The translations under genes were made by a program, and so were the position numbers. DNA of 64,000 nucleotides from Polyangiaceae bacterium (GTDB lineage Bacteria > Myxococcota_A > Polyangia > Polyangiales > Polyangiaceae), in the NCBI GenBank assembly GCA_025936045.1, contig JAICUB010000029.1:1-64000 (forward strand). Reading direction: 5' to 3'. Below the pieces are notes generated by a model. It searched no databases. It saw only the letters and a list, made by a program, of their open reading frames with translations, and was not told the DNA's origin. Within the stretch, counting starts at the first letter, position 1. Each line of letters starts with the position of its first letter. Shown in pieces: positions 1-64,000 of the stretch.

Positions 1-1340
<1,340 letters not shown>

Positions 1341-1629
1341 GGCTGTGAATCGGCTCGCGGAACTCGGCGTTCTGGTCCCCGCACGGCTCGCGGTCAAGCA
1401 AGCCACGAGGCGGCGCGGAATGGAGCCAGGGCCGCCCGAGGCAAGGCCGGCCCGCGGCTCGGCCCATGGGCCGTTATCCCGCCGAGTGCGCCGCACACCC
1501 TCGTCGACGGCCGGCGCTGCGGGGCGCTGCTTTCGCGCGCGGGGAGTGAGGCACAATTGCAGTTTTTTTGCGAAGTCTCGAGTTTCGTAGTCAGCATGTC
1601 ACGGCAATCCGAGCGCGGAGGCGGTGACG
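1341..1629. other. Divergent intergenic region between sucA and the DUF2236 oxygenase
   Basis: 289 bp separate the two divergent starts and must hold both promoters. The only clear signals are a T-tract around 1563-1570 and a GGAGG ribosome site 8 nt before the ATG at 1630. I see no small gene or strong hairpin. Confidence 0.5.
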
Positions 1630-2826
1630 ATGAGTGGTGAATACGGCGACGCGTTCCTCGACGGAATGCGCCTCAGGGGCGATCCGCCGGCGGATCGCGT
1701 GATCGAGGTCCTGATGGCGGGACACGAGGTGAACGAGGCGCGGGCTCTCTTGCGCACGCTGGTCGAAAATGATCAGCCGCCGCCCTCGGGGCTGCCGCCC
1801 GAGGTGACGAGCTACCTGCAAGCTTCGGCGAGCTTGGACGCCACCGCGGGGGAAACGCTCGTGAAGGGCCAGGACCTCTTCGCGGAGCACGGCGCGGTGA
1901 TGTTGCTCTGCCTCGGCTGCTACTCACTGCCGGCGTCATACGCCGCCGCCAAAGGCGTCGTCGTGCTGCATCGAACGGCGTACCTCGAGCGCCGTCCCGC
2001 GAAACGCCTGTTCGAGACGACCCAGATGGTCATCGACGTGATGACCCCCGGCGGACTCGGACCCGGCGGGCGTGGGGTGCGCACGGTGCAGAAGGTGCGG
2101 CTCATGCACGCCATGGTTCGCTACTTCTTGCAGAACGATGAAGCGCGGCCCTGGCCCGCCGAGCTCGGTGTGCCGATCAACCAGGAAGACCTCGCCGGCA
2201 CGCTGACGGCGTTCGTGTGGGGCACGCTCGACGGCCTCGCTAGGCTGGGCGTGACGCCGGCGCCGGACGCGCAGGAAGACTACCTCGCCGCCTGGCGCTG
2301 CGTCGGACGACTCATGGGCATCGAGCCCGCGCTCTTGCCGAAGAACATGGCCGAGGCCACGACGCTCCGGCAACGCATCGAGGAGCGCCAGGTGGCTCCG
2401 AGCGCGGAAGGTCGCGAGCTCACCCAAGCTTTGCTCGAAATGATGCAGGAAAATAGCGATTTTGCTCCGCTCAAACACGTGCCCGCCGTGCTGATGCGGC
2501 ACTTCTTACCCGAGCGCGTCGCCGATTTCCTCGCGGTCCCGCGCTATTCGGGCGAGCTCGCCGTCGAAGCACTCGAGCTCATCGAGGGCGCGGAGAACAA
2601 GCTCTTGCACGACCTGCCGGTGCTCACGCGTGTCGCGCGCTCGTTCAGCCTGCACTTTTTGAATTGGATGCTCAACGTCGAAACGGGAGGACGCAGTGCG
2701 CCGTTCGTGATCCCACTCGAGCTCCAACGCCGCTGGGGTCTCGCAAAGCCGGCATCCATCTGGCAGCGCTTGGCGGAGTGGTTCGGGCGGAGCCTGCGCG
2801 GCCTCTTCGGTGCGCGCGCGGCGTAG
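1630..2826 (+). CDS. Oxygenase MpaB / latex-clearing-protein family (DUF2236), haem-dependent
   Basis: A 398-aa protein of the DUF2236 family, whose characterised members are b-type haem oxygenases that cleave isoprenoid chains: rubber oxygenase Lcp and fungal MpaB, which cuts the farnesyl side chain of a mycophenolic acid intermediate. Visible residues are R126, T130 and H160 (in RLFETTQM and KVRLMHAMVRYF). Their spacing of +4 and +34 equals that of Arg164, Thr168 and the haem-ligand His198 of Lcp from strain K30. The Lcp catalytic Glu148 position is a Val here, so the chemistry may differ from Lcp. The C-terminal part has the usual PINQEDLAGTLTAFVWG segment. The ATG at 1630 is preferred over the GTG at 1624 because GGAGG lies 8 nt before it. 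The stop is 6 nt from a membrane terpene cyclase, so the two are probably co-transcribed. Substrate unknown. Confidence 0.88.
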   Translation: MSGEYGDAFLDGMRLRGDPPADRVIEVLMAGHEVNEARALLRTLVENDQPPPSGLPPEVTSYLQASASLDATAGETLVKGQDLFAEHGAVMLLCLGCYSLPASYAAAKGVVVLHRTAYLERRPAKRLFETTQMVIDVMTPGGLGPGGRGVRTVQKVRLMHAMVRYFLQNDEARPWPAELGVPINQEDLAGTLTAFVWGTLDGLARLGVTPAPDAQEDYLAAWRCVGRLMGIEPALLPKNMAEATTLRQRIEERQVAPSAEGRELTQALLEMMQENSDFAPLKHVPAVLMRHFLPERVADFLAVPRYSGELAVEALELIEGAENKLLHDLPVLTRVARSFSLHFLNWMLNVETGGRSAPFVIPLELQRRWGLAKPASIWQRLAEWFGRSLRGLFGARAA

Positions 2827-2832
2827 GCGGCC

Positions 2833-3531
2833 ATGCATCCGATTTACCACGTCGACCCGGCGAACCCGGCCTTCGACCCGCTCACCTGGTATAACCTCGT
2901 GGGCGCGTTCGGCTGCGTGAACTGGATCCTGGCCTACGTCGCGATCCTGGTGCTCTGCTTTCGCGATCGAACGTATGGGCTGCCGCTCGTCGCCATTTGC
3001 CTGAACTTCGGCTGGGAGCTGCTCGCGTCGTTCGTGTTCCCCAATCCGGTCGCGCTCTGGCATTTTTTCGATCGCGCGTGGCTCGGCTTCGACGTCGTGC
3101 TCGTCTACCAACTCTTGCGCTGGGGCCGCGCCGAGCAATCCATCCCGGAAATCGCGCGCTTTTTCTACTTCGTGGTCGCGCTCACCTTCGGCGTCGGCGT
3201 GTGGGGACAGTACGCGTTCGTCGACTCCTACAGGGATCGCCTCGGGCTCGTCGGCGCCTTCGGCGTCAACCTGATCATGAGCATCCTCTTCGTCTTCTTC
3301 TACTTCGGGCGGCGAGCGAGCGGTCGCGGCTTATCGAAGGCCGGAGCCGTCTGCAAGCTGCTCGGAACGCTCGGTACCGCCGTCGAGTGCCACACCGTCG
3401 TGCGCTCGATCGACACGGGCCTGCAAGATCTGGCCTTTCTCACCTTTCTGACGGTGACGATCTTCGCGACGGACTGCCTTTACGTCTATCTCGTGTTCGC
3501 GAGGCCGGGCGCCGTCGTCGCCACGAAATGA
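2833..3531 (+). CDS. Membrane terpene cyclase, PaxB/Pyr4-like, about 7 TM helices
   Basis: A 232-aa polytopic protein with about seven hydrophobic helices, the size and topology of the transmembrane terpene cyclases (fungal Pyr4, PaxB; bacterial DmtA1-type). The family signature N-x-x-WE is present as LNFGWELL with Glu62, and a C-terminal FATDCLYVYLVF carries Asp214. These match, in place and almost in number, the essential Glu63 and Asp218 of Pyr4, which protonate the epoxide or alkene to start cyclisation. It follows the DUF2236 oxygenase by 6 nt, so oxidation and cyclisation of one isoprenoid is a reasonable inference. No prenyl synthase or prenyltransferase is adjacent. The last 46 bp overlap the 3' end of the convergent kinase gene. 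Confidence 0.82.
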   Translation: MHPIYHVDPANPAFDPLTWYNLVGAFGCVNWILAYVAILVLCFRDRTYGLPLVAICLNFGWELLASFVFPNPVALWHFFDRAWLGFDVVLVYQLLRWGRAEQSIPEIARFFYFVVALTFGVGVWGQYAFVDSYRDRLGLVGAFGVNLIMSILFVFFYFGRRASGRGLSKAGAVCKLLGTLGTAVECHTVVRSIDTGLQDLAFLTFLTVTIFATDCLYVYLVFARPGAVVATK

Positions 3532-6500
3532 AGCGGATCGACGACGCCGCGCGCTCGCAGAAACGCGTCCGCCTCGCGCACGAGCGCGCCGCCTTCGTCC
3601 CCTCCGAGTAGCTCGCCGAGCGCGCGACGCGCGCACATGTCGTAAGCGGGCAGCCGCTCGCGCGCGGCGTCGTCGGCGACGACGGCTCGCAGGAGCGCGA
3701 CGGCCCCGTCCGGTCGCCCGCGCAGGACCTCGACCGCGGCCTCGAGCGGCGCCGACCAAATCGCGGACACGGCGCTGATCGAGCGAAAAAATTCGAGCGA
3801 GGCGACGGCCGCGTCGAGTAGCTCCGCGCGCTCGGCGCCCGGCGCGAGCTCGCGCGCATGAGCGAGATCGGACCAGACACGCAGGTATCGAACGTACGCG
3901 CGGACGGGGGCGGCATGGCGTGCCAGTGATTTGGCGAGCTTCGCCTCGAGCCGAGCGACGCGCTCGCGCGCGTCGACGACGTCCCCGTGGTGGAGCGCGA
4001 GGGCGAGTGTGCCCTGGGTGAGCATGATGTCCTGCCAGGTGAAGTCGGGCTTGTTCCAGGCCTCGTGCGCTCGCGCGAGATCGCCACGCAACGACGCGAC
4101 GTCGCCGACCGCGATGCGCGCGATCGCGCCGGGGCCGCCCGCGACGAACGGAGCAACACCGCGATCGTCGCCCGCCCACACGTCGTCGAGCAACGCCGGA
4201 ACCTCGCGCGCAGCGTCGCGGAAATAGCCCTGCAGACACTTCACGTTGAGCAGGCTCCACGCGACGATCGGCGTCAGAAAGGAAATGCTCGGATGCGGGC
4301 GGCGCACGAGGATCTCGCGCGCGTGCTCGAAATGGACGAGCGCGGCGCGCGGATCGCGCTGCAGCTCGGCGTTACCCACGTTGAGCGCGAGCCAAAACCG
4401 CGCGCGCGGGTCGCCGTCGCGCTCGCAGCGCTCGCTCGCCGACACGACGAACTTCGCGAGCTCCCGCGCCGGCGTGCCGAGCAGCTGCGCGGTCCAAGCC
4501 TCGAACGCCATACCCTTGGCGACGAGCCCGGGGTCGCCCGAGTCGAGCGCGATGCGGTAGAGCTTGGTCGCGAGCGACGTGTAACGCAGAGGTTCCTGGC
4601 GCGGCAGCGCGAAGGCGATGGACTCCGCCGCCTCGAAGCGAAGCACGGCGCGCTCGTCGCGCGGACCCGCGCGCGGGGTATGCCCGCGCAGCTTCACGAG
4701 TGCTCGCTCCCAGCCGAGTCGCGCGAGCGCGCCGCGTTCGGTCAGTGGGATCTTGAGGCCCCAGGGCTCGAGCCCGCGATTGACGAGTGGGATCGCCTCT
4801 TCGATGAAGCCGCCTTGCAGGTAAAATCCGCCGGCCCGGCGCGCGAGATCGGTGGCCTCCTCCTTGCCCGCATGCTCCATGGCGGCGACGCACGCTTCGG
4901 CGGCTTCGCGGCTCCGGCCCGACAACGCGAGAGCGTCCGCGCGCGCCACGCGCAGTCGTCGCAAGGTCGCGGCGTCGAACTTGCCGAGCGAGAGCGCGCG
5001 ACCGAAGAGCTCCACCGCACGTTCGAAGCCGAAAAGCTCGCGGGCGCGCTCCGCGGCCTGCGCGGAAAGCTCGGCAGCACGCTGCAGATCCCCCGCGCCC
5101 TCGAAGTGCAGCGAGAGCTGCTCGGGATCGGGCACGTTGGTCGCCTCCCAGGCCCGCGCAAGCTCGCGATGAAGCAGTCGCGCCGCTTCCGGCGACAGTG
5201 ACGCCGCGAGCGTCTCGCGAATCTTGTCGTGGTAGCACTCGACTTCACCGGGGCGCGCACCCTGCCGCACGAGCTGACTCGCGCGCAGGGTGTCGAGCGT
5301 TCCGGGCTCCACGCCGGCCGCGTCGGTCACGACTTCGAGCGGCACCGACCCCGCGGAGAGCGCGATGGCCAAGAGCAGATGCTGGGCGTCCGCGGGCTCG
5401 GCACTGCAGCGTGAAAGCAGGATCTCGGAGAGCGACTTGCCCTTCGCTTCGGCGCCGCCGCGGGCGAGCTCCCGCAAGAGGAATGGGTTGCCGTGCGCCT
5501 CGAGCACCACGGCATGGGAGCTCTCGCTGCCGGCCAGCCGCAGGGAGAGCTCGCTCGGGAGCGGGCCGAGCCTGAGGCGCCGAAAATCGACGCGAATGTC
5601 TTGCTCGAGCTTCGCGTACAACGGCTCGAGCGGTTCGCACTCACCGTCCCTCCGGCTGCCGACGAACAGGAGCTCGGGCGCGTCACCCTGTCGTAGGAGA
5701 TGGAGGAGCAGCGTCATCGAATCGCCGTCCGTCCATTGCAGATCGTCGATGTAAAGCACGAGCGGCCCGCGAGCGCGCAGCTTGCCCAGCATCTCGCCGA
5801 AGCCGACGAAGCCGCGGCGGCGCACCTCGTGCGGATCGGCGCCCTCGAGCGCAGGAGCGAGCGCGAAGGTTCGCACGCGGCCGAGCGCGGGGAAGAGCCG
5901 CGTGAGCGACCAGGCGTCGCGCGGCGTGAGCGCCGCCTCCTGGTCGCGCGGAAGGCGCCGTAGGTAGCTCGAGAGAGCGTCGACGACCGCGTCGAACGCC
6001 TTGAACGGCACCGTCTCGCGTTCGTAGCAGCGCCCGTGCAACACGACGGCGGACGTGCTCCGCCTGAGCTCGTCCGCGAAGCGGGTCAAGAGCGTACTTT
6101 TCCCGATGCCGCTCTCGCCTTCGAGCATCAGGATCACCGGCTTGCCGCGTTGGAGCGACGCGCGGTAAGCGTCTCGCAAAGTCTCGAGCTCCGCGTCACG
6201 CCCCAAGAGCTCTCGCTCGAGCTCGGGTTGAAAGCTCGCGAAGCGGCGCGGCGGCAGCGTGGCGCCGCCGAGCCTGCTGGCGAGCGCGTCGGCGTCGGGA
6301 CGCCGGCGCGGCTCCCGGGCCAGGAGCTCGATGCAGAGCGCGTTCAGATCTTCGGGCACGCCGGGCACGAGCGCGGAAGGCGCCGCTGCGTCACGGTCCT
6401 GTTTTGCCAGCAACACTTCGGCGACGCTGCCCTCGAAAGGAAGGCGCCCGGTGAGCGATTCGAAGAGCAGCACACCGAGCGCGTACCAGTCGCTGGCAGG

Positions 6501-7220
6501 GCTCGATTCCCGGCCGGCGGCTTGTTCGGGAGCCATGTAGCTCGGCGTGCCGACCAGATCCTCGAGCATCGCCTGACCCGGTGCGCCGAACTCCGGATCG
6601 GACACGAGGCCGAAGTCGAGCACGACGACGCGCCCGTCGTGCCGCACCATCACGTTGGTCGGTTTGAGGTCGCGGTGCAGCTTGCCGATTCGATGAATCT
6701 CCCCGACTGCGGCGACGAGCTCGGAGAGCGCTTGGCGGAGGCTCGTGACCCAGAACTGGTCCCCGCGGCCCGGCCTCGAGCGGGCGGCTCGCATCGTCTC
6801 GAGCCAGTCGTCGAAGCATTCGCCCACGACGAGATCCATCGTGAAAAACCAGAGCTCGCCCTCCGCGAAGAGCTCGTGCAAGCGGACGAGGTTCGGGTGA
6901 CTCACGTCTGCGAGCGCACGAAATTCGTTCTTGAGGCGGTAGACGCCGGCGGCCTCGAAACGATTGAGGGTCTTGAGCGCGACCTTGCCGCGGCGCTCGG
7001 CGTCGTACGCCTCGTACACGACGCCCATGCCGCCTTCGCCGAGAAGGTCCAGGATTTCGAAACGCCCTTCCGCGAGCAGGGTTCCTGGTCGGAGCGCCGC
7101 TCCGTGCAGCGGCGGCGCCGCGCTCGACTCGCCATCGACCTGTCTCGAGAACGAGGCGCTGCTCGAGTCGGCTCGGCCGAGCTTCACCGTCGTCGATAGG
7201 CGCCTTTCGTCTCGCGGCAA
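3486..7220 (-). CDS. Ser/Thr protein kinase with AAA ATPase and TPR-like region (PknK-like)
   Basis: A 1244-aa cytosolic signalling protein. Residues 53-320 form a complete Hanks-type kinase: Gly-loop GEGGMG (61-66), VALK with Lys83, HRDLKPTN (182-189), DFG (202-204) and APE (230-232). All catalytic residues are present. An AAA_16-type ATPase follows, with Walker A GESGIGKST (368-376) and Walker B YIDDLQWTD. The remaining roughly 700 residues are helical and Ala/Leu/Arg-rich, like the TPR arrays of myxobacterial PknK-like kinases. The ATG at 7220 is supported by the conserved kinase entry starting 50 residues later. The 3' end overlaps the terpene cyclase gene tail to tail. Targets cannot be inferred. 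Confidence 0.95.
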   Translation of the reverse strand: MPRDERRLSTTVKLGRADSSSASFSRQVDGESSAAPPLHGAALRPGTLLAEGRFEILDLLGEGGMGVVYEAYDAERRGKVALKTLNRFEAAGVYRLKNEFRALADVSHPNLVRLHELFAEGELWFFTMDLVVGECFDDWLETMRAARSRPGRGDQFWVTSLRQALSELVAAVGEIHRIGKLHRDLKPTNVMVRHDGRVVVLDFGLVSDPEFGAPGQAMLEDLVGTPSYMAPEQAAGRESSPASDWYALGVLLFESLTGRLPFEGSVAEVLLAKQDRDAAAPSALVPGVPEDLNALCIELLAREPRRRPDADALASRLGGATLPPRRFASFQPELERELLGRDAELETLRDAYRASLQRGKPVILMLEGESGIGKSTLLTRFADELRRSTSAVVLHGRCYERETVPFKAFDAVVDALSSYLRRLPRDQEAALTPRDAWSLTRLFPALGRVRTFALAPALEGADPHEVRRRGFVGFGEMLGKLRARGPLVLYIDDLQWTDGDSMTLLLHLLRQGDAPELLFVGSRRDGECEPLEPLYAKLEQDIRVDFRRLRLGPLPSELSLRLAGSESSHAVVLEAHGNPFLLRELARGGAEAKGKSLSEILLSRCSAEPADAQHLLLAIALSAGSVPLEVVTDAAGVEPGTLDTLRASQLVRQGARPGEVECYHDKIRETLAASLSPEAARLLHRELARAWEATNVPDPEQLSLHFEGAGDLQRAAELSAQAAERARELFGFERAVELFGRALSLGKFDAATLRRLRVARADALALSGRSREAAEACVAAMEHAGKEEATDLARRAGGFYLQGGFIEEAIPLVNRGLEPWGLKIPLTERGALARLGWERALVKLRGHTPRAGPRDERAVLRFEAAESIAFALPRQEPLRYTSLATKLYRIALDSGDPGLVAKGMAFEAWTAQLLGTPARELAKFVVSASERCERDGDPRARFWLALNVGNAELQRDPRAALVHFEHAREILVRRPHPSISFLTPIVAWSLLNVKCLQGYFRDAAREVPALLDDVWAGDDRGVAPFVAGGPGAIARIAVGDVASLRGDLARAHEAWNKPDFTWQDIMLTQGTLALALHHGDVVDARERVARLEAKLAKSLARHAAPVRAYVRYLRVWSDLAHARELAPGAERAELLDAAVASLEFFRSISAVSAIWSAPLEAAVEVLRGRPDGAVALLRAVVADDAARERLPAYDMCARRALGELLGGDEGGALVREADAFLRARGVVDPLHFVATTAPGLANTR

Positions 7221-7307
7221 CGCGTTCCCTTCGTCGGAACGCTAACATGCGCGGCGTTCCGGCACGGCGTTCGGACCGTGTGGGCGCAGGTGAGCGCAGG
7301 TGAGCAC

Positions 7308-7331
7308 GGAGCCCCCATTCGAGGGGGCTCC
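7308..7331 (-). terminator. Hairpin terminator after the DUF1552 gene
   Basis: A perfect 9-bp stem (GGAGCCCCC / GGGGGCTCC) with a 6-nt loop lies 23 bp downstream of the DUF1552 stop. It has no U-tract, which is common in high-GC genomes. A tandem GCGCAGGTGA pair sits beside it (about 7285-7304). Confidence 0.55.
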
Positions 7332-7353
7332 TCCCATTTCGGGCGACGGCTGC

Positions 7354-9012
7354 TCAGCCGCCAGCCGTGAGCGTCGTCACTTCGCCGGGATTCGAGATAC
7401 CCGCCGTCGCGTTGGTTCCGTCCATCACGCCGAACTTCGTCACCTTGGCGCCGTTGTCGGTGCAGCCGACGGCGTTCATCAGCGTCACGTAGAGCTTGTT
7501 GATCGGCACGTTGCCGCCGGTCGACCCCGTGTTGCCGATTTGGCCGCCGTTCTGGCAAGAGCTCGTGCTGTTACCGTTCGAGATGTCCTTGGTGCTCTCG
7601 ACGTTCACTGCTGCACCCTGCTTGAGGTAGCCACCCGCGCCGCCGGCGATGAGGATCGGCAGGTTGTTGATGTTGTGAGCGGCGCCGTCCGACAGCTCGG
7701 AGAGCCACATCGTGGCGGTATTGTCGAGCAGCGTGCCGCCGCCTTCTTGGATGCCGTCGAGCAGGCCGACCAACTTCGCGAACTTTCCCGCCAACCATTG
7801 ATCGATCTGGTTGATCTGATCGAGCACGCCGGTCACGCCGCACGCTCCGCCCACGCTGTTGTCGCCCGTGCGATGCGAGAGCCCGTGATGGTCATGCGTG
7901 AACGCCATGCCGTCCCAGTTGTAGACGACGTAGCCCGGATACAAGAAGACGAACACGCGGTTGGCGTCACAGATCATGTTGAGCGCCAGGAGGTTCATCA
8001 TCATGTCGCCGCCCTTGGTGAACGACGTGGCGAGGTTGTTGTCGCCTTCGTTGTTGCCGGGCGGGGGCGGGGCGCCGAAGCTCGTGGTGCCCCCGGTGAT
8101 CTTCCCGGTCGGGCTGGCAGCCGTGAGGGCGGCGGCCGTGATGCCGAGAGCCGTGGCGGTGTCGGACGTGCACGCGGCCGGCATGGCCGTCATGCCCGTG
8201 CCGCCGCCACCGGTCATGCCGCCGACACCGACCTCGGTGTCCCGCAGCAGATCGAGCCAGTTCTGAAGGTACCCCTTGTCGGTCGAGCTCATCTTGAGCT
8301 TCTGCAGCCGGGTGAGGTCGCCGCGCACGAGGTCAATCGTGCTCTGTCCGCGCTTCACGTGGTAATCGACCGCGGCCGGCATCGTCGGGCCGGGGGTCGT
8401 CGGCGTCGGCGTGGCGCCGCTCCCGAGCGTGAGCGCGTTGAACACGGTCTGCGGATTCACGTTGGCCGGGAACGCGATGTTCGGCCCCGAGAAGGAGATG
8501 ACCTCTTTCACACGGGTGCTCGCCGCGCCGACCGAGAGCACGAGCGGCGTGTTCTTGTTCGGGTTGATCTGCTTTGCGACCGTGTGGTCGAGCGACTCCG
8601 CCGTGGCATAGCGGTTCGAATCCGTGCCGATCGGGGCGCACGTGAGCTTCGAGCCGCACGCCTGATCGTGCGGATCGATCGTCTGACCCTGGGCGTAGGC
8701 GTTCATCGAGCGGAAGCCGCGCGGCAGGAGCAGCTTCGACGCGTAGGGAGCGAGCGGAGCCAGCGTACCCGTGAGATCGGCGGCCGTGAGCGGGCCATTT
8801 TCGACCTTGGGGAACCACTTATCGGTGAGGCAGCCGTTGTGCGTGTAGAAGATCACGAGCCGCTTGGGCGCGGCCATGGTCTGCCCTTTCGCCTCGTTCA
8901 GCGAGCTCAGGAAGGGGGCTGCGAGCGTCAAGCCTCCGACGCCCCTCAGGAAGAATCTGCGGTTCATGGCGAGGTTACCTTTGCGGTCCATTTCGCTGCC
9001 TCGGCTTTTCAT
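7354..9012 (-). CDS. DUF1552 domain protein, Tat-type signal peptide
   Basis: A 552-aa secreted protein of the DUF1552 family, always found beside DUF1592 proteins in Planctomycetes and Myxococcota; biochemical role unknown. The N-terminus has a twin-arginine signal, MNRRFFLRGVGGLTLAAPFL, suggesting folded export. The mature part contains GLSHRTGDN and NMICDANRVFVFLYPGYV, typical of the family. The stop of the upstream DUF1592 gene overlaps an ATG at 9012 by 4 bp (ATGA), which supports coupling and this start. The ATG at 8967, directly before MNRRFF and with AAAGGT upstream, is an equally plausible start. The two proteins probably act together outside the cytoplasm. Confidence 0.9.
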   Translation of the reverse strand: MKSRGSEMDRKGNLAMNRRFFLRGVGGLTLAAPFLSSLNEAKGQTMAAPKRLVIFYTHNGCLTDKWFPKVENGPLTAADLTGTLAPLAPYASKLLLPRGFRSMNAYAQGQTIDPHDQACGSKLTCAPIGTDSNRYATAESLDHTVAKQINPNKNTPLVLSVGAASTRVKEVISFSGPNIAFPANVNPQTVFNALTLGSGATPTPTTPGPTMPAAVDYHVKRGQSTIDLVRGDLTRLQKLKMSSTDKGYLQNWLDLLRDTEVGVGGMTGGGGTGMTAMPAACTSDTATALGITAAALTAASPTGKITGGTTSFGAPPPPGNNEGDNNLATSFTKGGDMMMNLLALNMICDANRVFVFLYPGYVVYNWDGMAFTHDHHGLSHRTGDNSVGGACGVTGVLDQINQIDQWLAGKFAKLVGLLDGIQEGGGTLLDNTATMWLSELSDGAAHNINNLPILIAGGAGGYLKQGAAVNVESTKDISNGNSTSSCQNGGQIGNTGSTGGNVPINKLYVTLMNAVGCTDNGAKVTKFGVMDGTNATAGISNPGEVTTLTAGG

Positions 9013-10832
9013 TGCGCTGCCGCCCTGACTCGGAAGGAGAGAGTCTGTGTGAGGTCGGTCATCAGGTTGAGTACGGTATAGCCGCCCGTCGTCATCTTCG
9101 TGGCAAGCTGCTGCACGGTGCATGCGTCGCCCGGGTCGCCTTCACGCTCGTAGGCGAACGAGACCCACTTCGACGCGTATTGAGCCTTGGCTCCCGGCGC
9201 CATGGCGATGGCCGCCATCAGCTCCGCGGGACCCGAGACGGGGACGGTGTTGGTGCCGGTTTCGTCGAGCGCGATGTTCGCCGACGTGTCGATGGGCGCC
9301 TTGGTGTCCGACTCCATCGTCTGCCAACTGCCCACGGTGTTGAACGCCTCGAGCGCGAAACCGGGCGGGTTGATGAAGACGCTGTGGCAGCCGACGCAAT
9401 CCGAACCGGAGGTGAGCTGCGCGAATCGCTTGCGGTTCGTGTCGAGCGTGTCCGAAGCGGCAGGCAGCGGCGTCTGCTCGGCGCCGGGCGGCGGATTGCC
9501 GATGCCGATACCGAGCACTTGCTTCGTGATGAAGGCGCCGCGCAGGATCGGCGAGGTACCGCTGTATCCGGAGTAGGCGTTGAGGAAGCCCAGGCGCGTG
9601 AGGAAGCCCGGGTGGTTCGCGTCGAGCGTGGTCTCCGTGAGGCCGGCGCCGAACTTCGACGGATCGAGACCGTAGAGGGGCGCCGTCGCAGCGCTGACGA
9701 AAGCGGTCGTGCTCGTCAGTAGGTCGTTGAACGTGCCCTTCTTCGCAAACACGATGTCGTCGAAGAACATCTCCGTCTCTTGCTGCATCGCCGGGACCAA
9801 GCTCGGCTTGAAGGCAGGGTAAAGGTTCGGATCTTTGTTGGTGTTGTCCCAACGGGTGTTGAGGCCCATCAGCATGTAGTAGCGATGGAAGGCCTGAGTC
9901 ATGTCTCGGGCCCTCGGGTCCGCCACCATGCGCTGTGCTTGAATCAGAATCTGGTCCGGCGTGCCGAGCTGCTGGCTGTCCGCTGCCTGGTTGAGCGCGT
10001 CGTCGGGGGTCGAGCCCCAGAGCGTGTAGGAAAGGCGAGACGCCACCTCGTAGCTCGACAGGCTGAAGTGACCGGCGCCGTCCGAACTGTCTTGCAGCTC
10101 CTCCCGCTGGAGAAACGAGGGCGAGACGAGGAAGTTGTAGAGCAGGGCTTCAGCCACCTCGGCAGGTGCCCCCGTCGGCGTGATGTCGGGGCCCGCGGCG
10201 ATCACTGCGTCGAAAGCCGCAACCTCGTCGGTCGTCAGGGGGCGCCGGAATGCCTTGCGTCCGAAGCTCACGGCCGTGTCGTGGAGACAGGTGCCCACCG
10301 CTGGATCGCAAGTGATGAACTTGGTCTTCAGGGTGGCGTCGGCCATCACCTGCTCGGCGATGTCCTCACCGACCGTCTTGTAGGCGGCCCACCCCACGTC
10401 GGTCAGGCCACCCGCCTGATCGGTCGCGAGCAGATTCGAAGGAGTCGAGCCCGCGGCGGCCGTCAGAGCCGTCACGCCGAGAAGATCCCGGATCGTTCGG
10501 TCGTACTCGGCGTTGGTGAGCCGCGGGATCTGCGAGGTAGTCGGGACGCCGGGCGTGCAGGTCGCGCTCGTGCCGGTGCCGGCCGTGCTGCTCGTGCCGC
10601 CGGAGCCGGTGGCGCCGGAGCCGGTGGCGCCGGAACCCGTCGCACCGGAGCCGGTGGCGCCGGAACCCGTGGCGCCGGAGCCGGTGGCGCCGGAACCCGT
10701 CGCACCGGAGCCGGTGGCGCCGGAGCCCTGTTTGCCCGTGCCCGCGGCTGCGCCGGACCCCGAGGGCGCATCGATCGACGCCGAGCAGCCCGTCAGAACC
10801 GTGGCTGCGAAGACTAACCTCCAACTGTTCAT
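9009..10832 (-). CDS. DUF1587/1592/1588/1585 secreted cytochrome-like lipoprotein
   Basis: A 607-aa exported protein. A lipobox (VLTGC) ends the signal peptide, followed by nine tandem GSGAT/GSGGT pentapeptides and then the family body: IPRLTNAEYDRTIRDLLG (DUF1587), a central DUF1592 segment (AFRRPLTTDEVAAFD, VSPSFLQREE), DUF1588 with a CVGCH c-type haem-like CxxCH motif, and a short DUF1585 end. The ATG at 10832 is preferred over the GTG at 10841 because GAGGTGA lies just upstream. It is translationally coupled to the DUF1552 gene. Proteins of this pair are thought to be surface enzymes of polymer or redox metabolism, but no activity is established. Confidence 0.92.
   Translation of the reverse strand: MNSWRLVFAATVLTGCSASIDAPSGSGAAAGTGKQGSGATGSGATGSGATGSGATGSGATGSGATGSGATGSGATGSGGTSSTAGTGTSATCTPGVPTTSQIPRLTNAEYDRTIRDLLGVTALTAAAGSTPSNLLATDQAGGLTDVGWAAYKTVGEDIAEQVMADATLKTKFITCDPAVGTCLHDTAVSFGRKAFRRPLTTDEVAAFDAVIAAGPDITPTGAPAEVAEALLYNFLVSPSFLQREELQDSSDGAGHFSLSSYEVASRLSYTLWGSTPDDALNQAADSQQLGTPDQILIQAQRMVADPRARDMTQAFHRYYMLMGLNTRWDNTNKDPNLYPAFKPSLVPAMQQETEMFFDDIVFAKKGTFNDLLTSTTAFVSAATAPLYGLDPSKFGAGLTETTLDANHPGFLTRLGFLNAYSGYSGTSPILRGAFITKQVLGIGIGNPPPGAEQTPLPAASDTLDTNRKRFAQLTSGSDCVGCHSVFINPPGFALEAFNTVGSWQTMESDTKAPIDTSANIALDETGTNTVPVSGPAELMAAIAMAPGAKAQYASKWVSFAYEREGDPGDACTVQQLATKMTTGGYTVLNLMTDLTQTLSFRVRAAAQ
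10593..10727. repeat. Nine-copy 15-bp in-frame minisatellite (GSGAT linker)
   Basis: Nine units of a 15-bp repeat lie inside the DUF1592 lipoprotein gene and encode GSGAT eight times and GSGGT once. A higher-order 60-bp period is visible (10621-10664 equals 10681-10724), which points to expansion by slippage. Copy number should vary between strains without breaking the frame. Confidence 0.9.
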
Positions 10833-10971
10833 GGCACTCACCTCATCCGCTGGTTCGTCGTTTACCGGCGGGTCGAACCACCGGATGCAAGTCCGCCGAG
10901 CAGCGCCCTTTCGAGGGTGCCGTCCGTCCTACGCGATGCCCGAAGCGAGAGCGCCGTTCCTCGTTTTGGCG

Positions 10972-11004
10972 ATCCGGCACCCAATTTCGCGGTGCGCGCC
11001 GGAT
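10972..11004 (-). terminator. Possible terminator after the NtrC-type regulator
   Basis: ATCCGGC and GCCGGAT form a 7-bp stem extended by ACC/GGT past a small bulge. It lies 30 bp downstream of the regulator stop in an otherwise gene-free 200-bp gap. No U-tract follows on the minus strand, so this is tentative. Confidence 0.35.
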
Positions 11005-11033
11005 TTATTGCGCAAGAGTGGAAAAATGTATCG

Positions 11034-12410
11034 TTACGCGTCGCGATCGATGCCGAGCTCGCGCAGCCGACGGAGAAACGTCGGATACGAGATGCCGAGC
11101 ACTTCGGCGGCGGCGCCGCGCTTGCCTTGCATGTGCTCGAGCACGCGCTGGACGTACGCGCGCTCGACCTGATCGACGGGGGGCGGCGCGCCGTCCTGAC
11201 CGAGCGAGACGCCGAAAAAGACGTTCGACGGCGCCTCCGAGCGCGAAGCCTGCGGCAAGACGATGTCGTCGGGTTGGATCTTGCTGTCGGCGCTCAGGAT
11301 CACGGCGCGCTCGATGATGTTCTTGAGCTCGCGCACGTTGCCCGGAAAGTCGTAGCGCCCGAGCTTCGCGAGCGCCTCCGCCGACAAGCCGACCGTGCGC
11401 TTCTTCATGCGCTTCGCGCATTGCTCGATGAACACCTGCGCGAGCTCGGGGATCTCCTCCGTGCGTTCCGCGAGCGCCGGCACGTTCAACACGAATACGC
11501 TCAGCCGATGGTAGAGGTCCTCGCGAAACTTGCCGGCCTTGACGAAGGCGTCGACGTCGCGGTTCGTCGCGGCGATGACGCGCACTGAGACTTCGATTTC
11601 TCGCTCGCCGCCGAGGCGCCGGAAGCGCTGCGCGTCCAGGAACTTCAAGAGCTTGGCCTGCGAGTGATCGGGCAGCTCCGCGATTTCGTCGAGGAAGAGC
11701 GTGCCGCGGTCGGCCATTTCGATGAGGCCGCGCCGTGACGTGCGCGCGTCGGTGAAGGCGCCGCGCTCCCAGCCGAACAGCGTGCCTTCGATGAGATCGG
11801 CGGGGATGGCCGCGCAATTCACGTCCACGAACGGCGAATCGCTGCCGGCCGGCGGGTACGTGAAGCGGTGCAGCGCTTCGGCCGCGTACTGCTTGCCGGC
11901 GCCCGAGGGGCCGACCAAGAGCACGGGCGTGAACGGGCTCTGCGCGAGCTGCTCGAGCGTGCGCATGAACGTGCGCATCGCGAGGCTCTTCGGCTCGACG
12001 GTGTGCGGGACCAGTCGCTGCGTGAGCTCGAGCCGGTCACGCAGCCCGCGCACCTCGAGCGCCTTCTTGACCTTGAGCAAGAGGTCCGTCGGCTGCACGG
12101 GTTTCGCGAGATAGTCGACGGCGCCCGCGCGCAACGCTTCGACGGCATTCGCGATGTCGGCGTACGCGGTCACGAGTATCACGAGCGGCGGCTGGCCCTC
12201 CGCGCGGATCTCGCGCAGGAAGTTCATCCCGTCACCGTCCGGCAAGCGTCGATCGAGCAGCACGACGTCGGGAACGGCGCGGTCGATCTCTTTCTTCGCG
12301 CGCGCGAGGTTCGGAGCCACGCGCACCTCGAAGCCTTCCGACGCGAGCGCGCTCTCGGCGAGCACGCGGAAGATCTGTTCGTCGTCGACGATGAGGACAC
12401 TGGGTTTCAA
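11034..12410 (-). CDS. NtrC-family sigma-54-dependent response regulator
   Basis: A 458-aa cytosolic transcription activator. Receiver domain (1-120): acidic pair Asp9/Asp10, phospho-acceptor Asp53 and Lys103. AAA+ domain: Walker A GPSGAGKQ (167-174), sigma-54-contacting loop GAFTDA (217-222, with Asp where many members have Gly) and Walker B GTLFLDE (236-242). The C-terminal Fis-type helix-turn-helix is AAEVLGISYPTFLRRLRELGI. The start lies 31 nt downstream of the histidine kinase stop, so the two form one operon with the kinase first. The GAFTDA variant keeps the GAFT core and should be active. Regulon unknown. Confidence 0.95.
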   Translation of the reverse strand: MKPSVLIVDDEQIFRVLAESALASEGFEVRVAPNLARAKKEIDRAVPDVVLLDRRLPDGDGMNFLREIRAEGQPPLVILVTAYADIANAVEALRAGAVDYLAKPVQPTDLLLKVKKALEVRGLRDRLELTQRLVPHTVEPKSLAMRTFMRTLEQLAQSPFTPVLLVGPSGAGKQYAAEALHRFTYPPAGSDSPFVDVNCAAIPADLIEGTLFGWERGAFTDARTSRRGLIEMADRGTLFLDEIAELPDHSQAKLLKFLDAQRFRRLGGEREIEVSVRVIAATNRDVDAFVKAGKFREDLYHRLSVFVLNVPALAERTEEIPELAQVFIEQCAKRMKKRTVGLSAEALAKLGRYDFPGNVRELKNIIERAVILSADSKIQPDDIVLPQASRSEAPSNVFFGVSLGQDGAPPPVDQVERAYVQRVLEHMQGKRGAAAEVLGISYPTFLRRLRELGIDRDA

Positions 12411-12441
12411 TGGATGGCTCCTGCGACGAGTTTCGCGCTGT

Positions 12442-14118
12442 TCAAGTCACGGCTCCCGGAATGCTCAACACGAAAACGGCGCCTTTCGGCGAGGGCACGA
12501 GCACGAGCTTGCCGCCGTGCGCGCGGGCGATGCGCTGCGAGAGCGCGAGCCCGATGCCGACGCCGCTCGGCTTGCCCGAATGAAACGGCTCGAAAAGCTG
12601 AGCGACGATGTCGTCCTTCAAGCCGGGTCCGTTGTCGGAAACCTCGAGCCGCACGCCGCCCGGCTCCGTGTCGTCGCGCTCGAGCCGCACGTCGATGCGC
12701 GGGTTGTCGTCGCTGCTCGCCCCGAGCGCCTCGATCGCGTTCGTGACGAGGTTCGAGAACACGATGTGCAGGAGCTGCGGGTCGACCTCGGCCTCGAGCG
12801 CCTGCGACGGCAGCGTGAGCTCGAGCGTGACGCCCGCTTCCTTGGCCGACTTCTCGAGCAAGCTCGCCACCTTGGGCACGAACTCGGTGAGGTTTACGCG
12901 CACCTTGCGCGGCACCACGCCCTTCGAAAAGGTCATGAGCTCCGCCGTGAAGTTCGCGAGCCGCGAGATCTCGCCGCGGAGCTCGTGCAGCGCCTGCTCG
13001 CGTCCGGTCGCGCCGGGATCGCACGCGAGCTCGGCGGCCATGCGAATGCCGTTCAGCGAGTTTTTCACCTCGTGCGCGATGAGGTTCGCGGCCTCGCCGA
13101 CGCGCTGCAGCCGCTCTTCACGCACGGCGCGCTCCTCCGAGCGACGGAACGTGGAGAGCGAACGCCTGAGCAAGACGACGAGCGCGAGGAGCGGCACGGC
13201 GGCAATGGCGAGCGCGACGGCGATGCGCTTTTGAATGCGTGCGCGCGTCTGGTGCAGGAGCTCGTGCTCGGGGACCAAGAGCGCGAGCTCCAGATCGGTG
13301 CCCTCGACGGCCGAGAGCGCGACCGCGGTGCGCGCGCCCGAGAGCTCGATGGTTCTGACGTGCCCGAGCGCGCCGTCGTCGGACGCGAGACGGACCCAGG
13401 CCGGCTCGTGCGCGAAGGCGGGCGGCGCCGGCGGGTAGACGATCGTCCCCTCCCCCGTCGCGAGCACCGTGTTCAGGTTCGTGCGCGTGCCGCCCACGGC
13501 GAGCACGTCGCCGTGCTTCAAGTCGACGGCGCCGAGCAGCGCGCCGGTGACGATACCGCCGCGCACGATCGGCGAAACGACGTAGAGCACGGCGTCCTCC
13601 GCGCGCTCGGGGTCGACCGGGATGATGTGCACGGCTCGGCTCTTCTCCACGCTCGCGAACCACTCGCGGTCGAGGAAGTTCGCGCGCGGCAAGAAGTGCT
13701 CCGGCCCCTCCCACAACACCTGCCCGTCCACACCGAGAATGGCGACACCCAGGTTGAAGAAGGCGCTCTTCTGGTGCGACAGGTTCACGAGGCTGCGCTC
13801 CGGCGCGAGATTCTGATCGAGCAGCGTCACGTCCGAGCGCAGCCCGAGTCGCCTGAGCTGCTGCACGAGTAGATCGAGGTAGCGGACGAGGTAGTGGCCC
13901 CGCAGGTTCGCCTCGGCGAGCAGCTGGTCGCGCAGTTGCTCCTCCTCGTGCGCGCGCTCGGTCGTGAGCACGCCGACGACGAGCGCGAGCGCAGCCGCCG
14001 CGGCCGCGAGGTAGATGCCGAGGGCCGCGCGTGCGAACTGCGCGTGCGCTTGAGCGAGCGCCGTGGCGGTGCCGTGCGCGCGCGTCGGCCGCTCCTCGGC
14101 CGTAAAATGCTGGGTCAA
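12442..14118 (-). CDS. Membrane sensor histidine kinase with dCache-like periplasmic domain
   Basis: A 558-aa inner-membrane kinase, partner of the adjacent NtrC-type regulator. TM1 is about 31-51 and TM2 about 298-318. Between them is a roughly 245-residue periplasmic domain with the Cache hallmarks of a long N-terminal helix, GVAILGVDGQVLWEG and VLYVVSPIVRGGIVTGALLG. The H-box is LIAHEVKNSLNGIRM with phospho-His349, followed by the N-box NLVTNAIEAL and G-boxes DNGPGLKDD and GVGIGLALS. No PAS or HAMP domain is obvious. Cache domains bind small metabolites in related kinases; the ligand is not predictable here. Confidence 0.93.
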   Translation of the reverse strand: MTQHFTAEERPTRAHGTATALAQAHAQFARAALGIYLAAAAAALALVVGVLTTERAHEEEQLRDQLLAEANLRGHYLVRYLDLLVQQLRRLGLRSDVTLLDQNLAPERSLVNLSHQKSAFFNLGVAILGVDGQVLWEGPEHFLPRANFLDREWFASVEKSRAVHIIPVDPERAEDAVLYVVSPIVRGGIVTGALLGAVDLKHGDVLAVGGTRTNLNTVLATGEGTIVYPPAPPAFAHEPAWVRLASDDGALGHVRTIELSGARTAVALSAVEGTDLELALLVPEHELLHQTRARIQKRIAVALAIAAVPLLALVVLLRRSLSTFRRSEERAVREERLQRVGEAANLIAHEVKNSLNGIRMAAELACDPGATGREQALHELRGEISRLANFTAELMTFSKGVVPRKVRVNLTEFVPKVASLLEKSAKEAGVTLELTLPSQALEAEVDPQLLHIVFSNLVTNAIEALGASSDDNPRIDVRLERDDTEPGGVRLEVSDNGPGLKDDIVAQLFEPFHSGKPSGVGIGLALSQRIARAHGGKLVLVPSPKGAVFVLSIPGAVT

Positions 14119-14200
14119 CGCCGAAACCTCTGCATGGCGCGCGTCGCTGCCCGTTCAAGTACCCCACGCCCGCAGGCCCGGCCAGCGCTTGGAGGCGGGC

Positions 14201-14899
14201 TCAGCGAACTCTGAGGCAGCCGTCGCAGAGGAACGCGTAAATCTGCTGCGTGAGGACCTCGGCACTCTCTTCGGCGAGACCGAGCGTCACCGCCTGATAG
14301 AGGAGCTCCTTCAGCGCGCCGAGCGCCATGTAGGCGAGCACGCGTGGCTCGCCGTCAGCCACGATGCCGAGCTTTTGGCCGTCCTTCAAGGTTTCGACCA
14401 AGAGCAGCACCATGTTTTCGTAGAAGCTCGCGAGCTTGCGATCGAACAGCGGATCGATGCCGACCGCGTCGGTGAAAAGAATCTTCGTCATGGCGCGCTC
14501 GGCGAGGCAGGTGCCGATGATGCGCCGGATGTTCTCGTGGATCTGCGCGCCGACGCTGCGGGTGGGATCGTCCGTGACGATGCGCACGATCGCGACCGCG
14601 AGCTGCGACCCGAAGCGATCGATGAGATCGCTGAAGATGGCGCGCTTGTCCTCGAAGTAGAGATAGAAGGTGCCGCGCGCGACGCCGGCTTGCGCGACGA
14701 TGTCGTCGATCGTCGTCAGGTGGTAGCCGCGTCTCGCGAACAAGCCGCGCGCCGCGGACGAGATTTGCTGGCGACGTTCGGCTTTCGGAACGGGCGCGCG
14801 CCGCTCGGCCTTCGGCCGCGGCTCGAGAGCGGGACGCCTGGCTTTCGGAGCGCGCGGTGGCTTCGCTCTGCGGGGGCGAGACTTCGGCGCGCTCGACAT
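14201..14899 (-). CDS. TetR/AcrR family transcriptional regulator
   Basis: A 232-aa protein with a roughly 40-residue Lys/Arg/Pro-rich N-terminal extension ahead of a classical TetR helix-turn-helix (about 44-90; TTIDDIVAQAGVARGTFYLYFEDK). The C-terminal ligand domain is helical and of the usual length. It is divergent from the dehydratase-activase operon across 275 bp that hold an inverted pair of 15-bp boxes and a CCTTAAGG palindrome (14917-14924) close to its own start. Regulation of itself and of the neighbouring operon is therefore likely but inferred. Confidence 0.92.
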   Translation of the reverse strand: MSSAPKSRPRRAKPPRAPKARRPALEPRPKAERRAPVPKAERRQQISSAARGLFARRGYHLTTIDDIVAQAGVARGTFYLYFEDKRAIFSDLIDRFGSQLAVAIVRIVTDDPTRSVGAQIHENIRRIIGTCLAERAMTKILFTDAVGIDPLFDRKLASFYENMVLLLVETLKDGQKLGIVADGEPRVLAYMALGALKELLYQAVTLGLAEESAEVLTQQIYAFLCDGCLRVR

Positions 14900-15056
14900 C
14901 GACGAAACGAAGCTTCCCTTAAGGAAGGCCGCGGGCGCCGAATAAAGCGCGCCGCTCGCGCAGAGCCGCGAGCCGACGCTCGAGACCGAGCTCCCGCGTC
15001 GCCGCGCAGAAACCCCTAGAATCCGTTCAGGTTCGGGGACCAGGCTGCCTCGCGAC

Positions 15057-15136
15057 TGACACGGCCGTCAGCGGGAATATTTGTGCCCGTCGCTTGCTTC
15101 CGGAACGTGTTTCAGTGCTTACTGACGGCCGTGTCA
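15057..15136. promoter_or_regulatory. Perfect 15-bp inverted repeat flanking the putative activase promoter
   Basis: TGACACGGCCGTCAG (15057-15071) recurs inverted as CTGACGGCCGTGTCA (15122-15136), with 50 bp between. Each arm also contains the self-complementary ACGGCCGT. Placed between a TetR gene and the operon starting at 15175, the arms could be two operators, or could fold as a long-loop hairpin in the leader RNA. Confidence 0.5.
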
Positions 15137-15174
15137 CCCGGCTTCTTTTCCCTCGGGGTGACGAAGGGCAGCGC

Positions 15175-18100
15175 ATGAGCGATCTCGTCATCGGCATGGA
15201 CGTCGGCTCGACGACCGTCAAAGCGGTCGTCATCCGCCCCGATACCAAAGAGATCCTCTGGAACGACTACCAGCGCCATCACACGAAGCAGCCTGAAAAG
15301 GTGCTCGAGTTTTTGACGCGCATCCTCGCGGCGTTCCCCGAGCAGGCAGCCGACGGCTGGCGCATGTTCCTCACCGGCTCCGGCTCCGGCCCGCTGGCCC
15401 CGCCCACCGGCGGCAAATTCGTGCAGGAGGTGAACGCCGTCACGCTCGCTGTCGAGCACAAGCACCCCGACGTGCGCAGCGTGATCGAGCTCGGCGGCCA
15501 GGACGCCAAGATCATCATGTTCAAGGAGGACGAGAAGACGGGCCAGCGCACCGCTTCCACCTCGATGAACGACAAGTGCGCGAGCGGCACGGGCGCGACC
15601 ATCGACAAGTGCATGATCAAGGTCGGCGCCGAGCCGGGGTTCGCCACGTCGCTGCACTTCCACGACGAAGCGCTGCATCACGTCGCGGCCAAATGCGGCG
15701 TGTTCGCCGAGACCGACATCGTGAACCTCGTGAAGGGCGGCATCCCGAAGGACGAGGTCCTAAACTCGCTCGCCGACGCGATCGTCCTCCAGAATCTCTC
15801 CGTGCTCACGCGCGGCAACACGCTGAAGCCGCGCGTGCTCCTGCTCGGCGGCCCGAACACGTACCTGCCGTTCTTGCGTGAATGCTGGCAGAAGCGCATC
15901 CCCGAGACGTGGCGCGACCGTGGCTTCGACTATCCGAAGGACGTCCCCGCCGAGGAGCTCATCTTCGTGCCGCCGAACGCCGACCTCTACGCCGCGTTCG
16001 GCGCGGCCGTGTACGGCATCGCCGACGGCGGTGACACCGGTCGTTTCAACGGCATCGACAGCCTGAAGGACTTCATCACGAACGGCCGTCGCGCGCGCCT
16101 CGGCGAGCAAGCGGGCCCGCCGCTCTCCGCGACCGAGAGCGAGACGAAGACGTTCGTCGATATGTATCGCGTCCCGAAATTCGTCGCGCCGCCCGTCGCA
16201 GCCGGCACGACCGTGCGCGGCGTGATCGGCCTCGACGGCGGGTCCACCTCGTCCAAGGCCGTCGTCATCGACGAAGACGGCGAGATCATCGCGAAGGCCT
16301 ACCAGCTCTCGAAGGGCAACCCGCTCCAGGACACCAAAGAGCTCGTGCGAAAGCTCGTCGATCACTTCGACGAGCAGGGCGCGAAGCTCGAGGTGCTCGG
16401 CTTCGGCGCGACGGGTTACGCCGCCGACGTGCTCGACGAGACGGTGCTCGCCGACGTGAACATCGTCGAGACGGTCGCGCACATGATGAGCGCCGTGCAC
16501 TTCTTCGGCGACATCGACGTCGTCTGCGACATCGGCGGGCAGGACATCAAAGTCCTGTTCATGAAGAACGGCGACATCCAGAACTTCAAGCTGTCGAACT
16601 CGTGCAGCGCCGGAAACGGCATGCTCTTGCAGGCGATGGCCGATCAATTCGGCATCCCCGTCACGGAGTACGCGGACACCGCGTTTCAAGCGCAGCTCGC
16701 GCCGAAGTTTTCCTACGGCTGCGCGGTGTTCCTCGATTCGGACCGCGTGAACTTCCAGAAAGAGGGCTACCAGAAGGAAGAGCTCCTCGCCGGCCTCGCG
16801 CAAGTGCTGCCGAAGAACGTCTGGCAGTACGTCGTGCAGATCCCGCGGCTCGCGTCGCTCGGGCGTCGATTCGTGCTCCAGGGCGGCACGCAATACAACC
16901 TCGCGGCCGTCAAAGCGCAGGTGGACTACATCAAGCAGCGCGTCCCGGACGCGGAAGTGTTCGTGCATCCGCACACGGGGGAAGCGGGCGCCATCGGTGC
17001 CGCGATCGAGACGCTCCGGCGCTACAAGCGCTCGGGCAAGAGTCGTTTCATCGGCCTCCAGGGCGTGCTCGACCTCGAGTACACGGCGACGACCAACGAT
17101 TCGACGACGTGCCACTTCTGTCCGAACGAGTGCAAGCGCACGTTCATCGACGCGCAGCGACCGGACGGCTCGACCTCGCGCTACATCTCCGGCTTCTCGT
17201 GCGAGAAGGGCACGGTCGAGAGCAAAGACGCGATGCTCGCGCTCATGGCCGAGCGCAAGAAGACGGCCGCCGCGTTCCCTAACCTGGTCGATTACGAGGC
17301 CAATCGCGCCTTCGTTCACCTTTACGACGCCGCGCCGTTACCCGCGGCAGGGACGCCCGTCGAGGACGTCAAAGTCGTCAAGTCGTTGTTCCGCGTGAAG
17401 CACGAGAAGGTCACGCGTCCGTTCCGGCGTTCGAGCGAGGAAGCCGCCAAGCGCAGGAAAACGCTGCGCGTGGGCATCCCGCGCGTCTTGAACGTCTACT
17501 CGACGGCTCCGTTCTTCCGCGCCTACTTCGAGACGCTCGGCCTCGGGCGCTCGAACATCGTCTTCAGCGATCAGACGAGCGATGAAATGTGGGTCGAGGG
17601 CGGCAAATACGGCTCGATCGACCCGTGCTTCCCGAGCAAGGTCGCGCAGGCGCACGTCCACAACCTGCTCTTTCATCAGCACGAACCGGAGCGGAAGCGC
17701 GCGCTCAACTACATTTTCTTCCCCATCCTCACGCACGTGAACAACTTCGTCGCGGACACGCAGGACAACGCGTCGTGTCCGATCGTCGCGGGCACGCCCG
17801 ACGTGATGAAGGCGGCGTTCACTAAAGAGGTCGACTTCTTCGCGCAGCGCGGCATCGAATACCTGGCGCCGGCGCTCTCGTTCCAGGAGCCGATTCTCCT
17901 CGCGAAGCGCATGTTCGAGACGTTCGGCGCGCGACTCGACATCACCGAGGACGAGAACGATCACGCGTGTCGCCAGGCGTGGCACGCGATCGACGCGTTC
18001 GACAAGGACGTGCAGGAAAAGGGCCGCGCCATCCTCGAGACGGTCGAGGCCGAGAATCGCATCGCGATTTTGGTGCTGAATCGGCCGTACCACTCCGATC

Positions 18101-18837
18101 CGGGCCTGAACCACGGCATTCCGGAGGAGTTCCAGGTGCTCGGCTATCCGATCCTGTCGATCCGCTCGATCCCGAAGGACCGCGAGTATCTCGACCGCTA
18201 CTACAAGGACGAGCTCGAGCGCGGCGTGATCAAGACGCCGCTCGAGCTGAACCACGTGTGGCCGGAGAACTACTCGGTGAACAGCGCGCAGAAGGTGTGG
18301 GGCGCTGCCTTCGCGGCCCACCACCCGAACGTCGCCGTGCTCGACCTCTCGAGCTTCAAGTGCGGCCACGACGCGCCGACGTACGGCTTGATCACCGACA
18401 TCCTGCAGACGTCGAGGACGCCCGCTGCCGCCCTGCACGACCTCGACGCCAACAAGCCCGGCGGCTCGATCAAGATCCGCGTGAAAACCTACGCGCACTC
18501 GTTGCGTCTCCAGCAGGAGCGACTCGAGGACTTCTCGAGCAAGAAGCGCGAGCTCACGCGCAGGCTCGAGGAGAAGCGCCTCGAGCTCTTGCGCATGAAG
18601 CAGGCGCAGCTCGAGGGCCTGAAGCAGAAGGACCCGGCGCTCGAGCAGAGCATCGCGGAGCTTTCCGAAAGGGTGCGCGCCTACGCCGCGCCGCCCGCCG
18701 CCCCCGAACCCGCCGCCGGCATCATGAAGCTCGGCAAGAAAATGCCGGACGGCTCGATTCAACGCATCCAAACGGTCCCGGACGGGGCCGCCACGCAACC
18801 TCCCGCTTCCGAAACCGCCGCGAGCGCGGCCGAATGA
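15175..18837 (+). CDS. Tandem-fused acyl-CoA dehydratase activase (BadF/HgdC-type) with DUF2229 region
   Basis: A 1220-aa protein related to the ATP-dependent activators of 2-hydroxyacyl-CoA dehydratases. It holds two ASKHA ATPase domains. The first starts MSDLVIGMDVGSTT and has Cys135 (KCASGTG) and Cys174 (KCGVF). The second starts GVIGLDGGSTS and has its own Cys pair in NSCSAGNG and SYGCAVF. In both, the two Cys are 39 residues apart, as are the [4Fe-4S] ligands Cys127 and Cys166 of HgdC. A CHFCPNEC cluster follows, then a DUF2229-like region (KTLRVGIPRVLNVYSTAPFF onward) and a coiled-coil end rich in Glu/Arg/Leu. The ATG at 15175 is chosen for its AAGGG site and because the domain begins there. 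The product of the next gene is the probable partner. No dehydratase alpha/beta genes are adjacent, so the true substrate is unknown. Confidence 0.88.
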   Translation: MSDLVIGMDVGSTTVKAVVIRPDTKEILWNDYQRHHTKQPEKVLEFLTRILAAFPEQAADGWRMFLTGSGSGPLAPPTGGKFVQEVNAVTLAVEHKHPDVRSVIELGGQDAKIIMFKEDEKTGQRTASTSMNDKCASGTGATIDKCMIKVGAEPGFATSLHFHDEALHHVAAKCGVFAETDIVNLVKGGIPKDEVLNSLADAIVLQNLSVLTRGNTLKPRVLLLGGPNTYLPFLRECWQKRIPETWRDRGFDYPKDVPAEELIFVPPNADLYAAFGAAVYGIADGGDTGRFNGIDSLKDFITNGRRARLGEQAGPPLSATESETKTFVDMYRVPKFVAPPVAAGTTVRGVIGLDGGSTSSKAVVIDEDGEIIAKAYQLSKGNPLQDTKELVRKLVDHFDEQGAKLEVLGFGATGYAADVLDETVLADVNIVETVAHMMSAVHFFGDIDVVCDIGGQDIKVLFMKNGDIQNFKLSNSCSAGNGMLLQAMADQFGIPVTEYADTAFQAQLAPKFSYGCAVFLDSDRVNFQKEGYQKEELLAGLAQVLPKNVWQYVVQIPRLASLGRRFVLQGGTQYNLAAVKAQVDYIKQRVPDAEVFVHPHTGEAGAIGAAIETLRRYKRSGKSRFIGLQGVLDLEYTATTNDSTTCHFCPNECKRTFIDAQRPDGSTSRYISGFSCEKGTVESKDAMLALMAERKKTAAAFPNLVDYEANRAFVHLYDAAPLPAAGTPVEDVKVVKSLFRVKHEKVTRPFRRSSEEAAKRRKTLRVGIPRVLNVYSTAPFFRAYFETLGLGRSNIVFSDQTSDEMWVEGGKYGSIDPCFPSKVAQAHVHNLLFHQHEPERKRALNYIFFPILTHVNNFVADTQDNASCPIVAGTPDVMKAAFTKEVDFFAQRGIEYLAPALSFQEPILLAKRMFETFGARLDITEDENDHACRQAWHAIDAFDKDVQEKGRAILETVEAENRIAILVLNRPYHSDPGLNHGIPEEFQVLGYPILSIRSIPKDREYLDRYYKDELERGVIKTPLELNHVWPENYSVNSAQKVWGAAFAAHHPNVAVLDLSSFKCGHDAPTYGLITDILQTSRTPAAALHDLDANKPGGSIKIRVKTYAHSLRLQQERLEDFSSKKRELTRRLEEKRLELLRMKQAQLEGLKQKDPALEQSIAELSERVRAYAAPPAAPEPAAGIMKLGKKMPDGSIQRIQTVPDGAATQPPASETAASAAE

Positions 18838-18877
18838 TTCCGCGGAATTCGAAACTAGTCTCGATAGGAGAACTCCG

Positions 18878-20794
18878 ATGACCCAATCGACGATGAGCGA
18901 CGCTCTCAGCACCAAGCGCAGCCTGCCGATCGCGGGCCGCACCAACGAAGGCCTCGACGTCGACGCCGAGCTAGCTCGCTTCGAGGCGGAAGAGCGCGCT
19001 CGCCTCGGCCTCGCGGCGGAAGAGCAGTGGGTCGAGAAAATGGCGAACCTCATGTTCACCAAGAAGGAGAAGGGGAAGATCACCCTCCTCATCGGCGGCC
19101 TGACGATGGCGCACGACTACCTCATCTCCGGTGCGTTCCGGAGCCTCGGCTACAACGTGGTGCCGCTCGACGCGCCCGATTACGAGGCCCTGCGCGCCGG
19201 CAAGGAGTTCGGCAACCGCGGCCAGTGCAACCCGACCTATTTCACGGTCGGGAACCTGATCAAGTTCTTGATCCACGTGCGCGACAAGGGCGGCCTCACG
19301 TCACAGGAAGTCGTCGAAAACTTCGTGTTCTTGACGGCCGGCGCGTGTGGACCGTGCCGCTTCGGCATGTACGTGACGGAGTATCGCAAGGCCCTGCGCG
19401 ACGCGGGTTTCGACGGCTTCCGCGTCATGCTCTTCCAGCAGCAGGGCGGTTTGAGCCAGGCGACGGGTGAAGAGAGCGGGCTCGAGCTGAACCCGCCGTT
19501 CTTCATCGGCCTCTTGAAGGGGCTGATCGCCGGCGACATCATCAACGGCATCGCGTATCGGCTGCGCCCGTACGAGGTGGTGCCGGGCTCGACGGACGCC
19601 GCGATCGCGGAAGCGAAGAAGATTTGTTACGACGCCCTGTACGAGAAGCGGAGCATCCTCCGCGCGCTCCATCAGTCGCGGAAGATCTTCGAGAAGGTAG
19701 CGGTCGATCGCACGACCCCGAAGCCGAAGGTCGCCATCATCGGCGAGTTCTGGGCGATGACGACGGAGGGCGACGGCAACTACCAGCTGCAGCGCTTCCT
19801 CGAGTCCGAAGGCGCGGAGTGCGACATCCAGTTCATCACGGCGTGGCTCCTCTACAACGTGTGGGAAGTGCGCTTCGACACGAAGAACCGCACGGGCCTC
19901 CGCGGTAAAGACACGGCCAAGACGGGGCTCGCCGGCACGAACGACTTCCACGCGTTCAAGATGAAGGCTTCGCTCTGGGCGGCCGACAAGGCGATCCGCG
20001 TCGCGTTCCAGACGTTCGCGAACGTCGGGGGCTTCTACGGCGACCACCTGGCCGACATGGACGAGGTCGCGGACGTGGCCGCGCCCTTCTACAACAACGA
20101 CCTTCGCGGCGGCGAAGGGCACATGGAAGTCGGCAAGCTGATTTTGAACGTGGTCAAGAGCAAGGCCACGATGACGCTCAGCGTGAAGCCGTTCGGTTGC
20201 ATGCCGAGCTCGAGCGTGTCCGACGGCGTGCAGTCGCTCATCACCGAGCGTTACCCCGGCACCATCTACTGTGCCGTGGAGACGAGCGGTGACGGCGCCG
20301 TCAACTTCCAGAGCCGCGTGCAGATGTACCTTTTCAAGGCGCGCCAGGCGGCCGTCGAAGACTTCGAGCGCGCCCTCGAGAAGACGGGCATGACCGTGGA
20401 GAAGCTCCGCGCCTTCTTGAAGGCGAATCCGAAGTACGCGGCCGGCCTCCACAAGTCTCCGCACTTCGCGGGGAGCACGCCGGCCGATCTCGTGCACGAG
20501 GTCGCCGAGGTCGTCGATCTCACGCCCGCGCAGCGCACGCTCCACCTCGCGCGGAAACACGCCAAGGTCGTGCTCGCAGCGCTCAGGAGCGCGGCGAAGG
20601 ATGCGCCGGCGAGCACGAAATCCGCGGCCGTCTTGTTTGCCCAGGCCGCCGCCGAGCTCGCCGAAATCGCGAAGGAGAAGGCGCCGGGCATGGCCGAATC
20701 GGCCGTGAACGCCGCGCGCGATCGCCTCGCGAAGGTGCTGCCGTTCACGGCGCCCCGCAAAGCGGACGAGCCGGTCGTCGCCGCGGCCGAGTGA
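18878..20794 (+). CDS. Partner of the large activase; 2-hydroxyacyl-CoA dehydratase-related Fe-S protein
   Basis: A 638-aa protein of the family that accompanies or is fused to large HgdC-type activases. It keeps Cys residues suited to an iron-sulfur cluster in RGQCNPTYFT, AGACGPCRFGMYV and KPFGCMPSS, the pattern seen in dehydratase-like and double-cubane-cluster proteins. The C-terminal roughly 100 residues are Ala/Lys-rich and helical. A strong AGGAG site 8 nt before the ATG and a 40-nt gap after the activase indicate one operon. The pair should be an ATP-driven low-potential electron device; the acceptor is not inferable from context. Confidence 0.82.
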   Translation: MTQSTMSDALSTKRSLPIAGRTNEGLDVDAELARFEAEERARLGLAAEEQWVEKMANLMFTKKEKGKITLLIGGLTMAHDYLISGAFRSLGYNVVPLDAPDYEALRAGKEFGNRGQCNPTYFTVGNLIKFLIHVRDKGGLTSQEVVENFVFLTAGACGPCRFGMYVTEYRKALRDAGFDGFRVMLFQQQGGLSQATGEESGLELNPPFFIGLLKGLIAGDIINGIAYRLRPYEVVPGSTDAAIAEAKKICYDALYEKRSILRALHQSRKIFEKVAVDRTTPKPKVAIIGEFWAMTTEGDGNYQLQRFLESEGAECDIQFITAWLLYNVWEVRFDTKNRTGLRGKDTAKTGLAGTNDFHAFKMKASLWAADKAIRVAFQTFANVGGFYGDHLADMDEVADVAAPFYNNDLRGGEGHMEVGKLILNVVKSKATMTLSVKPFGCMPSSSVSDGVQSLITERYPGTIYCAVETSGDGAVNFQSRVQMYLFKARQAAVEDFERALEKTGMTVEKLRAFLKANPKYAAGLHKSPHFAGSTPADLVHEVAEVVDLTPAQRTLHLARKHAKVVLAALRSAAKDAPASTKSAAVLFAQAAAELAEIAKEKAPGMAESAVNAARDRLAKVLPFTAPRKADEPVVAAAE

Positions 20795-20807
20795 CCGCGG
20801 CGCTTGC

Positions 20808-21253
20808 GTGACGGGCGGCCGCGCTCGGAGGTTTTGCCTCGCGACGGCGCTCGTCGTCTGCGCGGGCCGGGCGGGCTCCGCGCAGGCGGAGCCGCCGGCT
20901 CGAACAGCGCCGTCCGCTCTTCCGCTCGATATCGCGTCCGACACGGAGTGCCCTGCCCCGGACGCGATCGGCGGCGGGCTCGCGGAGATTCTCGGACTTT
21001 CGGCGACCGAGCGCTTGAAGGAAGTGGCGCGGCTCGCGCACTCGGACGCCGGTCTCGTCGTCACGCTGCACGACCGCGACGGACGCATGCTCGGGGAGCG
21101 CACGTTGCCGCTCGAGGCGACGTGCGACGAGCTCGCGCCTCGTGCCGGCAGAAGCTCGGCGATACGGCGGGGAGCCGCGCCGATCTGGCCACGTACCTCA
21201 CCCGCTACCCAGCGGGGCGCTTCGCCGCGGCCGCGCGAGCTCAGGCGGAATAG
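20808..21253 (+). pseudogene. Gene remnant: N-terminus of an exported protein joined out of frame to a TPR-type C-terminus
   Basis: From 20808 a normal coding frame gives a signal peptide (FCLATALVVCAGRAGSAQA) and a body ending ERTLPLEATCDELA near 21135. Beyond that point the frame turns into Arg-rich nonsense. Just downstream, another frame encodes a plausible end of a TPR protein, KLGDTAGSRADLATYLTRYP followed by AGRFAAAARAQAE and a stop at 21253. The simplest reading is an internal deletion that removed the middle of one long gene, or fused two, and changed frame. It could be a sequencing or assembly gap. No complete product is expected. Confidence 0.6.
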
Positions 21254-21306
21254 TCGCCCCAAAGCCACGCGGCGCGGGGTTGCCGCAATACTGCGCGCGC
21301 GGCACG

Positions 21307-22068
21307 ATGACGGAGCTCCTCGCTCTTTCGATGGCGCACCTTTCGTCGGCACGGCTCGTACTCGGCGTTCTCGGCTTCGCCGCCGTCGCGAGCATCACGC
21401 CGGGCGCGCGCGCGCAATCGACCGCGCCGAGTACGCCCGCCGTCGCCGAACCGACTCCGCGCCCGAGCTCGCCCACCCCGGAGCCCGCTGCCGAACCTTT
21501 ACCGGTCGAACCTGCACCAGCCGAAACCCCGCCCCCTGCGCCTCCGGAAGCCGCACTCCCGCCCGAGCCACCGCCGTCCGAACCGCCACCACCCGAGCCT
21601 CCTGTGGACGCGGAAGATGCAGGGCCGTCGCCGGGACCCTTTGGCCAGGGCGCGATCCGAGTGTCGCTCCTCGTCGGCAGCGGCGAGTCGACCACCGACA
21701 CCTATTTCATCCTCGGCGGCGGCGGCGGTTACTACGTGCTGAACGGGCTCGAGCTCGGCCTCGACTACGAAGCGTGGCTCGGCGGGAGCCCGACGCTCCA
21801 ACGCCTGAGCCCGGAAGCTCGCTTCGTGTTCTGGTTCGTGCCGACGCTGAAGCCTTACGCCGGCTTCTTCTATCGCCACACGTTCGTGAGCGGCTACGAC
21901 GGGCTGAACTCGCTCGGCGGGCGCGTGGGACTCTACTACGCACCCGAGCGAAGCCGCATGTATCTCGGCGGCGGCGCCGTCTACGAACGTTACCTCGGTT
22001 GCACGGACAGCGTCCTCGGCGATTGCGACGAGCTCTATCCCGAGCTCGCCATCGGCGCCTCGTTCTAG
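21307..22068 (+). CDS. Secreted outer-membrane beta-barrel-like protein with Pro-rich linker
   Basis: 253 residues: a signal peptide ending near GARAQS, a roughly 75-residue Pro/Glu/Ala linker (PEPPPSEPPPPEPP), then about 150 residues of alternating aromatic/Gly strands (GGGGGYYVLNGLELGLDYEAWLGG, PYAGFFYRHTFV) ending in ...AIGASF. A C-terminal Phe is typical of barrel proteins recognised by the Bam machinery. No good ribosome site is visible, so the start (21307 or the ATG at 21331) is uncertain. Function unknown. Confidence 0.7.
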   Translation: MTELLALSMAHLSSARLVLGVLGFAAVASITPGARAQSTAPSTPAVAEPTPRPSSPTPEPAAEPLPVEPAPAETPPPAPPEAALPPEPPPSEPPPPEPPVDAEDAGPSPGPFGQGAIRVSLLVGSGESTTDTYFILGGGGGYYVLNGLELGLDYEAWLGGSPTLQRLSPEARFVFWFVPTLKPYAGFFYRHTFVSGYDGLNSLGGRVGLYYAPERSRMYLGGGAVYERYLGCTDSVLGDCDELYPELAIGASF

Positions 22069-22529
22069 CGAACGGGCGGGCCGTCTCGACCCGGCGAACG
22101 GCGCCCGATGCCGAAGGCACCCATCCCGAGCGCGACGAACGTCGCGAGCACGACGATCCACATCCCGGCGCCCGTGCTCGACAGGAACACGTGCATCACC
22201 GCAATGAACGCGAACGCGAGCAGCGTGAAAGCGCCCCCCACCGCAAGCCACGAGGTGATGCGGTGGCCCCAAACGCTGCCGATGATGAGCGCGATCCCGA
22301 GCAGCGGCACCGCGACGAGCAGCGAGCGGTTCGCCCCGGCGAGGAGCCCGACCATCTGCCCGCTCGTGAACACGAGCCCGAAGCCGCTCATCGACAAGAA
22401 CTGGCCGACCAAGAACCACGGCATGAAAAAGCCGACGAGCAGCGCCGCGCCGCAGAGCCCGAACACCACGCGCGGAACCAGCCCGAGCCGCGGCTTCACG
22501 CTCGGTGCCGCCACCACGTCCGTCGACAT
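22065..22529 (-). CDS. Small four-helix membrane protein, unknown function
   Basis: 154 residues with four hydrophobic helices (about 20-42, 50-72, 78-100, 108-130) and an Arg-rich tail (GRRSPGRDGPP). No recognised motif. The last 4 bp overlap the convergent barrel gene. A 42-nt hairpin lies about 80 bp upstream of its start. Confidence 0.65.
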   Translation of the reverse strand: MSTDVVAAPSVKPRLGLVPRVVFGLCGAALLVGFFMPWFLVGQFLSMSGFGLVFTSGQMVGLLAGANRSLLVAVPLLGIALIIGSVWGHRITSWLAVGGAFTLLAFAFIAVMHVFLSSTGAGMWIVVLATFVALGMGAFGIGRRSPGRDGPPVR

Positions 22530-22608
22530 GCGCGGGACGTTACACCCAAGCTCGCTCGGGTGTATCGAAACAGGAAGGCACCGACCGCACAGACCACCCT
22601 AAAAATTA

Positions 22609-22650
22609 GTGAATTTTATGGGTCTCACCCAGTGGGACCCCAAAATTCAC
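22609..22650 (-). terminator. Long AT-ended hairpin, probable terminator of the sulfotransferase-like gene
   Basis: A 42-nt imperfect palindrome with perfect outer arms GTGAATTTT / AAAATTCAC and inner arms GGGTC / GACCC, with only about 3 nt in the loop. On the minus strand it is followed by TAATTTTTAG, a U-rich tail, and it lies 70 bp beyond the end of the 22721-24325 gene. Its AT content is high for this genome. Confidence 0.6.
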
Positions 22651-22720
22651 GATCGATGCGAGTGGTGCTCGCCGTAATGCGAGCGGGCACCGCTCGGCGA
22701 CGCCCATTTCGAGGGCACGG

Positions 22721-24325
22721 CTAAATGCCGTTGATCTTGGGCGGCGGCGAGTCGTAGAGGGACCGGCGTTTTTCCATGTAGCTCAGCGTGCCGCCGATCG
22801 GGAAGGTGAAGCTCTGGAGCAGTGTGTTGTCCGGTCCGAGCTCCTGAACCACGCCGGACGACGAGTACGTGATGAGCAAGTTGCCGTTGTCGAGCCGCTG
22901 CACGTCGCCGCCGAAGCCCGTGGCGATACCGCCGTCGTAGCGGAGCAGCGTCGTCGCCGTCTTCGCCGTCTCGTCGACCGTGAGCTCGTAGACGATCGAG
23001 TCGGCCTGGCCGCTCTCGCCCTTGTTGCTGAAGACGATCAGGTGGTCGGGGCCGAGCGCGTGGATGCCGTGCTGCGCCGTCCACTTCGTGCCGGAAATCG
23101 TGCTCTTCGTGCCGTTCAGCACCCACTTGAGCTCGCCCTGGCGGCTGATCTTGACGACGGTGCTCTGGTCGTAATCCGAAACGAAGAAGCTGTCGTCGCC
23201 CTGGAAATACGCGAGGTAGTTCACCTGGCACATCGTGCTGCCGTGCGCGTCCGCGAGGTTGAACACCGTGCGCAGGTCCTGCGTCGACGGATTGAACTCG
23301 ACGACTTCCCAACAGCCGTTCGAGGCGTGGCTGATGAGCCCCAGGTCGCCGTCCGGGAGCACGGCCAGATCGTGCGTCGTGTGCGTGAGGTCGAACTTCT
23401 CCTCGGTGAGGCCGTCGAGCGTGACGCGCCGCACCCAGCCGCCGCCGTCCGTTTCGGACGTGTTGCGGATCCACATGCGCTTGCCGTCGTAGGAGAAGCG
23501 CGCGCGAATCACGTCGTCCTCGACCGCGTACCACCACACGAGGTCGCCGTCGGCGTCGAGGATCATGGCGGGGCCGCCGTTGTTCATGCCCCAGCGCGCC
23601 GTCACCATGTAGCCGCCGTACAATTTGTCGGGCGTCGTGTTCGTGACGACGGTGGGCTTCGCGAGGCCGTTCGGGCCCGGACCGGTGTCGATGGTGTCGT
23701 CGGCGCTCATGCACGTCTTGCCGTCCGAAACGGCGACCACGCGGAAGTGATAGGTGTGCGACGTCTTCATGCCGAGCAGCAGCGTGCGGTAGTTCGGCTC
23801 CGTGAGGTCGACCGGCGCCGTCAGGCCGTAATTGGTGTCGAGGCCGAACTGGATCGTGGCGCTGTCGACCTTGGCGAGGTCGGTCGTGAATTGAACGATG
23901 CCGACGCTCGCGATCTTCTCGCTGATCGATTTCTGCACGGTGATGTTGCAGCTCGTCGCGAGCATGCTTCCGCTGCCGGCTGCACCCGGCGCGCCTCCGG
24001 TGATAACGCCCGCGCCCGCGCTACCGCTCACGGGCGCGCCCGCTCCGCCGGTCACGGGAGCTCCGCCGCTCGGCGCGCCGCCGAGCCCGACACTGCCGCC
24101 GGTTCCTGCCGTTGCCGATCGTCCGCCGCTCGCGCCCGCGGGCGCACCGCCGCTCGTACCGCTCGGGCTGCCCGCGCTCGATTGCCCGCCGCTGCCCGTC
24201 GCGACCGCGCCTGCTACACCCGTGGCGCCCGATCCGTCGGACGGCGGCGATGCTGGCTGATGAGAAGAGCAAGCGACGGCGGCGCACAGCGCCGACATCG
24301 CGACCAAAGGGGTGAGCGCGTTCAT
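22721..24325 (-). CDS. Arylsulfotransferase (ASST)-like lipoprotein
   Basis: A 534-aa exported lipoprotein with lipobox AAVAC and a roughly 85-residue Gly/Ala/Ser linker. An N-terminal fibronectin/PapD-like strand domain (VGIVQFTTDLAKVDSATIQFG...) is followed by a six-bladed propeller of the arylsulfotransferase type. Propeller signatures are DADGDLVWWYAVEDD, THTTHDLAVLPDGDLGLIS, WTAQHGIHALGPDHLIVFSNKG and RLDNGNLLITYS. Characterised ASSTs transfer sulfate between phenols through a catalytic His; His residues here fall in the THD and QHGIH loops. The two downstream TauE/SafE exporter genes suggest a sulfur or sulfonate theme. Activity is inferred from the fold only. Confidence 0.8.
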   Translation of the reverse strand: MNALTPLVAMSALCAAVACSSHQPASPPSDGSGATGVAGAVATGSGGQSSAGSPSGTSGGAPAGASGGRSATAGTGGSVGLGGAPSGGAPVTGGAGAPVSGSAGAGVITGGAPGAAGSGSMLATSCNITVQKSISEKIASVGIVQFTTDLAKVDSATIQFGLDTNYGLTAPVDLTEPNYRTLLLGMKTSHTYHFRVVAVSDGKTCMSADDTIDTGPGPNGLAKPTVVTNTTPDKLYGGYMVTARWGMNNGGPAMILDADGDLVWWYAVEDDVIRARFSYDGKRMWIRNTSETDGGGWVRRVTLDGLTEEKFDLTHTTHDLAVLPDGDLGLISHASNGCWEVVEFNPSTQDLRTVFNLADAHGSTMCQVNYLAYFQGDDSFFVSDYDQSTVVKISRQGELKWVLNGTKSTISGTKWTAQHGIHALGPDHLIVFSNKGESGQADSIVYELTVDETAKTATTLLRYDGGIATGFGGDVQRLDNGNLLITYSSSGVVQELGPDNTLLQSFTFPIGGTLSYMEKRRSLYDSPPPKINGI

Positions 24326-24503
24326 GCGCTCGCAAACATAGGCTATCCGAGATGAAATTCACTCGAACGCTCGCGACCGTCGCTTCTCGTCAGCGCGGAT
24401 TTTATGCGCGATTCCGAAACGCGAGGCGCGCCTCGCCTTTCGACGACGATTGTCCGCCTGCTCGCGAGCGCGCCGGTTACTGACGCGCGCTCGTCGGTGC
24501 GGG

Positions 24504-25415
24504 CTACTGCGCGGCCTGTCCGAGTGCGACCGGACGAGCGCTCGCCAGCCGCTGAGCGGTCTTCACGCGCCGCTCCGTGACCATTGCGTACGCCACGCCG
24601 AGCCCCACGGCGAGTGGCCCCACGATCGCGAGGTGAAGATTCGTCGCGCCGACGAGCTTCAGGCCCGACACCAAGAGCACGACCACGAGCGACGGACGAA
24701 TCACGTGATCGGGAGCGCGCGAGGAGAAGCGCGCGCCGAAGAACACGCCGGGAACGCTGCCGATCAGGATCGAAGCCGTGAGGCTCAGCTTGAAGTCGCC
24801 GAAGAACAGGTGCCCGAGCGCCGCGCTCGTCACGAGCGGAACCGCCTGCACGAGGTCGGTGCCGACGAGCTCGGACAGCTTGAGCCGCGGGTAGAACATG
24901 AGCAGCAAAATGATCATCAGCGAGCCCGAGCCGACGGAGGTGAGACCGACCACGAGACCACCGAGGATGCCGATGATCAGCGTGGGCAGCGGCTTCACGA
25001 CGAGCGGCAGGACGCCCTCCCCCGCCTTCTTCCGCGCGGCGAGCAGCGGCTTGATGACGAGACCCGCCGTCACGGAGAGGAGCGCGATACCGAGCGCGAG
25101 CTTCACGTTCGACTGCAGCGCGGCGCCCGAGCCGAACCGGCGCAACAGGAGCACGCCGAGAAACGCGGACGGAATCGAACCGAGCGCGAGCCATTTCACG
25201 AGCCCCCAGTTCACCGTGCCGCGCTTCCAGTGCACGCCGCCGCCGACAGGCTTCATCACCATGGACGCGACGATGTCGCTCGACACCGCCGTGAGCGGTT
25301 CGATACCGAACAAGAGAACCAGGATCGGCGTCATGAGCGCGCCGCCACCCATGCCGGTGAGGCCCACGACGAAACCGACGAACGCGCCTGCGAGGGTGAC
25401 GAGCGGGTCGAACAT
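24504..25415 (-). CDS. TauE/SafE family sulfite/organosulfur exporter (copy 1)
   Basis: A 303-aa inner-membrane protein with about eight to nine helices. It has the TauE/SafE repeat start GAFVGFVVGLTGMGGGALMTP and its second-half counterpart GGLVVGLTSVGSGSLMIILLL. Family members move sulfite, sulfoacetate or related anions out of the cell. It is a close paralogue of the next gene upstream (long identical blocks such as HWKRGTVNWGLVKWLALGSI), diverging mainly at the C-terminus. An AT-rich box shared with that gene lies about 20 bp before the ATG. Confidence 0.9.
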   Translation of the reverse strand: MFDPLVTLAGAFVGFVVGLTGMGGGALMTPILVLLFGIEPLTAVSSDIVASMVMKPVGGGVHWKRGTVNWGLVKWLALGSIPSAFLGVLLLRRFGSGAALQSNVKLALGIALLSVTAGLVIKPLLAARKKAGEGVLPLVVKPLPTLIIGILGGLVVGLTSVGSGSLMIILLLMFYPRLKLSELVGTDLVQAVPLVTSAALGHLFFGDFKLSLTASILIGSVPGVFFGARFSSRAPDHVIRPSLVVVLLVSGLKLVGATNLHLAIVGPLAVGLGVAYAMVTERRVKTAQRLASARPVALGQAAQ

Positions 25416-25433
25416 GCCCGCAACATATCACAT

Positions 25434-25458
25434 AATTCCTACAGACTTAGTAGATTTT
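25434..25458 (-). promoter_or_regulatory. AT-rich box before TauE copy 1
   Basis: AATTCCTACAGACTTAGTAG and the next few bases match the box before copy 2 at 18 of 24 positions. The core CTAC-N7-GTAG is palindromic. The distance to the start codon is about the same in both (21-22 nt from the GTAGG edge), so it may be a repressor site overlapping the promoter. Confidence 0.45.
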
Positions 25459-25493
25459 ATAAGTGCGCGTTACCAAAGCATGTTTTCGCCCGC

Positions 25494-26438
25494 TCAGGAG
25501 GCTTCGCTGCTGGGCGCCGTCATCCGGGGAGCCGGGGACGGCGCGGTCGGCGCGATCGGCGCGATCGAGGCGGAGGCGAGCGCACCGGCGAGCCGCCGGT
25601 GGGTGACGAAGGCGTAGGCCGCGCCGAGCAGCGCAACGGGCGGCGCGACGATGGCGAGCATCGCGTCGGGGAGGCCCAAGAGCTTCACGCCCGAGATGAA
25701 GAGCACGACGACGAGCGCCGGGCGAATCACGTGATCCGGCGCGCGCGACGACAAACGGGCACCGAAGAAGACCCCGGGAACGCTGCCGATCAGGATCGAA
25801 GCCGTCAGGCCGAGCTTGAAGTTGCCGAACAGGAGATGGCCGAGCGCAGCGCTCGTCACGAGCGGCACGGCCTGCACGAGATCGGTCCCGACGAGCTCGG
25901 AGAGCTTGAGCCGCGGATACAAGACGAGGAGCAGAATGATCATGAGCGAGCCCGAGCCGACCGAGGTGAGCCCGACGATGAGTCCGCCGAAAATCCCGAT
26001 GAATAGCGTCGGCAACGGGCGCACGACCACCGGCAGGAGGCTCTCGCCCGGACGCTTGCGCACGAGCAACGGCCGCACGACGAGCGCGACCGAAACGATG
26101 AGCAGCACCACGCCGAGCGCGAGCTTCACGTGCGACTCGAGCTCGGCACCGGCTCCGAGCTTGCGCAGCAGCAGCACGCCGAGAAACGCGGACGGGATCG
26201 AGCCGAGCGCGAGCCACTTCACGAGCCCCCAGTTCACCGTGCCGCGCTTCCAGTGCACGCCGCCGCCGATGGGACGCATGATCATGGCCGCAACCACGTC
26301 GCTCGAAACGGCAGCGAGCGGTTGCACGCCGAAGAGGAGCACGAGGATCGGCGTCATCAGGGCGCCGCCGCCCATGCCGGTCAGTCCCACGACGAAACCG
26401 ACGAAGGCTCCGGCGACGATGACGAGCGGATCGAGCAT
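25494..26438 (-). CDS. TauE/SafE family sulfite/organosulfur exporter (copy 2)
   Basis: A 314-aa paralogue of the 24504-25415 product, with the same two GxGG/GSGS half-repeats (GLTGMGGGALMTP, GLTSVGSGSLMI). The shared central region is almost unbroken, which indicates a tandem duplication. The Ala/Pro/Ser-rich C-terminal tail is unique to this copy. The two copies are separated by 78 bp that contain a separate regulatory box, so each is probably transcribed on its own. Confidence 0.9.
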   Translation of the reverse strand: MLDPLVIVAGAFVGFVVGLTGMGGGALMTPILVLLFGVQPLAAVSSDVVAAMIMRPIGGGVHWKRGTVNWGLVKWLALGSIPSAFLGVLLLRKLGAGAELESHVKLALGVVLLIVSVALVVRPLLVRKRPGESLLPVVVRPLPTLFIGIFGGLIVGLTSVGSGSLMIILLLVLYPRLKLSELVGTDLVQAVPLVTSAALGHLLFGNFKLGLTASILIGSVPGVFFGARLSSRAPDHVIRPALVVVLFISGVKLLGLPDAMLAIVAPPVALLGAAYAFVTHRRLAGALASASIAPIAPTAPSPAPRMTAPSSEAS

Positions 26439-26455
26439 GCGCCAAGTGTAGCTAC

Positions 26456-26490
26456 AATCCCTACCGAGTTAGTTGGTATCTCACAACTAA
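26456..26490 (-). promoter_or_regulatory. AT-rich operator-like region before TauE copy 2
   Basis: AATCCCTACCGAGTTAGTTG continues the box shared with copy 1. It overlaps a second inverted repeat, TTAGTTG-N8-CAACTAA (26469-26490). An unusually AT-rich run (26491-26512) follows upstream and would suit a promoter. Confidence 0.45.
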
Positions 26491-26573
26491 TCGAATTTAT
26501 TGTTATTTTATTGGGCACGCCGCCATTCGACCGTGGCTGGAAGGCGTGCGTGCCTGACCCGCAGCTCGGGGAG

Positions 26574-27941
26574 TCACACCTGCGCGGGCGGCATCAGGCT
26601 CGTGCGAGAAATCTCGGCTTCCTCACTGCGCGTCTCGCCCGCCCGGTCGAGCGCCAGCTTGAAGAGCACCGGGCCGATCATCTCGTTGATCGCGACGGCG
26701 GCGATGGCGAGCGAACGGAAGCCGTCGCCGAGTCCGGGGAAGGCGTTGGCGATCGTCATGCTGAGGCCGAGCGCCAGGCCCGCCTGCGAGACGAGCGACG
26801 ACCAACCCCACTTCTTGAGCACCGGCGGGTCGCTCGCGACGCGGCTGCTCACGAGGTGCGCGGCGTAGGTCGCGAGGCCGCGAATGACGCAGAGCGTGAG
26901 CGCGATGGGCCAGAACTTGCGGAGGAGCGGCACGTTGAGGTGCGCGCCCGCGTTCGCGAAGAAGACGACGAAGACGACGTTGCCCGTCTGCTCGATGGCA
27001 TGGAGGAGCTTTTCGCCCTGCGCCGTCAGGTTTTGCACGACGAAGCCCGCGACCATGAACGCGAGCGTCGCGTCCACCTTCACGTAGCGCAAGAAGTCCG
27101 AGAGACCGAAGCCGATGGCGAGCAGCACGAGCAGGAGCCCGCGCCCGACGAGCTTCAGGTACGCGGCGAGGGCCAGGCCGAGCGTCGTCCCGAAGGCGAT
27201 GCTGCCGAGTAGCTCGTGGCCGAGATCCTGCACGTCTCGCACGGAAAAGCCGCCGGAGCCCGCGATGAGGGGGCGGGCGAGCATCATGGCGGCCGCCACC
27301 AGAACCACGACCACGACGTCCGACGACATGATGAACGCGAGCGCGAAGGTGGCGACGGGCCCCTTGGCGCGCGTCTGCGAAAGAATGCCCATGCACGCCG
27401 ATGGGCTGCGCGTGATGCTGAGCACGCCCCAGAGCAGCGCGACGCCGAACATGGGAACGGGCGCGAGCGTCGCGAAGAAGGGCGTAAAGCGACCGAGGAA
27501 GAACATGGCGACCGTCATCACGACGCCGACGAGCACGCTCTGCAGGAACATCGCGTAGCTGAGGCTCTTGGCGACCTGACGCAGCGTGCTCACCTTGAGC
27601 TCGGCGCCGCCCGCGAGCGCGATGAGCGCGAGGGCGAGCGTGTTCACGGGCGACAGCTGATCGACCGTGTGGTGATCGACGAGCTCGAGCACGTCGGGGC
27701 CGCCGATGATGCCCGCGAGTAGATAGCCCGACAGGTGCGGCAGCCCGATCGTCTCGAGCAGCTCGGAGAGGAGCGTACCCGCGAGCAGCAAAAAGCCGAC
27801 GCCTGCGACGCTGCCGAGCTCGCCCTTGAGCTCGGGCGTGAGGCGGGTTGCACCGAACAGCATGCAAACCGTGACCGCCAGCGCGAACGCTTGTACGAGC
27901 CGCGTCCAGACGTCCTTCGAGCCGGCGACAGCGCTGCTCAT
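26574..27941 (-). CDS. CPA2-type cation/proton antiporter
   Basis: 455 residues with about 12-13 helices. The N-terminal half shows the CPA2 pattern (LSELLETIGLPHLSGYLLAGIIGGPDVL) and a TM5-like segment AFIMSSDVVVVVLVAA, with Asp where QD is usual in KefB-type exchangers. No C-terminal TrkA domain is present. The ATG at 27941 overlaps the stop of the preceding gene by 4 bp (ATGA), so it is the last gene of a coupled three-gene operon with another exchanger-like protein and an MscS channel. The transported ion is not predictable. Confidence 0.85.
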   Translation of the reverse strand: MSSAVAGSKDVWTRLVQAFALAVTVCMLFGATRLTPELKGELGSVAGVGFLLLAGTLLSELLETIGLPHLSGYLLAGIIGGPDVLELVDHHTVDQLSPVNTLALALIALAGGAELKVSTLRQVAKSLSYAMFLQSVLVGVVMTVAMFFLGRFTPFFATLAPVPMFGVALLWGVLSITRSPSACMGILSQTRAKGPVATFALAFIMSSDVVVVVLVAAAMMLARPLIAGSGGFSVRDVQDLGHELLGSIAFGTTLGLALAAYLKLVGRGLLLVLLAIGFGLSDFLRYVKVDATLAFMVAGFVVQNLTAQGEKLLHAIEQTGNVVFVVFFANAGAHLNVPLLRKFWPIALTLCVIRGLATYAAHLVSSRVASDPPVLKKWGWSSLVSQAGLALGLSMTIANAFPGLGDGFRSLAIAAVAINEMIGPVLFKLALDRAGETRSEEAEISRTSLMPPAQV

Positions 27942-29236
27942 CGGCGTGCCTCCGGAAAATCGGAGACGGAAGTGCGCTCGCCGAAGTCCGAATCGTGGAG
28001 CGCGGAGCTCGGCAAGGAGAGCGGCGCCACGTCGCTTTCGGCGTCGACCGCGTGCGTCTCGCCGGCCGCTTCGAGAGCGCGCTTGAGCTCGGCGGGGCCG
28101 ATGAGCTCGCCGAGCAGGACGCCCGCGGCGGCGAGCAGGAGCACGGCGCTGCTCGCTCTCCCGGGTAAGCGGACGAGCAGCGTGAACGCGAGCGCGAGCG
28201 AGATGGCGCCCGTCGAAGCCATCCCGAAGCCGATGCGGGGGCCCGACGCACGCGCAGCCGGCAGGAGCGCGATCAAAACGACGCCGCGCACGACCTCCGC
28301 GCCCAGGCGCGCCGCGAGCGCGACCGCCACGAGCAACCAGAGCTTCGGCAACGAGTCGAAGTCGACGCACGCGCCCGCGACGAGCACCACCGGCAAAAGC
28401 ACGGGCTTTTCGGTCGGCTGCACCATGTATTTGATCTCGAGGCGATGGCGCGAAGCGATCGAAACCGTGAGCCCCATCGCGAACAAGGTCGCGACGGCGG
28501 CGAGGCCGAGGCGCATGGCGACGCCCGCGGCGAGCAGCGAGGTGCCGAGCAGGATGCCCCAGCTCTCGTCGCGCCTGAACTCGCGACCGAGCAGCACCGC
28601 GGCGACGAGGCCCATCACCACGCCGATGCCGAGCGTGCAGCCGACGCGGACGCTGAGGTCGAACGCGCCGAGCGGCGCGTCGGGCGCGACGGCGAAGAGG
28701 ATGCCGAGCCCGAGCACGGGGACGAGAGCGCTCGCGCGCGCCATGTCCGCGAGCCAATCGCTGAGCTTGCCGCGCGCGCCGTGACGCTCCGCCACCCAGC
28801 GCACGGTGTGCCGCGTCGTTTCGGAGCCGACGAAGCCGGCGCCGAGCGCAAGCTCGAGCCGTTCGAAGCCGTGCAAAATGTCGAGCGCGTCGAGCGTGAC
28901 GAAGAGCGCGGCCGAGACGCCGGCGCCCACGAGGGCAGCGCCGAAAATGCCGGTAACGGCGCGGCCGAGACGCACGCGCCGCCGCCCCACGAGGAGGTAA
29001 CCGAGCCCCACGACGAACGCGAGCCACGCCGCGGCGCACGCGAAGATCGGCTGGAAGCTATGCACCGTCGAGCGCGGCAGGAGACCGAGCCCGTGCGGTC
29101 CGGCGGCCACGCCGAGCACCAGGTACTCCGCGCCCGAGGGCAGGCCGAAGCCGCGGATCGTGCGTCCGCCGACCAGCATGCTGCTGACGAACGCCACGAC
29201 CAACAGGCCGAGCAGAACCGCGATGCCGCCGCTCAT
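27938..29236 (-). CDS. Second, divergent Na+/H+ exchanger-like membrane protein
   Basis: 432 residues with 12 or so helices and the overall CPA exchanger layout: GLPSGAEYLVLGVAAGPHGLGLL near the N-terminus and the Asp-bearing ADMARASALVPVLGLGILF in the middle. It is clearly distinct from the downstream exchanger. A polar tail of about 50 residues ends the protein. Start and stop each overlap a neighbour by 4 bp, implying fixed stoichiometry. It may form a two-subunit exchanger with the next product, but that is inference. Confidence 0.75.
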   Translation of the reverse strand: MSGGIAVLLGLLVVAFVSSMLVGGRTIRGFGLPSGAEYLVLGVAAGPHGLGLLPRSTVHSFQPIFACAAAWLAFVVGLGYLLVGRRRVRLGRAVTGIFGAALVGAGVSAALFVTLDALDILHGFERLELALGAGFVGSETTRHTVRWVAERHGARGKLSDWLADMARASALVPVLGLGILFAVAPDAPLGAFDLSVRVGCTLGIGVVMGLVAAVLLGREFRRDESWGILLGTSLLAAGVAMRLGLAAVATLFAMGLTVSIASRHRLEIKYMVQPTEKPVLLPVVLVAGACVDFDSLPKLWLLVAVALAARLGAEVVRGVVLIALLPAARASGPRIGFGMASTGAISLALAFTLLVRLPGRASSAVLLLAAAGVLLGELIGPAELKRALEAAGETHAVDAESDVAPLSLPSSALHDSDFGERTSVSDFPEARR

Positions 29237-31092
29237 GAGTGCGCCTCGCGATCGAGTCGTCCGAGCGGGACGTGCGCGGCGGCGAGCGCCTCGACGATCG
29301 CGAGCTGTACCTCGGAACGCGCGTTGCGCTGATCGGACGCGAAGCTCACGCGAAAGAGCGTGCGGGCGGCGTCGGCGCTCGTGAGCTCGACGCGAGCGTC
29401 GTCCGAGAAGCGCGAGGCGGTTCTCAGCAAGACGCCCTGCACGTCCGTGTGCGGCGTGCCCGGCGCGACCGCGACATCGACGTCGAAGCGCGGCCGCGTG
29501 CCGATGACGCGCGTCGGATGGCGGAGCGCATACAGGTGGGGGATGCGCACTTCGGCGCGCTCGGAGTCCTCGAGCCTCAAGTCGAGCAGACCGATGCTCG
29601 AGATGCGCCCGCCGTAGCCGCCGATCTCGACGTGCTGGCCGGGGCGAAGACGCCGGCCAAAGAGCAGGATGGCGCCGAGCATGCCGCTCGCGAGGACGGG
29701 CGTGGCAGCCAAGCCGAGCGCGACGAGCACGACGGCGCCCGTGCGACCGAGCGCGCCTTCCGTGTTGCCGGTGACGAGCGGCGCGAGGAACACGAGCGCG
29801 GCGAGTACGACGCCGAGCCGCAGGAGAGCGCTCGTCGGCGCAGCGAGCTCCGGCGTCACCCAGCTCACGACGTTTTCATGTCGTTCGATGCTGTCGAAGA
29901 ACAGGCCGAGGAAGCGCACGAGCACGAAGACCGCCGCCCCCGCGATCACGAGCACGGCGAGCACCGGCAAGCCCGTCGCGAGCCGCGTCATCAGCTGCGA
30001 GAGCGGCGTGACGATGAGCCCCGTGAGCTTCTGCGTGTAGTCGCGCGTCGACTCGAAGAGCGAGAGCACGACGACGAGCCAGGCGTAGAACACGCCGGCC
30101 TGCGCGACCCACTTGCCGACTCCGAGCACGACGACCGCGGTGCTCCGCACCGTGCCGGGGCTCACCACCTCGATCTGGCGCACGCGTACGGCGAGCACGC
30201 GCTCGGCGTTCGCGTCGATCCAGGCGCGCGCCCGTTCGGCGAACTCGCCGATCTTCTGCATCAAGTAGAAGGCGATGAGCCCCAGAAAGACGAGCAGCGA
30301 GATCGAAAACACCGTCTTCGAAAGCGCAGCCTGGCGATGCTCGCTCTCGATGGCGCTGCGGAGCGCACCGACGACACTCGCGGCATGGACGTCGACGGAG
30401 CTCGCCCCCGCCGCCTGAGCGTCCTCGCTACCGAGCTCGACGATCGGCGTTTGGCCGGCGAGCACGACGGCGAGCTCGCCGCGATGCTCGTAGCGGACGT
30501 CGGCTTCGTGGACGTGCTCGACGACGGAGGCGAGCGCCGCCGTCGCGGCCTGGGCGCGCTGCTCGGGGGTCTTGTTGCCGCGCGGCACGCGGATCGCAAA
30601 TACCTGGGCATCCCCCAGCAAGACTTGGGCGTTTGCGACGGGCGCGGCCGAAGCGCTCGGCGCGCGGCGCGGGGCGGCGGGGGTCGGCAACGCTGCTACG
30701 GCCGCCGGGGGACCGCCGTCCGTCGCGCTCGCGCGGGCCGAGACCGTCGGCGCGGGCGCGGGCGGGCTGACAGGCGGCGCGGGAGGCGGAGGCGGCGCGG
30801 CGGGCGCGGCGCTCGGCTCGCTCGCGGACGCGAGGGCGGCGGGAAGCTCGACGCTCGCGGAAGGACGCGGGGCGAGCAGGCTCGGAGCGTTCGGGGCCGT
30901 GACCACGGGCGGCGGCGCGAGCGGTGACGGCGCATGCGACGGCGAGCCCGCGGGCGCGGCTATCGCCGGGGGGGAGGAGGACGGCGGCTCTGCGCTCGCC
31001 CGCGCGGGTGCCGGCTCCGCGTGCAGCGGCGCCGCGAATAGGACGACGAGCGCGGCCGAGCGCAGGCGGGACCAGTCGAGCGGGGTCGTCAC
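29233..31092 (-). CDS. MscS-family mechanosensitive channel with long Pro/Ala-rich N-terminal region
   Basis: About 619 residues. A signal-like N-terminus (RLRSAALVVLFAAPLHA) and a roughly 150-residue Pro/Ala/Ser region precede a small periplasmic domain with a tight set of charged residues. Several helices follow, and then the MscS core: pore helix region PVLASGMLGAILLFGRRLRPG and beta domain HVEIGGYGGRISSIGLLDLRLEDSE...IPHLYAL. The start is unsettled: the GTG at 31092 gives a clean signal peptide, while a TTG at 31164 extends the frame by 24 residues without a ribosome site. First gene of the coupled channel-exchanger operon, which suggests a role in osmotic or ion homeostasis. Confidence 0.82.
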   Translation of the reverse strand: MTTPLDWSRLRSAALVVLFAAPLHAEPAPARASAEPPSSSPPAIAAPAGSPSHAPSPLAPPPVVTAPNAPSLLAPRPSASVELPAALASASEPSAAPAAPPPPPAPPVSPPAPAPTVSARASATDGGPPAAVAALPTPAAPRRAPSASAAPVANAQVLLGDAQVFAIRVPRGNKTPEQRAQAATAALASVVEHVHEADVRYEHRGELAVVLAGQTPIVELGSEDAQAAGASSVDVHAASVVGALRSAIESEHRQAALSKTVFSISLLVFLGLIAFYLMQKIGEFAERARAWIDANAERVLAVRVRQIEVVSPGTVRSTAVVVLGVGKWVAQAGVFYAWLVVVLSLFESTRDYTQKLTGLIVTPLSQLMTRLATGLPVLAVLVIAGAAVFVLVRFLGLFFDSIERHENVVSWVTPELAAPTSALLRLGVVLAALVFLAPLVTGNTEGALGRTGAVVLVALGLAATPVLASGMLGAILLFGRRLRPGQHVEIGGYGGRISSIGLLDLRLEDSERAEVRIPHLYALRHPTRVIGTRPRFDVDVAVAPGTPHTDVQGVLLRTASRFSDDARVELTSADAARTLFRVSFASDQRNARSEVQLAIVEALAAAHVPLGRLDREAHS

Positions 31093-31185
31093 CTCTAAGA
31101 CTTCTACTCGCTCACGTACCCGCTCGAAATAGGCGTCTACGCGAGGTGAAACCCGTGTGGTCAATGGTGCGAGCGTCGCTCGCGA

Positions 31186-32409
31186 TCATTTTGCGGGATC
31201 GATGCGGAAGACGCGCCGACTGCTCGCGTCGGCAACGTACGCGCGGCCGTCGGGGCCGATCGCGATGCCGCCGAGCGCGCCCGAGGGCAAACCGGTGTCG
31301 AGCTCGGCGAGCGTGCGGCCGGCGCGATCGTAGGCGACGACGTGACTCGTGAGGGCGTCGGTGACGAAGAGCACACCCTCGTAGAGCGCGAGCCCGCTCG
31401 GCTCGGCGAGCCGGCCGCGAGGCACGACTTCAGCGAGCTTCCAGCCGTTCATGCTCACGTGGATTTGGATGGGGTCGTACGTGACGACGGGGTCCCCCGG
31501 AGTGCCGGCCGTCGTGTCGAGCGCGACGATGCGGCCGTTGCCGGTGTCCGCGGCGTAGAGCAGCGCCGTTTCGGGGTCGAACACGAGGTGACTCGGCACC
31601 TCGGGCACGCGGCTGAGCTCGCCGGTCGCATAGCGTTCGAGCTCGCCGTCGGAGTGGTCGTCACCGCCGGGCTCGTGCGGCGCGTGAAAATCATAGCGGT
31701 CGAGGGAGCCGGCGTCGCCGTTGAATGTCCAGTAGACGTTGTCGTGCTCGTGCGCGACGCCCATGCAGTAGGGCGACTCGTGCAGCATGTCGATGTGCGT
31801 GCTGTGCGTCGGTGAATCCGCGGGCGGCGTCACGCCGAAGATGGTCGGATCGGCCGACCAGAGCGCGGGGCCGTTGAAAGGCACGGCCTCGTCCTCGTAG
31901 TTCGAGGTGCGCGCCTCGGCGCAGGTCGAGAACGTGTCGTCGCCGGCGAACGAAATAGAGGTGGGCCGGCGCATGAAATGCCAAGCGTTGGCGTCTGCTT
32001 TGACTTCGGAGGTCTGCGGTGTCGCGGGAGCCGCCGTCGCGCCGTGAACGATCGCCACCCGCCCGATGAGCCACGGGCAGCCCGTGGTGTCGCCGTCGTT
32101 GCACACCTCGTCGGTCAGCGGCTGGCGCAGGGTGATCCAGAGCTCGTCGTCGGCGCTCGGATTGAACGCGAGGGCCGTGGGGTAAAACGGTTGTCGGCTG
32201 TCGGCGGCGGCGTCGTACACCTCGAAGTAGCTCGGCGGCGTGGGGCCCGCGCCGAGCAGCGCCGCCACCGCCAAATCCTCCGCCGAGGGCGCCCCGGGCG
32301 TCTCCGCCGCCGCCGGCGCGTCGGGCACCTTCTCGCTGCTGCAAGCAAAGGCACAGAGGGCCGCCACCGCCGCCGCACGCTTGACGAAAGCCACGCCAGG
32401 ATCTCCCAC
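31186..32409 (-). CDS. Beta-propeller (NHL-type) lipoprotein
   Basis: A 407-aa lipoprotein: signal VKRAAAVAALCAFAC with lipobox AFAC, an Ala/Pro spacer, then propeller repeats (PTALAFNPSADDELWITL, PSHLVFDPETALLYAADTGNGRIVALD, PSGLALYEGVLFVTDALTSHVVAYD, GGIAIGPDGRAYVADASSRRVFRID). NHL propellers bind proteins or sugars; some are lyases. The start is GTG at 32409 or GTG at 32394, the latter preceded by GGGAG. It lies 93 bp from divergent serB. Function unknown. Confidence 0.75.
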   Translation of the reverse strand: MGDPGVAFVKRAAAVAALCAFACSSEKVPDAPAAAETPGAPSAEDLAVAALLGAGPTPPSYFEVYDAAADSRQPFYPTALAFNPSADDELWITLRQPLTDEVCNDGDTTGCPWLIGRVAIVHGATAAPATPQTSEVKADANAWHFMRRPTSISFAGDDTFSTCAEARTSNYEDEAVPFNGPALWSADPTIFGVTPPADSPTHSTHIDMLHESPYCMGVAHEHDNVYWTFNGDAGSLDRYDFHAPHEPGGDDHSDGELERYATGELSRVPEVPSHLVFDPETALLYAADTGNGRIVALDTTAGTPGDPVVTYDPIQIHVSMNGWKLAEVVPRGRLAEPSGLALYEGVLFVTDALTSHVVAYDRAGRTLAELDTGLPSGALGGIAIGPDGRAYVADASSRRVFRIDPAK

Positions 32410-32502
32410 GCCTCGTCCCCGAGCTCAAGCCGAGGCCGGCTCCTACACGGACGACCGTCCGAGAACGCGCATGCCACAAAGAATGCTAAATAGCCGCCGC
32501 CC

Positions 32503-33753
32503 ATGACTTCGCACGAGTACCCGGATCGTATCGTTTTGCACATTGCCGGCGCGGACCGTCCCGGCGTGACGGCGCGTCTCACCGAGATCATCGCCGAGGA
32601 GAGCGCGGACCTCGTGGATATCGGCCAGTCGGTGCTGCACGGCTACTTGATGCTGTCGGCCATCGTCGACGTACCGACCACGTCGAACGCGTTTCGCAAA
32701 ATTCTGTTCGCGGTGGCCGACCTCGGGCTGCGGCTCGAGGTGAGCGCCTACCGTGCCGAGCGGGCTCACTCGGCGAGGGACGCCGGCACGCTGGCCGTAA
32801 CGGTGCTCGGGCCGCTCGCGGACGGCGGCGCGACGGCGCGCATCACGCGCTTCATGGCCGAGCGCGACATGAACATCCGCGAGATCCGCTCGCTCAGCGA
32901 CAAGGACCTCAGCGGACTCGAGCTCATCGTCGACTTGAAGCCCGGCGAAGAGCCGGAGGCCGGTGAGCTGATGGACCTCCGCGGGAAGCTCCTGGCGCTC
33001 GGCACCGAGCTCGGCGTCGACCTCGCCGTGCAGAAAGACGACATCTTCCGGCGCGACAAGCGGCTCGTATGCATGGACGTCGACTCGACGTTCGTGAAGG
33101 GGGAGCTCATCGACGAGCTCGCGTCCCTGGTCGGCGCGAAGGAAAAGGTCGCCGCCATCACGGCGCGCGCGATGCGAGGCGAAATCGACTTCAAACAAGC
33201 GCTCACCGAGCGGGTGAAGCTCCTCGAAGGGCTCCCGTTCGAGCAAGCGAAAAACCTCGCCGACCGCTCCGAGCTCACGCCCGGCGCCGACCGCTTCGTG
33301 CGTCTGCTCCAAGGCCTCGGCTACCGCATCGGGCTCGTGAGCGGCGGCTTCACCTTTTTCGTGGACGATCTCAAAGCGCGCTTCGGGCTCGACTTCGCGG
33401 TCTCGAACGAGCTCGAGATCGCGGACGGGAAGCTCACGGGTCGCGTCCGCGGTTCGATCGTGGACGGCGAGCGCAAGAGTCAGGTGCTGCGCGACATGAG
33501 CCAGGCGTACCGGCTGCGGCTCGGGCAGACCATCGCCATCGGTGACGGTGCGAACGACATCCTCATGTTGCAGAGCGCCGGCCTCGGCATCGCGTTCCGC
33601 GCCAAGCCGAAGCTCCAAGCCGTCGCCGACATGAGCCTGAACCACCACGAGCGGCTCGACACGCTCCTCTACCTCATGGGCTACAACGCGCGGGACCTGC
33701 GGGAGGCCGAAAACGTCGCCGGCTGGTCCGCGAATCCCCCCAAAGCCGGTTGA
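32503..33753 (+). CDS. serB: Phosphoserine phosphatase with two N-terminal ACT domains
   Basis: A 416-aa enzyme for the last step of serine synthesis (O-phosphoserine to serine). ACT domains lie at about 9-85 and 95-170 (LHIAGADRPGVTARLTEII, VTVLGPLADGGATARITRFM), followed by a HAD phosphatase domain. Catalytic Asp192 and Asp194 sit in MDVDSTFVKGELIDELA, motif II is VSGGFTFF, and motifs III/IV are in ERKSQVL and IGDGANDILML. The double-ACT form is usual in Actinobacteria and Myxococcota and suggests serine feedback. No serine-pathway neighbours are present. Confidence 0.96.
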   Translation: MTSHEYPDRIVLHIAGADRPGVTARLTEIIAEESADLVDIGQSVLHGYLMLSAIVDVPTTSNAFRKILFAVADLGLRLEVSAYRAERAHSARDAGTLAVTVLGPLADGGATARITRFMAERDMNIREIRSLSDKDLSGLELIVDLKPGEEPEAGELMDLRGKLLALGTELGVDLAVQKDDIFRRDKRLVCMDVDSTFVKGELIDELASLVGAKEKVAAITARAMRGEIDFKQALTERVKLLEGLPFEQAKNLADRSELTPGADRFVRLLQGLGYRIGLVSGGFTFFVDDLKARFGLDFAVSNELEIADGKLTGRVRGSIVDGERKSQVLRDMSQAYRLRLGQTIAIGDGANDILMLQSAGLGIAFRAKPKLQAVADMSLNHHERLDTLLYLMGYNARDLREAENVAGWSANPPKAG

Positions 33754-33763
33754 AGCCGGTCCG

Positions 33764-35134
33764 TCAGGTCGCGGGCCCTTCGCAGATCGCAGTCGAGCCG
33801 ATACAGCCGACGCCCTGGCAGCAGCGCTCGTTCAGCGGGCAGGTGCCGGTCTGGGTGGTGCAAGCACCTTCCTTGCAAACCGGCCGGCTGCATTCGGTCG
33901 TGGTGCCGCCGTCGAGCGGCAGAGCGAGGGGTTCTACCGTCGTCGCACAGTCGCTGTCTTGGCAGCATTGCGCGCACGTGCCGGTGTCCGGGCAGCAGAG
34001 CGCACCGTTGCTGCATTGATCGTTGGAGCAGCACGTTTGGCATTTGCCCGTGCGCTGGCAGCACGTTTGACCGTGACTACACGAGACGGTCGGATACTCG
34101 CATCTGCCGCTATTACAAGCGACGGTCTGACACGCGAGCGGCGCGGCGCAATCCGCGGCGGTGGTGCACTGGTTCGACGAGCAACCCTTCTTCGGGTCGC
34201 ACGTCTGCCCGACCTTGCAGAGCGACTCGTCGGGCTCGTTGGAACAGGCGAGCTTGCCGTCGGCGCCGGCCTTGCACTTCGCGACGGTGCAGGTGACGCC
34301 GTCGTCGGGGCAGCCGCTCGCGCTACAACAAGCGCCACACTGGGCCGTCGTGCCGTCCGGGCTCGGGCAGCATCGTTCGCCCACGCCGCAGAGCTCGCTC
34401 GTCGAGCATTTCAGGTCGGTACCGCACGTGCTCGGGTTGCACGGGTCGTCGTGAGGACACTGCGAGTCACTGCAGCAGCTGCCGCAGCCTTGCCCCGGAC
34501 AACAGGTGCCGCCGCCCGGGCACGAGGCATGATTGCAGAGCCGATTGACGCAGGCGTCGTCCGTGCAGGGGTCGCCGTCGTCACAATCCGTATCGGCCGC
34601 GCACCCTTCGCGCGCGACGCAACCCGTGGGCGAGCAGTACTCGTCCTGGTTGTCGCACGCGCCGGGCGTGTTGGTGCAGAAGCCCGCGAAGCACTCGTCG
34701 TCGGTGCAATCGACTCGATCGTCGCAATCCGCCTTGCCGCAACACTGACCGCAAACGCCGTCGCAGCACATGGGTTGATCGCCGGTGCACTTGGGCGCGT
34801 GCACGCAAATGCCGTCCGAGCCGCAGCTGTCGATCGTGCACGGATCGGGGTCCACGCAGTCCTGCGCTTCGGTGCAGGGCGTCGTACCGCCGCCCGCGCT
34901 ACCTCCGCTGTTCGAGCTGCCGCCGCTCGACACGCCCGCCATGCCGCCGAGCGATGCGTCGCCCGCCGTGCCGCCGCTGCCCCCGTTCGCGGCCATGCCG
35001 CTCACCGCGCCCATGCCGGCTTGTGCTTTGGTTCCCGACGACGAAAACTCCGCGCCACCGCAGGCCGCGGCGACGACCGCGCAAACGAAGCTCAGGCCCA
35101 GCACGCGAACAAGCAAGTGCATGCCGCTAATCAT
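33764..35134 (-). CDS. Large Cys-rich repeat lipoprotein
   Basis: 456 residues: signal with lipobox AAAC, a roughly 60-residue Gly/Ser linker, then about 370 residues with dozens of Cys in repeats such as CTDDACVNRLCNHASC, DCDDRVDCTDDECFAGFC and TCCPGQGCGSCCSDSQC. Aspartate-rich D-x-D-x-D-C loops resemble thrombospondin-like calcium-binding repeats. Surface exposure and a disulfide-locked fold are likely; function is unknown. Start could also be the ATG at 35122. It is convergent with serB (10-bp gap). Confidence 0.8.
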   Translation of the reverse strand: MISGMHLLVRVLGLSFVCAVVAAACGGAEFSSSGTKAQAGMGAVSGMAANGGSGGTAGDASLGGMAGVSSGGSSNSGGSAGGGTTPCTEAQDCVDPDPCTIDSCGSDGICVHAPKCTGDQPMCCDGVCGQCCGKADCDDRVDCTDDECFAGFCTNTPGACDNQDEYCSPTGCVAREGCAADTDCDDGDPCTDDACVNRLCNHASCPGGGTCCPGQGCGSCCSDSQCPHDDPCNPSTCGTDLKCSTSELCGVGERCCPSPDGTTAQCGACCSASGCPDDGVTCTVAKCKAGADGKLACSNEPDESLCKVGQTCDPKKGCSSNQCTTAADCAAPLACQTVACNSGRCEYPTVSCSHGQTCCQRTGKCQTCCSNDQCSNGALCCPDTGTCAQCCQDSDCATTVEPLALPLDGGTTTECSRPVCKEGACTTQTGTCPLNERCCQGVGCIGSTAICEGPAT

Positions 35135-35179
35135 AGCCCAGGACGAGGCCCTCCGTCCTAGTGCCGGGCCCGTTTCTGA

Positions 35180-37765
<2,586 letters not shown>

Positions 37766-37778
37766 GCGGCGACCGGTC

Positions 37779-37811
37779 TCACGCCGAGCTCTGCGCATGA
37801 GCTCGGCGTGA
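37779..37811 (+). terminator. Hairpin terminator after ilvC
   Basis: A perfect 13-bp stem (TCACGCCGAGCTC / GAGCTCGGCGTGA) with a 7-nt loop, 14 bp past the ilvC stop. No T-tract follows. It separates ilvC from the methyltransferase 60 bp downstream. Confidence 0.75.
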
Positions 37812-37869
37812 CCGACGCTCTGCGCCACCCGATCGAGTTACTGCAAGCCCCCTGGGAGGGAAGTCGCTG

Positions 37870-38712
37870 ATGAAGGCCGAAAATTCATGGCAGGACGCCG
37901 CCGGGCAGCGCTGGGCGGAGCTTTCCGAGCGCACCGACGCGCAGCTCGGGCCGCTCGGGCGGCAGGCGATGGCTCTGATTGCGCCCCTGCGCGGCGAGCG
38001 CGTGCTCGATGTGGGTTGCGGCGCGGGGCAGTCGACGGTCGAGCTCGCGGAGCTCGTGGGCGAGACGGGCAAAGTGGTCGGGCTCGATATTTCCGAGCCG
38101 CTCTTGAACGCCGCCAAGAACCGCGTCGCGGCGCGCGGGCTCCGTAGCGTCGAGCTCGTGCTCGCCAACGCGGCGACCGCGGGCTTCGCGGAGCCGTTCG
38201 ACGTGGCGTTCTCGCGCTTCGGCGTGATGTTCTTCGAAGACTCGGTGGCGGCGTTCGCCAACATCGGCCGTGCGCTCCGCTCCGGCGGCAGGCTCGGGTT
38301 CGTGTGCTGGCAGCCACGGGAAAGAAATCCCTGGGCGCACGAGCCGCTCGAGGCGGTGCGCGCGCTCAGGCCGGATTTGCCGCTGCCGCCGTTGCTGGCG
38401 CCCGACAAGCCGGGGCCGTTCTACTTCTCGTCGCCGGCGTTCGTGCGCGACGTTCTCGAGCGCGCCGGTTTCGGCGACGTGCAGATCGTGCCGTACGAGG
38501 CGAGCTTGCCGCTCGGCGGCGCGAAGGTGCTCGACGAGGCGGTCGACTACCTCCTGCAGATTGGTCCTGCGGCACGCTTTCTGAACGAGGCCGGGCTAAA
38601 CGCGGAGCCGCGAGCGCGCGAACTGATCGCGCGCGCCGTTGCCCCGTTCGTTACCGACGGCGGCGTGCTGGCGCCGTCGCGCGTGCTGCTCGTCGCCGCG
38701 CGGCGTCCCTGA
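37870..38712 (+). CDS. Class I SAM-dependent methyltransferase
   Basis: A 280-aa protein with a Rossmann-type SAM domain: motif I VLDVGCGAGQST (45-56), acidic loop VVGLDIS, motif IV-like DVAFSRFGVMFF and a C-terminal cap. This is the UbiE/MenG-like Methyltransf_11/25 group. Substrate is not predictable and neighbours give no clue. GGAGGGAAG lies just before the ATG at 37870. Confidence 0.88.
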   Translation: MKAENSWQDAAGQRWAELSERTDAQLGPLGRQAMALIAPLRGERVLDVGCGAGQSTVELAELVGETGKVVGLDISEPLLNAAKNRVAARGLRSVELVLANAATAGFAEPFDVAFSRFGVMFFEDSVAAFANIGRALRSGGRLGFVCWQPRERNPWAHEPLEAVRALRPDLPLPPLLAPDKPGPFYFSSPAFVRDVLERAGFGDVQIVPYEASLPLGGAKVLDEAVDYLLQIGPAARFLNEAGLNAEPRARELIARAVAPFVTDGGVLAPSRVLLVAARRP

Positions 38713-38825
38713 CGTTCCGGCGCTGGCAGCATTCGAAGCGCGGAGCGTGCAGGCGAACCCGCCTGAGGCTCTGGCTCGCGATGACGGGGCGGACGGCGTG
38801 ACCCGTCAGCCGGATGCGGCCGGCG

Positions 38826-39188
38826 TCACTGGGGCGAGTGGCAGAGCTCGCCGAGCGCGCCCGTGGCGCCGTCGCAGCTGCAATGCGCGATGTAGCGGTT
38901 CGCTTCGCTGATGCACTGGCTGTCGACGCCCTGACAGCTCTGGTTCTGGTCCGCGCAGCTCGCGAAATCACCGAACGCGCTCTGACAATCCGAGCCTCGT
39001 GCCTGGATGTTCCGGATGCACTGCTGCGAGCAGTCGTCGACGCTGACCGCGTCCGTCGCGCAGCGCTGCTGCCACTCGCACACGCTCTGGCACTGGCCTT
39101 CGGTCGAGTTGCACGCGAGCGCGCAGGCGACCGCGGCGACGAGCGCGAAGAGACGAACGACCTGGAAGCGACGAAACGGGACGGGCAT
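38826..39188 (-). CDS. Small Cys-rich lipoprotein
   Basis: 120 residues. Signal peptide RRFQVVRLFALVAAVACALAC with lipobox ALAC, then a 95-residue domain with about twelve Cys in a C-x3-C-x4-7-C pattern (CQSVCEWQQRCATDAVSVDDC, CQSAFGDFASCADQNQSC). This small helical disulfide fold is common in myxobacterial lipoproteins. The ATG at 39188 is the one before the signal. Function unknown. Confidence 0.72.
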   Translation of the reverse strand: MPVPFRRFQVVRLFALVAAVACALACNSTEGQCQSVCEWQQRCATDAVSVDDCSQQCIRNIQARGSDCQSAFGDFASCADQNQSCQGVDSQCISEANRYIAHCSCDGATGALGELCHSPQ

Positions 39189-39238
39189 GCCTGAAGCGGC
39201 GCGGACGCTAGCACGGCGCCGCCACGCGCGGGGGAGGC

Positions 39239-40798
39239 TCAGAACGAGAGCTTCTCCGCTTCGGCCGCGTAGCGAGCGGCGAGCGCCTCGTACACGGGCA
39301 CGACGCTCGGATCCGGCGCGATGCGCTCCGGCCCCGGCGCGCAAAACGGCGCGAAGAGCTCCGCGAACGGGCGGCCCTCCACCGCTTGGGCCGCGCGCAG
39401 GGCGCCGCCGAGCGCCGAGGAGTTCGCGACGGCCAGGGTGCGCACCTCGGCTTGGAAGACGTCGGCCAAGACCTTGAGGATGCCGCGGTTTTTGGACGCG
39501 CCCCCGGTTGCGAGCAAGGTGCGCGGCGTTTCACCGATCCACGCCGAATGCCGGCGCATGGCGAGCGCTTGGGCTTCGACGATGGCACGCGCGGCGTGCG
39601 CCGGAGCGCGCCACGCCACGAACTCGGGCGAGCCGAACAGCCGCACCTCGGGCCTGGCGATGCGCGGCGTGATCTCGGGTACGAAATACGGGAGCATTAG
39701 GTTGCCGTCGTTGCCCGGCTTCGTTTCGGCGAGGATGGCGCGCTCGAACGCGGGCCAGTCGAGCTTCGTGCGCTCGGCGACGGCTTCGCGCGCGAGCGAG
39801 CCGTTGGCGAAGCAGATCAGGCACATGAAGCCGCCCGCGGGGTTGCCGAAGACGTGGCCGAAGCCGCCCGGATCCGTCTTCGGCTGCCGCATCGCCGCGA
39901 AGACGGTGTCGCTCGTGCCGAGGCTCACGACGGCCGTCCCCGGCAACGCAGCCCCCATGCCGACCAAGCTCGACGGGTTGTCGCCAGTGAACGCGATGAC
40001 CGGCGTGCCGGCGCGGAAGCCGTAGCGTTCCACGAAGTACGGCGCGATCGAGCCGACGCGCGTGGTCGACGCCACGGGCGCGCGGAGCTTCGCCGCGAGG
40101 CCGGGCGCGGTGGCGGCGAGCAGCGGTTCGCTCCAACCGAGCGCGGCGAGCTCGAGCAAGTTCATGCCCGCGCCGTCACCGAAGTCGATGGGCGCCGACG
40201 TGCCGGCGAGGACGCCCGCGATGAACGAGCTCACGAGGTGGATCTCCTGCGTGGCCGCGTAGGCCGCGGGCTCGCTGCGCGCGAACTTGCGGATCTGAGG
40301 TCCCGTGAAGCGCGGCGTCGCGCGCGAGCCGCTGATGCGCGTGACCGCGGCGTCGCCGCCGACGGCCGCCGCGATGGCGCTGCAATCCTCGCCCGTCGAG
40401 CTATCCATCCAGATCGGCGAGGTCGCGCGGCTGAGCAGGGGGCGAAGCTGCTCGCGGAGCGGCCGGTCCGTCGCGAACGTCGCCTTGCCGAGCGGAGACC
40501 TCAGATACACCGAGCCGTGCTGCTGGCCGGCGCCGCTCACGCCCGCGATGGAGCCGAGGTCGAAGCCGCTCGCGCGGATGTCGGCGAGCAAGCGCTCGAG
40601 CGCCTCGACCCACATCAGCGGATCGGAGTGCTTGACGGCTGGATCGGCGTTCTCGAGAAAGCCGTGCGGCGCGTGGAACTCGGGCAGCGCCTGGCCGTAG
40701 TTCAGGCTGCGATCGAGGACGACACGCCCGGCGTCGGTATCGACGACGAGGGCGGACAGACTCTGGGTGCTGGAATCGAGACCGAGAAAGAGCGCCAT
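39239..40798 (-). CDS. xylB: Xylulokinase (FGGY family)
   Basis: A 519-aa sugar kinase phosphorylating D-xylulose (or a close ketose). N-terminal ATPase motif LFLGLDSSTQSLSALVVD, substrate loop SGAGQQHGSVYL, catalytic-Asp region IDFGDGAGMNLLEL, and C-terminal nucleotide motifs AFTGDNPSSLVGMG, VVSLGTSDTVFA and LLATGGASKNRGIL. Length and motif order fit xylulokinase well. No xylose isomerase or transporter is adjacent, so it stands alone here. Confidence 0.9.
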   Translation of the reverse strand: MALFLGLDSSTQSLSALVVDTDAGRVVLDRSLNYGQALPEFHAPHGFLENADPAVKHSDPLMWVEALERLLADIRASGFDLGSIAGVSGAGQQHGSVYLRSPLGKATFATDRPLREQLRPLLSRATSPIWMDSSTGEDCSAIAAAVGGDAAVTRISGSRATPRFTGPQIRKFARSEPAAYAATQEIHLVSSFIAGVLAGTSAPIDFGDGAGMNLLELAALGWSEPLLAATAPGLAAKLRAPVASTTRVGSIAPYFVERYGFRAGTPVIAFTGDNPSSLVGMGAALPGTAVVSLGTSDTVFAAMRQPKTDPGGFGHVFGNPAGGFMCLICFANGSLAREAVAERTKLDWPAFERAILAETKPGNDGNLMLPYFVPEITPRIARPEVRLFGSPEFVAWRAPAHAARAIVEAQALAMRRHSAWIGETPRTLLATGGASKNRGILKVLADVFQAEVRTLAVANSSALGGALRAAQAVEGRPFAELFAPFCAPGPERIAPDPSVVPVYEALAARYAAEAEKLSF

Positions 40799-40839
40799 CG
40801 GGATCTCCGCGAGGGCGCCGAGCGTAGCTCAGAACGGGG

Positions 40840-41697
40840 TCACGAGCTGAACCAGTAGAAGCTCGTGTAGGTGATGGTTTTGTCGGTGGCGGCCGTGAAC
40901 GAGAAGTAATAGCCGCCGTCGACCTTGGCCGGCAGCTGGCCGCCGCAGGTCGCGGTGGGTGTCGCGCCGTTCACGCTCACCGTGCGGCCGCCCATGTTCG
41001 AGCACATCCAGCTGTTGAATGTCTCCATGACGAAGTAGCAAACCGCGTCGGCCGTATCGAAGCTGCCGGAATTGCCCGCCATCGTCGGCATCCTCGGATC
41101 CGGGCACGCAGCGGCGCTCGCGCCCGCGCTGCCGCCCGCGGACATGCCGGCGCCGCCGCCCGTCGCGCTGCGGCCGCCCGTCGCGGTGCCGCCCGTGCCG
41201 CGACCCGCCGTGCCGGTGCCGCCCGTATTACGACCGCCCGCGCCGAATCCGCCGCCTGTGCCGCCGCTCCCCGGCATGCCCGCCGATCCACCGAACGCGT
41301 TCGGCATCCCACTCGAGCCGCCTGCAGATTTTCCCGCACCGCCCACGGTGCCGCCGGCGCCGCCCGTCCCCGTCGAGCCGCCCTTGCCCGCGCTCGTGCC
41401 GCCGCTGCCCATGCTCGCGCCGCCCGTGCCCATCTCGGCACCGCCGCTGCCCGGGCTCGCGCCGCCCGTGCCCATCGCGGCACCGCCGCTGCCCGGGCTC
41501 GCGCCACCGGTGCCCATGGGATCGGTTCCACCCGACGACGTCGCGCCGCCCGCACTCGTGTCTCCACCCGTCGCAGCGGGCTCATCCGGCGCGAGGCTCT
41601 CGGTCGGGTCGACCGTTTGCGCGGCGCACGCGGCCGCGACGAGGACACCGAGCGCCACGGCGCTCCGACTGCGGGTCAAACCGATCGATCGACTCAT
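40840..41697 (-). CDS. Gly-rich lipoprotein with small C-terminal domain
   Basis: 285 residues: signal SAVALGVLVAAAC with lipobox, about 160 residues of Gly/Ser/Thr/Ala/Met repeats (GTGGASPGSGGAAM and variants), then a compact C-terminal domain of about 85 residues with four Cys (DAVCYFVMETFNSWMCSNMGG, TATCGGQLPAKVDGGYYFSF). The domain is aromatic and strand-rich, compatible with a surface or binding module, but I do not recognise it. The ATG at 41697 starts the signal. Confidence 0.7.
   Translation of the reverse strand: MSRSIGLTRSRSAVALGVLVAAACAAQTVDPTESLAPDEPAATGGDTSAGGATSSGGTDPMGTGGASPGSGGAAMGTGGASPGSGGAEMGTGGASMGSGGTSAGKGGSTGTGGAGGTVGGAGKSAGGSSGMPNAFGGSAGMPGSGGTGGGFGAGGRNTGGTGTAGRGTGGTATGGRSATGGGAGMSAGGSAGASAAACPDPRMPTMAGNSGSFDTADAVCYFVMETFNSWMCSNMGGRTVSVNGATPTATCGGQLPAKVDGGYYFSFTAATDKTITYTSFYWFSS
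41401..41520. repeat. 42-bp in-frame repeat inside the Gly-rich lipoprotein gene
   Basis: About 2.5 copies of a 42-bp unit encode MGTGGASPGSGGAA/E. The copies are nearly identical at DNA level, so the linker has expanded recently. Confidence 0.7.
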
Positions 41698-41890
41698 GAG
41701 CTCCACCAATGAAACCTTGATTCTAACTGTTCTTACAGGGCGAGGCCGCCCAAGTTCGCGCGGAAGGTAGGTCGATGTCATCCTTAGGGCACTTCGCCCG
41801 GCAGTTCGGCTCGGCCGGGGGCTCCGTCACGACCGGCGCTCACATCGCCACGGAACGCACACCGAACCCATGCTGTCTCAGTAACTCGAG

Positions 41891-42787
41891 ATGTCGGATT
41901 CCGTCCTTCGAAGTGCTCTCGCCGTTTCGGCGGCGTTGCACGCCCTGCTCGGCATGTGGGTAGAGGTGCGCGACGCTTCGCACCCGCCGGTCGAGCACGA
42001 AATCCGCGACGTGTGGGCCGGCCGCGGCATCGAGGTCGACTCGGTCCCGCTCGCCGACGCGGCGGCGGTGGCGGCAACGACGGCCGCGCCCGGGCCCGAG
42101 CTCGCGCCGCAACGCGAGCCGGAACCAGCGGCGAAGCAGCCGGAGCCGCCGCGACGACACGCCTCCGCCGCGAAACACGAAACGAGTCACCCGTCGGCAC
42201 TCACGGCTGCGGCGGCAGCTGCGACCGCAGCCGCCCCCGCGAACACGGCCGTCGCGGGCAGCGGAACCGCCGAACCCGGCGCCGACAGCGCGAACGGCAC
42301 GCCGGCTCCGGCGTTCGGCGCCGCAGCTCTTCCGACGGGAGTGCGTCACCTGCCGAAGGCGTTCACGCGCGCGCTCAGCATCGCCGATCGTGGCGATCCG
42401 CGCTGGCTCACGCTGCCGGCGGGTCCGGCCGGTGAAGTCCGCATCGAGCTGCCCGTCGACGAAGACGGCAAGCTCGGCGAGCTCGCGTACCCGGACGAGA
42501 ACGCGCGCGACAAGCTCGCGCCCGTCGTCCGTCACCTGCTCGAAAACACGCGGCTCCTGCTCGAGAGCGGCCATTTCTCGCTCGATCCGGCGAATCTGCG
42601 TGCGGGCGTCGAGCGCCTCCGCGTCCGCGTCGAAGTCGTCGAGCGTCCCGCGACGAGCGATCCCGACGCGGACCCGAACGAGCTCGAGGAGCTCGAGTAC
42701 GAGCCGCCCGCGCGCGGCAAACCGGGCCGCGGCAGCTTCGCGCTGAACTCCGGCCGGCGCGTCATCGGCTGGGTCTATCTCGAGTAA
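41891..42787 (+). CDS. TonB-like periplasmic protein, unknown
   Basis: 298 residues. The N-terminal anchor SVLRSALAVSAALHALLGMWVEV resembles TonB family signal anchors (S-x-x-x-H at the start of the helix). It is followed by an Ala/Pro/Glu spacer and a C-terminal domain from about residue 170 (GEVRIELPVDEDGKLGELAYP...GVERLRVRVEVVE). The energy-transducing C-terminal pattern is only partly convincing, so a TonB-related structural role is tentative. The next gene starts 22 bp later on the same strand. Confidence 0.6.
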   Translation: MSDSVLRSALAVSAALHALLGMWVEVRDASHPPVEHEIRDVWAGRGIEVDSVPLADAAAVAATTAAPGPELAPQREPEPAAKQPEPPRRHASAAKHETSHPSALTAAAAAATAAAPANTAVAGSGTAEPGADSANGTPAPAFGAAALPTGVRHLPKAFTRALSIADRGDPRWLTLPAGPAGEVRIELPVDEDGKLGELAYPDENARDKLAPVVRHLLENTRLLLESGHFSLDPANLRAGVERLRVRVEVVERPATSDPDADPNELEELEYEPPARGKPGRGSFALNSGRRVIGWVYLE

Positions 42788-42809
42788 CGGCGCGGGTTCC
42801 GCGCGCGTG

Positions 42810-43781
42810 ATGGCGGCGCCCGACCGGATCTGCCATCGTGTTCGGAAGGACATGGAGCCGCTCTCCGACGCCGCCGTCCGCACCCTCGTCGAGCGCTACG
42901 CGGAGACCGTCGACGCGCTCGTGATCCCCGCGGGCGAGCCGCTGCTCGTCCTGCCGAACGCGGAGTTTTTTCCCGACCCGTTCACGGGCGACCGCGCGAG
43001 CGTCGAACGGCTCGCGGCGCGCATGCAAGGCTACGCGGGGCTCGAAAGCGTCAACGTCGAAGTGGCCGTCAAGGGCGAGTTCGTGCCCGCCGACGACGCT
43101 TGCGGCAGCGGCGGCTGCGGCAGCGCCGCGTGTGAGGCGCCGGCCGTCGAAATTTCGGAGCCGCGCCTGCGCAAAGCGGACGACGGCTGGCACGTGAACG
43201 TGCCCGCGGCCGAGCTCGGCAGCCCGATCGTGCTCACGGCGCGGCTCGCGACCTCGTTCGGCGCCGTCGCGCTCGTCGAACGTCACCCCGAGGGCAACGT
43301 GCTCGTGCGAGACGCCGCAGAAGCGGAGCTCGCCGCCGTCGCGCTCGGCTTCGGCGTGCTCCTGCTCGAAGCCTCGTATATCTACCAAAAGGGTTGCGGC
43401 GGCGCACACGTCACGAACGCCACGGAGCTCGGTTGTCGCGAGCTCTCCGTGCTCTTCGCCTTCGCCGCCGCGCGCGAAAAGCAATCACTCCGCGCGGCGC
43501 TCGCCGAGCTCGGCACGACGCAGCGCGCGTTCGTCAAAGACGCCGCGAACCTCGTCGCCGAATCGCCCGGCCTCGTCAAAGCGCTCCGCGACTCGCCGAC
43601 GCGCGTCGCCTCGGGCGACTTCAAGCTGCGCGACGGCCGTTCGCTTTTCGCCCGCCTGTTCAGCCGCTCTTCGCGTCCAAAAAGCGAAGAAGAGCGGCTC
43701 TCGGCCGCCCTCGCCGCGCTCGAACGCGGCGCCTCCGTCGACGAGCTCGCCGAGCTCGTGGGCCCCGCCGACGGCGAGTAA
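42810..43781 (+). CDS. Conserved-looking soluble protein with Cys cluster, unknown
   Basis: 323 residues, no signal or membrane segment. A short cluster DACGSGGCGSAACEA near residue 96 and YQKGCGGAHVTNATELGC near residue 195 supply five Cys and one His that could bind metal. The rest is an alpha/beta body with a helical Ala-rich C-terminus. It probably shares a transcript with the TonB-like gene. I do not recognise the family. Confidence 0.6.
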   Translation: MAAPDRICHRVRKDMEPLSDAAVRTLVERYAETVDALVIPAGEPLLVLPNAEFFPDPFTGDRASVERLAARMQGYAGLESVNVEVAVKGEFVPADDACGSGGCGSAACEAPAVEISEPRLRKADDGWHVNVPAAELGSPIVLTARLATSFGAVALVERHPEGNVLVRDAAEAELAAVALGFGVLLLEASYIYQKGCGGAHVTNATELGCRELSVLFAFAAAREKQSLRAALAELGTTQRAFVKDAANLVAESPGLVKALRDSPTRVASGDFKLRDGRSLFARLFSRSSRPKSEEERLSAALAALERGASVDELAELVGPADGE

Positions 43782-43900
43782 CCGACCCGCACGCGGCCGC
43801 TCGGTCTTCCGGAGTGAGGGCGCAGCCTCACGTCCGCTTCACGCGCATGACCCGCGCCCGAGGTGCGATTTTCGGAGCGCGGCGTGGAGCGCCCGATGCG

Positions 43901-44419
43901 TCACTCCGCGATGGCGTCGCGCAACGCGTCGAGCGCGCGGGCGTCGAGCGAGCCGCCCGCGTAGCGGACGGTGCCGTTGCGGTCGACGACCCAGGTCGAG
44001 GGCACGCGCCGGGCGCCGAGCGCTTCGGACAACTTGAACTCTTCGTCGACGAGCTGCGCGTAGGCGAGGCGGCGCGTGCGCAGGTATTCGGCCACGTGCT
44101 CGTACGGCTCGCCGACCGCGACGCCCACGACGAGCGCGTCAGCGCCGACGCGCGCCTGCAAGCGATCGAGCTCGGAGAGCTCGCGCGCGCAGGTGGTACA
44201 CCAGGTCGCCCAGAGCGCGACGATCGCCGGACGGCCGCGCGTGAGAGCGGGCAACGACTCGGTGCGGTGCTCGAGCGACAGCACCGGCACCGCGGGCAGG
44301 CGCTGAACGGCGGGTGGCCGCGCCGGCGCGCGTGTGCACGCCGCGAGCAACGCGCCCGCGGCCGTCGCCGTGAGCGCGCGCTGAACGCGACGCGTCAATA
44401 ACGAAACCCGGTCGCCCAT
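43901..44419 (-). CDS. TlpA-like thioredoxin-fold lipoprotein
   Basis: 172 residues: signal with lipobox LLAAC (Cys28), then a thioredoxin fold with the redox motif WATWCTTCARE (Cys74, Cys77) and the cis-Pro loop RRVPSTWVVDRNG. It acts outside the cytoplasm as a disulfide reductant or cytochrome/metal maturation factor. The start overlaps the end of the DUF3570 gene by 25 bp, so it is the last gene of the DUF4266-DUF3570 operon. Confidence 0.85.
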   Translation of the reverse strand: MGDRVSLLTRRVQRALTATAAGALLAACTRAPARPPAVQRLPAVPVLSLEHRTESLPALTRGRPAIVALWATWCTTCARELSELDRLQARVGADALVVGVAVGEPYEHVAEYLRTRRLAYAQLVDEEFKLSEALGARRVPSTWVVDRNGTVRYAGGSLDARALDALRDAIAE

Positions 44420-45588
44420 GTCGCCACGTTGACGCGAAGCTTGTCCGAACGGAAGTAGTGATCGAACCCGAAGCTCAGAAAGAGCGTGCCTAGCCGCGCC
44501 GTCGGCAGGTTCACGCTCGCGGTCCCGCCGAGCGTCTGCGTGAAGAGGCCGCCGAGGTCGCTGTCGGCCGTCGCGTACGGCGAGAGCGCGGGGACGGCGT
44601 CGATCGTGAAAAACGAGACGGCCGCCTGGTGATGGTAGCGGTAGCTCGCGCCGACGAGCAGCCAATCGGCGACGCGCTGGCGGAGCTCGGCTTCGAGCGT
44701 GTGCGCCGTCACGTCCCAGTCGTCACGGTAGAAGCGGTAGCGCAGGCGGAGCGCGCCGCGCCACGGCAAGTACTGCTGGAGCGCGAGCGACGCGGCATGT
44801 CTCACGCGTTCGCGCGGCAGGTTCTCGCTTTCGCGCCCGCCCGCGGCGAGCGGCACCGTGTTCCAGGTGTTCGAGAGCTCGCCGCGCTGGAGCGTCACGC
44901 CGTAGCTCACCGCCGCGAGCGTCGTCGGCGAGAGCAGCTGCGAGAACCCGAGGTTCAGGTTGCTCGAGGCGCGCGAAGCGCGTCCCCGGCGCGAGCCGCC
45001 GAGCGCGAACGCGTCGAACCAGTCGAGCACCTGGTTCGCGGCGATGCTCAGGGTCGCGTTGTCCTCGGCGAACGAGCGCCGGTATTCGAGCGAGTAGAGC
45101 CAGGAGAGGAACGGCTCCTCATGGTGGAAGCCGACGCCGCCGGTCCAGGTCGTGTTCGCGTCCGCGCGATCCGAAAGCTCGTATTCTACCTCTTGCGCCA
45201 TGTTCTGCGCCGACGCGCTGCTCACGACGTCCGGCTTCGAGTAATACTTGTCGATCGCGTTCGCCGAGGCGCTCGTCACGAGATCGACCGGCACCCACAC
45301 GCGGTGCGTCAGGTGCTCGCCCTGCTGCATCACGAACTCCCCCTGCACCTGCAGGACCTGGAGTTTCTCCGACCCCCGCCCGTTTAGCGGCCCGGCTTGC
45401 GACTGATAGCCGCGTCCGTCCTGCTCGTAGGCGCTGACGCGCGTCTGCGCGAGGTCGACCCTGACGGCCGGCTTTTGCCCGAGGACCTCGGCGTCGCTGA
45501 ACGAGCCGCCCTCCGCGCTCGCGGCCGCCGGGACGAACCCGAAAACGAGCGCGAGAGTGAACGCCGCGCGACGTCGCATGCCGTTCAC
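44395..45588 (-). CDS. DUF3570 outer-membrane beta-barrel protein
   Basis: 397 residues: signal peptide ending AASAEGG, then a barrel of alternating strands with many aromatic/Gly residues and a C-terminal Tyr (WATGFRY). Family hallmark segments are GRGSEKLQVLQVQGEF, VSSASAQNMAQEVEYELSD and ALRLRYRFYRDDWDVTAHTLEAEL. The GTG at 45588 overlaps the stop of the DUF4266 gene (GTGA); the ATG at 45579 is the alternative. In other bacteria DUF3570, DUF4266, a thioredoxin-like protein and often the flavin transferase ApbE cluster together. Confidence 0.88.
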   Translation of the reverse strand: MNGMRRRAAFTLALVFGFVPAAASAEGGSFSDAEVLGQKPAVRVDLAQTRVSAYEQDGRGYQSQAGPLNGRGSEKLQVLQVQGEFVMQQGEHLTHRVWVPVDLVTSASANAIDKYYSKPDVVSSASAQNMAQEVEYELSDRADANTTWTGGVGFHHEEPFLSWLYSLEYRRSFAEDNATLSIAANQVLDWFDAFALGGSRRGRASRASSNLNLGFSQLLSPTTLAAVSYGVTLQRGELSNTWNTVPLAAGGRESENLPRERVRHAASLALQQYLPWRGALRLRYRFYRDDWDVTAHTLEAELRQRVADWLLVGASYRYHHQAAVSFFTIDAVPALSPYATADSDLGGLFTQTLGGTASVNLPTARLGTLFLSFGFDHYFRSDKLRVNVATWATGFRY

Positions 45589-45827
45589 TGGCAGCTACAA
45601 CCACCGCCGGCGGTCTTGCCGTCGCCGCCCGCGGCCGCTTCGCGCGTCGTGTAGAGCTTGCGCTTGCGGTGCGCGTCGAGCGCGTCGTCGTCGCGCATGA
45701 CGGGCTCGGCGAAAGCGGCACGGTGGTTCTGCGGCACGACGGCGCAACCACCGAGCAGCGTCGCCTGCACGCCGCCCACGACGAAGAGCGCGGCCGAGGC
45801 GAACAGCTTGGTCTTCCACTCGAACAT
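45585..45827 (-). CDS. DUF4266 small exported protein
   Basis: 80 residues. Signal-like N-terminus (KLFASAALFVVGGVQATLLGGC), then the family core VPQNHRAAFAEPVMRDDDALDAHRKRKLYTTREAAAGG and a Gly-rich end GGGCSCQ, equivalent to the usual GGGCGCN tail. The paired C-terminal Cys could bind metal or be modified. It is translationally coupled to DUF3570. Confidence 0.85.
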   Translation of the reverse strand: MFEWKTKLFASAALFVVGGVQATLLGGCAVVPQNHRAAFAEPVMRDDDALDAHRKRKLYTTREAAAGGDGKTAGGGCSCQ

Positions 45828-45841
45828 GGTCGTGGTCCTCC

Positions 45842-46399
45842 CTAGAATCGTCCCGCAAGCTCCGCGCTGAAGCCGCCGTCGCCCGCGGCGAGCGCGACGT
45901 GCGGCAGGCGTTCGTCGGCGAGCGCCGCGTCGAAAATGCCGAGCGCGCTCCCGAGCACGCTGACGGTGATCAAGATCGGATAGATGCGCTGGCTCTTGTG
46001 CTTGCCGACGACGGGAGCTTCGGGGTGCGCGGCGAGCAGGATCGCCATGCCGACTTCGCCGGCCGCGGGCACGAGGCCGAACAGCGCGCCGCGTCCCCAT
46101 TCACCGGCGACGCCGTGGGCGACGAGCGGCGCGAGCGTGAGCCCGGTGTCCATCACGAGCAGCCCGTCGCGCTTCACGGCGAGGCCCCGACCCGTCGTGA
46201 GCAGCGTGCCGCCGTACGCGAGCGACGCCCCGGCGAGGACGATCCCGGTCACGAGCCCGGTCGTCCCGGGCGACGCGCCGGCTTCGCTCGTCGCGCTCTG
46301 CGCGGGCGTTGCGCGCGCCGGCGGAGCGGCCGCGACGAGCGCTCCGAGCAGCGCAAGCGCACGAAAACCGCGCCAGAGTGCCGAACCTGTAGCGAACAA
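45842..46399 (-). CDS. Membrane/exported protein heading the DUF4266 operon, unknown
   Basis: About 185 residues with a signal-like N-terminus (FRALALLGALVAAAPPARA), a Ser/Thr-rich spacer and three or four hydrophobic helices (GLVTGIVLAGASLAYGGTLL, GALFGLVPAAGEVGMAILLAA, IYPILITVSVLGSALGIF). It lies 14 bp upstream of the DUF4266 gene. The start is uncertain: the TTG at 46399 is the only candidate just before the signal; a GTG at 46504 would overlap the GDT1 gene. Confidence 0.55.
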   Translation of the reverse strand: MFATGSALWRGFRALALLGALVAAAPPARATPAQSATSEAGASPGTTGLVTGIVLAGASLAYGGTLLTTGRGLAVKRDGLLVMDTGLTLAPLVAHGVAGEWGRGALFGLVPAAGEVGMAILLAAHPEAPVVGKHKSQRIYPILITVSVLGSALGIFDAALADERLPHVALAAGDGGFSAELAGRF

Positions 46400-46467
46400 G
46401 CCGCGCGGAAGCTGCCACGGCAGGCCGAGCGCAACAAGGTCCAAGCCTCGAGTCGCAAGCGAGCGAC

Positions 46468-46752
46468 TCAGGAGGCGGTGCCCCGCAGCGAAACCAGCAT
46501 CCACGCGCCGATCGCGATGAACGCGATCGCGGAAAGGCGCTTCAACAAGAGCGGCGACACCACGCGCGTGAGCTCCTCGCCGCCGACGACGGCGATCGCG
46601 GAAGTGCACACGAGCGCCGTCGCCGATCCGATGAACACGGCCCAACGCGAGCTCCCTCCGCTCGCGAAGCCGAGCGTCGCGAGCTGGGTCTTGTCGCCGA
46701 GCTCGGCGAGAAACACGGCCGCGAAGGTGGTGAGAGCGAGCTTGAAATCCAT
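46468..46752 (-). CDS. GDT1/TMEM165 (UPF0016) family half-size cation transporter
   Basis: 94 residues, one UPF0016 unit: the motif AELGDKTQLATLGFASG in the first helix, then two more helices ending MLVSL. Full-length members carry two such units and export Mn2+ or exchange Ca2+/H+. Single-unit bacterial forms must dimerise, and the second unit is not encoded nearby. It is divergent from the first XRE gene over 49 bp. Confidence 0.9.
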   Translation of the reverse strand: MDFKLALTTFAAVFLAELGDKTQLATLGFASGGSSRWAVFIGSATALVCTSAIAVVGGEELTRVVSPLLLKRLSAIAFIAIGAWMLVSLRGTAS

Positions 46753-46769
46753 AGCTGCTGCTTAGCCCG

Positions 46770-46793
46770 GAGTTCGAGTAGAATCCCGAACTC
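46770..46793. promoter_or_regulatory. Inverted repeat between the GDT1 and XRE genes
   Basis: GAGTTCG-N10-CGAACTC, centred in a 49-bp divergent region and 9 bp before the XRE start. It is a plausible autoregulatory operator, different in sequence from the boxes near the second XRE gene. Confidence 0.45.
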
Positions 46794-46801
46794 GGTGGAC
46801 C

Positions 46802-47125
46802 ATGCGGGAACGTGTGCTCAGAGCAAGCCTCGCTCGCGCGCTCAAGCATGCGCGCGCCGCGCGCGGGCTCACGCAGCGCGCGCTCGCCGCCAAGGCGGCC
46901 ATCGGGGAAAAGTATTTGTCCCGCATCGAGCGCGGGCTCGCGACGCCGTCCGTTCTCGTCGTCCTCAAGCTCGCGCGAGCCCTCGAGGTGCGCCTCGAGG
47001 AGCTCGTGGCGTTGCCCGCCGCGCCGGCCCCGTCCCACTCGAGCTCGCTCCTCAGATTGCTCGCCGAGCGCTCGAAGACCGAGGTCGAGCAGGCCGAGCG
47101 CGTGCTGCGCGCGCTCTTTCGCTGA
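46802..47125 (+). CDS. XRE-family helix-turn-helix regulator (copy 1)
   Basis: A 107-aa DNA-binding protein. Cro/C1-type HTH at about 10-65: RALKHARAARGLTQRALAAK and IGEKYLSRIERGLATPS. The C-terminal 40 residues form a helix (LLRLLAERSKTEVEQAERVLRALFR), probably for dimerisation. Same length and layout as the XRE protein at 47465-47788, so the two are paralogues of one small regulator family. Confidence 0.88.
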   Translation: MRERVLRASLARALKHARAARGLTQRALAAKAAIGEKYLSRIERGLATPSVLVVLKLARALEVRLEELVALPAAPAPSHSSSLLRLLAERSKTEVEQAERVLRALFR

Positions 47126-47253
47126 GCCGCCGACAGCGCGAAAGCTCGTCGAAAGCCGCCGGCCGCAGCGGAAACGGGGTGAGGGGTCGTACAATCCATC
47201 CGGCATCGACTCCCGGAAGGGTGTGCGGGCTGCATCGGGCCGGCGAGGAGGCT

Positions 47254-47601
47254 ATGGTTCTTGGCCGAAGCGAGCGGCACATGCCCGGTCGAAGGCCATC
47301 GGAAATCTACTTTTTCTGCCCGGAGACGCTGTACCAGGCGCTCGTCAAAGGGGTCGCGCGCGCGAGTGGGCGGCAGCGCGCCTCCGTGGAGCGTGATTTC
47401 CCGCGCTACGTCGAGATCCTCCTGAGTCGCCTCGTCGAGCAGCCGAGCATGCTCGAGAAGCTCGTCAGCGCAGCACCTCGAGCAGGATCCGCCGCACCCG
47501 CTCGATCTCGGAAGGCTCGAGCGCGTTCAACATCCGCAACACCGAAGCGAGCTCCTGGTCGGCGAGCTTCGGTGAAGAAACGACGAGCGCGTCGAGGCTG
47601 A
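47254..47601 (+). CDS. Small protein with basic tail, overlapping the second XRE gene antisense
   Basis: 115 residues. The N-terminal 73 residues look like a real compact domain (PSEIYFFCPETLYQALVKGV, FPRYVEILLSRLVEQPSMLEKLVS). The remaining 40 are Arg/Lys/Ala-rich and encoded opposite the 3' part of the XRE gene. GAGGAG 5 nt before the ATG at 47254 supports translation; the ATG at 47281 is an alternative. It could be an accessory DNA-binding protein. The true C-terminus may be a by-product of the overlap. Confidence 0.55.
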   Translation: MVLGRSERHMPGRRPSEIYFFCPETLYQALVKGVARASGRQRASVERDFPRYVEILLSRLVEQPSMLEKLVSAAPRAGSAAPARSRKARARSTSATPKRAPGRRASVKKRRARRG

Positions 47602-47788
47602 CACCGAGCGCCTGCGCCAAACGACTCGCCACGTAGACGGACGGCGTCGCCATGCCGAGCTCGATCCGTGAAAGATATTTGTCGGCGATGCGCGCCGTTT
47701 CCGCGAGCTCGCGTTGGGTGAGGCCGCGCCCTTCGCGGGCCGTCTTCACCGCCCGGCCGAAGTTCCTTCGAAACGGGCCTTCCCGCAC
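47465..47788 (-). CDS. XRE-family helix-turn-helix regulator (copy 2)
   Basis: A 107-aa Cro/C1-type protein: HTH FGRAVKTAREGRGLTQRELAE and IADKYLSRIELGMATPS, then a helical end (ASVLRMLNALEPSEIERVRRILLEVLR). Paralogue of the 46802-47125 protein. Two palindromic boxes lie 36 to 86 bp upstream of its start, and a related box precedes the histidine kinase gene, so it probably regulates itself and that kinase. Confidence 0.88.
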   Translation of the reverse strand: MREGPFRRNFGRAVKTAREGRGLTQRELAETARIADKYLSRIELGMATPSVYVASRLAQALGVSLDALVVSSPKLADQELASVLRMLNALEPSEIERVRRILLEVLR

Positions 47789-47823
47789 GCCGCCGAGGCT
47801 AGACGCGGAGCGCGCTTCGGTGA

Positions 47824-47874
47824 ACCACCGATAGGTGGTGCCTGTCCGAAAGCCGGTATACCTATAGGTATACC
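47824..47874. promoter_or_regulatory. Two palindromic operator boxes before XRE copy 2
   Basis: Box A at 47824-47839 is ACCACCGATAGGTGGT; box B at 47855-47874 is the perfect 20-bp palindrome GGTATACCTATAGGTATACC. Both share the core ACC-(G/T)-AT-A-GGT, and their centres are about 33 bp apart, close to three helical turns. AT-rich box B stands out from the surrounding GC-rich DNA. Confidence 0.7.
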
Positions 47875-47912
47875 CAGCCCGAAGCGCTCCAGCGCGCTGG
47901 CGCCGGCAACTC

Positions 47913-48893
47913 TCAGCGCGCGGGCGTCAAGCAGGGCAGGTAAACACGCACGCTCGTGCCGCGACCGAGGGTCGTCTCGATTTCGACGAAGCCGCCCGCG
48001 CCGCTCGCGAGCTCGCGAACGGTCGCGAGTCCGACGCCGCTGCCCTGCCCGGCCGGCTTGGTCGTGAAGAACCGCTCGAAAGCCTTGCCGTGCGTCTCGG
48101 GGTCCATGCCTCTGCCCGTGTCGGAAACGGCGAGCACGACGAACGTGCGCGGCTCGCCGTCGAGCTCTTCCGGCGGAACGGCCTTTTGCTCGCGGGTCTC
48201 GAGCGTCAGCGTGCCGCCTTCGGGCATGGCGTCGCGCGCGTTCGTCGCGAGATTCGAGAGGACGCGGCCGATCGCCGTTTCCTCGCAGCGAGCGGGCGGC
48301 AGGCCGGACGCCAAGCGCGTCACCACCGCGATCCGCTCGCCCACGAGCGAGCGAATCACGCCCGAGAACGTGAGCACGGCCTGGGACAGATCGGTCCCCG
48401 GCAAGCGTCCAATCGACGAACCGGGCGGCAAGAGCTTCGCGACGAGACGCGTCGCTTGCGCCACGGCGTCGTCGACCACGCTGGCTTCGCGACCGACGAG
48501 GCTCGGCTGGTGCTTCATCGCTTCCGCGCAGTTCTGGATCACGAGCAGCATGTTGTTGAGATCGTGCACCACGCTGCGCACGAGCCACTCGTTGCCGCGG
48601 GCGCCGCTCGGCGGCTCCTGCGAGGGGCCCGCGACGATCTTCGCTTCGCTCATGCGTTCGCCGCGCGAGTGAGCCTCGAGCGACGCGCTGAGGGCGAGCG
48701 CGATGCGCGCCTCGCCGATGACGTCTTTGAGATCGAGCGCGCGGCGCTCGTGCGATTCGGCGCTCGCGGCAGAGCGCGCGGCCGAGCGTACTCTAGCGAG
48801 CGAGCTCGCGAGCTCGCCGGACAAGGCAGCTCGCCCGTCCTCGGCCTGCGAAATGGGACCTCGCGCGCTGGCTCTCCCGTTCCATGACTTCAT
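47913..48893 (-). CDS. Soluble sensor histidine kinase
   Basis: 326 residues, no membrane segment. After a helical, Ala/Arg/Ser-rich N-terminus comes H-box VVHDLNNMLLVIQNCAEAM with His110, N-box NLATNARDAMPEGG, G1 DTGRGMDPET, F-box FERFFTTKP and G2 GSGVGLATV, the HPK4-type set (NtrB/hybrid-kinase like). The ATG at 48893 has GGGAG and GGGAAG upstream; an internal ATG at 48653 would keep only the catalytic part. No response regulator is adjacent. A box with the XRE core lies 69-80 bp upstream. Confidence 0.9.
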   Translation of the reverse strand: MKSWNGRASARGPISQAEDGRAALSGELASSLARVRSAARSAASAESHERRALDLKDVIGEARIALALSASLEAHSRGERMSEAKIVAGPSQEPPSGARGNEWLVRSVVHDLNNMLLVIQNCAEAMKHQPSLVGREASVVDDAVAQATRLVAKLLPPGSSIGRLPGTDLSQAVLTFSGVIRSLVGERIAVVTRLASGLPPARCEETAIGRVLSNLATNARDAMPEGGTLTLETREQKAVPPEELDGEPRTFVVLAVSDTGRGMDPETHGKAFERFFTTKPAGQGSGVGLATVRELASGAGGFVEIETTLGRGTSVRVYLPCLTPAR

Positions 48894-48961
48894 GCTTCCC
48901 GCTCCCTGGCGGGGCCCCTTTGCAGCCGAGCGACAGCGGGCCCATGCTTCGTCTACCCATA

Positions 48962-48973
48962 TACCTATCGGTA
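48962..48973. promoter_or_regulatory. XRE-type box before the histidine kinase gene
   Basis: TACCTATCGGTA has the same core ACC-(G/T)-AT-(A/C)-GGT as the two boxes before XRE copy 2, and outer CCCA/TGGG bases add partial symmetry. It lies in the 133-bp gap upstream of the kinase. Confidence 0.55.
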
Positions 48974-49026
48974 GAGTGGGACAAGAGAAGCGCGCTCTAG
49001 CCCCGGGATTTGCGCGGCTTTTCTGG

Positions 49027-50274
49027 TTAGAACTGCGAAAGGAAAGCCCAGATTGCGGGCCCCGAGAACGGCGGCGGCTGGTGAATGCCGTCGAACGGGC
49101 ACCAGTTCACCGGATAGCCGTCGGCGCACCCCTGATACGCGACACAGCCGTCAGGCATCGTCGGCATGGTCGTCATGCTGCACTTGTTGCGCTTCACGAA
49201 TTCGTCGCGCGCTTCTTCGCCCTTACTGATGTCGATCGTCGTGTCCATCGTGCCGTGGGACGCCCAATAAGCGATCGAGTGATCGTTCGCGGGACAGCCG
49301 TTCTGGAGCGAACCCGACATCGGCGCAACCGCGCGGAACACGTCGGGCAGGTTGCACGCGACGGTGATCGTCATGATCGCGCCGAAGCTGAAGCCGGTCG
49401 CGAACACGCGGCTCGTGTCGACGCAGGCGGTGCCCTCGATTTGCGTGACGAGCGCTTTCACGTAGTCGATGTCGCGTCCGCTCGTGTTCGTCCAGCCGCC
49501 GCTCAGCGCCTGGCCGGCGACGAAGATGGTGTCGGAGGATTCGTCCTTGATGCCGTAGTACGGGCCGGTCGGATCGAGCCCCGTGTTCGGCGGGTCGCCC
49601 TTGTCGACTTGATCGGCCGAGCCCTGCATACCGTGGAAGGCAAAGATGATTCGATGCGGGGAGTTCTCGTCGTAGCCGTCCGGCAAGCGCAGGATGTAGT
49701 CGCGCATCGTGCCGCCGACGTCGATTTTGAGGGCTCCGGTCGCCGGAGCGGCCTTGCCGCAGCCCGTGCTCGGAACGGCGCCGGTCAGCGTGCCGCCCTT
49801 GCCGCCGGTTCCGCTCGTTCCGGAGCCGCCCGAGCTCGCGCCGCCGCTCGCGCTCGAACCCGAGCCGCCACCGGTGCCGCTCCCACTCTCGCCGCTGCCG
49901 CCGCCGGCATTCGCGCCACCGGTACCACCCGACGTGCTCGTCGAGCCGCCGCTGCCGCCGGCCGCAGACGTGCCTCCACTGCCGCCGGAAGTCCCGCCGC
50001 CCGTCGAACCGCCGCTCGAGCCGCCGGTGGACCCACCGGTCGTGCCGCTCGTGCCGCCGCTCGCGCTCGAGCCGCCCGTCGCGCCGGACGAGTCCGAGCT
50101 GCCCCCGCTTCCGGACGTGGCGTCCGAGCCGCCGGCGCTCACCGCCGTCGAACCCGACTGACCGCCGGTTCCGTGTGACCCATCCGAGGCATGACTACCG
50201 CAGGCGAGAACGAGGAGGGACGTGCCGACGGCACAGCACGCGACCGCGGACGAGCGAAGAATCCGAGCGCGCAT
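49027..50274 (-). CDS. PHB-depolymerase/feruloyl-esterase-like lipoprotein
   Basis: 415 residues: signal with lipobox VLAC (Cys25), a roughly 125-residue Gly/Ser/Thr linker, and an alpha/beta-hydrolase of the LpqC/PhaZ-like esterase group. Oxyanion region FAFHGMQG, nucleophile Ser296 in GFSFG, probable acid Asp344 in HGTMDTTID, and His398 in FDGIHQPP. It should hydrolyse polyester or feruloyl esters at the cell surface. A GH30-like glycosidase lipoprotein lies close by on the other strand, so plant or polymer degradation is possible. Confidence 0.88.
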   Translation of the reverse strand: MRARILRSSAVACCAVGTSLLVLACGSHASDGSHGTGGQSGSTAVSAGGSDATSGSGGSSDSSGATGGSSASGGTSGTTGGSTGGSSGGSTGGGTSGGSGGTSAAGGSGGSTSTSGGTGGANAGGGSGESGSGTGGGSGSSASGGASSGGSGTSGTGGKGGTLTGAVPSTGCGKAAPATGALKIDVGGTMRDYILRLPDGYDENSPHRIIFAFHGMQGSADQVDKGDPPNTGLDPTGPYYGIKDESSDTIFVAGQALSGGWTNTSGRDIDYVKALVTQIEGTACVDTSRVFATGFSFGAIMTITVACNLPDVFRAVAPMSGSLQNGCPANDHSIAYWASHGTMDTTIDISKGEEARDEFVKRNKCSMTTMPTMPDGCVAYQGCADGYPVNWCPFDGIHQPPPFSGPAIWAFLSQF

Positions 50275-50599
50275 GATGACTCCGTTTCATTTCGAGGGTA
50301 CCGCACGAGCCCTGACCGAGGCACCTAGGGAAACCTATTTCCAATGCGTTCAGTTGCGCTCGAATGATCGCGGCTAGCTGAACGCGACGGGACGCATGAT
50401 CCCGCGCGTGTCATGCTCGTGGGCTTGCGACTCGACTGCCCGTCGAGCTCTCGCGCGCCACACCCCCCGGCAAAACATTGAACCTTTGTAGCGAGAGAAT
50501 TTTCGCCCCCCGCCGTAAGCGCCGGGCTGTATCCTCTGACTCTCCCCTGATGTCTCACGCCCGAACCCGTGGCCTGAATCTCGGTAGGGCTCGGGCACG
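50275..50599. other. Intergenic region with several inverted repeats
   Basis: 325 bp between divergent genes. Visible are GCGTTCAG-N24-CTGAACGC (50346-50385) and the hairpin CTCGAC-N5-GTCGAG (50431-50447). I see no convincing promoter, ORF or RNA gene. A structured leader of the 50600 gene is possible. Confidence 0.4.
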
Positions 50600-51592
50600 G
50601 TGAACGCGCAGATCCTGATTGACGCCATCGTTCGGCAAACGATGGTCCTGATTGCACAGCTCTCCACCGCGGACGGCGTGCGCTCGCCGCTCTCGCACGT
50701 CGCAGACGAGGTTTTCGTCGGTCTCGTTCGCGAGCTCGAGCGGCAAAAAGTCGGCAAGAAAGTCATTGCAGACATGTTCGGGCTTGCCCTTCGCTCCTAC
50801 CAGCAAAAGGTGCAGCGGCTCAGTGAGTCCGCAACGGCGCGCGGCATCACGCTCTGGGGCGCCCTTCACTCCTTCCTCGCCGAACGGGAGTCGGCGAGCC
50901 GCGCCGAAATCCTGCTCCACTTCAAGCACGACGAAGAGGGCATGGTGCGGAGCATCCTGAACGACCTGGTCGAAACCGGCCTCGTCTGCCGGAGCGGGCG
51001 CGGCCGCGACACGCGGTACCGCGCGGCCACGGCCGAAGAGCTCGAGGAGCTCGGGGCGAGCGAAGCGCTCGACGCCGAGGAGACGAACGCGGCGCTCGTT
51101 TGGGTCCATCTGTACCCGGCGAGCCCGATCAAGCGCGTCGCCTTGGGGGAAATCGTGCCGCTTTCGCAGCCGGCCTTCGACGCGGCGCTCGACCGTTTGG
51201 TCGCCGACGAGCGGGCGCGCATCGAGCAGCGCCCGGACGGCGAGTATTGCGTGACCGAGCGTTGCCTCATCCCGGTGGATCAGGCGGCGGGGTGGGAAGC
51301 CGCGGTCGTCGACCACCATCGCGCCGTCTTGAAGGCGCTCGCTGCCAAGGCCGTGAGCGGACGCCATATCGCCGCCGCCGCCGACGAGATTGGCGGCACG
51401 ACGCTTTCCTTCGACCTCTGGCCGGGCCACCCGCGCGAAAAGGAAGTGCGGAGTCTGCTCGCGACGTCGCGCAAGCAGGTCGTATCGCTGTGGGAAGAGG
51501 TCGCGGCGTACAATAAGGATCATCGGCCGGACGAGACCTATTCGGTGACGTATTATTGCGGTCAGAACGTGACCCAAGAGGAGACCGAGTGA
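50600..51592 (+). CDS. Winged-helix DNA-binding-like protein, unknown
   Basis: 330 residues, soluble. An N-terminal helical part with a helix-turn-helix look (VIADMFGLALRSYQQKVQRLSES) is followed by a winged-helix segment (SRAEILLHFKHDEEGMVRSILNDLVETGLVCRSGRGRDTRYRAA), a second similar alpha/beta region, and a C-terminal helix. The GTG of the next gene overlaps its stop (GTGA), so it is translationally coupled to the glycosidase. A regulatory role is inferred from the fold only. Confidence 0.65.
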   Translation: MNAQILIDAIVRQTMVLIAQLSTADGVRSPLSHVADEVFVGLVRELERQKVGKKVIADMFGLALRSYQQKVQRLSESATARGITLWGALHSFLAERESASRAEILLHFKHDEEGMVRSILNDLVETGLVCRSGRGRDTRYRAATAEELEELGASEALDAEETNAALVWVHLYPASPIKRVALGEIVPLSQPAFDAALDRLVADERARIEQRPDGEYCVTERCLIPVDQAAGWEAAVVDHHRAVLKALAAKAVSGRHIAAAADEIGGTTLSFDLWPGHPREKEVRSLLATSRKQVVSLWEEVAAYNKDHRPDETYSVTYYCGQNVTQEETE

Positions 51593-53265
51593 GCACGCGC
51601 ATTCGTTTACTTTCGTGGTGCCTGCTCGGCGCGCTCGGCGCGCTCGGCTGCGACGGGAAAGTGGGCCCGCTAACCACCGACAGCCAGACGAACTGGCTGC
51701 GTTCCTGCCAGCAGACGACGGATTGCGGCGGGGAGTTCGCCTGCGTGTGCGGCATCTGCACGGCGACTTGTTCCGACGACGCCGGCTGCTCGCAGATCAG
51801 CCGAGGCGCGGCTTGCATCGCGAGCACGGAGGAAGCGGCCATCGCTCAGTGCGGCGGCAGCCCGGCGCCGCAGCCGGGCATGTGCATGCCGCGCTGCGAG
51901 GCGACCGGCTGTCCGAGCATGCAGATGTGCGTCGCGGGCGTGTGCACGCCGCAGCCGACGCCGGCCGCTCATGTGAGCGTCGACACGCGCACGGTGCATC
52001 AGACGCTCACCGGCTTCGGCGCGGCCATCGCCTACGGCGAAGGCGAGATCACGACGCATCCGAAGAAGGCGGCGCTCTATAAGACGATCTTCGCGGACCT
52101 CGGCCTCGACGTGCTCCGCCTGCGCCTGCCGAACGGCGGCACGGGCGACGCCGATCTGACGACCACGAGCGCGCTGCTCGCCGCGGCGGAAGCGAGCCTC
52201 GGCCGCATGCCGACCGTGATTCTGACTTCGTGGAGTCCGCCCGCGAACCTCAAGGCGAACAACGCCCTCACCTGCAGCGGCAACCCCGGCAAGTGCACGC
52301 TCGTGCAGGACGGCACCGGCGGCTACAACTACTCGGATTTCGCGGACTATTGGCGCAAGGGCCTGGACACCTACGTCGCGGCCGGCATCAATCCGGATTT
52401 CATCGGCATTCAGAACAATCCGGATTGGTATCCGACGAGCACCGAGATCGGTGAGGCTTGCGTGTTCCTGCCCGTCGAGGGCAGCACGCTCGTCACCGTC
52501 GCCGGCAATCAGGTCTCGATCTCGTATCCCGGCTTCGCCGAAGCGCAGGCCGCGACGGTGAGCGCGCTCAGCGACATGGCGAATCCGCCGAAGATTCTGG
52601 CGCCCGAGACCGCGGACTTCTCCAAGGTCTCCGACTACATCAGCGTGCTCGACGCCTCGTCGTTCGCCGCGCTCGCTCATCACCTCTACAGCATCGATCC
52701 GGAGAACATCGACCTCCCGGGCCTCCAGGCGCTCAACGGCATCGCCACCAACGCGACCAAGCCCATCTTCCAGACCGAAATGCAGGCGGACGGCCTCGGC
52801 ACGGCGATGCTGATGCACTACGCGACGGCCGTCGAGGGCGCGTCGATGTATCTGCAGACGACGCTCACGAGCTCCGCGACGGGCCCGACGACGAACCCGG
52901 ACGCGCTCGTGTTCCTGAGCTCGACGGACTACACGGTGCTAGATCCGTACTACGCGATGCAGCACTTCGCGCTCCATACGGAGCCGGGCTTTAGCCGTGT
53001 GGACGTGACCTCGAGCGAGCCGGCGTTGCTCACGTCCGGGTGGGTCTCGCCGAAGGGCGACGCGCTCACGGTGATCCTCGTGAACGCGGGCACCGCGGAC
53101 CTCGACACCGCGCTCGACCTCGGCGGCGTTACCCTCACACACTCCTCCGTTACGCGTACGGTGTTCGGCGGCGTCGAGCGGGGAGCCGCGCTCGGCAGCT
53201 TGTCGGCGACCGGCGTGCTCAAGGTGCCTTCGCGCTCGATCGTCACGGTCGCGTTCTCGAACTGA
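51589..53265 (+). CDS. GH30-like glycoside hydrolase lipoprotein with altered acid/base residue
   Basis: 558 residues starting at a GTG. Lipobox ALGC (Cys21), then a Cys-rich module (36-120) and a (beta/alpha)8 GH30-type domain: [22 protein letters not shown] and [12 protein letters not shown]. Nucleophile Glu397 lies in [11 protein letters not shown]-terminal beta domain is present ([17 protein letters not shown]...). The acid/base segment reads IGIQNNPDW, with Asn277 where GH30 enzymes have Glu (normally NEP). The enzyme may be inactive or use another acid. The start is supported by the 4-bp overlap with the winged-helix gene. Natural substrate in the family: xylan or beta-glucosides. Confidence 0.82.
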
Positions 53266-53291
53266 CGGCATTCGGGTACAAGGAGGCGGTC

Positions 53292-56200
53292 ATGCCGTCT
53301 CGCTTCCGGCCCGGGGCGTTCTTCGCGAGCTTTCTCGTGCTGCTCCTGCTCACGAGCGGGGCGTCCGGGGAGCCCGCCACGACGAGCGCGTGCGACACGA
53401 CGAACCTCCTCGCCGGGAAGTCCCCGGTCGAAACGGACAACGTCGCGGGCTCCCCCGTCCGAGTGACGGACGGAGCGATTGGTCACGAAGGCGCGCCGTG
53501 GGACGCGCCCGAAGCAGTGACGTTCGCGGGCGCGGGCTCGCTCACCTACGACCTCGGTGCCGTGCAGGCCGTCGGCGCCGCGTACGTGCAAGCCGACGGA
53601 AACGATACCTATCGTCTCGCGGGCTCCGTCGACGGCACGCCCGGGAGCTATCGCCGGCTCGGCGAATTCGAAAATGTGCGGCGCCTGGGCCACGGGTTAC
53701 GCGGTCGCACGCTGCGTTTCGCGCCGGCGAGCGTGCGTTTCCTGCGCGTGAGCGAAGGCAGCGGCGACGGTGCCTTTTCCATCACCGAGCTCGCCGTCTA
53801 TTGCAGCGCGCCCGCGCCGTTTCCGCCGGCATTTCGCGTCGAAGGCCCGAGCGCGGGCGTCGTGCCCGCGGCGAACGACCAGGCCGCCGGACCGACGATC
53901 TCGCTCGAGGAGGATACGAACGCCGGGACGAGACTGCCGCTCTCGATCGCGGCGGGGGTCCTGCTCGTGCTCGGGGGCGCCGCGAGCATGCGCCGCAGGA
54001 GCACCGCCGCGCCCAAGCGAACGAAGGAGCAACGGCACCGCGAGCGCGAAACGGCACGGGTTGCGGCGACGGAACGGCTGCTTCGCCTCATGTTCCTCGG
54101 GAGCGGCACGGCGGCGCTGATTTACGAGGTCGTCTGGTTCCATCTGATGCGGCTCGTGATCGGCGCCTCGGCGCTGTCGGTCGGCATCGTGCTCGCGAGC
54201 TTCATGGGCGGCATGTTCCTCGGCAGCCTCTTGTTCCCGCGCTACGTGCCGCCGAGTCGGCATCCGCTGCGCGTCTACGGCCTGCTCGAAATCGGCGTCG
54301 GCGTGTGCGGCTTGCTCATGCCGCTCGTGCTCCCGGCCGTCCGCTCCGTGTACGTCGGGCTCGTCGGCTACGGCGCGCTCGGCATTGCGCTGCGCGGCCT
54401 GATCGCGGCGGTACTGCTGCTGCCGCCGACGGCGCTCATGGGCGCGACGCTGCCGGCAATCGCGCGCCGTTACCCCGCCGGCCGGCGCGGCATGTCCGCG
54501 CTCGCGTGGCTTTACACGACGAACACCGCCGGCGCGGTGCTCGGCAGCTTGCTCGCGGCGTTCTACCTGCTCGCGCTCTTCGACGTATGGGTTGCGACGC
54601 TGGCGGCGGCCGCCGTGAATTTCGTCGTGGGTGGGCTCGCCGTGCGGCTCGCGCGGACGACGCCGCACACGCTCACACCGCCGAACGGCGCCCTGCGCGG
54701 CGAGCACGCCGAGCAGGCTCGGCCGCGCTCGGAGCGGGCCGGGGCCGGCATGGACGCGCGTGCGATTTACCTCGTTGCGGGCCTGTCCGGGCTCACCTCC
54801 ATCGGCGCGCAAGTATTGTGGACACGCCTGCTCACGCTGCTCTTCGGCGCGACCGTCTTCGCCTTCGCGCTCATTCTGGCGGTGTTTCTCGCCGGCCTCG
54901 GCCTCGGCAGCGGGCTCGCCGCGTACCTTCTGCGCCGCGGCCAGCGCGCCGCGCGCGCGCTCGGCTTCACGCAGCTCTTGCTCGTACCGGCGCTCTTCGT
55001 CTCCGGTCTGGTCCTCGCGCGCTACCTGCCCTTCGCGTCGCCGCCCGCCTTCACTCCCGTGGGCGCGCTCCACGGCTTGCACGTGGTCCGCGCGGTCGTG
55101 GTGATCCTGCTTCCCGCCGTGCTCTGGGGCGCGAGCTTCCCCTTCGCGCTCGCCGCGGCCGCCGCTTCGAGCACCGACACCGGCCGCTCGAGCGCGTACG
55201 TCTATGCCGCCAACACCATCGGCGCGATCCTCGGCTCGCTCGGCGTGAGCTTCTGGATCATTCCGAGCTACGGCTCGGGCGTCGCCGGGCAGCTCCTCGC
55301 GGGGACGGCCGGTGTCTCGGCGGCGTTCGCGTTCGGTGCGCTCGCGCGCGCCGCCGCGGGCCGCAGACCCGGCAAGGGCGTGTTCGAGCCGGCGTGGGCG
55401 CTCGGCTTCGGCGCGCTCGCCGCGGCGTTTTTACCGAGCCTTTCGCCAGTCTTTCTCGCGCACGGTCGCTACGTGTGGTGGGTCGACGCGCGCGATCGCT
55501 TTCCGTACGTGAGCGAGGGCGCTGCCTCCACGGTCGCCGTCCACGTCGGCCAGGACGGCTACAAGAACTTCCACGTCGCCGGTCGCGTCGAGGCCACCGA
55601 CAACCCGGCCGACCTGCGCACCGAGCGCCTGATCGGCCATCTGTCGGGGTTGCCGCACCCGCACCCGCGCTCGGTGCTGGTCGTCGGCATGGGCGGCGGC
55701 ATCTCGGCCGGCGCGCTCTCGCTCTACCCCGAGATCGAGCGCATCGTCATCTGCGAGATCGAGCCACGCGTCGTGGGCGCGACGCGGCAATTCGCGGAGG
55801 CGAATTATCACGTGCTCGACAACCCGAAGGTCGAGGTCGTGTTCGACGACGCGCGTCACTTCCTCGCGACCACCCGCGAGAAATTCGACATCATCACGTC
55901 CGATCCCATCCATCCCTGGGTGCGCGGCAACTCGATCTTGTTTTCACGCGAGTACTACCAAATCGTGCGAAACCGGCTGAATCCCGGCGGGCTCGCGACC
56001 CAGTGGGTGCCGCTCTACGAGACGAGCGAGCTCGCCATCAAGATCCAGATGCAGACGTTCATGGACGCGTTCCCGAACGGCACGGTGTGGAACACGCAGA
56101 CGAGCGGCAAAGGTTACGATGTCGTGCTCGTCGGCGGGGAAGCGCCGCTCCGTCTCGACGTGGCGTCGATTCAGCGGCGCATCGACGCAAACCCCGCGCT

Positions 56201-56477
56201 CAAACAGTCGCTCGCCGACGTGAAGATCGGCGACGCGGTCGATCTGCTCGCGACTTACGGCGCGAGCGGCGGCGACATGAAGGGCTGGCTCGCGGGGACG
56301 CCCATCAATCGCGACTTCAGCCTGAAGCTCGAGTACATCTCCGGACTCTCGCTCAACGTGGGGGAAGCGGACGCGATCTATTCGCACATGGTGCACGGCC
56401 GTACGTACCCAGCCTTTGCCGCTTCAGGCAGCCTGGACCAGGAGCTCCGGCGCCGCGTGCTGGCGGGCGGCGGTTGA
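53292..56477 (+). CDS. Membrane spermidine synthase-like protein with N-terminal discoidin-like domain
   Basis: 1061 residues. Signal peptide, then a discoidin-like carbohydrate-binding beta domain ([14 protein letters not shown]...[32 protein letters not shown]), a TM helix, and about 12-14 helices in two MFS-like halves ([42 protein letters not shown]). The C-terminal domain is an aminopropyltransferase/SAM fold: [43 protein letters not shown]. This is the fused MFS/spermidine synthase group, whose substrates are mostly unknown. A perfect AAGGAGG ribosome site precedes the ATG at 53292. The discoidin-like front is an unusual addition. Confidence 0.85.
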
Positions 56478-56545
56478 CTCGAGCGAGCGCCCACCCCCAA
56501 ACTGCCCGAAAACAGCGGGCCCACGCCGCTCGGAGGCCCTTCATC

Positions 56546-56971
56546 ATGCGTTACCTTCACACGATGCTGCGCGTGCGCGACCTGGACGCCGCGCTCGACT
56601 TTTTCGTGAACAAGCTCGGGCTCGAGGAGTCGCGACGCAGCGTGAACGAGAAAGGGCGCTTCACGCTCGTCTTCTTGAGCACGGGTTCCGCGGACGATCC
56701 GGCGCAAGTCGAGCTCACCTACAATTGGGACCAGGCCGAGCCGTACCCGACGGGCCGCTTCTTCGGTCACCTCGCCTACGCCGTGGACGACATCTACGCG
56801 ACGTGCGCGCGGCTGCAGGCGGCGGGGGTCGCGATCCTGCGTCCGCCGCGCGACGGGCACATGGCCTTCGTCAAGTCGCCCGACGGCCACTCCGTCGAGC
56901 TCTTGCAGCACGGGGCGTCGCTCCCGCCGGCCGAGCCCTGGGCGTCGATGCCGAATCAGGGGAGTTGGTGA
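56546..56971 (+). CDS. gloA: Lactoylglutathione lyase (glyoxalase I)
   Basis: A 141-aa metalloenzyme isomerising the methylglyoxal-glutathione hemithioacetal. Metal ligands His5, Glu56, His75 and Glu118 align with His5, Glu56, His74 and Glu122 of E. coli GloA. Typical segments are [28 protein letters not shown] and [14 protein letters not shown]. Follows the synthase gene by 68 bp and precedes the ABC exporter by 16 bp. Confidence 0.96.
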
Positions 56972-56987
56972 ACGCCGCGGGCCGCGT

Positions 56988-58862
56988 ATGAGCCCTCCGC
57001 CCGCACGCCCCGCCGAGCCCAAAAAGCCGCTGCCGGCGCTGATCCGCGAGAGCTTTGCGTACCTCGGGCGCGCGCTCGCGCTCGTGTGGCGCTCGTCGCA
57101 GGCGCTCACGCTCGCGCTCGCGCTGCTCACGCTGTTCGCCGCCGCGACGCCGCCCGCCGTGGCCTGGGCGGGCAAGCGCATCGTCGACGCGGTCGTGGCG
57201 CGCTCGCGTTCGGCGACGCTCGAGTGGGTGGGCATCGAGCTCGGGCTCATCGTGCTGCAGGCGACGCTCGGGCGCGGCCTGTCGCTCGTGCGCGCCGTGC
57301 TCGCGTCCCGGCTCGGCACCGACGTGAACCTCGCCATCCTCGAGCGTGCCGTGCGGCTCGAGCTCCGCGACTTCGAGGACCCCGAATTTTACGACCGGCT
57401 CACGCGCGCGCGGCGCGAGGCTTCGTCGCGGCCCGTTTCGCTCGTGACCGAGAGTTTTTCGCTCGTGCAGGGCGTACTGACCCTGCTCGGTTACGCGCTG
57501 CTGCTCGCGGCGTTCAGCGTCTGGGCGGTGCTCGGTCTGATGCTCGCGACGGTGCCCGCCACCATCGCCGAGATGCGCTATTCGAAGAGCGCGTTTCGGC
57601 TGCGCAACTGGCGCTCGCAAGACTCGCGGCGGCTCATGTACCTCGAGTACGTGCTCGCGAACGACGAGCACGCCAAAGAGGTCAAGCTGTTCGGGCTCGG
57701 CCCGCTCTTTCTCGGCCGCTACCGCGCGCTCGCCGAGCGCTTTTATCGGGAGGATTCGCGGCTCGCGGCGCGACGCGCGATCGTCACGCACCTGCTCTCC
57801 TTGCTCGCGACGTTCGCGTTCTACGGCGCCTATGCGGCCATGGCGGCGCTCGCGGCGCTCGGCCGGCTCACGCTCGGCAACATGACGCTCTACGTGCTCG
57901 CATTCCGCAGCGGCCAGCAGTCGTTTCAGTCGATCCTGAGCGGCATCGGCAGCATCTACGAGCACAACCTCTACATGTCGAACCTCTTCGAGTATCTCGA
58001 CACCGCGCTCGCGCGCGAAACGGAAAGCGCGCTCGCGAACGGCGCCGCCGGCGCGCCGCTGCTCGCCGGCAACGCAGCCCGAGCCGCGCTCGACGTCTCC
58101 GCGGAAGAGCGCGGCATTCGCCTCGACGACGTGAGCTTTCGCTATCCCGGCAAGCCCGACTGGACGATCCGCCACATGAACCTGTTCATCCCGCGCGGAC
58201 AGAGCGTCGCGCTCGTCGGGCCGAACGGCGCGGGCAAGACGACGCTCGTGAAGCTCGTGACGCGGCTCTATCGTCCCACCGAAGGGCGCGTGCTCCTCGA
58301 CGGCAAGGACCTCGACGCCTGGGACGAAGCGGCGCTGCTCGCGCGCTTCGGCGTCGTGTTCCAAGACTTCAATCGCTATCAGCTGAAATTGCGAGAAAAT
58401 GTGGGCGTGGGCAGCGTCGAGCACCTCGAGGACGACGCGCGCGTCGTGCGCGCGGTCGAGCGCGGCGGCGCCGAAACCGTCGTCTCGTCGCTCGCGTCCG
58501 GCATCGAGACACCGCTCGGACGCTGGTTCCAGGACGGCGTCGAGCTCTCGGGCGGCCAGTGGCAAAAGCTCGCACTCTCGCGCGCCTTCATGCGCGAGCA
58601 AGCCGACATCCTCGTGCTCGACGAGCCGACCGCCGCCCTCGACGCCGAAGCCGAGCACGCCGTCTTCGAGCGCTTCAAAACCCTCGCTGCGGGCCGCACC
58701 ACCATCATCATCTCGCACCGCTTCCCCACGGTGCGCATGGCCGACCGCATCCTCGTCCTCGAGCAAGGCGCCCTCACGGAAGAAGGCACGCATGCCGAGC
58801 TCCTCGCCAAAGACGGCACCTACGCGCACCTCTACCGGTTACAGGCGCGCGGCTATTCCTGA
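56988..58862 (+). CDS. ABC transporter, fused permease and ATPase (type-I exporter half)
   Basis: 624 residues. Six-helix exporter domain (about 40-330), then the nucleotide-binding domain: Walker A GPNGAGKTT, Q-loop VVFQDFNRY, signature LSGGQWQKLALSRA, Walker B ILVLDEPTAALD and H-loop SHRFPTV. It must homodimerise. The NBD resembles peptide/lantibiotic-type exporters, yet no precursor or maturation genes are close. Substrate unknown. Confidence 0.93.
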   Translation: MSPPPARPAEPKKPLPALIRESFAYLGRALALVWRSSQALTLALALLTLFAAATPPAVAWAGKRIVDAVVARSRSATLEWVGIELGLIVLQATLGRGLSLVRAVLASRLGTDVNLAILERAVRLELRDFEDPEFYDRLTRARREASSRPVSLVTESFSLVQGVLTLLGYALLLAAFSVWAVLGLMLATVPATIAEMRYSKSAFRLRNWRSQDSRRLMYLEYVLANDEHAKEVKLFGLGPLFLGRYRALAERFYREDSRLAARRAIVTHLLSLLATFAFYGAYAAMAALAALGRLTLGNMTLYVLAFRSGQQSFQSILSGIGSIYEHNLYMSNLFEYLDTALARETESALANGAAGAPLLAGNAARAALDVSAEERGIRLDDVSFRYPGKPDWTIRHMNLFIPRGQSVALVGPNGAGKTTLVKLVTRLYRPTEGRVLLDGKDLDAWDEAALLARFGVVFQDFNRYQLKLRENVGVGSVEHLEDDARVVRAVERGGAETVVSSLASGIETPLGRWFQDGVELSGGQWQKLALSRAFMREQADILVLDEPTAALDAEAEHAVFERFKTLAAGRTTIIISHRFPTVRMADRILVLEQGALTEEGTHAELLAKDGTYAHLYRLQARGYS

Positions 58863-58926
58863 GCTCCGTTCGTCGTGTGTTTTTGGTGTGTTTTTTGGCA
58901 CGCCGAATGCACTCGAAGTGGGGGTC

Positions 58927-59178
58927 ATGGCCGACATCACTGACCCAAACCAGCGGGAAGACCCTACCCCTGCCAAAACCGACCAGGTGACGGCGGGCGG
59001 AGCGATCCTCTTCATCAGCGCGGGAGTCATTGGCCTCATTGGGATCATTTTGATGACCATGGGGCAGTTCTTCGCGGCGCCCCTCGTCATCCTCGCCCTC
59101 CTCATGTGGGCAGGCGGCAAATGGAAGCTGAAGCACGACCAGAACCTGACGCCGACGGCCTCACCGCCCGCGCGTTGA
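58927..59178 (+). CDS. Small two-helix membrane protein
   Basis: 83 residues: a polar N-terminus (MADITDPNQREDPTPAKTD), two close hydrophobic segments (GAILFISAGVIGLIGIILMTMG and FFAAPLVILALLMWAGG), then a basic C-terminus. Codon use matches neighbours. It lies 64 bp after the ABC exporter gene. Function unknown. Confidence 0.65.
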   Translation: MADITDPNQREDPTPAKTDQVTAGGAILFISAGVIGLIGIILMTMGQFFAAPLVILALLMWAGGKWKLKHDQNLTPTASPPAR

Positions 59179-59239
59179 AGCCGGCCGTAGCGCCCGCGCC
59201 GTAATGGCCGGAAGCGCACGGGGTTTCGTCCATCGTGGC

Positions 59240-60997
59240 TCAGAGCCCGAGCGGCCCGGGCTCGTGCGGCACGACCGTGCTCGAACCGACGGGCGGCAGG
59301 GGCCGCCCCACGAGGGCGCCGTGCTCGAGCGCGAGCAAGCAAGCATTCTGCGGCAGGTCGAACGCGACGCTCACCGGCAAGCCGTGCGCTGCCTGGAGCA
59401 CCGTCGCCGTGAAGGTGGGAAAGGCGACGTGCATGCCCGCGGCGAGCGGTGAATCGCGAAAGAGTCGCTCGAACATCGTCGGGCGATGGCGCTTTCCCCC
59501 GACGACGCTCAGCACGACCGTCTCGGCGCTGGGGCGCTCGAGGCGTACCGCTGCGGGGACCATCGAGAGCACGGTCAGGCGTGGATGGTCGCGTGAGACA
59601 TCCGGCCGATAGTAGCGAAGCAAGCTGCCGCCGAAGAGACTCAGCGTCGGATCGGCGCCCGTCACGACGAAGAGCGGTGAACCCGCGCTGCAGCGCGCAA
59701 AATCGGCGCTTTGCGCGAGCGCGTGTTGCCGGCGACTCACCTGCACCATCATTTCCGTACCGGCGAGCCGCACGGCGCCCGCGAACAGGAGGTGCACGAA
59801 GAGGAGGGCCGCGCCGGCGGCGCGCCACGCAAAGCGCGGCGCTCGCGCCGGACGCGCGAGCGCCGTGTCGATGGCCGTCGCGACGAGCGGCGCGGACGCG
59901 AGCATCGGCAGCAGGAGCACGCGTCCGTCGGGGACGCCGCCGACCATCGGCAAGCTGGAAAACAGCGCCGACAGCGCAAACCAGGTCACTTTTCGGCGTT
60001 CGGCGCCGCCCGCGGCCCCACGCCACGCGAGCAAGACGACGAGAGCACTCGTGAGCACGCCGACCAAAGCCAGCACCGAACGAGCGCCCGCCGCCGGCCC
60101 CCACAGCGAGGCGGGCACGGCGAACGCGAGCTCACCGAGCAGGATCGGCAAGCGCGTGAGCATGGCGGCGAGAAACGCGGCCGGTGCCGAGAAGGGCGAA
60201 ATGTAGAGCGCGCTGTGCTTCACCCCGTAACCGGCGAGGGCGTAGGCGAGCAGGTACGCGCACGCCGCCGCGATCCAAGGGAGCGCCCGGAGCGCGCGCG
60301 TTCGCCATGGGCGCTCGGTCGCGAAGAGCTCGTACGCGACGAGCATGGCGACTGCCGCGAGGCACGTTTCGCTCGCGAGCGCCGAGAGCGCGAGGCAGAG
60401 CGCCGCGAGCCAAGACAGGGAGCTTGCCGCGCGACGTTCGGCGCTTTGCACGTGAAGGTACACGGCGAGCGCCCCGAAGAGCCCACCGACGACCACGTGC
60501 CGGCCCGCGACCCACGTCAGATTCACCGAGTGGCCGCTGGCGAGCGCGAACACGAGCGCGGCCAGCCCGGCGCGGTTCGGCGCAAGCACGGCGCGGAACA
60601 GCGCGAAGGCGACCGCCGTCACCGCCATGAACAGCACCGCGCCGAAGAGATGCGCCGCTAACGCCGAACCCCCGAAGAGCGCTTGGTCGAGCGCCACGGC
60701 CAGGCTGCCGAGCGGTCTGAAAAAGCGAATCGCAAAATGCGGGTCCGTGAACCAGGGCACGAAGCCGCGAGCCAGCCAGTCCTCCGCGCGAAAGTTCCCG
60801 CCCGTGAAGTCGTAGAGCGTGGCGGGGCCGAGCCCGAGCTCCGGCACCCGCTGGCTCAGCACGAGGCGCTGCAGAAAATCGTCCATCACGAACCCCGTCC
60901 GCAGCGCGGGCAAAACGAGGAGCACGGTCGCGAGCCAGGCGAACGACACGCCACGCTTGCCCCACACGTTGAGCGGTTGGTCGGCGGCTCGGGTCAT
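59240..60997 (-). CDS. GT-C-like multi-pass membrane protein (PMT-type glycosyltransferase candidate)
   Basis: 585 residues with 10-12 helices. The first loop after TM1 holds the Asp pair FVMDDFLQRL typical of GT-C enzymes, where an acidic pair binds the lipid-phosphate donor. The large extracytoplasmic end (FARCSAGSPLFVVTGADPTLSLFGG...) has strands. It would use polyprenyl-phosphate sugars to glycosylate lipids or proteins outside the membrane. No other glycan genes are adjacent. Family assignment is by topology and the DD motif. Confidence 0.7.
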   Translation of the reverse strand: MTRAADQPLNVWGKRGVSFAWLATVLLVLPALRTGFVMDDFLQRLVLSQRVPELGLGPATLYDFTGGNFRAEDWLARGFVPWFTDPHFAIRFFRPLGSLAVALDQALFGGSALAAHLFGAVLFMAVTAVAFALFRAVLAPNRAGLAALVFALASGHSVNLTWVAGRHVVVGGLFGALAVYLHVQSAERRAASSLSWLAALCLALSALASETCLAAVAMLVAYELFATERPWRTRALRALPWIAAACAYLLAYALAGYGVKHSALYISPFSAPAAFLAAMLTRLPILLGELAFAVPASLWGPAAGARSVLALVGVLTSALVVLLAWRGAAGGAERRKVTWFALSALFSSLPMVGGVPDGRVLLLPMLASAPLVATAIDTALARPARAPRFAWRAAGAALLFVHLLFAGAVRLAGTEMMVQVSRRQHALAQSADFARCSAGSPLFVVTGADPTLSLFGGSLLRYYRPDVSRDHPRLTVLSMVPAAVRLERPSAETVVLSVVGGKRHRPTMFERLFRDSPLAAGMHVAFPTFTATVLQAAHGLPVSVAFDLPQNACLLALEHGALVGRPLPPVGSSTVVPHEPGPLGL

Positions 60998-61085
60998 CGG
61001 TCGGCCCCGCTATGCATAGAACAACCAGCGCCCGTGAACAGGGGTCGAGCCCTCCGCGCCCGGCCGTGCTACCCGACGCCCGCAC

Positions 61086-62915
61086 GTGCCCGTCCTTTTG
61101 TCCGCCCGCAATCTGAGTCACGCCTTCGGCGCGCGCCCCTTGTTCGAGGGCGTGAGCTTCACGCTCTCGGACGGTGACCGCGTCGGGCTCATCGGGCCGA
61201 ACGGCGCGGGGAAATCGACTCTCCTCAAGATCCTCGCCGGCGCGATCGCGCCCGATCGCGGCGAGCTCGCGCGGCGCGGCGGGCTCCGGACCGCTTACCT
61301 CGAGCAGGTGACGGAGCTCGACTTTCCGACCGTGCGCGCCGCCGTGCGCGAGCGGCTGCCGAAGGACGAGCACGCCCACGAGAACGAGGGGCTCGTCGAC
61401 GAATGGCTCAACCGCCTCGAGCTCGACGCGGACGCGCCGCTCGCCGCGCTCTCGGGCGGCTGGCTCAAGCGCGTCGCGCTCGCGCGGGCGTTCGTCGCTG
61501 ATCCGGAGCTGCTCTTGCTCGACGAGCCGACGAACCACCTCGACGTGGAGAGCATCCTCTGGCTCGAGCGCTTTCTCGGGAACGCGCGCTGCGCGACGCT
61601 GACGGTCACGCACGATCGGCTATTTTTGCAGCGCGTGTCGCGCCGCATCCTCGAGCTCGACCGGCGCAATCCCGGCGGCCTGCTCGACGTCGCGGGCGAC
61701 TACGCGACGTACGTGGAGCAGAAGGCCGAGCTCATGTCCGCGCAGGAGCAGCGCGAGCAAGCGCTCAAAAACACGCTCCGCCGCGAGACGGAATGGCTCC
61801 GGCGCGGTCCCTCCGCCCGTAGCACCAAACAAGTCGCACGCATCGAGCGCGCGGGCACGCTCGCGACGGAGGTGTCCGAGCTCCGCGAGCGCAACCGCGC
61901 GAACCGCATGGATCTCGACTTTCAGGCGCGCGATCCGGACGAGATGCGCCCCAAGCGGCTGATCGAGGCGCGCGGGATTGGCAAGCGCTACGGCGACAAG
62001 CTCGTGCTCGCCGAGCTCGACCTCTTGATCGGACCGCGCACGCGCCTCGGGCTCATCGGGCGCAACGGCTGCGGCAAATCCACGCTGCTCCGGATCCTGA
62101 CCGGCAGCGAGCAGCCGACGGTCGGCGACGTCTTCCGCGCCGATTACCTCAAAATCGCGTATTTCGAGCAAGACCGCGGCTCGCTCGATCCGAAACGCAC
62201 GCTCGCCCAGACGGTGAGCCCGGACGGGGATTTCGTGCACTTCCGCGGCAGCCACGTGCACCGTCACGGCTATCTCGAACGCTTCGCGTTCCGGCCGGAG
62301 CAGATGGCGCAACCGGTCGGCAGCCTGTCCGGCGGCGAGCAGAGCCGGCTGCTCATCGCGCGGCTGATGCTGGAGCCGGCGAACCTGCTCGTGCTCGACG
62401 AGCCGACCAACGACCTCGATCTCGTCACCTTGGCGGTGTTGGAAGACACGTTGAAAAGCTTCGACGGCGCGGTGTTGCTCGTGACGCACGACCGCTATTT
62501 TCTCGATCAGGTCGCGACCGAGCTCCTCGCGTTCCACACGCGCGCCGACGAGGCAGGCCGTGTCACCGCGCTCGCGGACCTCACGCAGTGGGAGACGTTC
62601 CACACGGCGCAGGTGAGCGAAGGCGCTCGCGCGGAGCGGAGCACGAAGGCGGACGCCGCGCGAACGAACGGCGCCCCCGCGAAAAAGAAGAAGCTCAGCT
62701 TCAAGGACCAGCGCGACTACGCGACGATCGAGGCGCGCATTCTGGAAAGCGAAGCGAGGGCCGCGGAAATCGAAGCAGAAATGGCGCGCCCCGAGCTGAT
62801 GTCGAACAGCGCGCGGCTCGTGGAGCTCGACCGGACGCTCGCGGCGGCGCGCGCGGAGGTCGAGGGACTCTACGCGCGCTGGGCCGAGCTCGAAGCGCTG
62901 CGGAGCGAAAGCTGA
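61086..62915 (+). CDS. uup: ABC-F family ATPase, Uup-type
   Basis: 609 residues with two ABC cassettes and no membrane segment. NBD1 Walker A GPNGAGKST, signature LSGGWLKRVALARA, Walker B LLLLDEPTNHLDVES; NBD2 Walker A GRNGCGKST, signature LSGGEQSRLLIARL, LVLDEPTNDLDLVT. An Arg/Lys-rich linker lies between them, and a Uup-type C-terminal coiled coil (LSFKDQRDYATIEARILES...) follows a Lys-rich spacer. ABC-F proteins act on the ribosomal E site; Uup also affects transposon precise excision. Start is GTG at 61086. Confidence 0.93.
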   Translation: MPVLLSARNLSHAFGARPLFEGVSFTLSDGDRVGLIGPNGAGKSTLLKILAGAIAPDRGELARRGGLRTAYLEQVTELDFPTVRAAVRERLPKDEHAHENEGLVDEWLNRLELDADAPLAALSGGWLKRVALARAFVADPELLLLDEPTNHLDVESILWLERFLGNARCATLTVTHDRLFLQRVSRRILELDRRNPGGLLDVAGDYATYVEQKAELMSAQEQREQALKNTLRRETEWLRRGPSARSTKQVARIERAGTLATEVSELRERNRANRMDLDFQARDPDEMRPKRLIEARGIGKRYGDKLVLAELDLLIGPRTRLGLIGRNGCGKSTLLRILTGSEQPTVGDVFRADYLKIAYFEQDRGSLDPKRTLAQTVSPDGDFVHFRGSHVHRHGYLERFAFRPEQMAQPVGSLSGGEQSRLLIARLMLEPANLLVLDEPTNDLDLVTLAVLEDTLKSFDGAVLLVTHDRYFLDQVATELLAFHTRADEAGRVTALADLTQWETFHTAQVSEGARAERSTKADAARTNGAPAKKKKLSFKDQRDYATIEARILESEARAAEIEAEMARPELMSNSARLVELDRTLAAARAEVEGLYARWAELEALRSES

Positions 62916-62930
62916 AGCGGCCCCGCGGCA

Positions 62931-64000
62931 CTAAACGCCGTCCCGCAGCAAGAGCTCGCGCGCGGAGCTCACGCGACTCACGAATACGAACACGAACGCC
63001 GTCGAGAGCAGCACGGCGCCGATGGCGATCATGGTCGGGTCCTCACCGATCCGATCGGCGGCCCAGCCGAACGCGAGCATCCCGAGCATCGCCATGCTGG
63101 TCGTGGCGGTATTGAACGCGGTGAGGACGCGAGCACGCAGTCCCTCGGGCGTGGAGTCCTGCAGCAGGGTGATGACGACCGGGTTGAAGGCGGCGGCGCT
63201 GAAGCCGATCGCGACCATGAGCGCGGCCGCGGCGAAATTCGACTTCACGTACGCAAGTCCCACGATGGAAGCGCCACCGAGCACGAGAGCCATGAACACC
63301 ACGCGGAGCAACGTTTGCGACCTCAGCTTGAGGAGCGCGCTGAGTCCGGTCGCGAGCAACATGCCCGCCCCGAACGCCGACCAAATGAAGCCCAACGACA
63401 ACGCGTCGAGGTGGAGGTCCTTGCGGACCACGGCCGGCAGCAGGAACAAGAAGGCGCTGGCCCCCAGGTTTTGCAACCCGGAGACGAGCGTGAGGAGCAA
63501 GATCCCGCGCTGCTTGTGGAAGAGAAACTCCAGACCTTCCCGCAAGGCGCTCGTGAAGTCGGCGAGGCAGGCCGGCAGGGCAGCGGTCTCCTCGGGGTGA
63601 TTCACGCGCACGAACGCCAAGCATCCGACCAGGAACAGGAACGTGAGCGCGTCCGCGTAGAGCACGTTCGCGATGCCGAGCGCGGCAATACCGAGACCTG
63701 CCACGACGGGCCCGAGCAGCACGCCGATCATCGAGGTGCTCTGAATGAGCGCGTTCGCGGGCCGCAGCTCTTCACGTTCGGCGACGAGCGGCAGCGCCGT
63801 CATGAGCGCGGGCCCGTAAAAGGCGGAAACGATCGAGATGGCGAGAACGAGGACGTACAGGAGCCACGGCGACAGCGCTCCCAGGCCGTAAAGCAGCGGA
63901 ATCAGCGCGACCAAGAGGCCGTGGAGCAGGTTGATCACGATCATCGTCGGCTTCTTCGGCAGCCGGTCGAGATAGACGCCGATGACGGGGCCGAGCACGA
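62931..64000 (-). CDS. MFS transporter, partial (N-terminus outside window)
   Basis: About 356 residues of a major facilitator (MFS_3, enterobactin-exporter-like group) are visible. The loop after TM2 GVYLDRLPKKPTM is motif A, followed by the helices of both halves. The frame stays open at base 64000, and the missing first helices lie to the right, so the visible Met at 63998 is not the start. Ends in a short polar tail. Likely drug, siderophore or metabolite efflux. Confidence 0.88.
   Translation of the reverse strand, partial: VLGPVIGVYLDRLPKKPTMIVINLLHGLLVALIPLLYGLGALSPWLLYVLVLAISIVSAFYGPALMTALPLVAEREELRPANALIQSTSMIGVLLGPVVAGLGIAALGIANVLYADALTFLFLVGCLAFVRVNHPEETAALPACLADFTSALREGLEFLFHKQRGILLLTLVSGLQNLGASAFLFLLPAVVRKDLHLDALSLGFIWSAFGAGMLLATGLSALLKLRSQTLLRVVFMALVLGGASIVGLAYVKSNFAAAALMVAIGFSAAAFNPVVITLLQDSTPEGLRARVLTAFNTATTSMAMLGMLAFGWAADRIGEDPTMIAIGAVLLSTAFVFVFVSRVSSARELLLRDGV

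Follow-up and report, generated by a model that had tools for sequence, protein, structure and literature searches.

Two adjacent genes in a Polyangiaceae genome, encoding an oxygenase of the MpaB/Lcp type and a Pyr4-like membrane terpene cyclase, are, judged by sequence comparison, a real and recurrent pair, and their products probably function together. The reading that we favour, with moderate confidence, is that the pair tailors a terpenoid: a haem oxygenase would oxidise a double bond in a prenyl chain and a Pyr4-type cyclase would close a ring.

The two genes and their products

The window, which is the whole stretch of DNA analysed here, comprises bases 1-64000 of an 89,682-bp contig from a genome of 6.37 Mb that is 86.6% complete. 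It begins at contig base 1, so 1.6 kb is visible 5' of the pair. PF09995 and PF25129 have one match each in this genome, namely the pair itself. The features are as follows.

1630..2826, plus strand: MPAB_Lcp_cat (DUF2236) haem-oxygenase-like protein, 398 aa; ATG start, with an in-frame alternative GTG at 1624
2005..2019, plus strand: codons of R126 (2005-2007) and T130 (2017-2019), aligned with R164 and T168 of LcpK30
2107..2109, plus strand: codon of H160, which aligns with H198 of LcpK30, the proximal haem ligand there
2833..3531, plus strand: Pyr4-like transmembrane terpene cyclase, 232 aa, seven-helix, assigned by PF25129 match (69.9 bits) and structural model
3016..3018, plus strand: codon of E62, putative general acid in helix 2, identical in 48/48 Pyr4-like rows
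3472..3474, plus strand: codon of D214, putative second acid in helix 7, identical in 42/48 rows
3486..7220, minus strand: Ser/Thr kinase - AAA_16 ATPase giant, 1244 aa, convergent, overlapping the 3' end of the cyclase gene by 46 nt

Elsewhere in the window, two adjacent genes on the minus strand (24504-25415 and 25494-26438) have nearly identical N-termini, the first with a TauE/SafE match, and are apparently a tandem duplication.

The initial annotation had described two genes 6 bp apart. Their coordinates (1630-2826 and 2833-3531, on the same strand, with 6 bp between the stop of the first and the start of the second) were borne out, as was the naming of the first product as a DUF2236 oxygenase carrying R126, T130 and H160. 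The 398-aa protein matched PF09995 MPAB_Lcp_cat with 94.6 bits (cut-off 23) and no other Pfam family; the same family was matched by all ten aligned oxygenase members, the window's included, and the three residues, placed by alignment with LcpK30, did not vary across the 13 aligned rows, again counting the window's. The model of the protein has the Lcp fold and its closest solved structure is LcpK30 (PDB 5o1l/5o1m, DUF2236), while the closest known systems also include the bacterial MpaB-family oxygenases Nro1 and the trans-anethole oxygenase 8s1j. The enzyme would probably carry a b-type haem and use O2 to oxidise C=C bonds. No NCBIfam family exceeded its cut-off for either the 398-aa or the 232-aa protein.

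The distal haem ligand of LcpK30, Lys167, is replaced by E129 in the window oxygenase, and Glu, Gln or Asp occupies this position in 13/13 rows. This is a departure from the Lcps proper, among which the lysine is conserved in only 59% (PMC5522427, partial text). Glu148 of LcpK30, the base in the substrate channel, was aligned with L113 or K108 by two alignments and neither column contained a Glu, a displaced acid being possible. With Lys167 replaced and no Glu at the Glu148 positions, rubber-oxygenase chemistry need not carry over. In another explanation the pair breaks down polyisoprenoids, either degrading or detoxifying rubber-like, quinone or carotenoid chains. That LcpK30 is the closest solved structure and that rubber oxygenase activity is presumed for many DUF2236 proteins (PMC6311187, partial text) would favour breakdown. 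However, in addition to the loss of the distal lysine, LcpK30 is extracellular (PMC5522427, partial text) whereas no hydrophobic export signal was seen at the N-terminus of the window oxygenase when its translation was judged by eye, and the cyclase partner, by which the window protein also differs from LcpK30, makes little sense in a breakdown pathway. We consider breakdown very unlikely.

Among the relatives of the oxygenase, two have C-terminal extensions, one with a DUF2515 match (L089:8386-10656, minus strand) and one with a TerB domain (L091:2666-4687, minus strand).

For the second gene, the assignment to the Pyr4-like family of seven-helix membrane proteins was supported. The 232-aa protein matched PF25129 Pyr4-TMTC with 69.9 bits (cut-off 27) and no other Pfam family, and its predicted structure (mean pLDDT 91.7) contains seven long helices at residues 19-45, 52-68, 74-97, 111-133, 139-159, 169-193 and 201-222. 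Profile search did not move it to another 7-TM family, as all 20 aligned members, among them the window protein, matched PF25129 with an E-value of at most 0.001; one of them also matched PelG (E 1.2e-4). E62 and D214 presumably occupy the places of E63 and D218 in Pyr4, with conservation here read from bacterial rows alone, and D214 was departed from in six of the 48 rows, one of them a gap. The 232-aa protein could alternatively be a PQ-loop/SWEET-like carrier or sensor, exporting or sensing the product of the oxygenase, with its acidic residues serving transport. We regard this as decidedly unlikely. No link between a KDELR/SWEET-like fold and Pyr4 was found among the matches listed from the open-licence literature.

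Recurrence and arrangement of the pair

The search for PF25129 covered 97 genomes around that of the window, six of which had a match, and 377 genomes of the phylum, at least 21 of which had a match with up to seven candidates scored per genome; both sets include the window genome itself. Together the surveys gave 25 genomes and 34 loci, one locus being under the family cut-off, and these counts are lower bounds. PF09995 was matched in 19 of the 25 Pyr4-carrying genomes, with one to six matches each in genomes of 3-16 Mb. A complete oxygenase gene directly adjoined the Pyr4-like gene at 10 of the 34 loci (window included) and in 9 of the 25 genomes: G000 (the window genome), G016 (two loci), G068, G180, G208, G285, G299, G351 and G365.

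A scan of the contigs of named genomes with the window cyclase as single query found no relative, but a profile scan did, giving 23 Pyr4-like loci of which six were the same records as G loci. It added adjacent pairs in Myxococcales HKST-UBA11 (L101) and in a planctomycete (L107); in Corallococcus llansteffanensis (L099) one gene lies between oxygenase and cyclase. The remaining 14 of the 23 loci had no oxygenase within the stretch fetched. The pair is thus conserved elsewhere, in Myxococcota and one planctomycete, and the neighbourhood counts given below refer to 13 pair loci, namely the ten together with L101, L107 and L099.

Three genomes required a decision. In G396 the two genes are 2.3 kb apart; it was left out of the ten pairs and labelled as paired on both trees. 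Both Pyr4 pieces of G366 are at the ends of other contigs and were counted as unpaired. G189 (L084) was left out of the ten pairs and labelled as paired on the Pyr4 tree. At this last locus (L084:10060-11577, plus strand) about 120 N-terminal oxygenase residues beside Pyr4 are followed by unrelated sequence, reflecting a broken gene or an assembly join.

Adjacency could also arise from chance in a gene-rich chromosome, and most of the Pyr4 and DUF2236 genes found are indeed unpaired. No complete oxygenase gene is directly beside the cyclase gene at 24 of the 34 Pyr4 loci. From the other side, at least 105 of the 377 phylum genomes match the window oxygenase (up to four candidates scored per genome), so that most relatives are unpaired; among the 30 best-match loci fetched (up to 1.5 kb on each flank), seven had Pyr4 adjacent and four had a squalene-hopene-cyclase-type (SHC-type) gene or domain. 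The distribution is patchy, with no Pyr4 match in any of seven genomes of the same genus, and in the closest Pyr4 relative, Ga0077550 (64% identity), the oxygenase is on a different contig. Against chance, adjacency would be expected in ~0.02-0.05 of 34 loci by our estimate and was observed in 10, and the pairing labels cluster on both trees. The Pyr4-associated label needed 5 changes on the oxygenase tree (40 rows) compared with 11.6 when shuffled, and the oxygenase label needed 6 changes on the Pyr4 tree (48 rows) compared with 13.0, with 0 of 500 shuffles as low in either case. These labels are slightly wider than the 13 loci, the Pyr4 tree adding L084 and L085 and the oxygenase tree adding L061 (the same locus as L085). 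Rows dropped were the fragmentary G027:C1:11876248 and both of G366 from the Pyr4 tree, and the short L084 piece from the oxygenase tree. A chance neighbourhood appears refuted as far as sequence can refute it, and we give it hardly any credence.

Oxygenase followed by cyclase on one strand is the commonest layout (the window, both G016 loci, G068, G180, G285, G299, L101 and L107), while the genes are convergent in G351 and G365, divergent in G208 and split in L099. The window oxygenase groups with the oxygenases of G351 and G365 (98/94), but the corresponding cyclases are in different groups (100/97 vs 100/99). Because orders and strands vary and the trees disagree on the nearest relatives of the window, the pair seems to have been re-partnered or assembled more than once; partner exchange or repeated assembly would be the best explanation, based on few rows.

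A kinase- or cyclase-AAA_16 giant beside the pair

The convergent giant of the window has a Pkinase match of 139.5 bits and an AAA_16 match of 89 bits. Six of the 13 loci (window, G068, G180, G285, G299 and L099) have a kinase-AAA_16 or Guanylate_cyc-AAA_16 giant either immediately next to the pair or between its two genes, that of L099 being co-linear and having the Guanylate_cyc domain. In L101 a homologous giant fragment, cut by the contig end, lies ~2.3 kb away. Where the giant is convergent it overlaps the end of the cyclase gene, by 46 nt in the window, 41 in G068, 23 in G180 and 51 in G285. A homologue also precedes the G081 SHC fusion described below.

The window genome has 98 matches to the giant, six of which (itself included) clearly extend through the AAA region, which is roughly one per Mb; with this background, taken from one genome, chance adjacency of the giant to the pair is unlikely. 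The window giant shares about 35-37% identity over some 250-260 residues, in the kinase part, with the giants of G068, G180, G285 and G299, and they are not full-length orthologues. The giant is likely to be a regulator of the pair.

Flavin enzymes and SHC-type cyclases in related loci

A FAD_binding_3 protein directly follows Pyr4 in a gammaproteobacterial locus (L110) and in one from Gemmatimonadales (L108), and in Acidobacteria (L106) such a protein is one gene from Pyr4, with a 2OG-Fe(II)-oxygenase-like gene between them. The genomes of these three loci gave no match to the window oxygenase when searched with that single protein. In L109 there is a weaker FAD match (32 bits) 2.6 kb from Pyr4. 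None of the 13 pair loci had a match of the FAD-monooxygenase type in the fetched stretches, which vary in length (shortest 3.7 kb). The idea that the oxygenase takes the place of a flavin enzyme draws mainly on these three loci, where a flavin gene is near Pyr4 and an oxygenase match is absent; the numbers are small, and one pair locus (G208) does have a flavoprotein of a different type beside Pyr4.

Two further arrangements were seen around Pyr4. In the G208 pair locus (L083:4828-6948, plus strand), the protein beside Pyr4 has cyclic-nucleotide-binding, FAD_binding_6 and [2Fe-2S] BFD-like domains, and this flavoprotein beside the divergent pair could possibly be an electron donor. In a layout that recurs in other lineages, L106:372-8477, L110:598-7759 and L021:4750-11556 each contain a large AAA-type giant, a ~320-aa protein and a Pyr4-like cyclase, with a FAD monooxygenase in L106 and L110. 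The ~320-aa protein has no Pfam match over cut-off, and by eye its aspartate-rich motifs resemble a class I isoprenoid enzyme.

The oxygenase also has relatives that are linked to an unrelated type of cyclase. In three Myxococcota genomes an SHC-type domain is followed by the oxygenase in one open frame, of 997 aa in G081, 1322 aa in G076 and 1061 aa in G156. The SHC-oxygenase frames are as follows.

L087:7590-10580, plus strand
L094:6385-10350, plus strand
L141, 876 aa of the frame seen

The G081 and G076 fusions are 36% identical over 1,023 aligned residues, and the DXDD-like motifs of the SHC parts read DCDT, DADD and DNDD. G257 and G379 each have a separate SHC gene next to the oxygenase gene, that of G379 being split over two frames in the assembly. 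The SHC link therefore occurs in at least 5 of 377 genomes (at least three fusions and two adjacent genes, with two candidates scored per genome). The SHC part of G081 scored 219.9 bits in NCBIfam compared with the 431.1 needed for hopene cyclase, and by that measure does not count as a standard hopene synthase. The four rows labelled SHC were unclustered on the oxygenase tree (4 changes vs a shuffled mean of 3.9). Long ORFs at L088, L090 and L093 were considered as fusions and rejected, as their N-terminal halves look like antisense noise without a Pfam match.

Substrate and order of the reactions

The absence of a prenyltransferase nearby, noted in the initial annotation, was confirmed for the 89.7-kb contig, which has no UbiA-type protein. 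The genome has four, on four other contigs; by NCBIfam cut-offs three are haem O synthase, MenA and decaprenyl-phosphate phosphoribosyltransferase, and the fourth is below every cut-off. A scan of 13 of the window's 46 gene calls showed no aromatic prenyltransferase or prenyl synthase domain, the contig having 1.6 kb upstream of the pair. A squalene or carotenoid substrate, an idea prompted by the SHC fusions, is made unlikely by the lack of a squalene/phytoene synthase (PF00494) match in the window genome, where PF13243 (SHC) was also not matched; with ~13% of this genome possibly missing, such gene absences are not firm. Our guess at the substrate would be an intermediate of the menaquinone pathway or the product of the below-cut-off UbiA protein.

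In the mechanism that we favour, the 398-aa MpaB/Lcp-superfamily enzyme would use O2 at a b-type haem to oxidise a prenyl chain at a double bond, by epoxidation or cleavage. The genes that make the prenylated substrate probably lie in another part of the genome. Carboxylate E62 of the 232-aa Pyr4-type cyclase, together with D214, would then protonate the oxidised or a remaining alkene, leading to ring closure. In characterised Pyr4 pathways the chain is primed by FAD monooxygenases or P450s, a role that the oxygenase would fill here, and the neighbouring kinase-AAA giant would probably control the timing. The haem, the O2 chemistry, the order of oxygenase before cyclase, the shared substrate and the regulation are the inferred parts of this scheme.

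The same pathway could run in reverse, with the Pyr4-type enzyme cyclising first and the MpaB/Lcp-type enzyme then cleaving or oxidising a remaining double bond, much as a farnesyl chain is trimmed by MpaB. For MpaB, cleavage of the terminal double bond is described on a phthalide that already carries its prenyl chain (PMC12724181, partial text), which would fit this order, and in all three SHC fusions the oxygenase domain comes after the cyclase domain, although domain order does not give reaction order. However, oxidation precedes the Pyr4-type step in the onoceroid (PMC11109268, partial text) and zigralone (PMC13307353, partial text) pathways, and in the window the oxygenase gene comes before the cyclase gene. 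We consider the reverse order unlikely.

Relation to known systems and significance

A 2026 survey collected 1107 candidate bacterial Pyr4-like cyclases, kept 264 of them by the terpenoid genes nearby, and called the group largely unexplored (PMC13307353, partial text). XiaH, TylF, GroF and ZigF, described there, are like the window cyclase compact membrane proteins of the PF25129 type with an acidic residue as proposed Bronsted acid. In their pathways P450s or flavin enzymes prime the chain (PMC13307353, partial text), whereas the window has an MpaB/Lcp oxygenase and a kinase giant. A meroterpenoid gene cluster in the sense of the survey would carry an aromatic prenyltransferase or a prenyl synthase beside its cyclase; the window pair, on a contig without UbiA, falls outside this definition. 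The terms MpaB, DUF2236 and Myxococc are absent from the main text of PMC13307353.

The comparison with fungal pathways that had been drawn at first is a loose one. Both family assignments stand, but in the fungal onoceroid clusters, which combine the SHC-like HomoS, the flavin monooxygenase HomoM and the Pyr4-family HomoB (PMC11109268, partial text), the partner of the Pyr4-family cyclase is that flavin enzyme, compared with a haem-type oxygenase here. The likeness is that of a Pyr4-type cyclase with an oxygenase. The onoceroid pathway starts from squalene, so that an aromatic prenyltransferase is not needed (PMC11109268, partial text), while the window genome lacks SHC and squalene/phytoene synthase matches. 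MpaB in mycophenolic acid biosynthesis acts on a polyketide-bound farnesyl chain (PMC12724181, partial text), whereas no polyketide synthase domain was present in the scanned 13 of 46 gene calls. No report of Pyr4 together with DUF2236 was found in the open-licence literature, where searches combining MpaB, terpene cyclase and bacteria, or squalene, cyclase and DUF2236, gave fungal, rubber or general-review papers, none of which reported the pair in its title or the start of its abstract.

A broader, tentative idea, to which we give limited credence, is that the MpaB/Lcp-type haem oxygenases of Myxococcota could be a terpene-tailoring lineage that was joined on at least two occasions to proton-initiated cyclases of unrelated kinds (Pyr4-like, and SHC-type by fusion), setting off or completing ring formation. 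Together with the kinase- or cyclase-AAA_16 giant, they could form a module under signal control that draws on a housekeeping prenyl pool, for example menaquinone precursors, to make a small terpenoid.

The recurrence of the pair suggests that bacteria have a so far undescribed route to a cyclic terpenoid. Pairs of this kind could be missed by a survey restricted to cyclases near recognised terpenoid genes. If our reading is right, the known partners of Pyr4-like cyclases, flavin enzymes and P450s, would be extended by the haem MpaB/Lcp oxygenases, and each SHC fusion would offer both activities, oxygenase and cyclase, for joint testing in one polypeptide.
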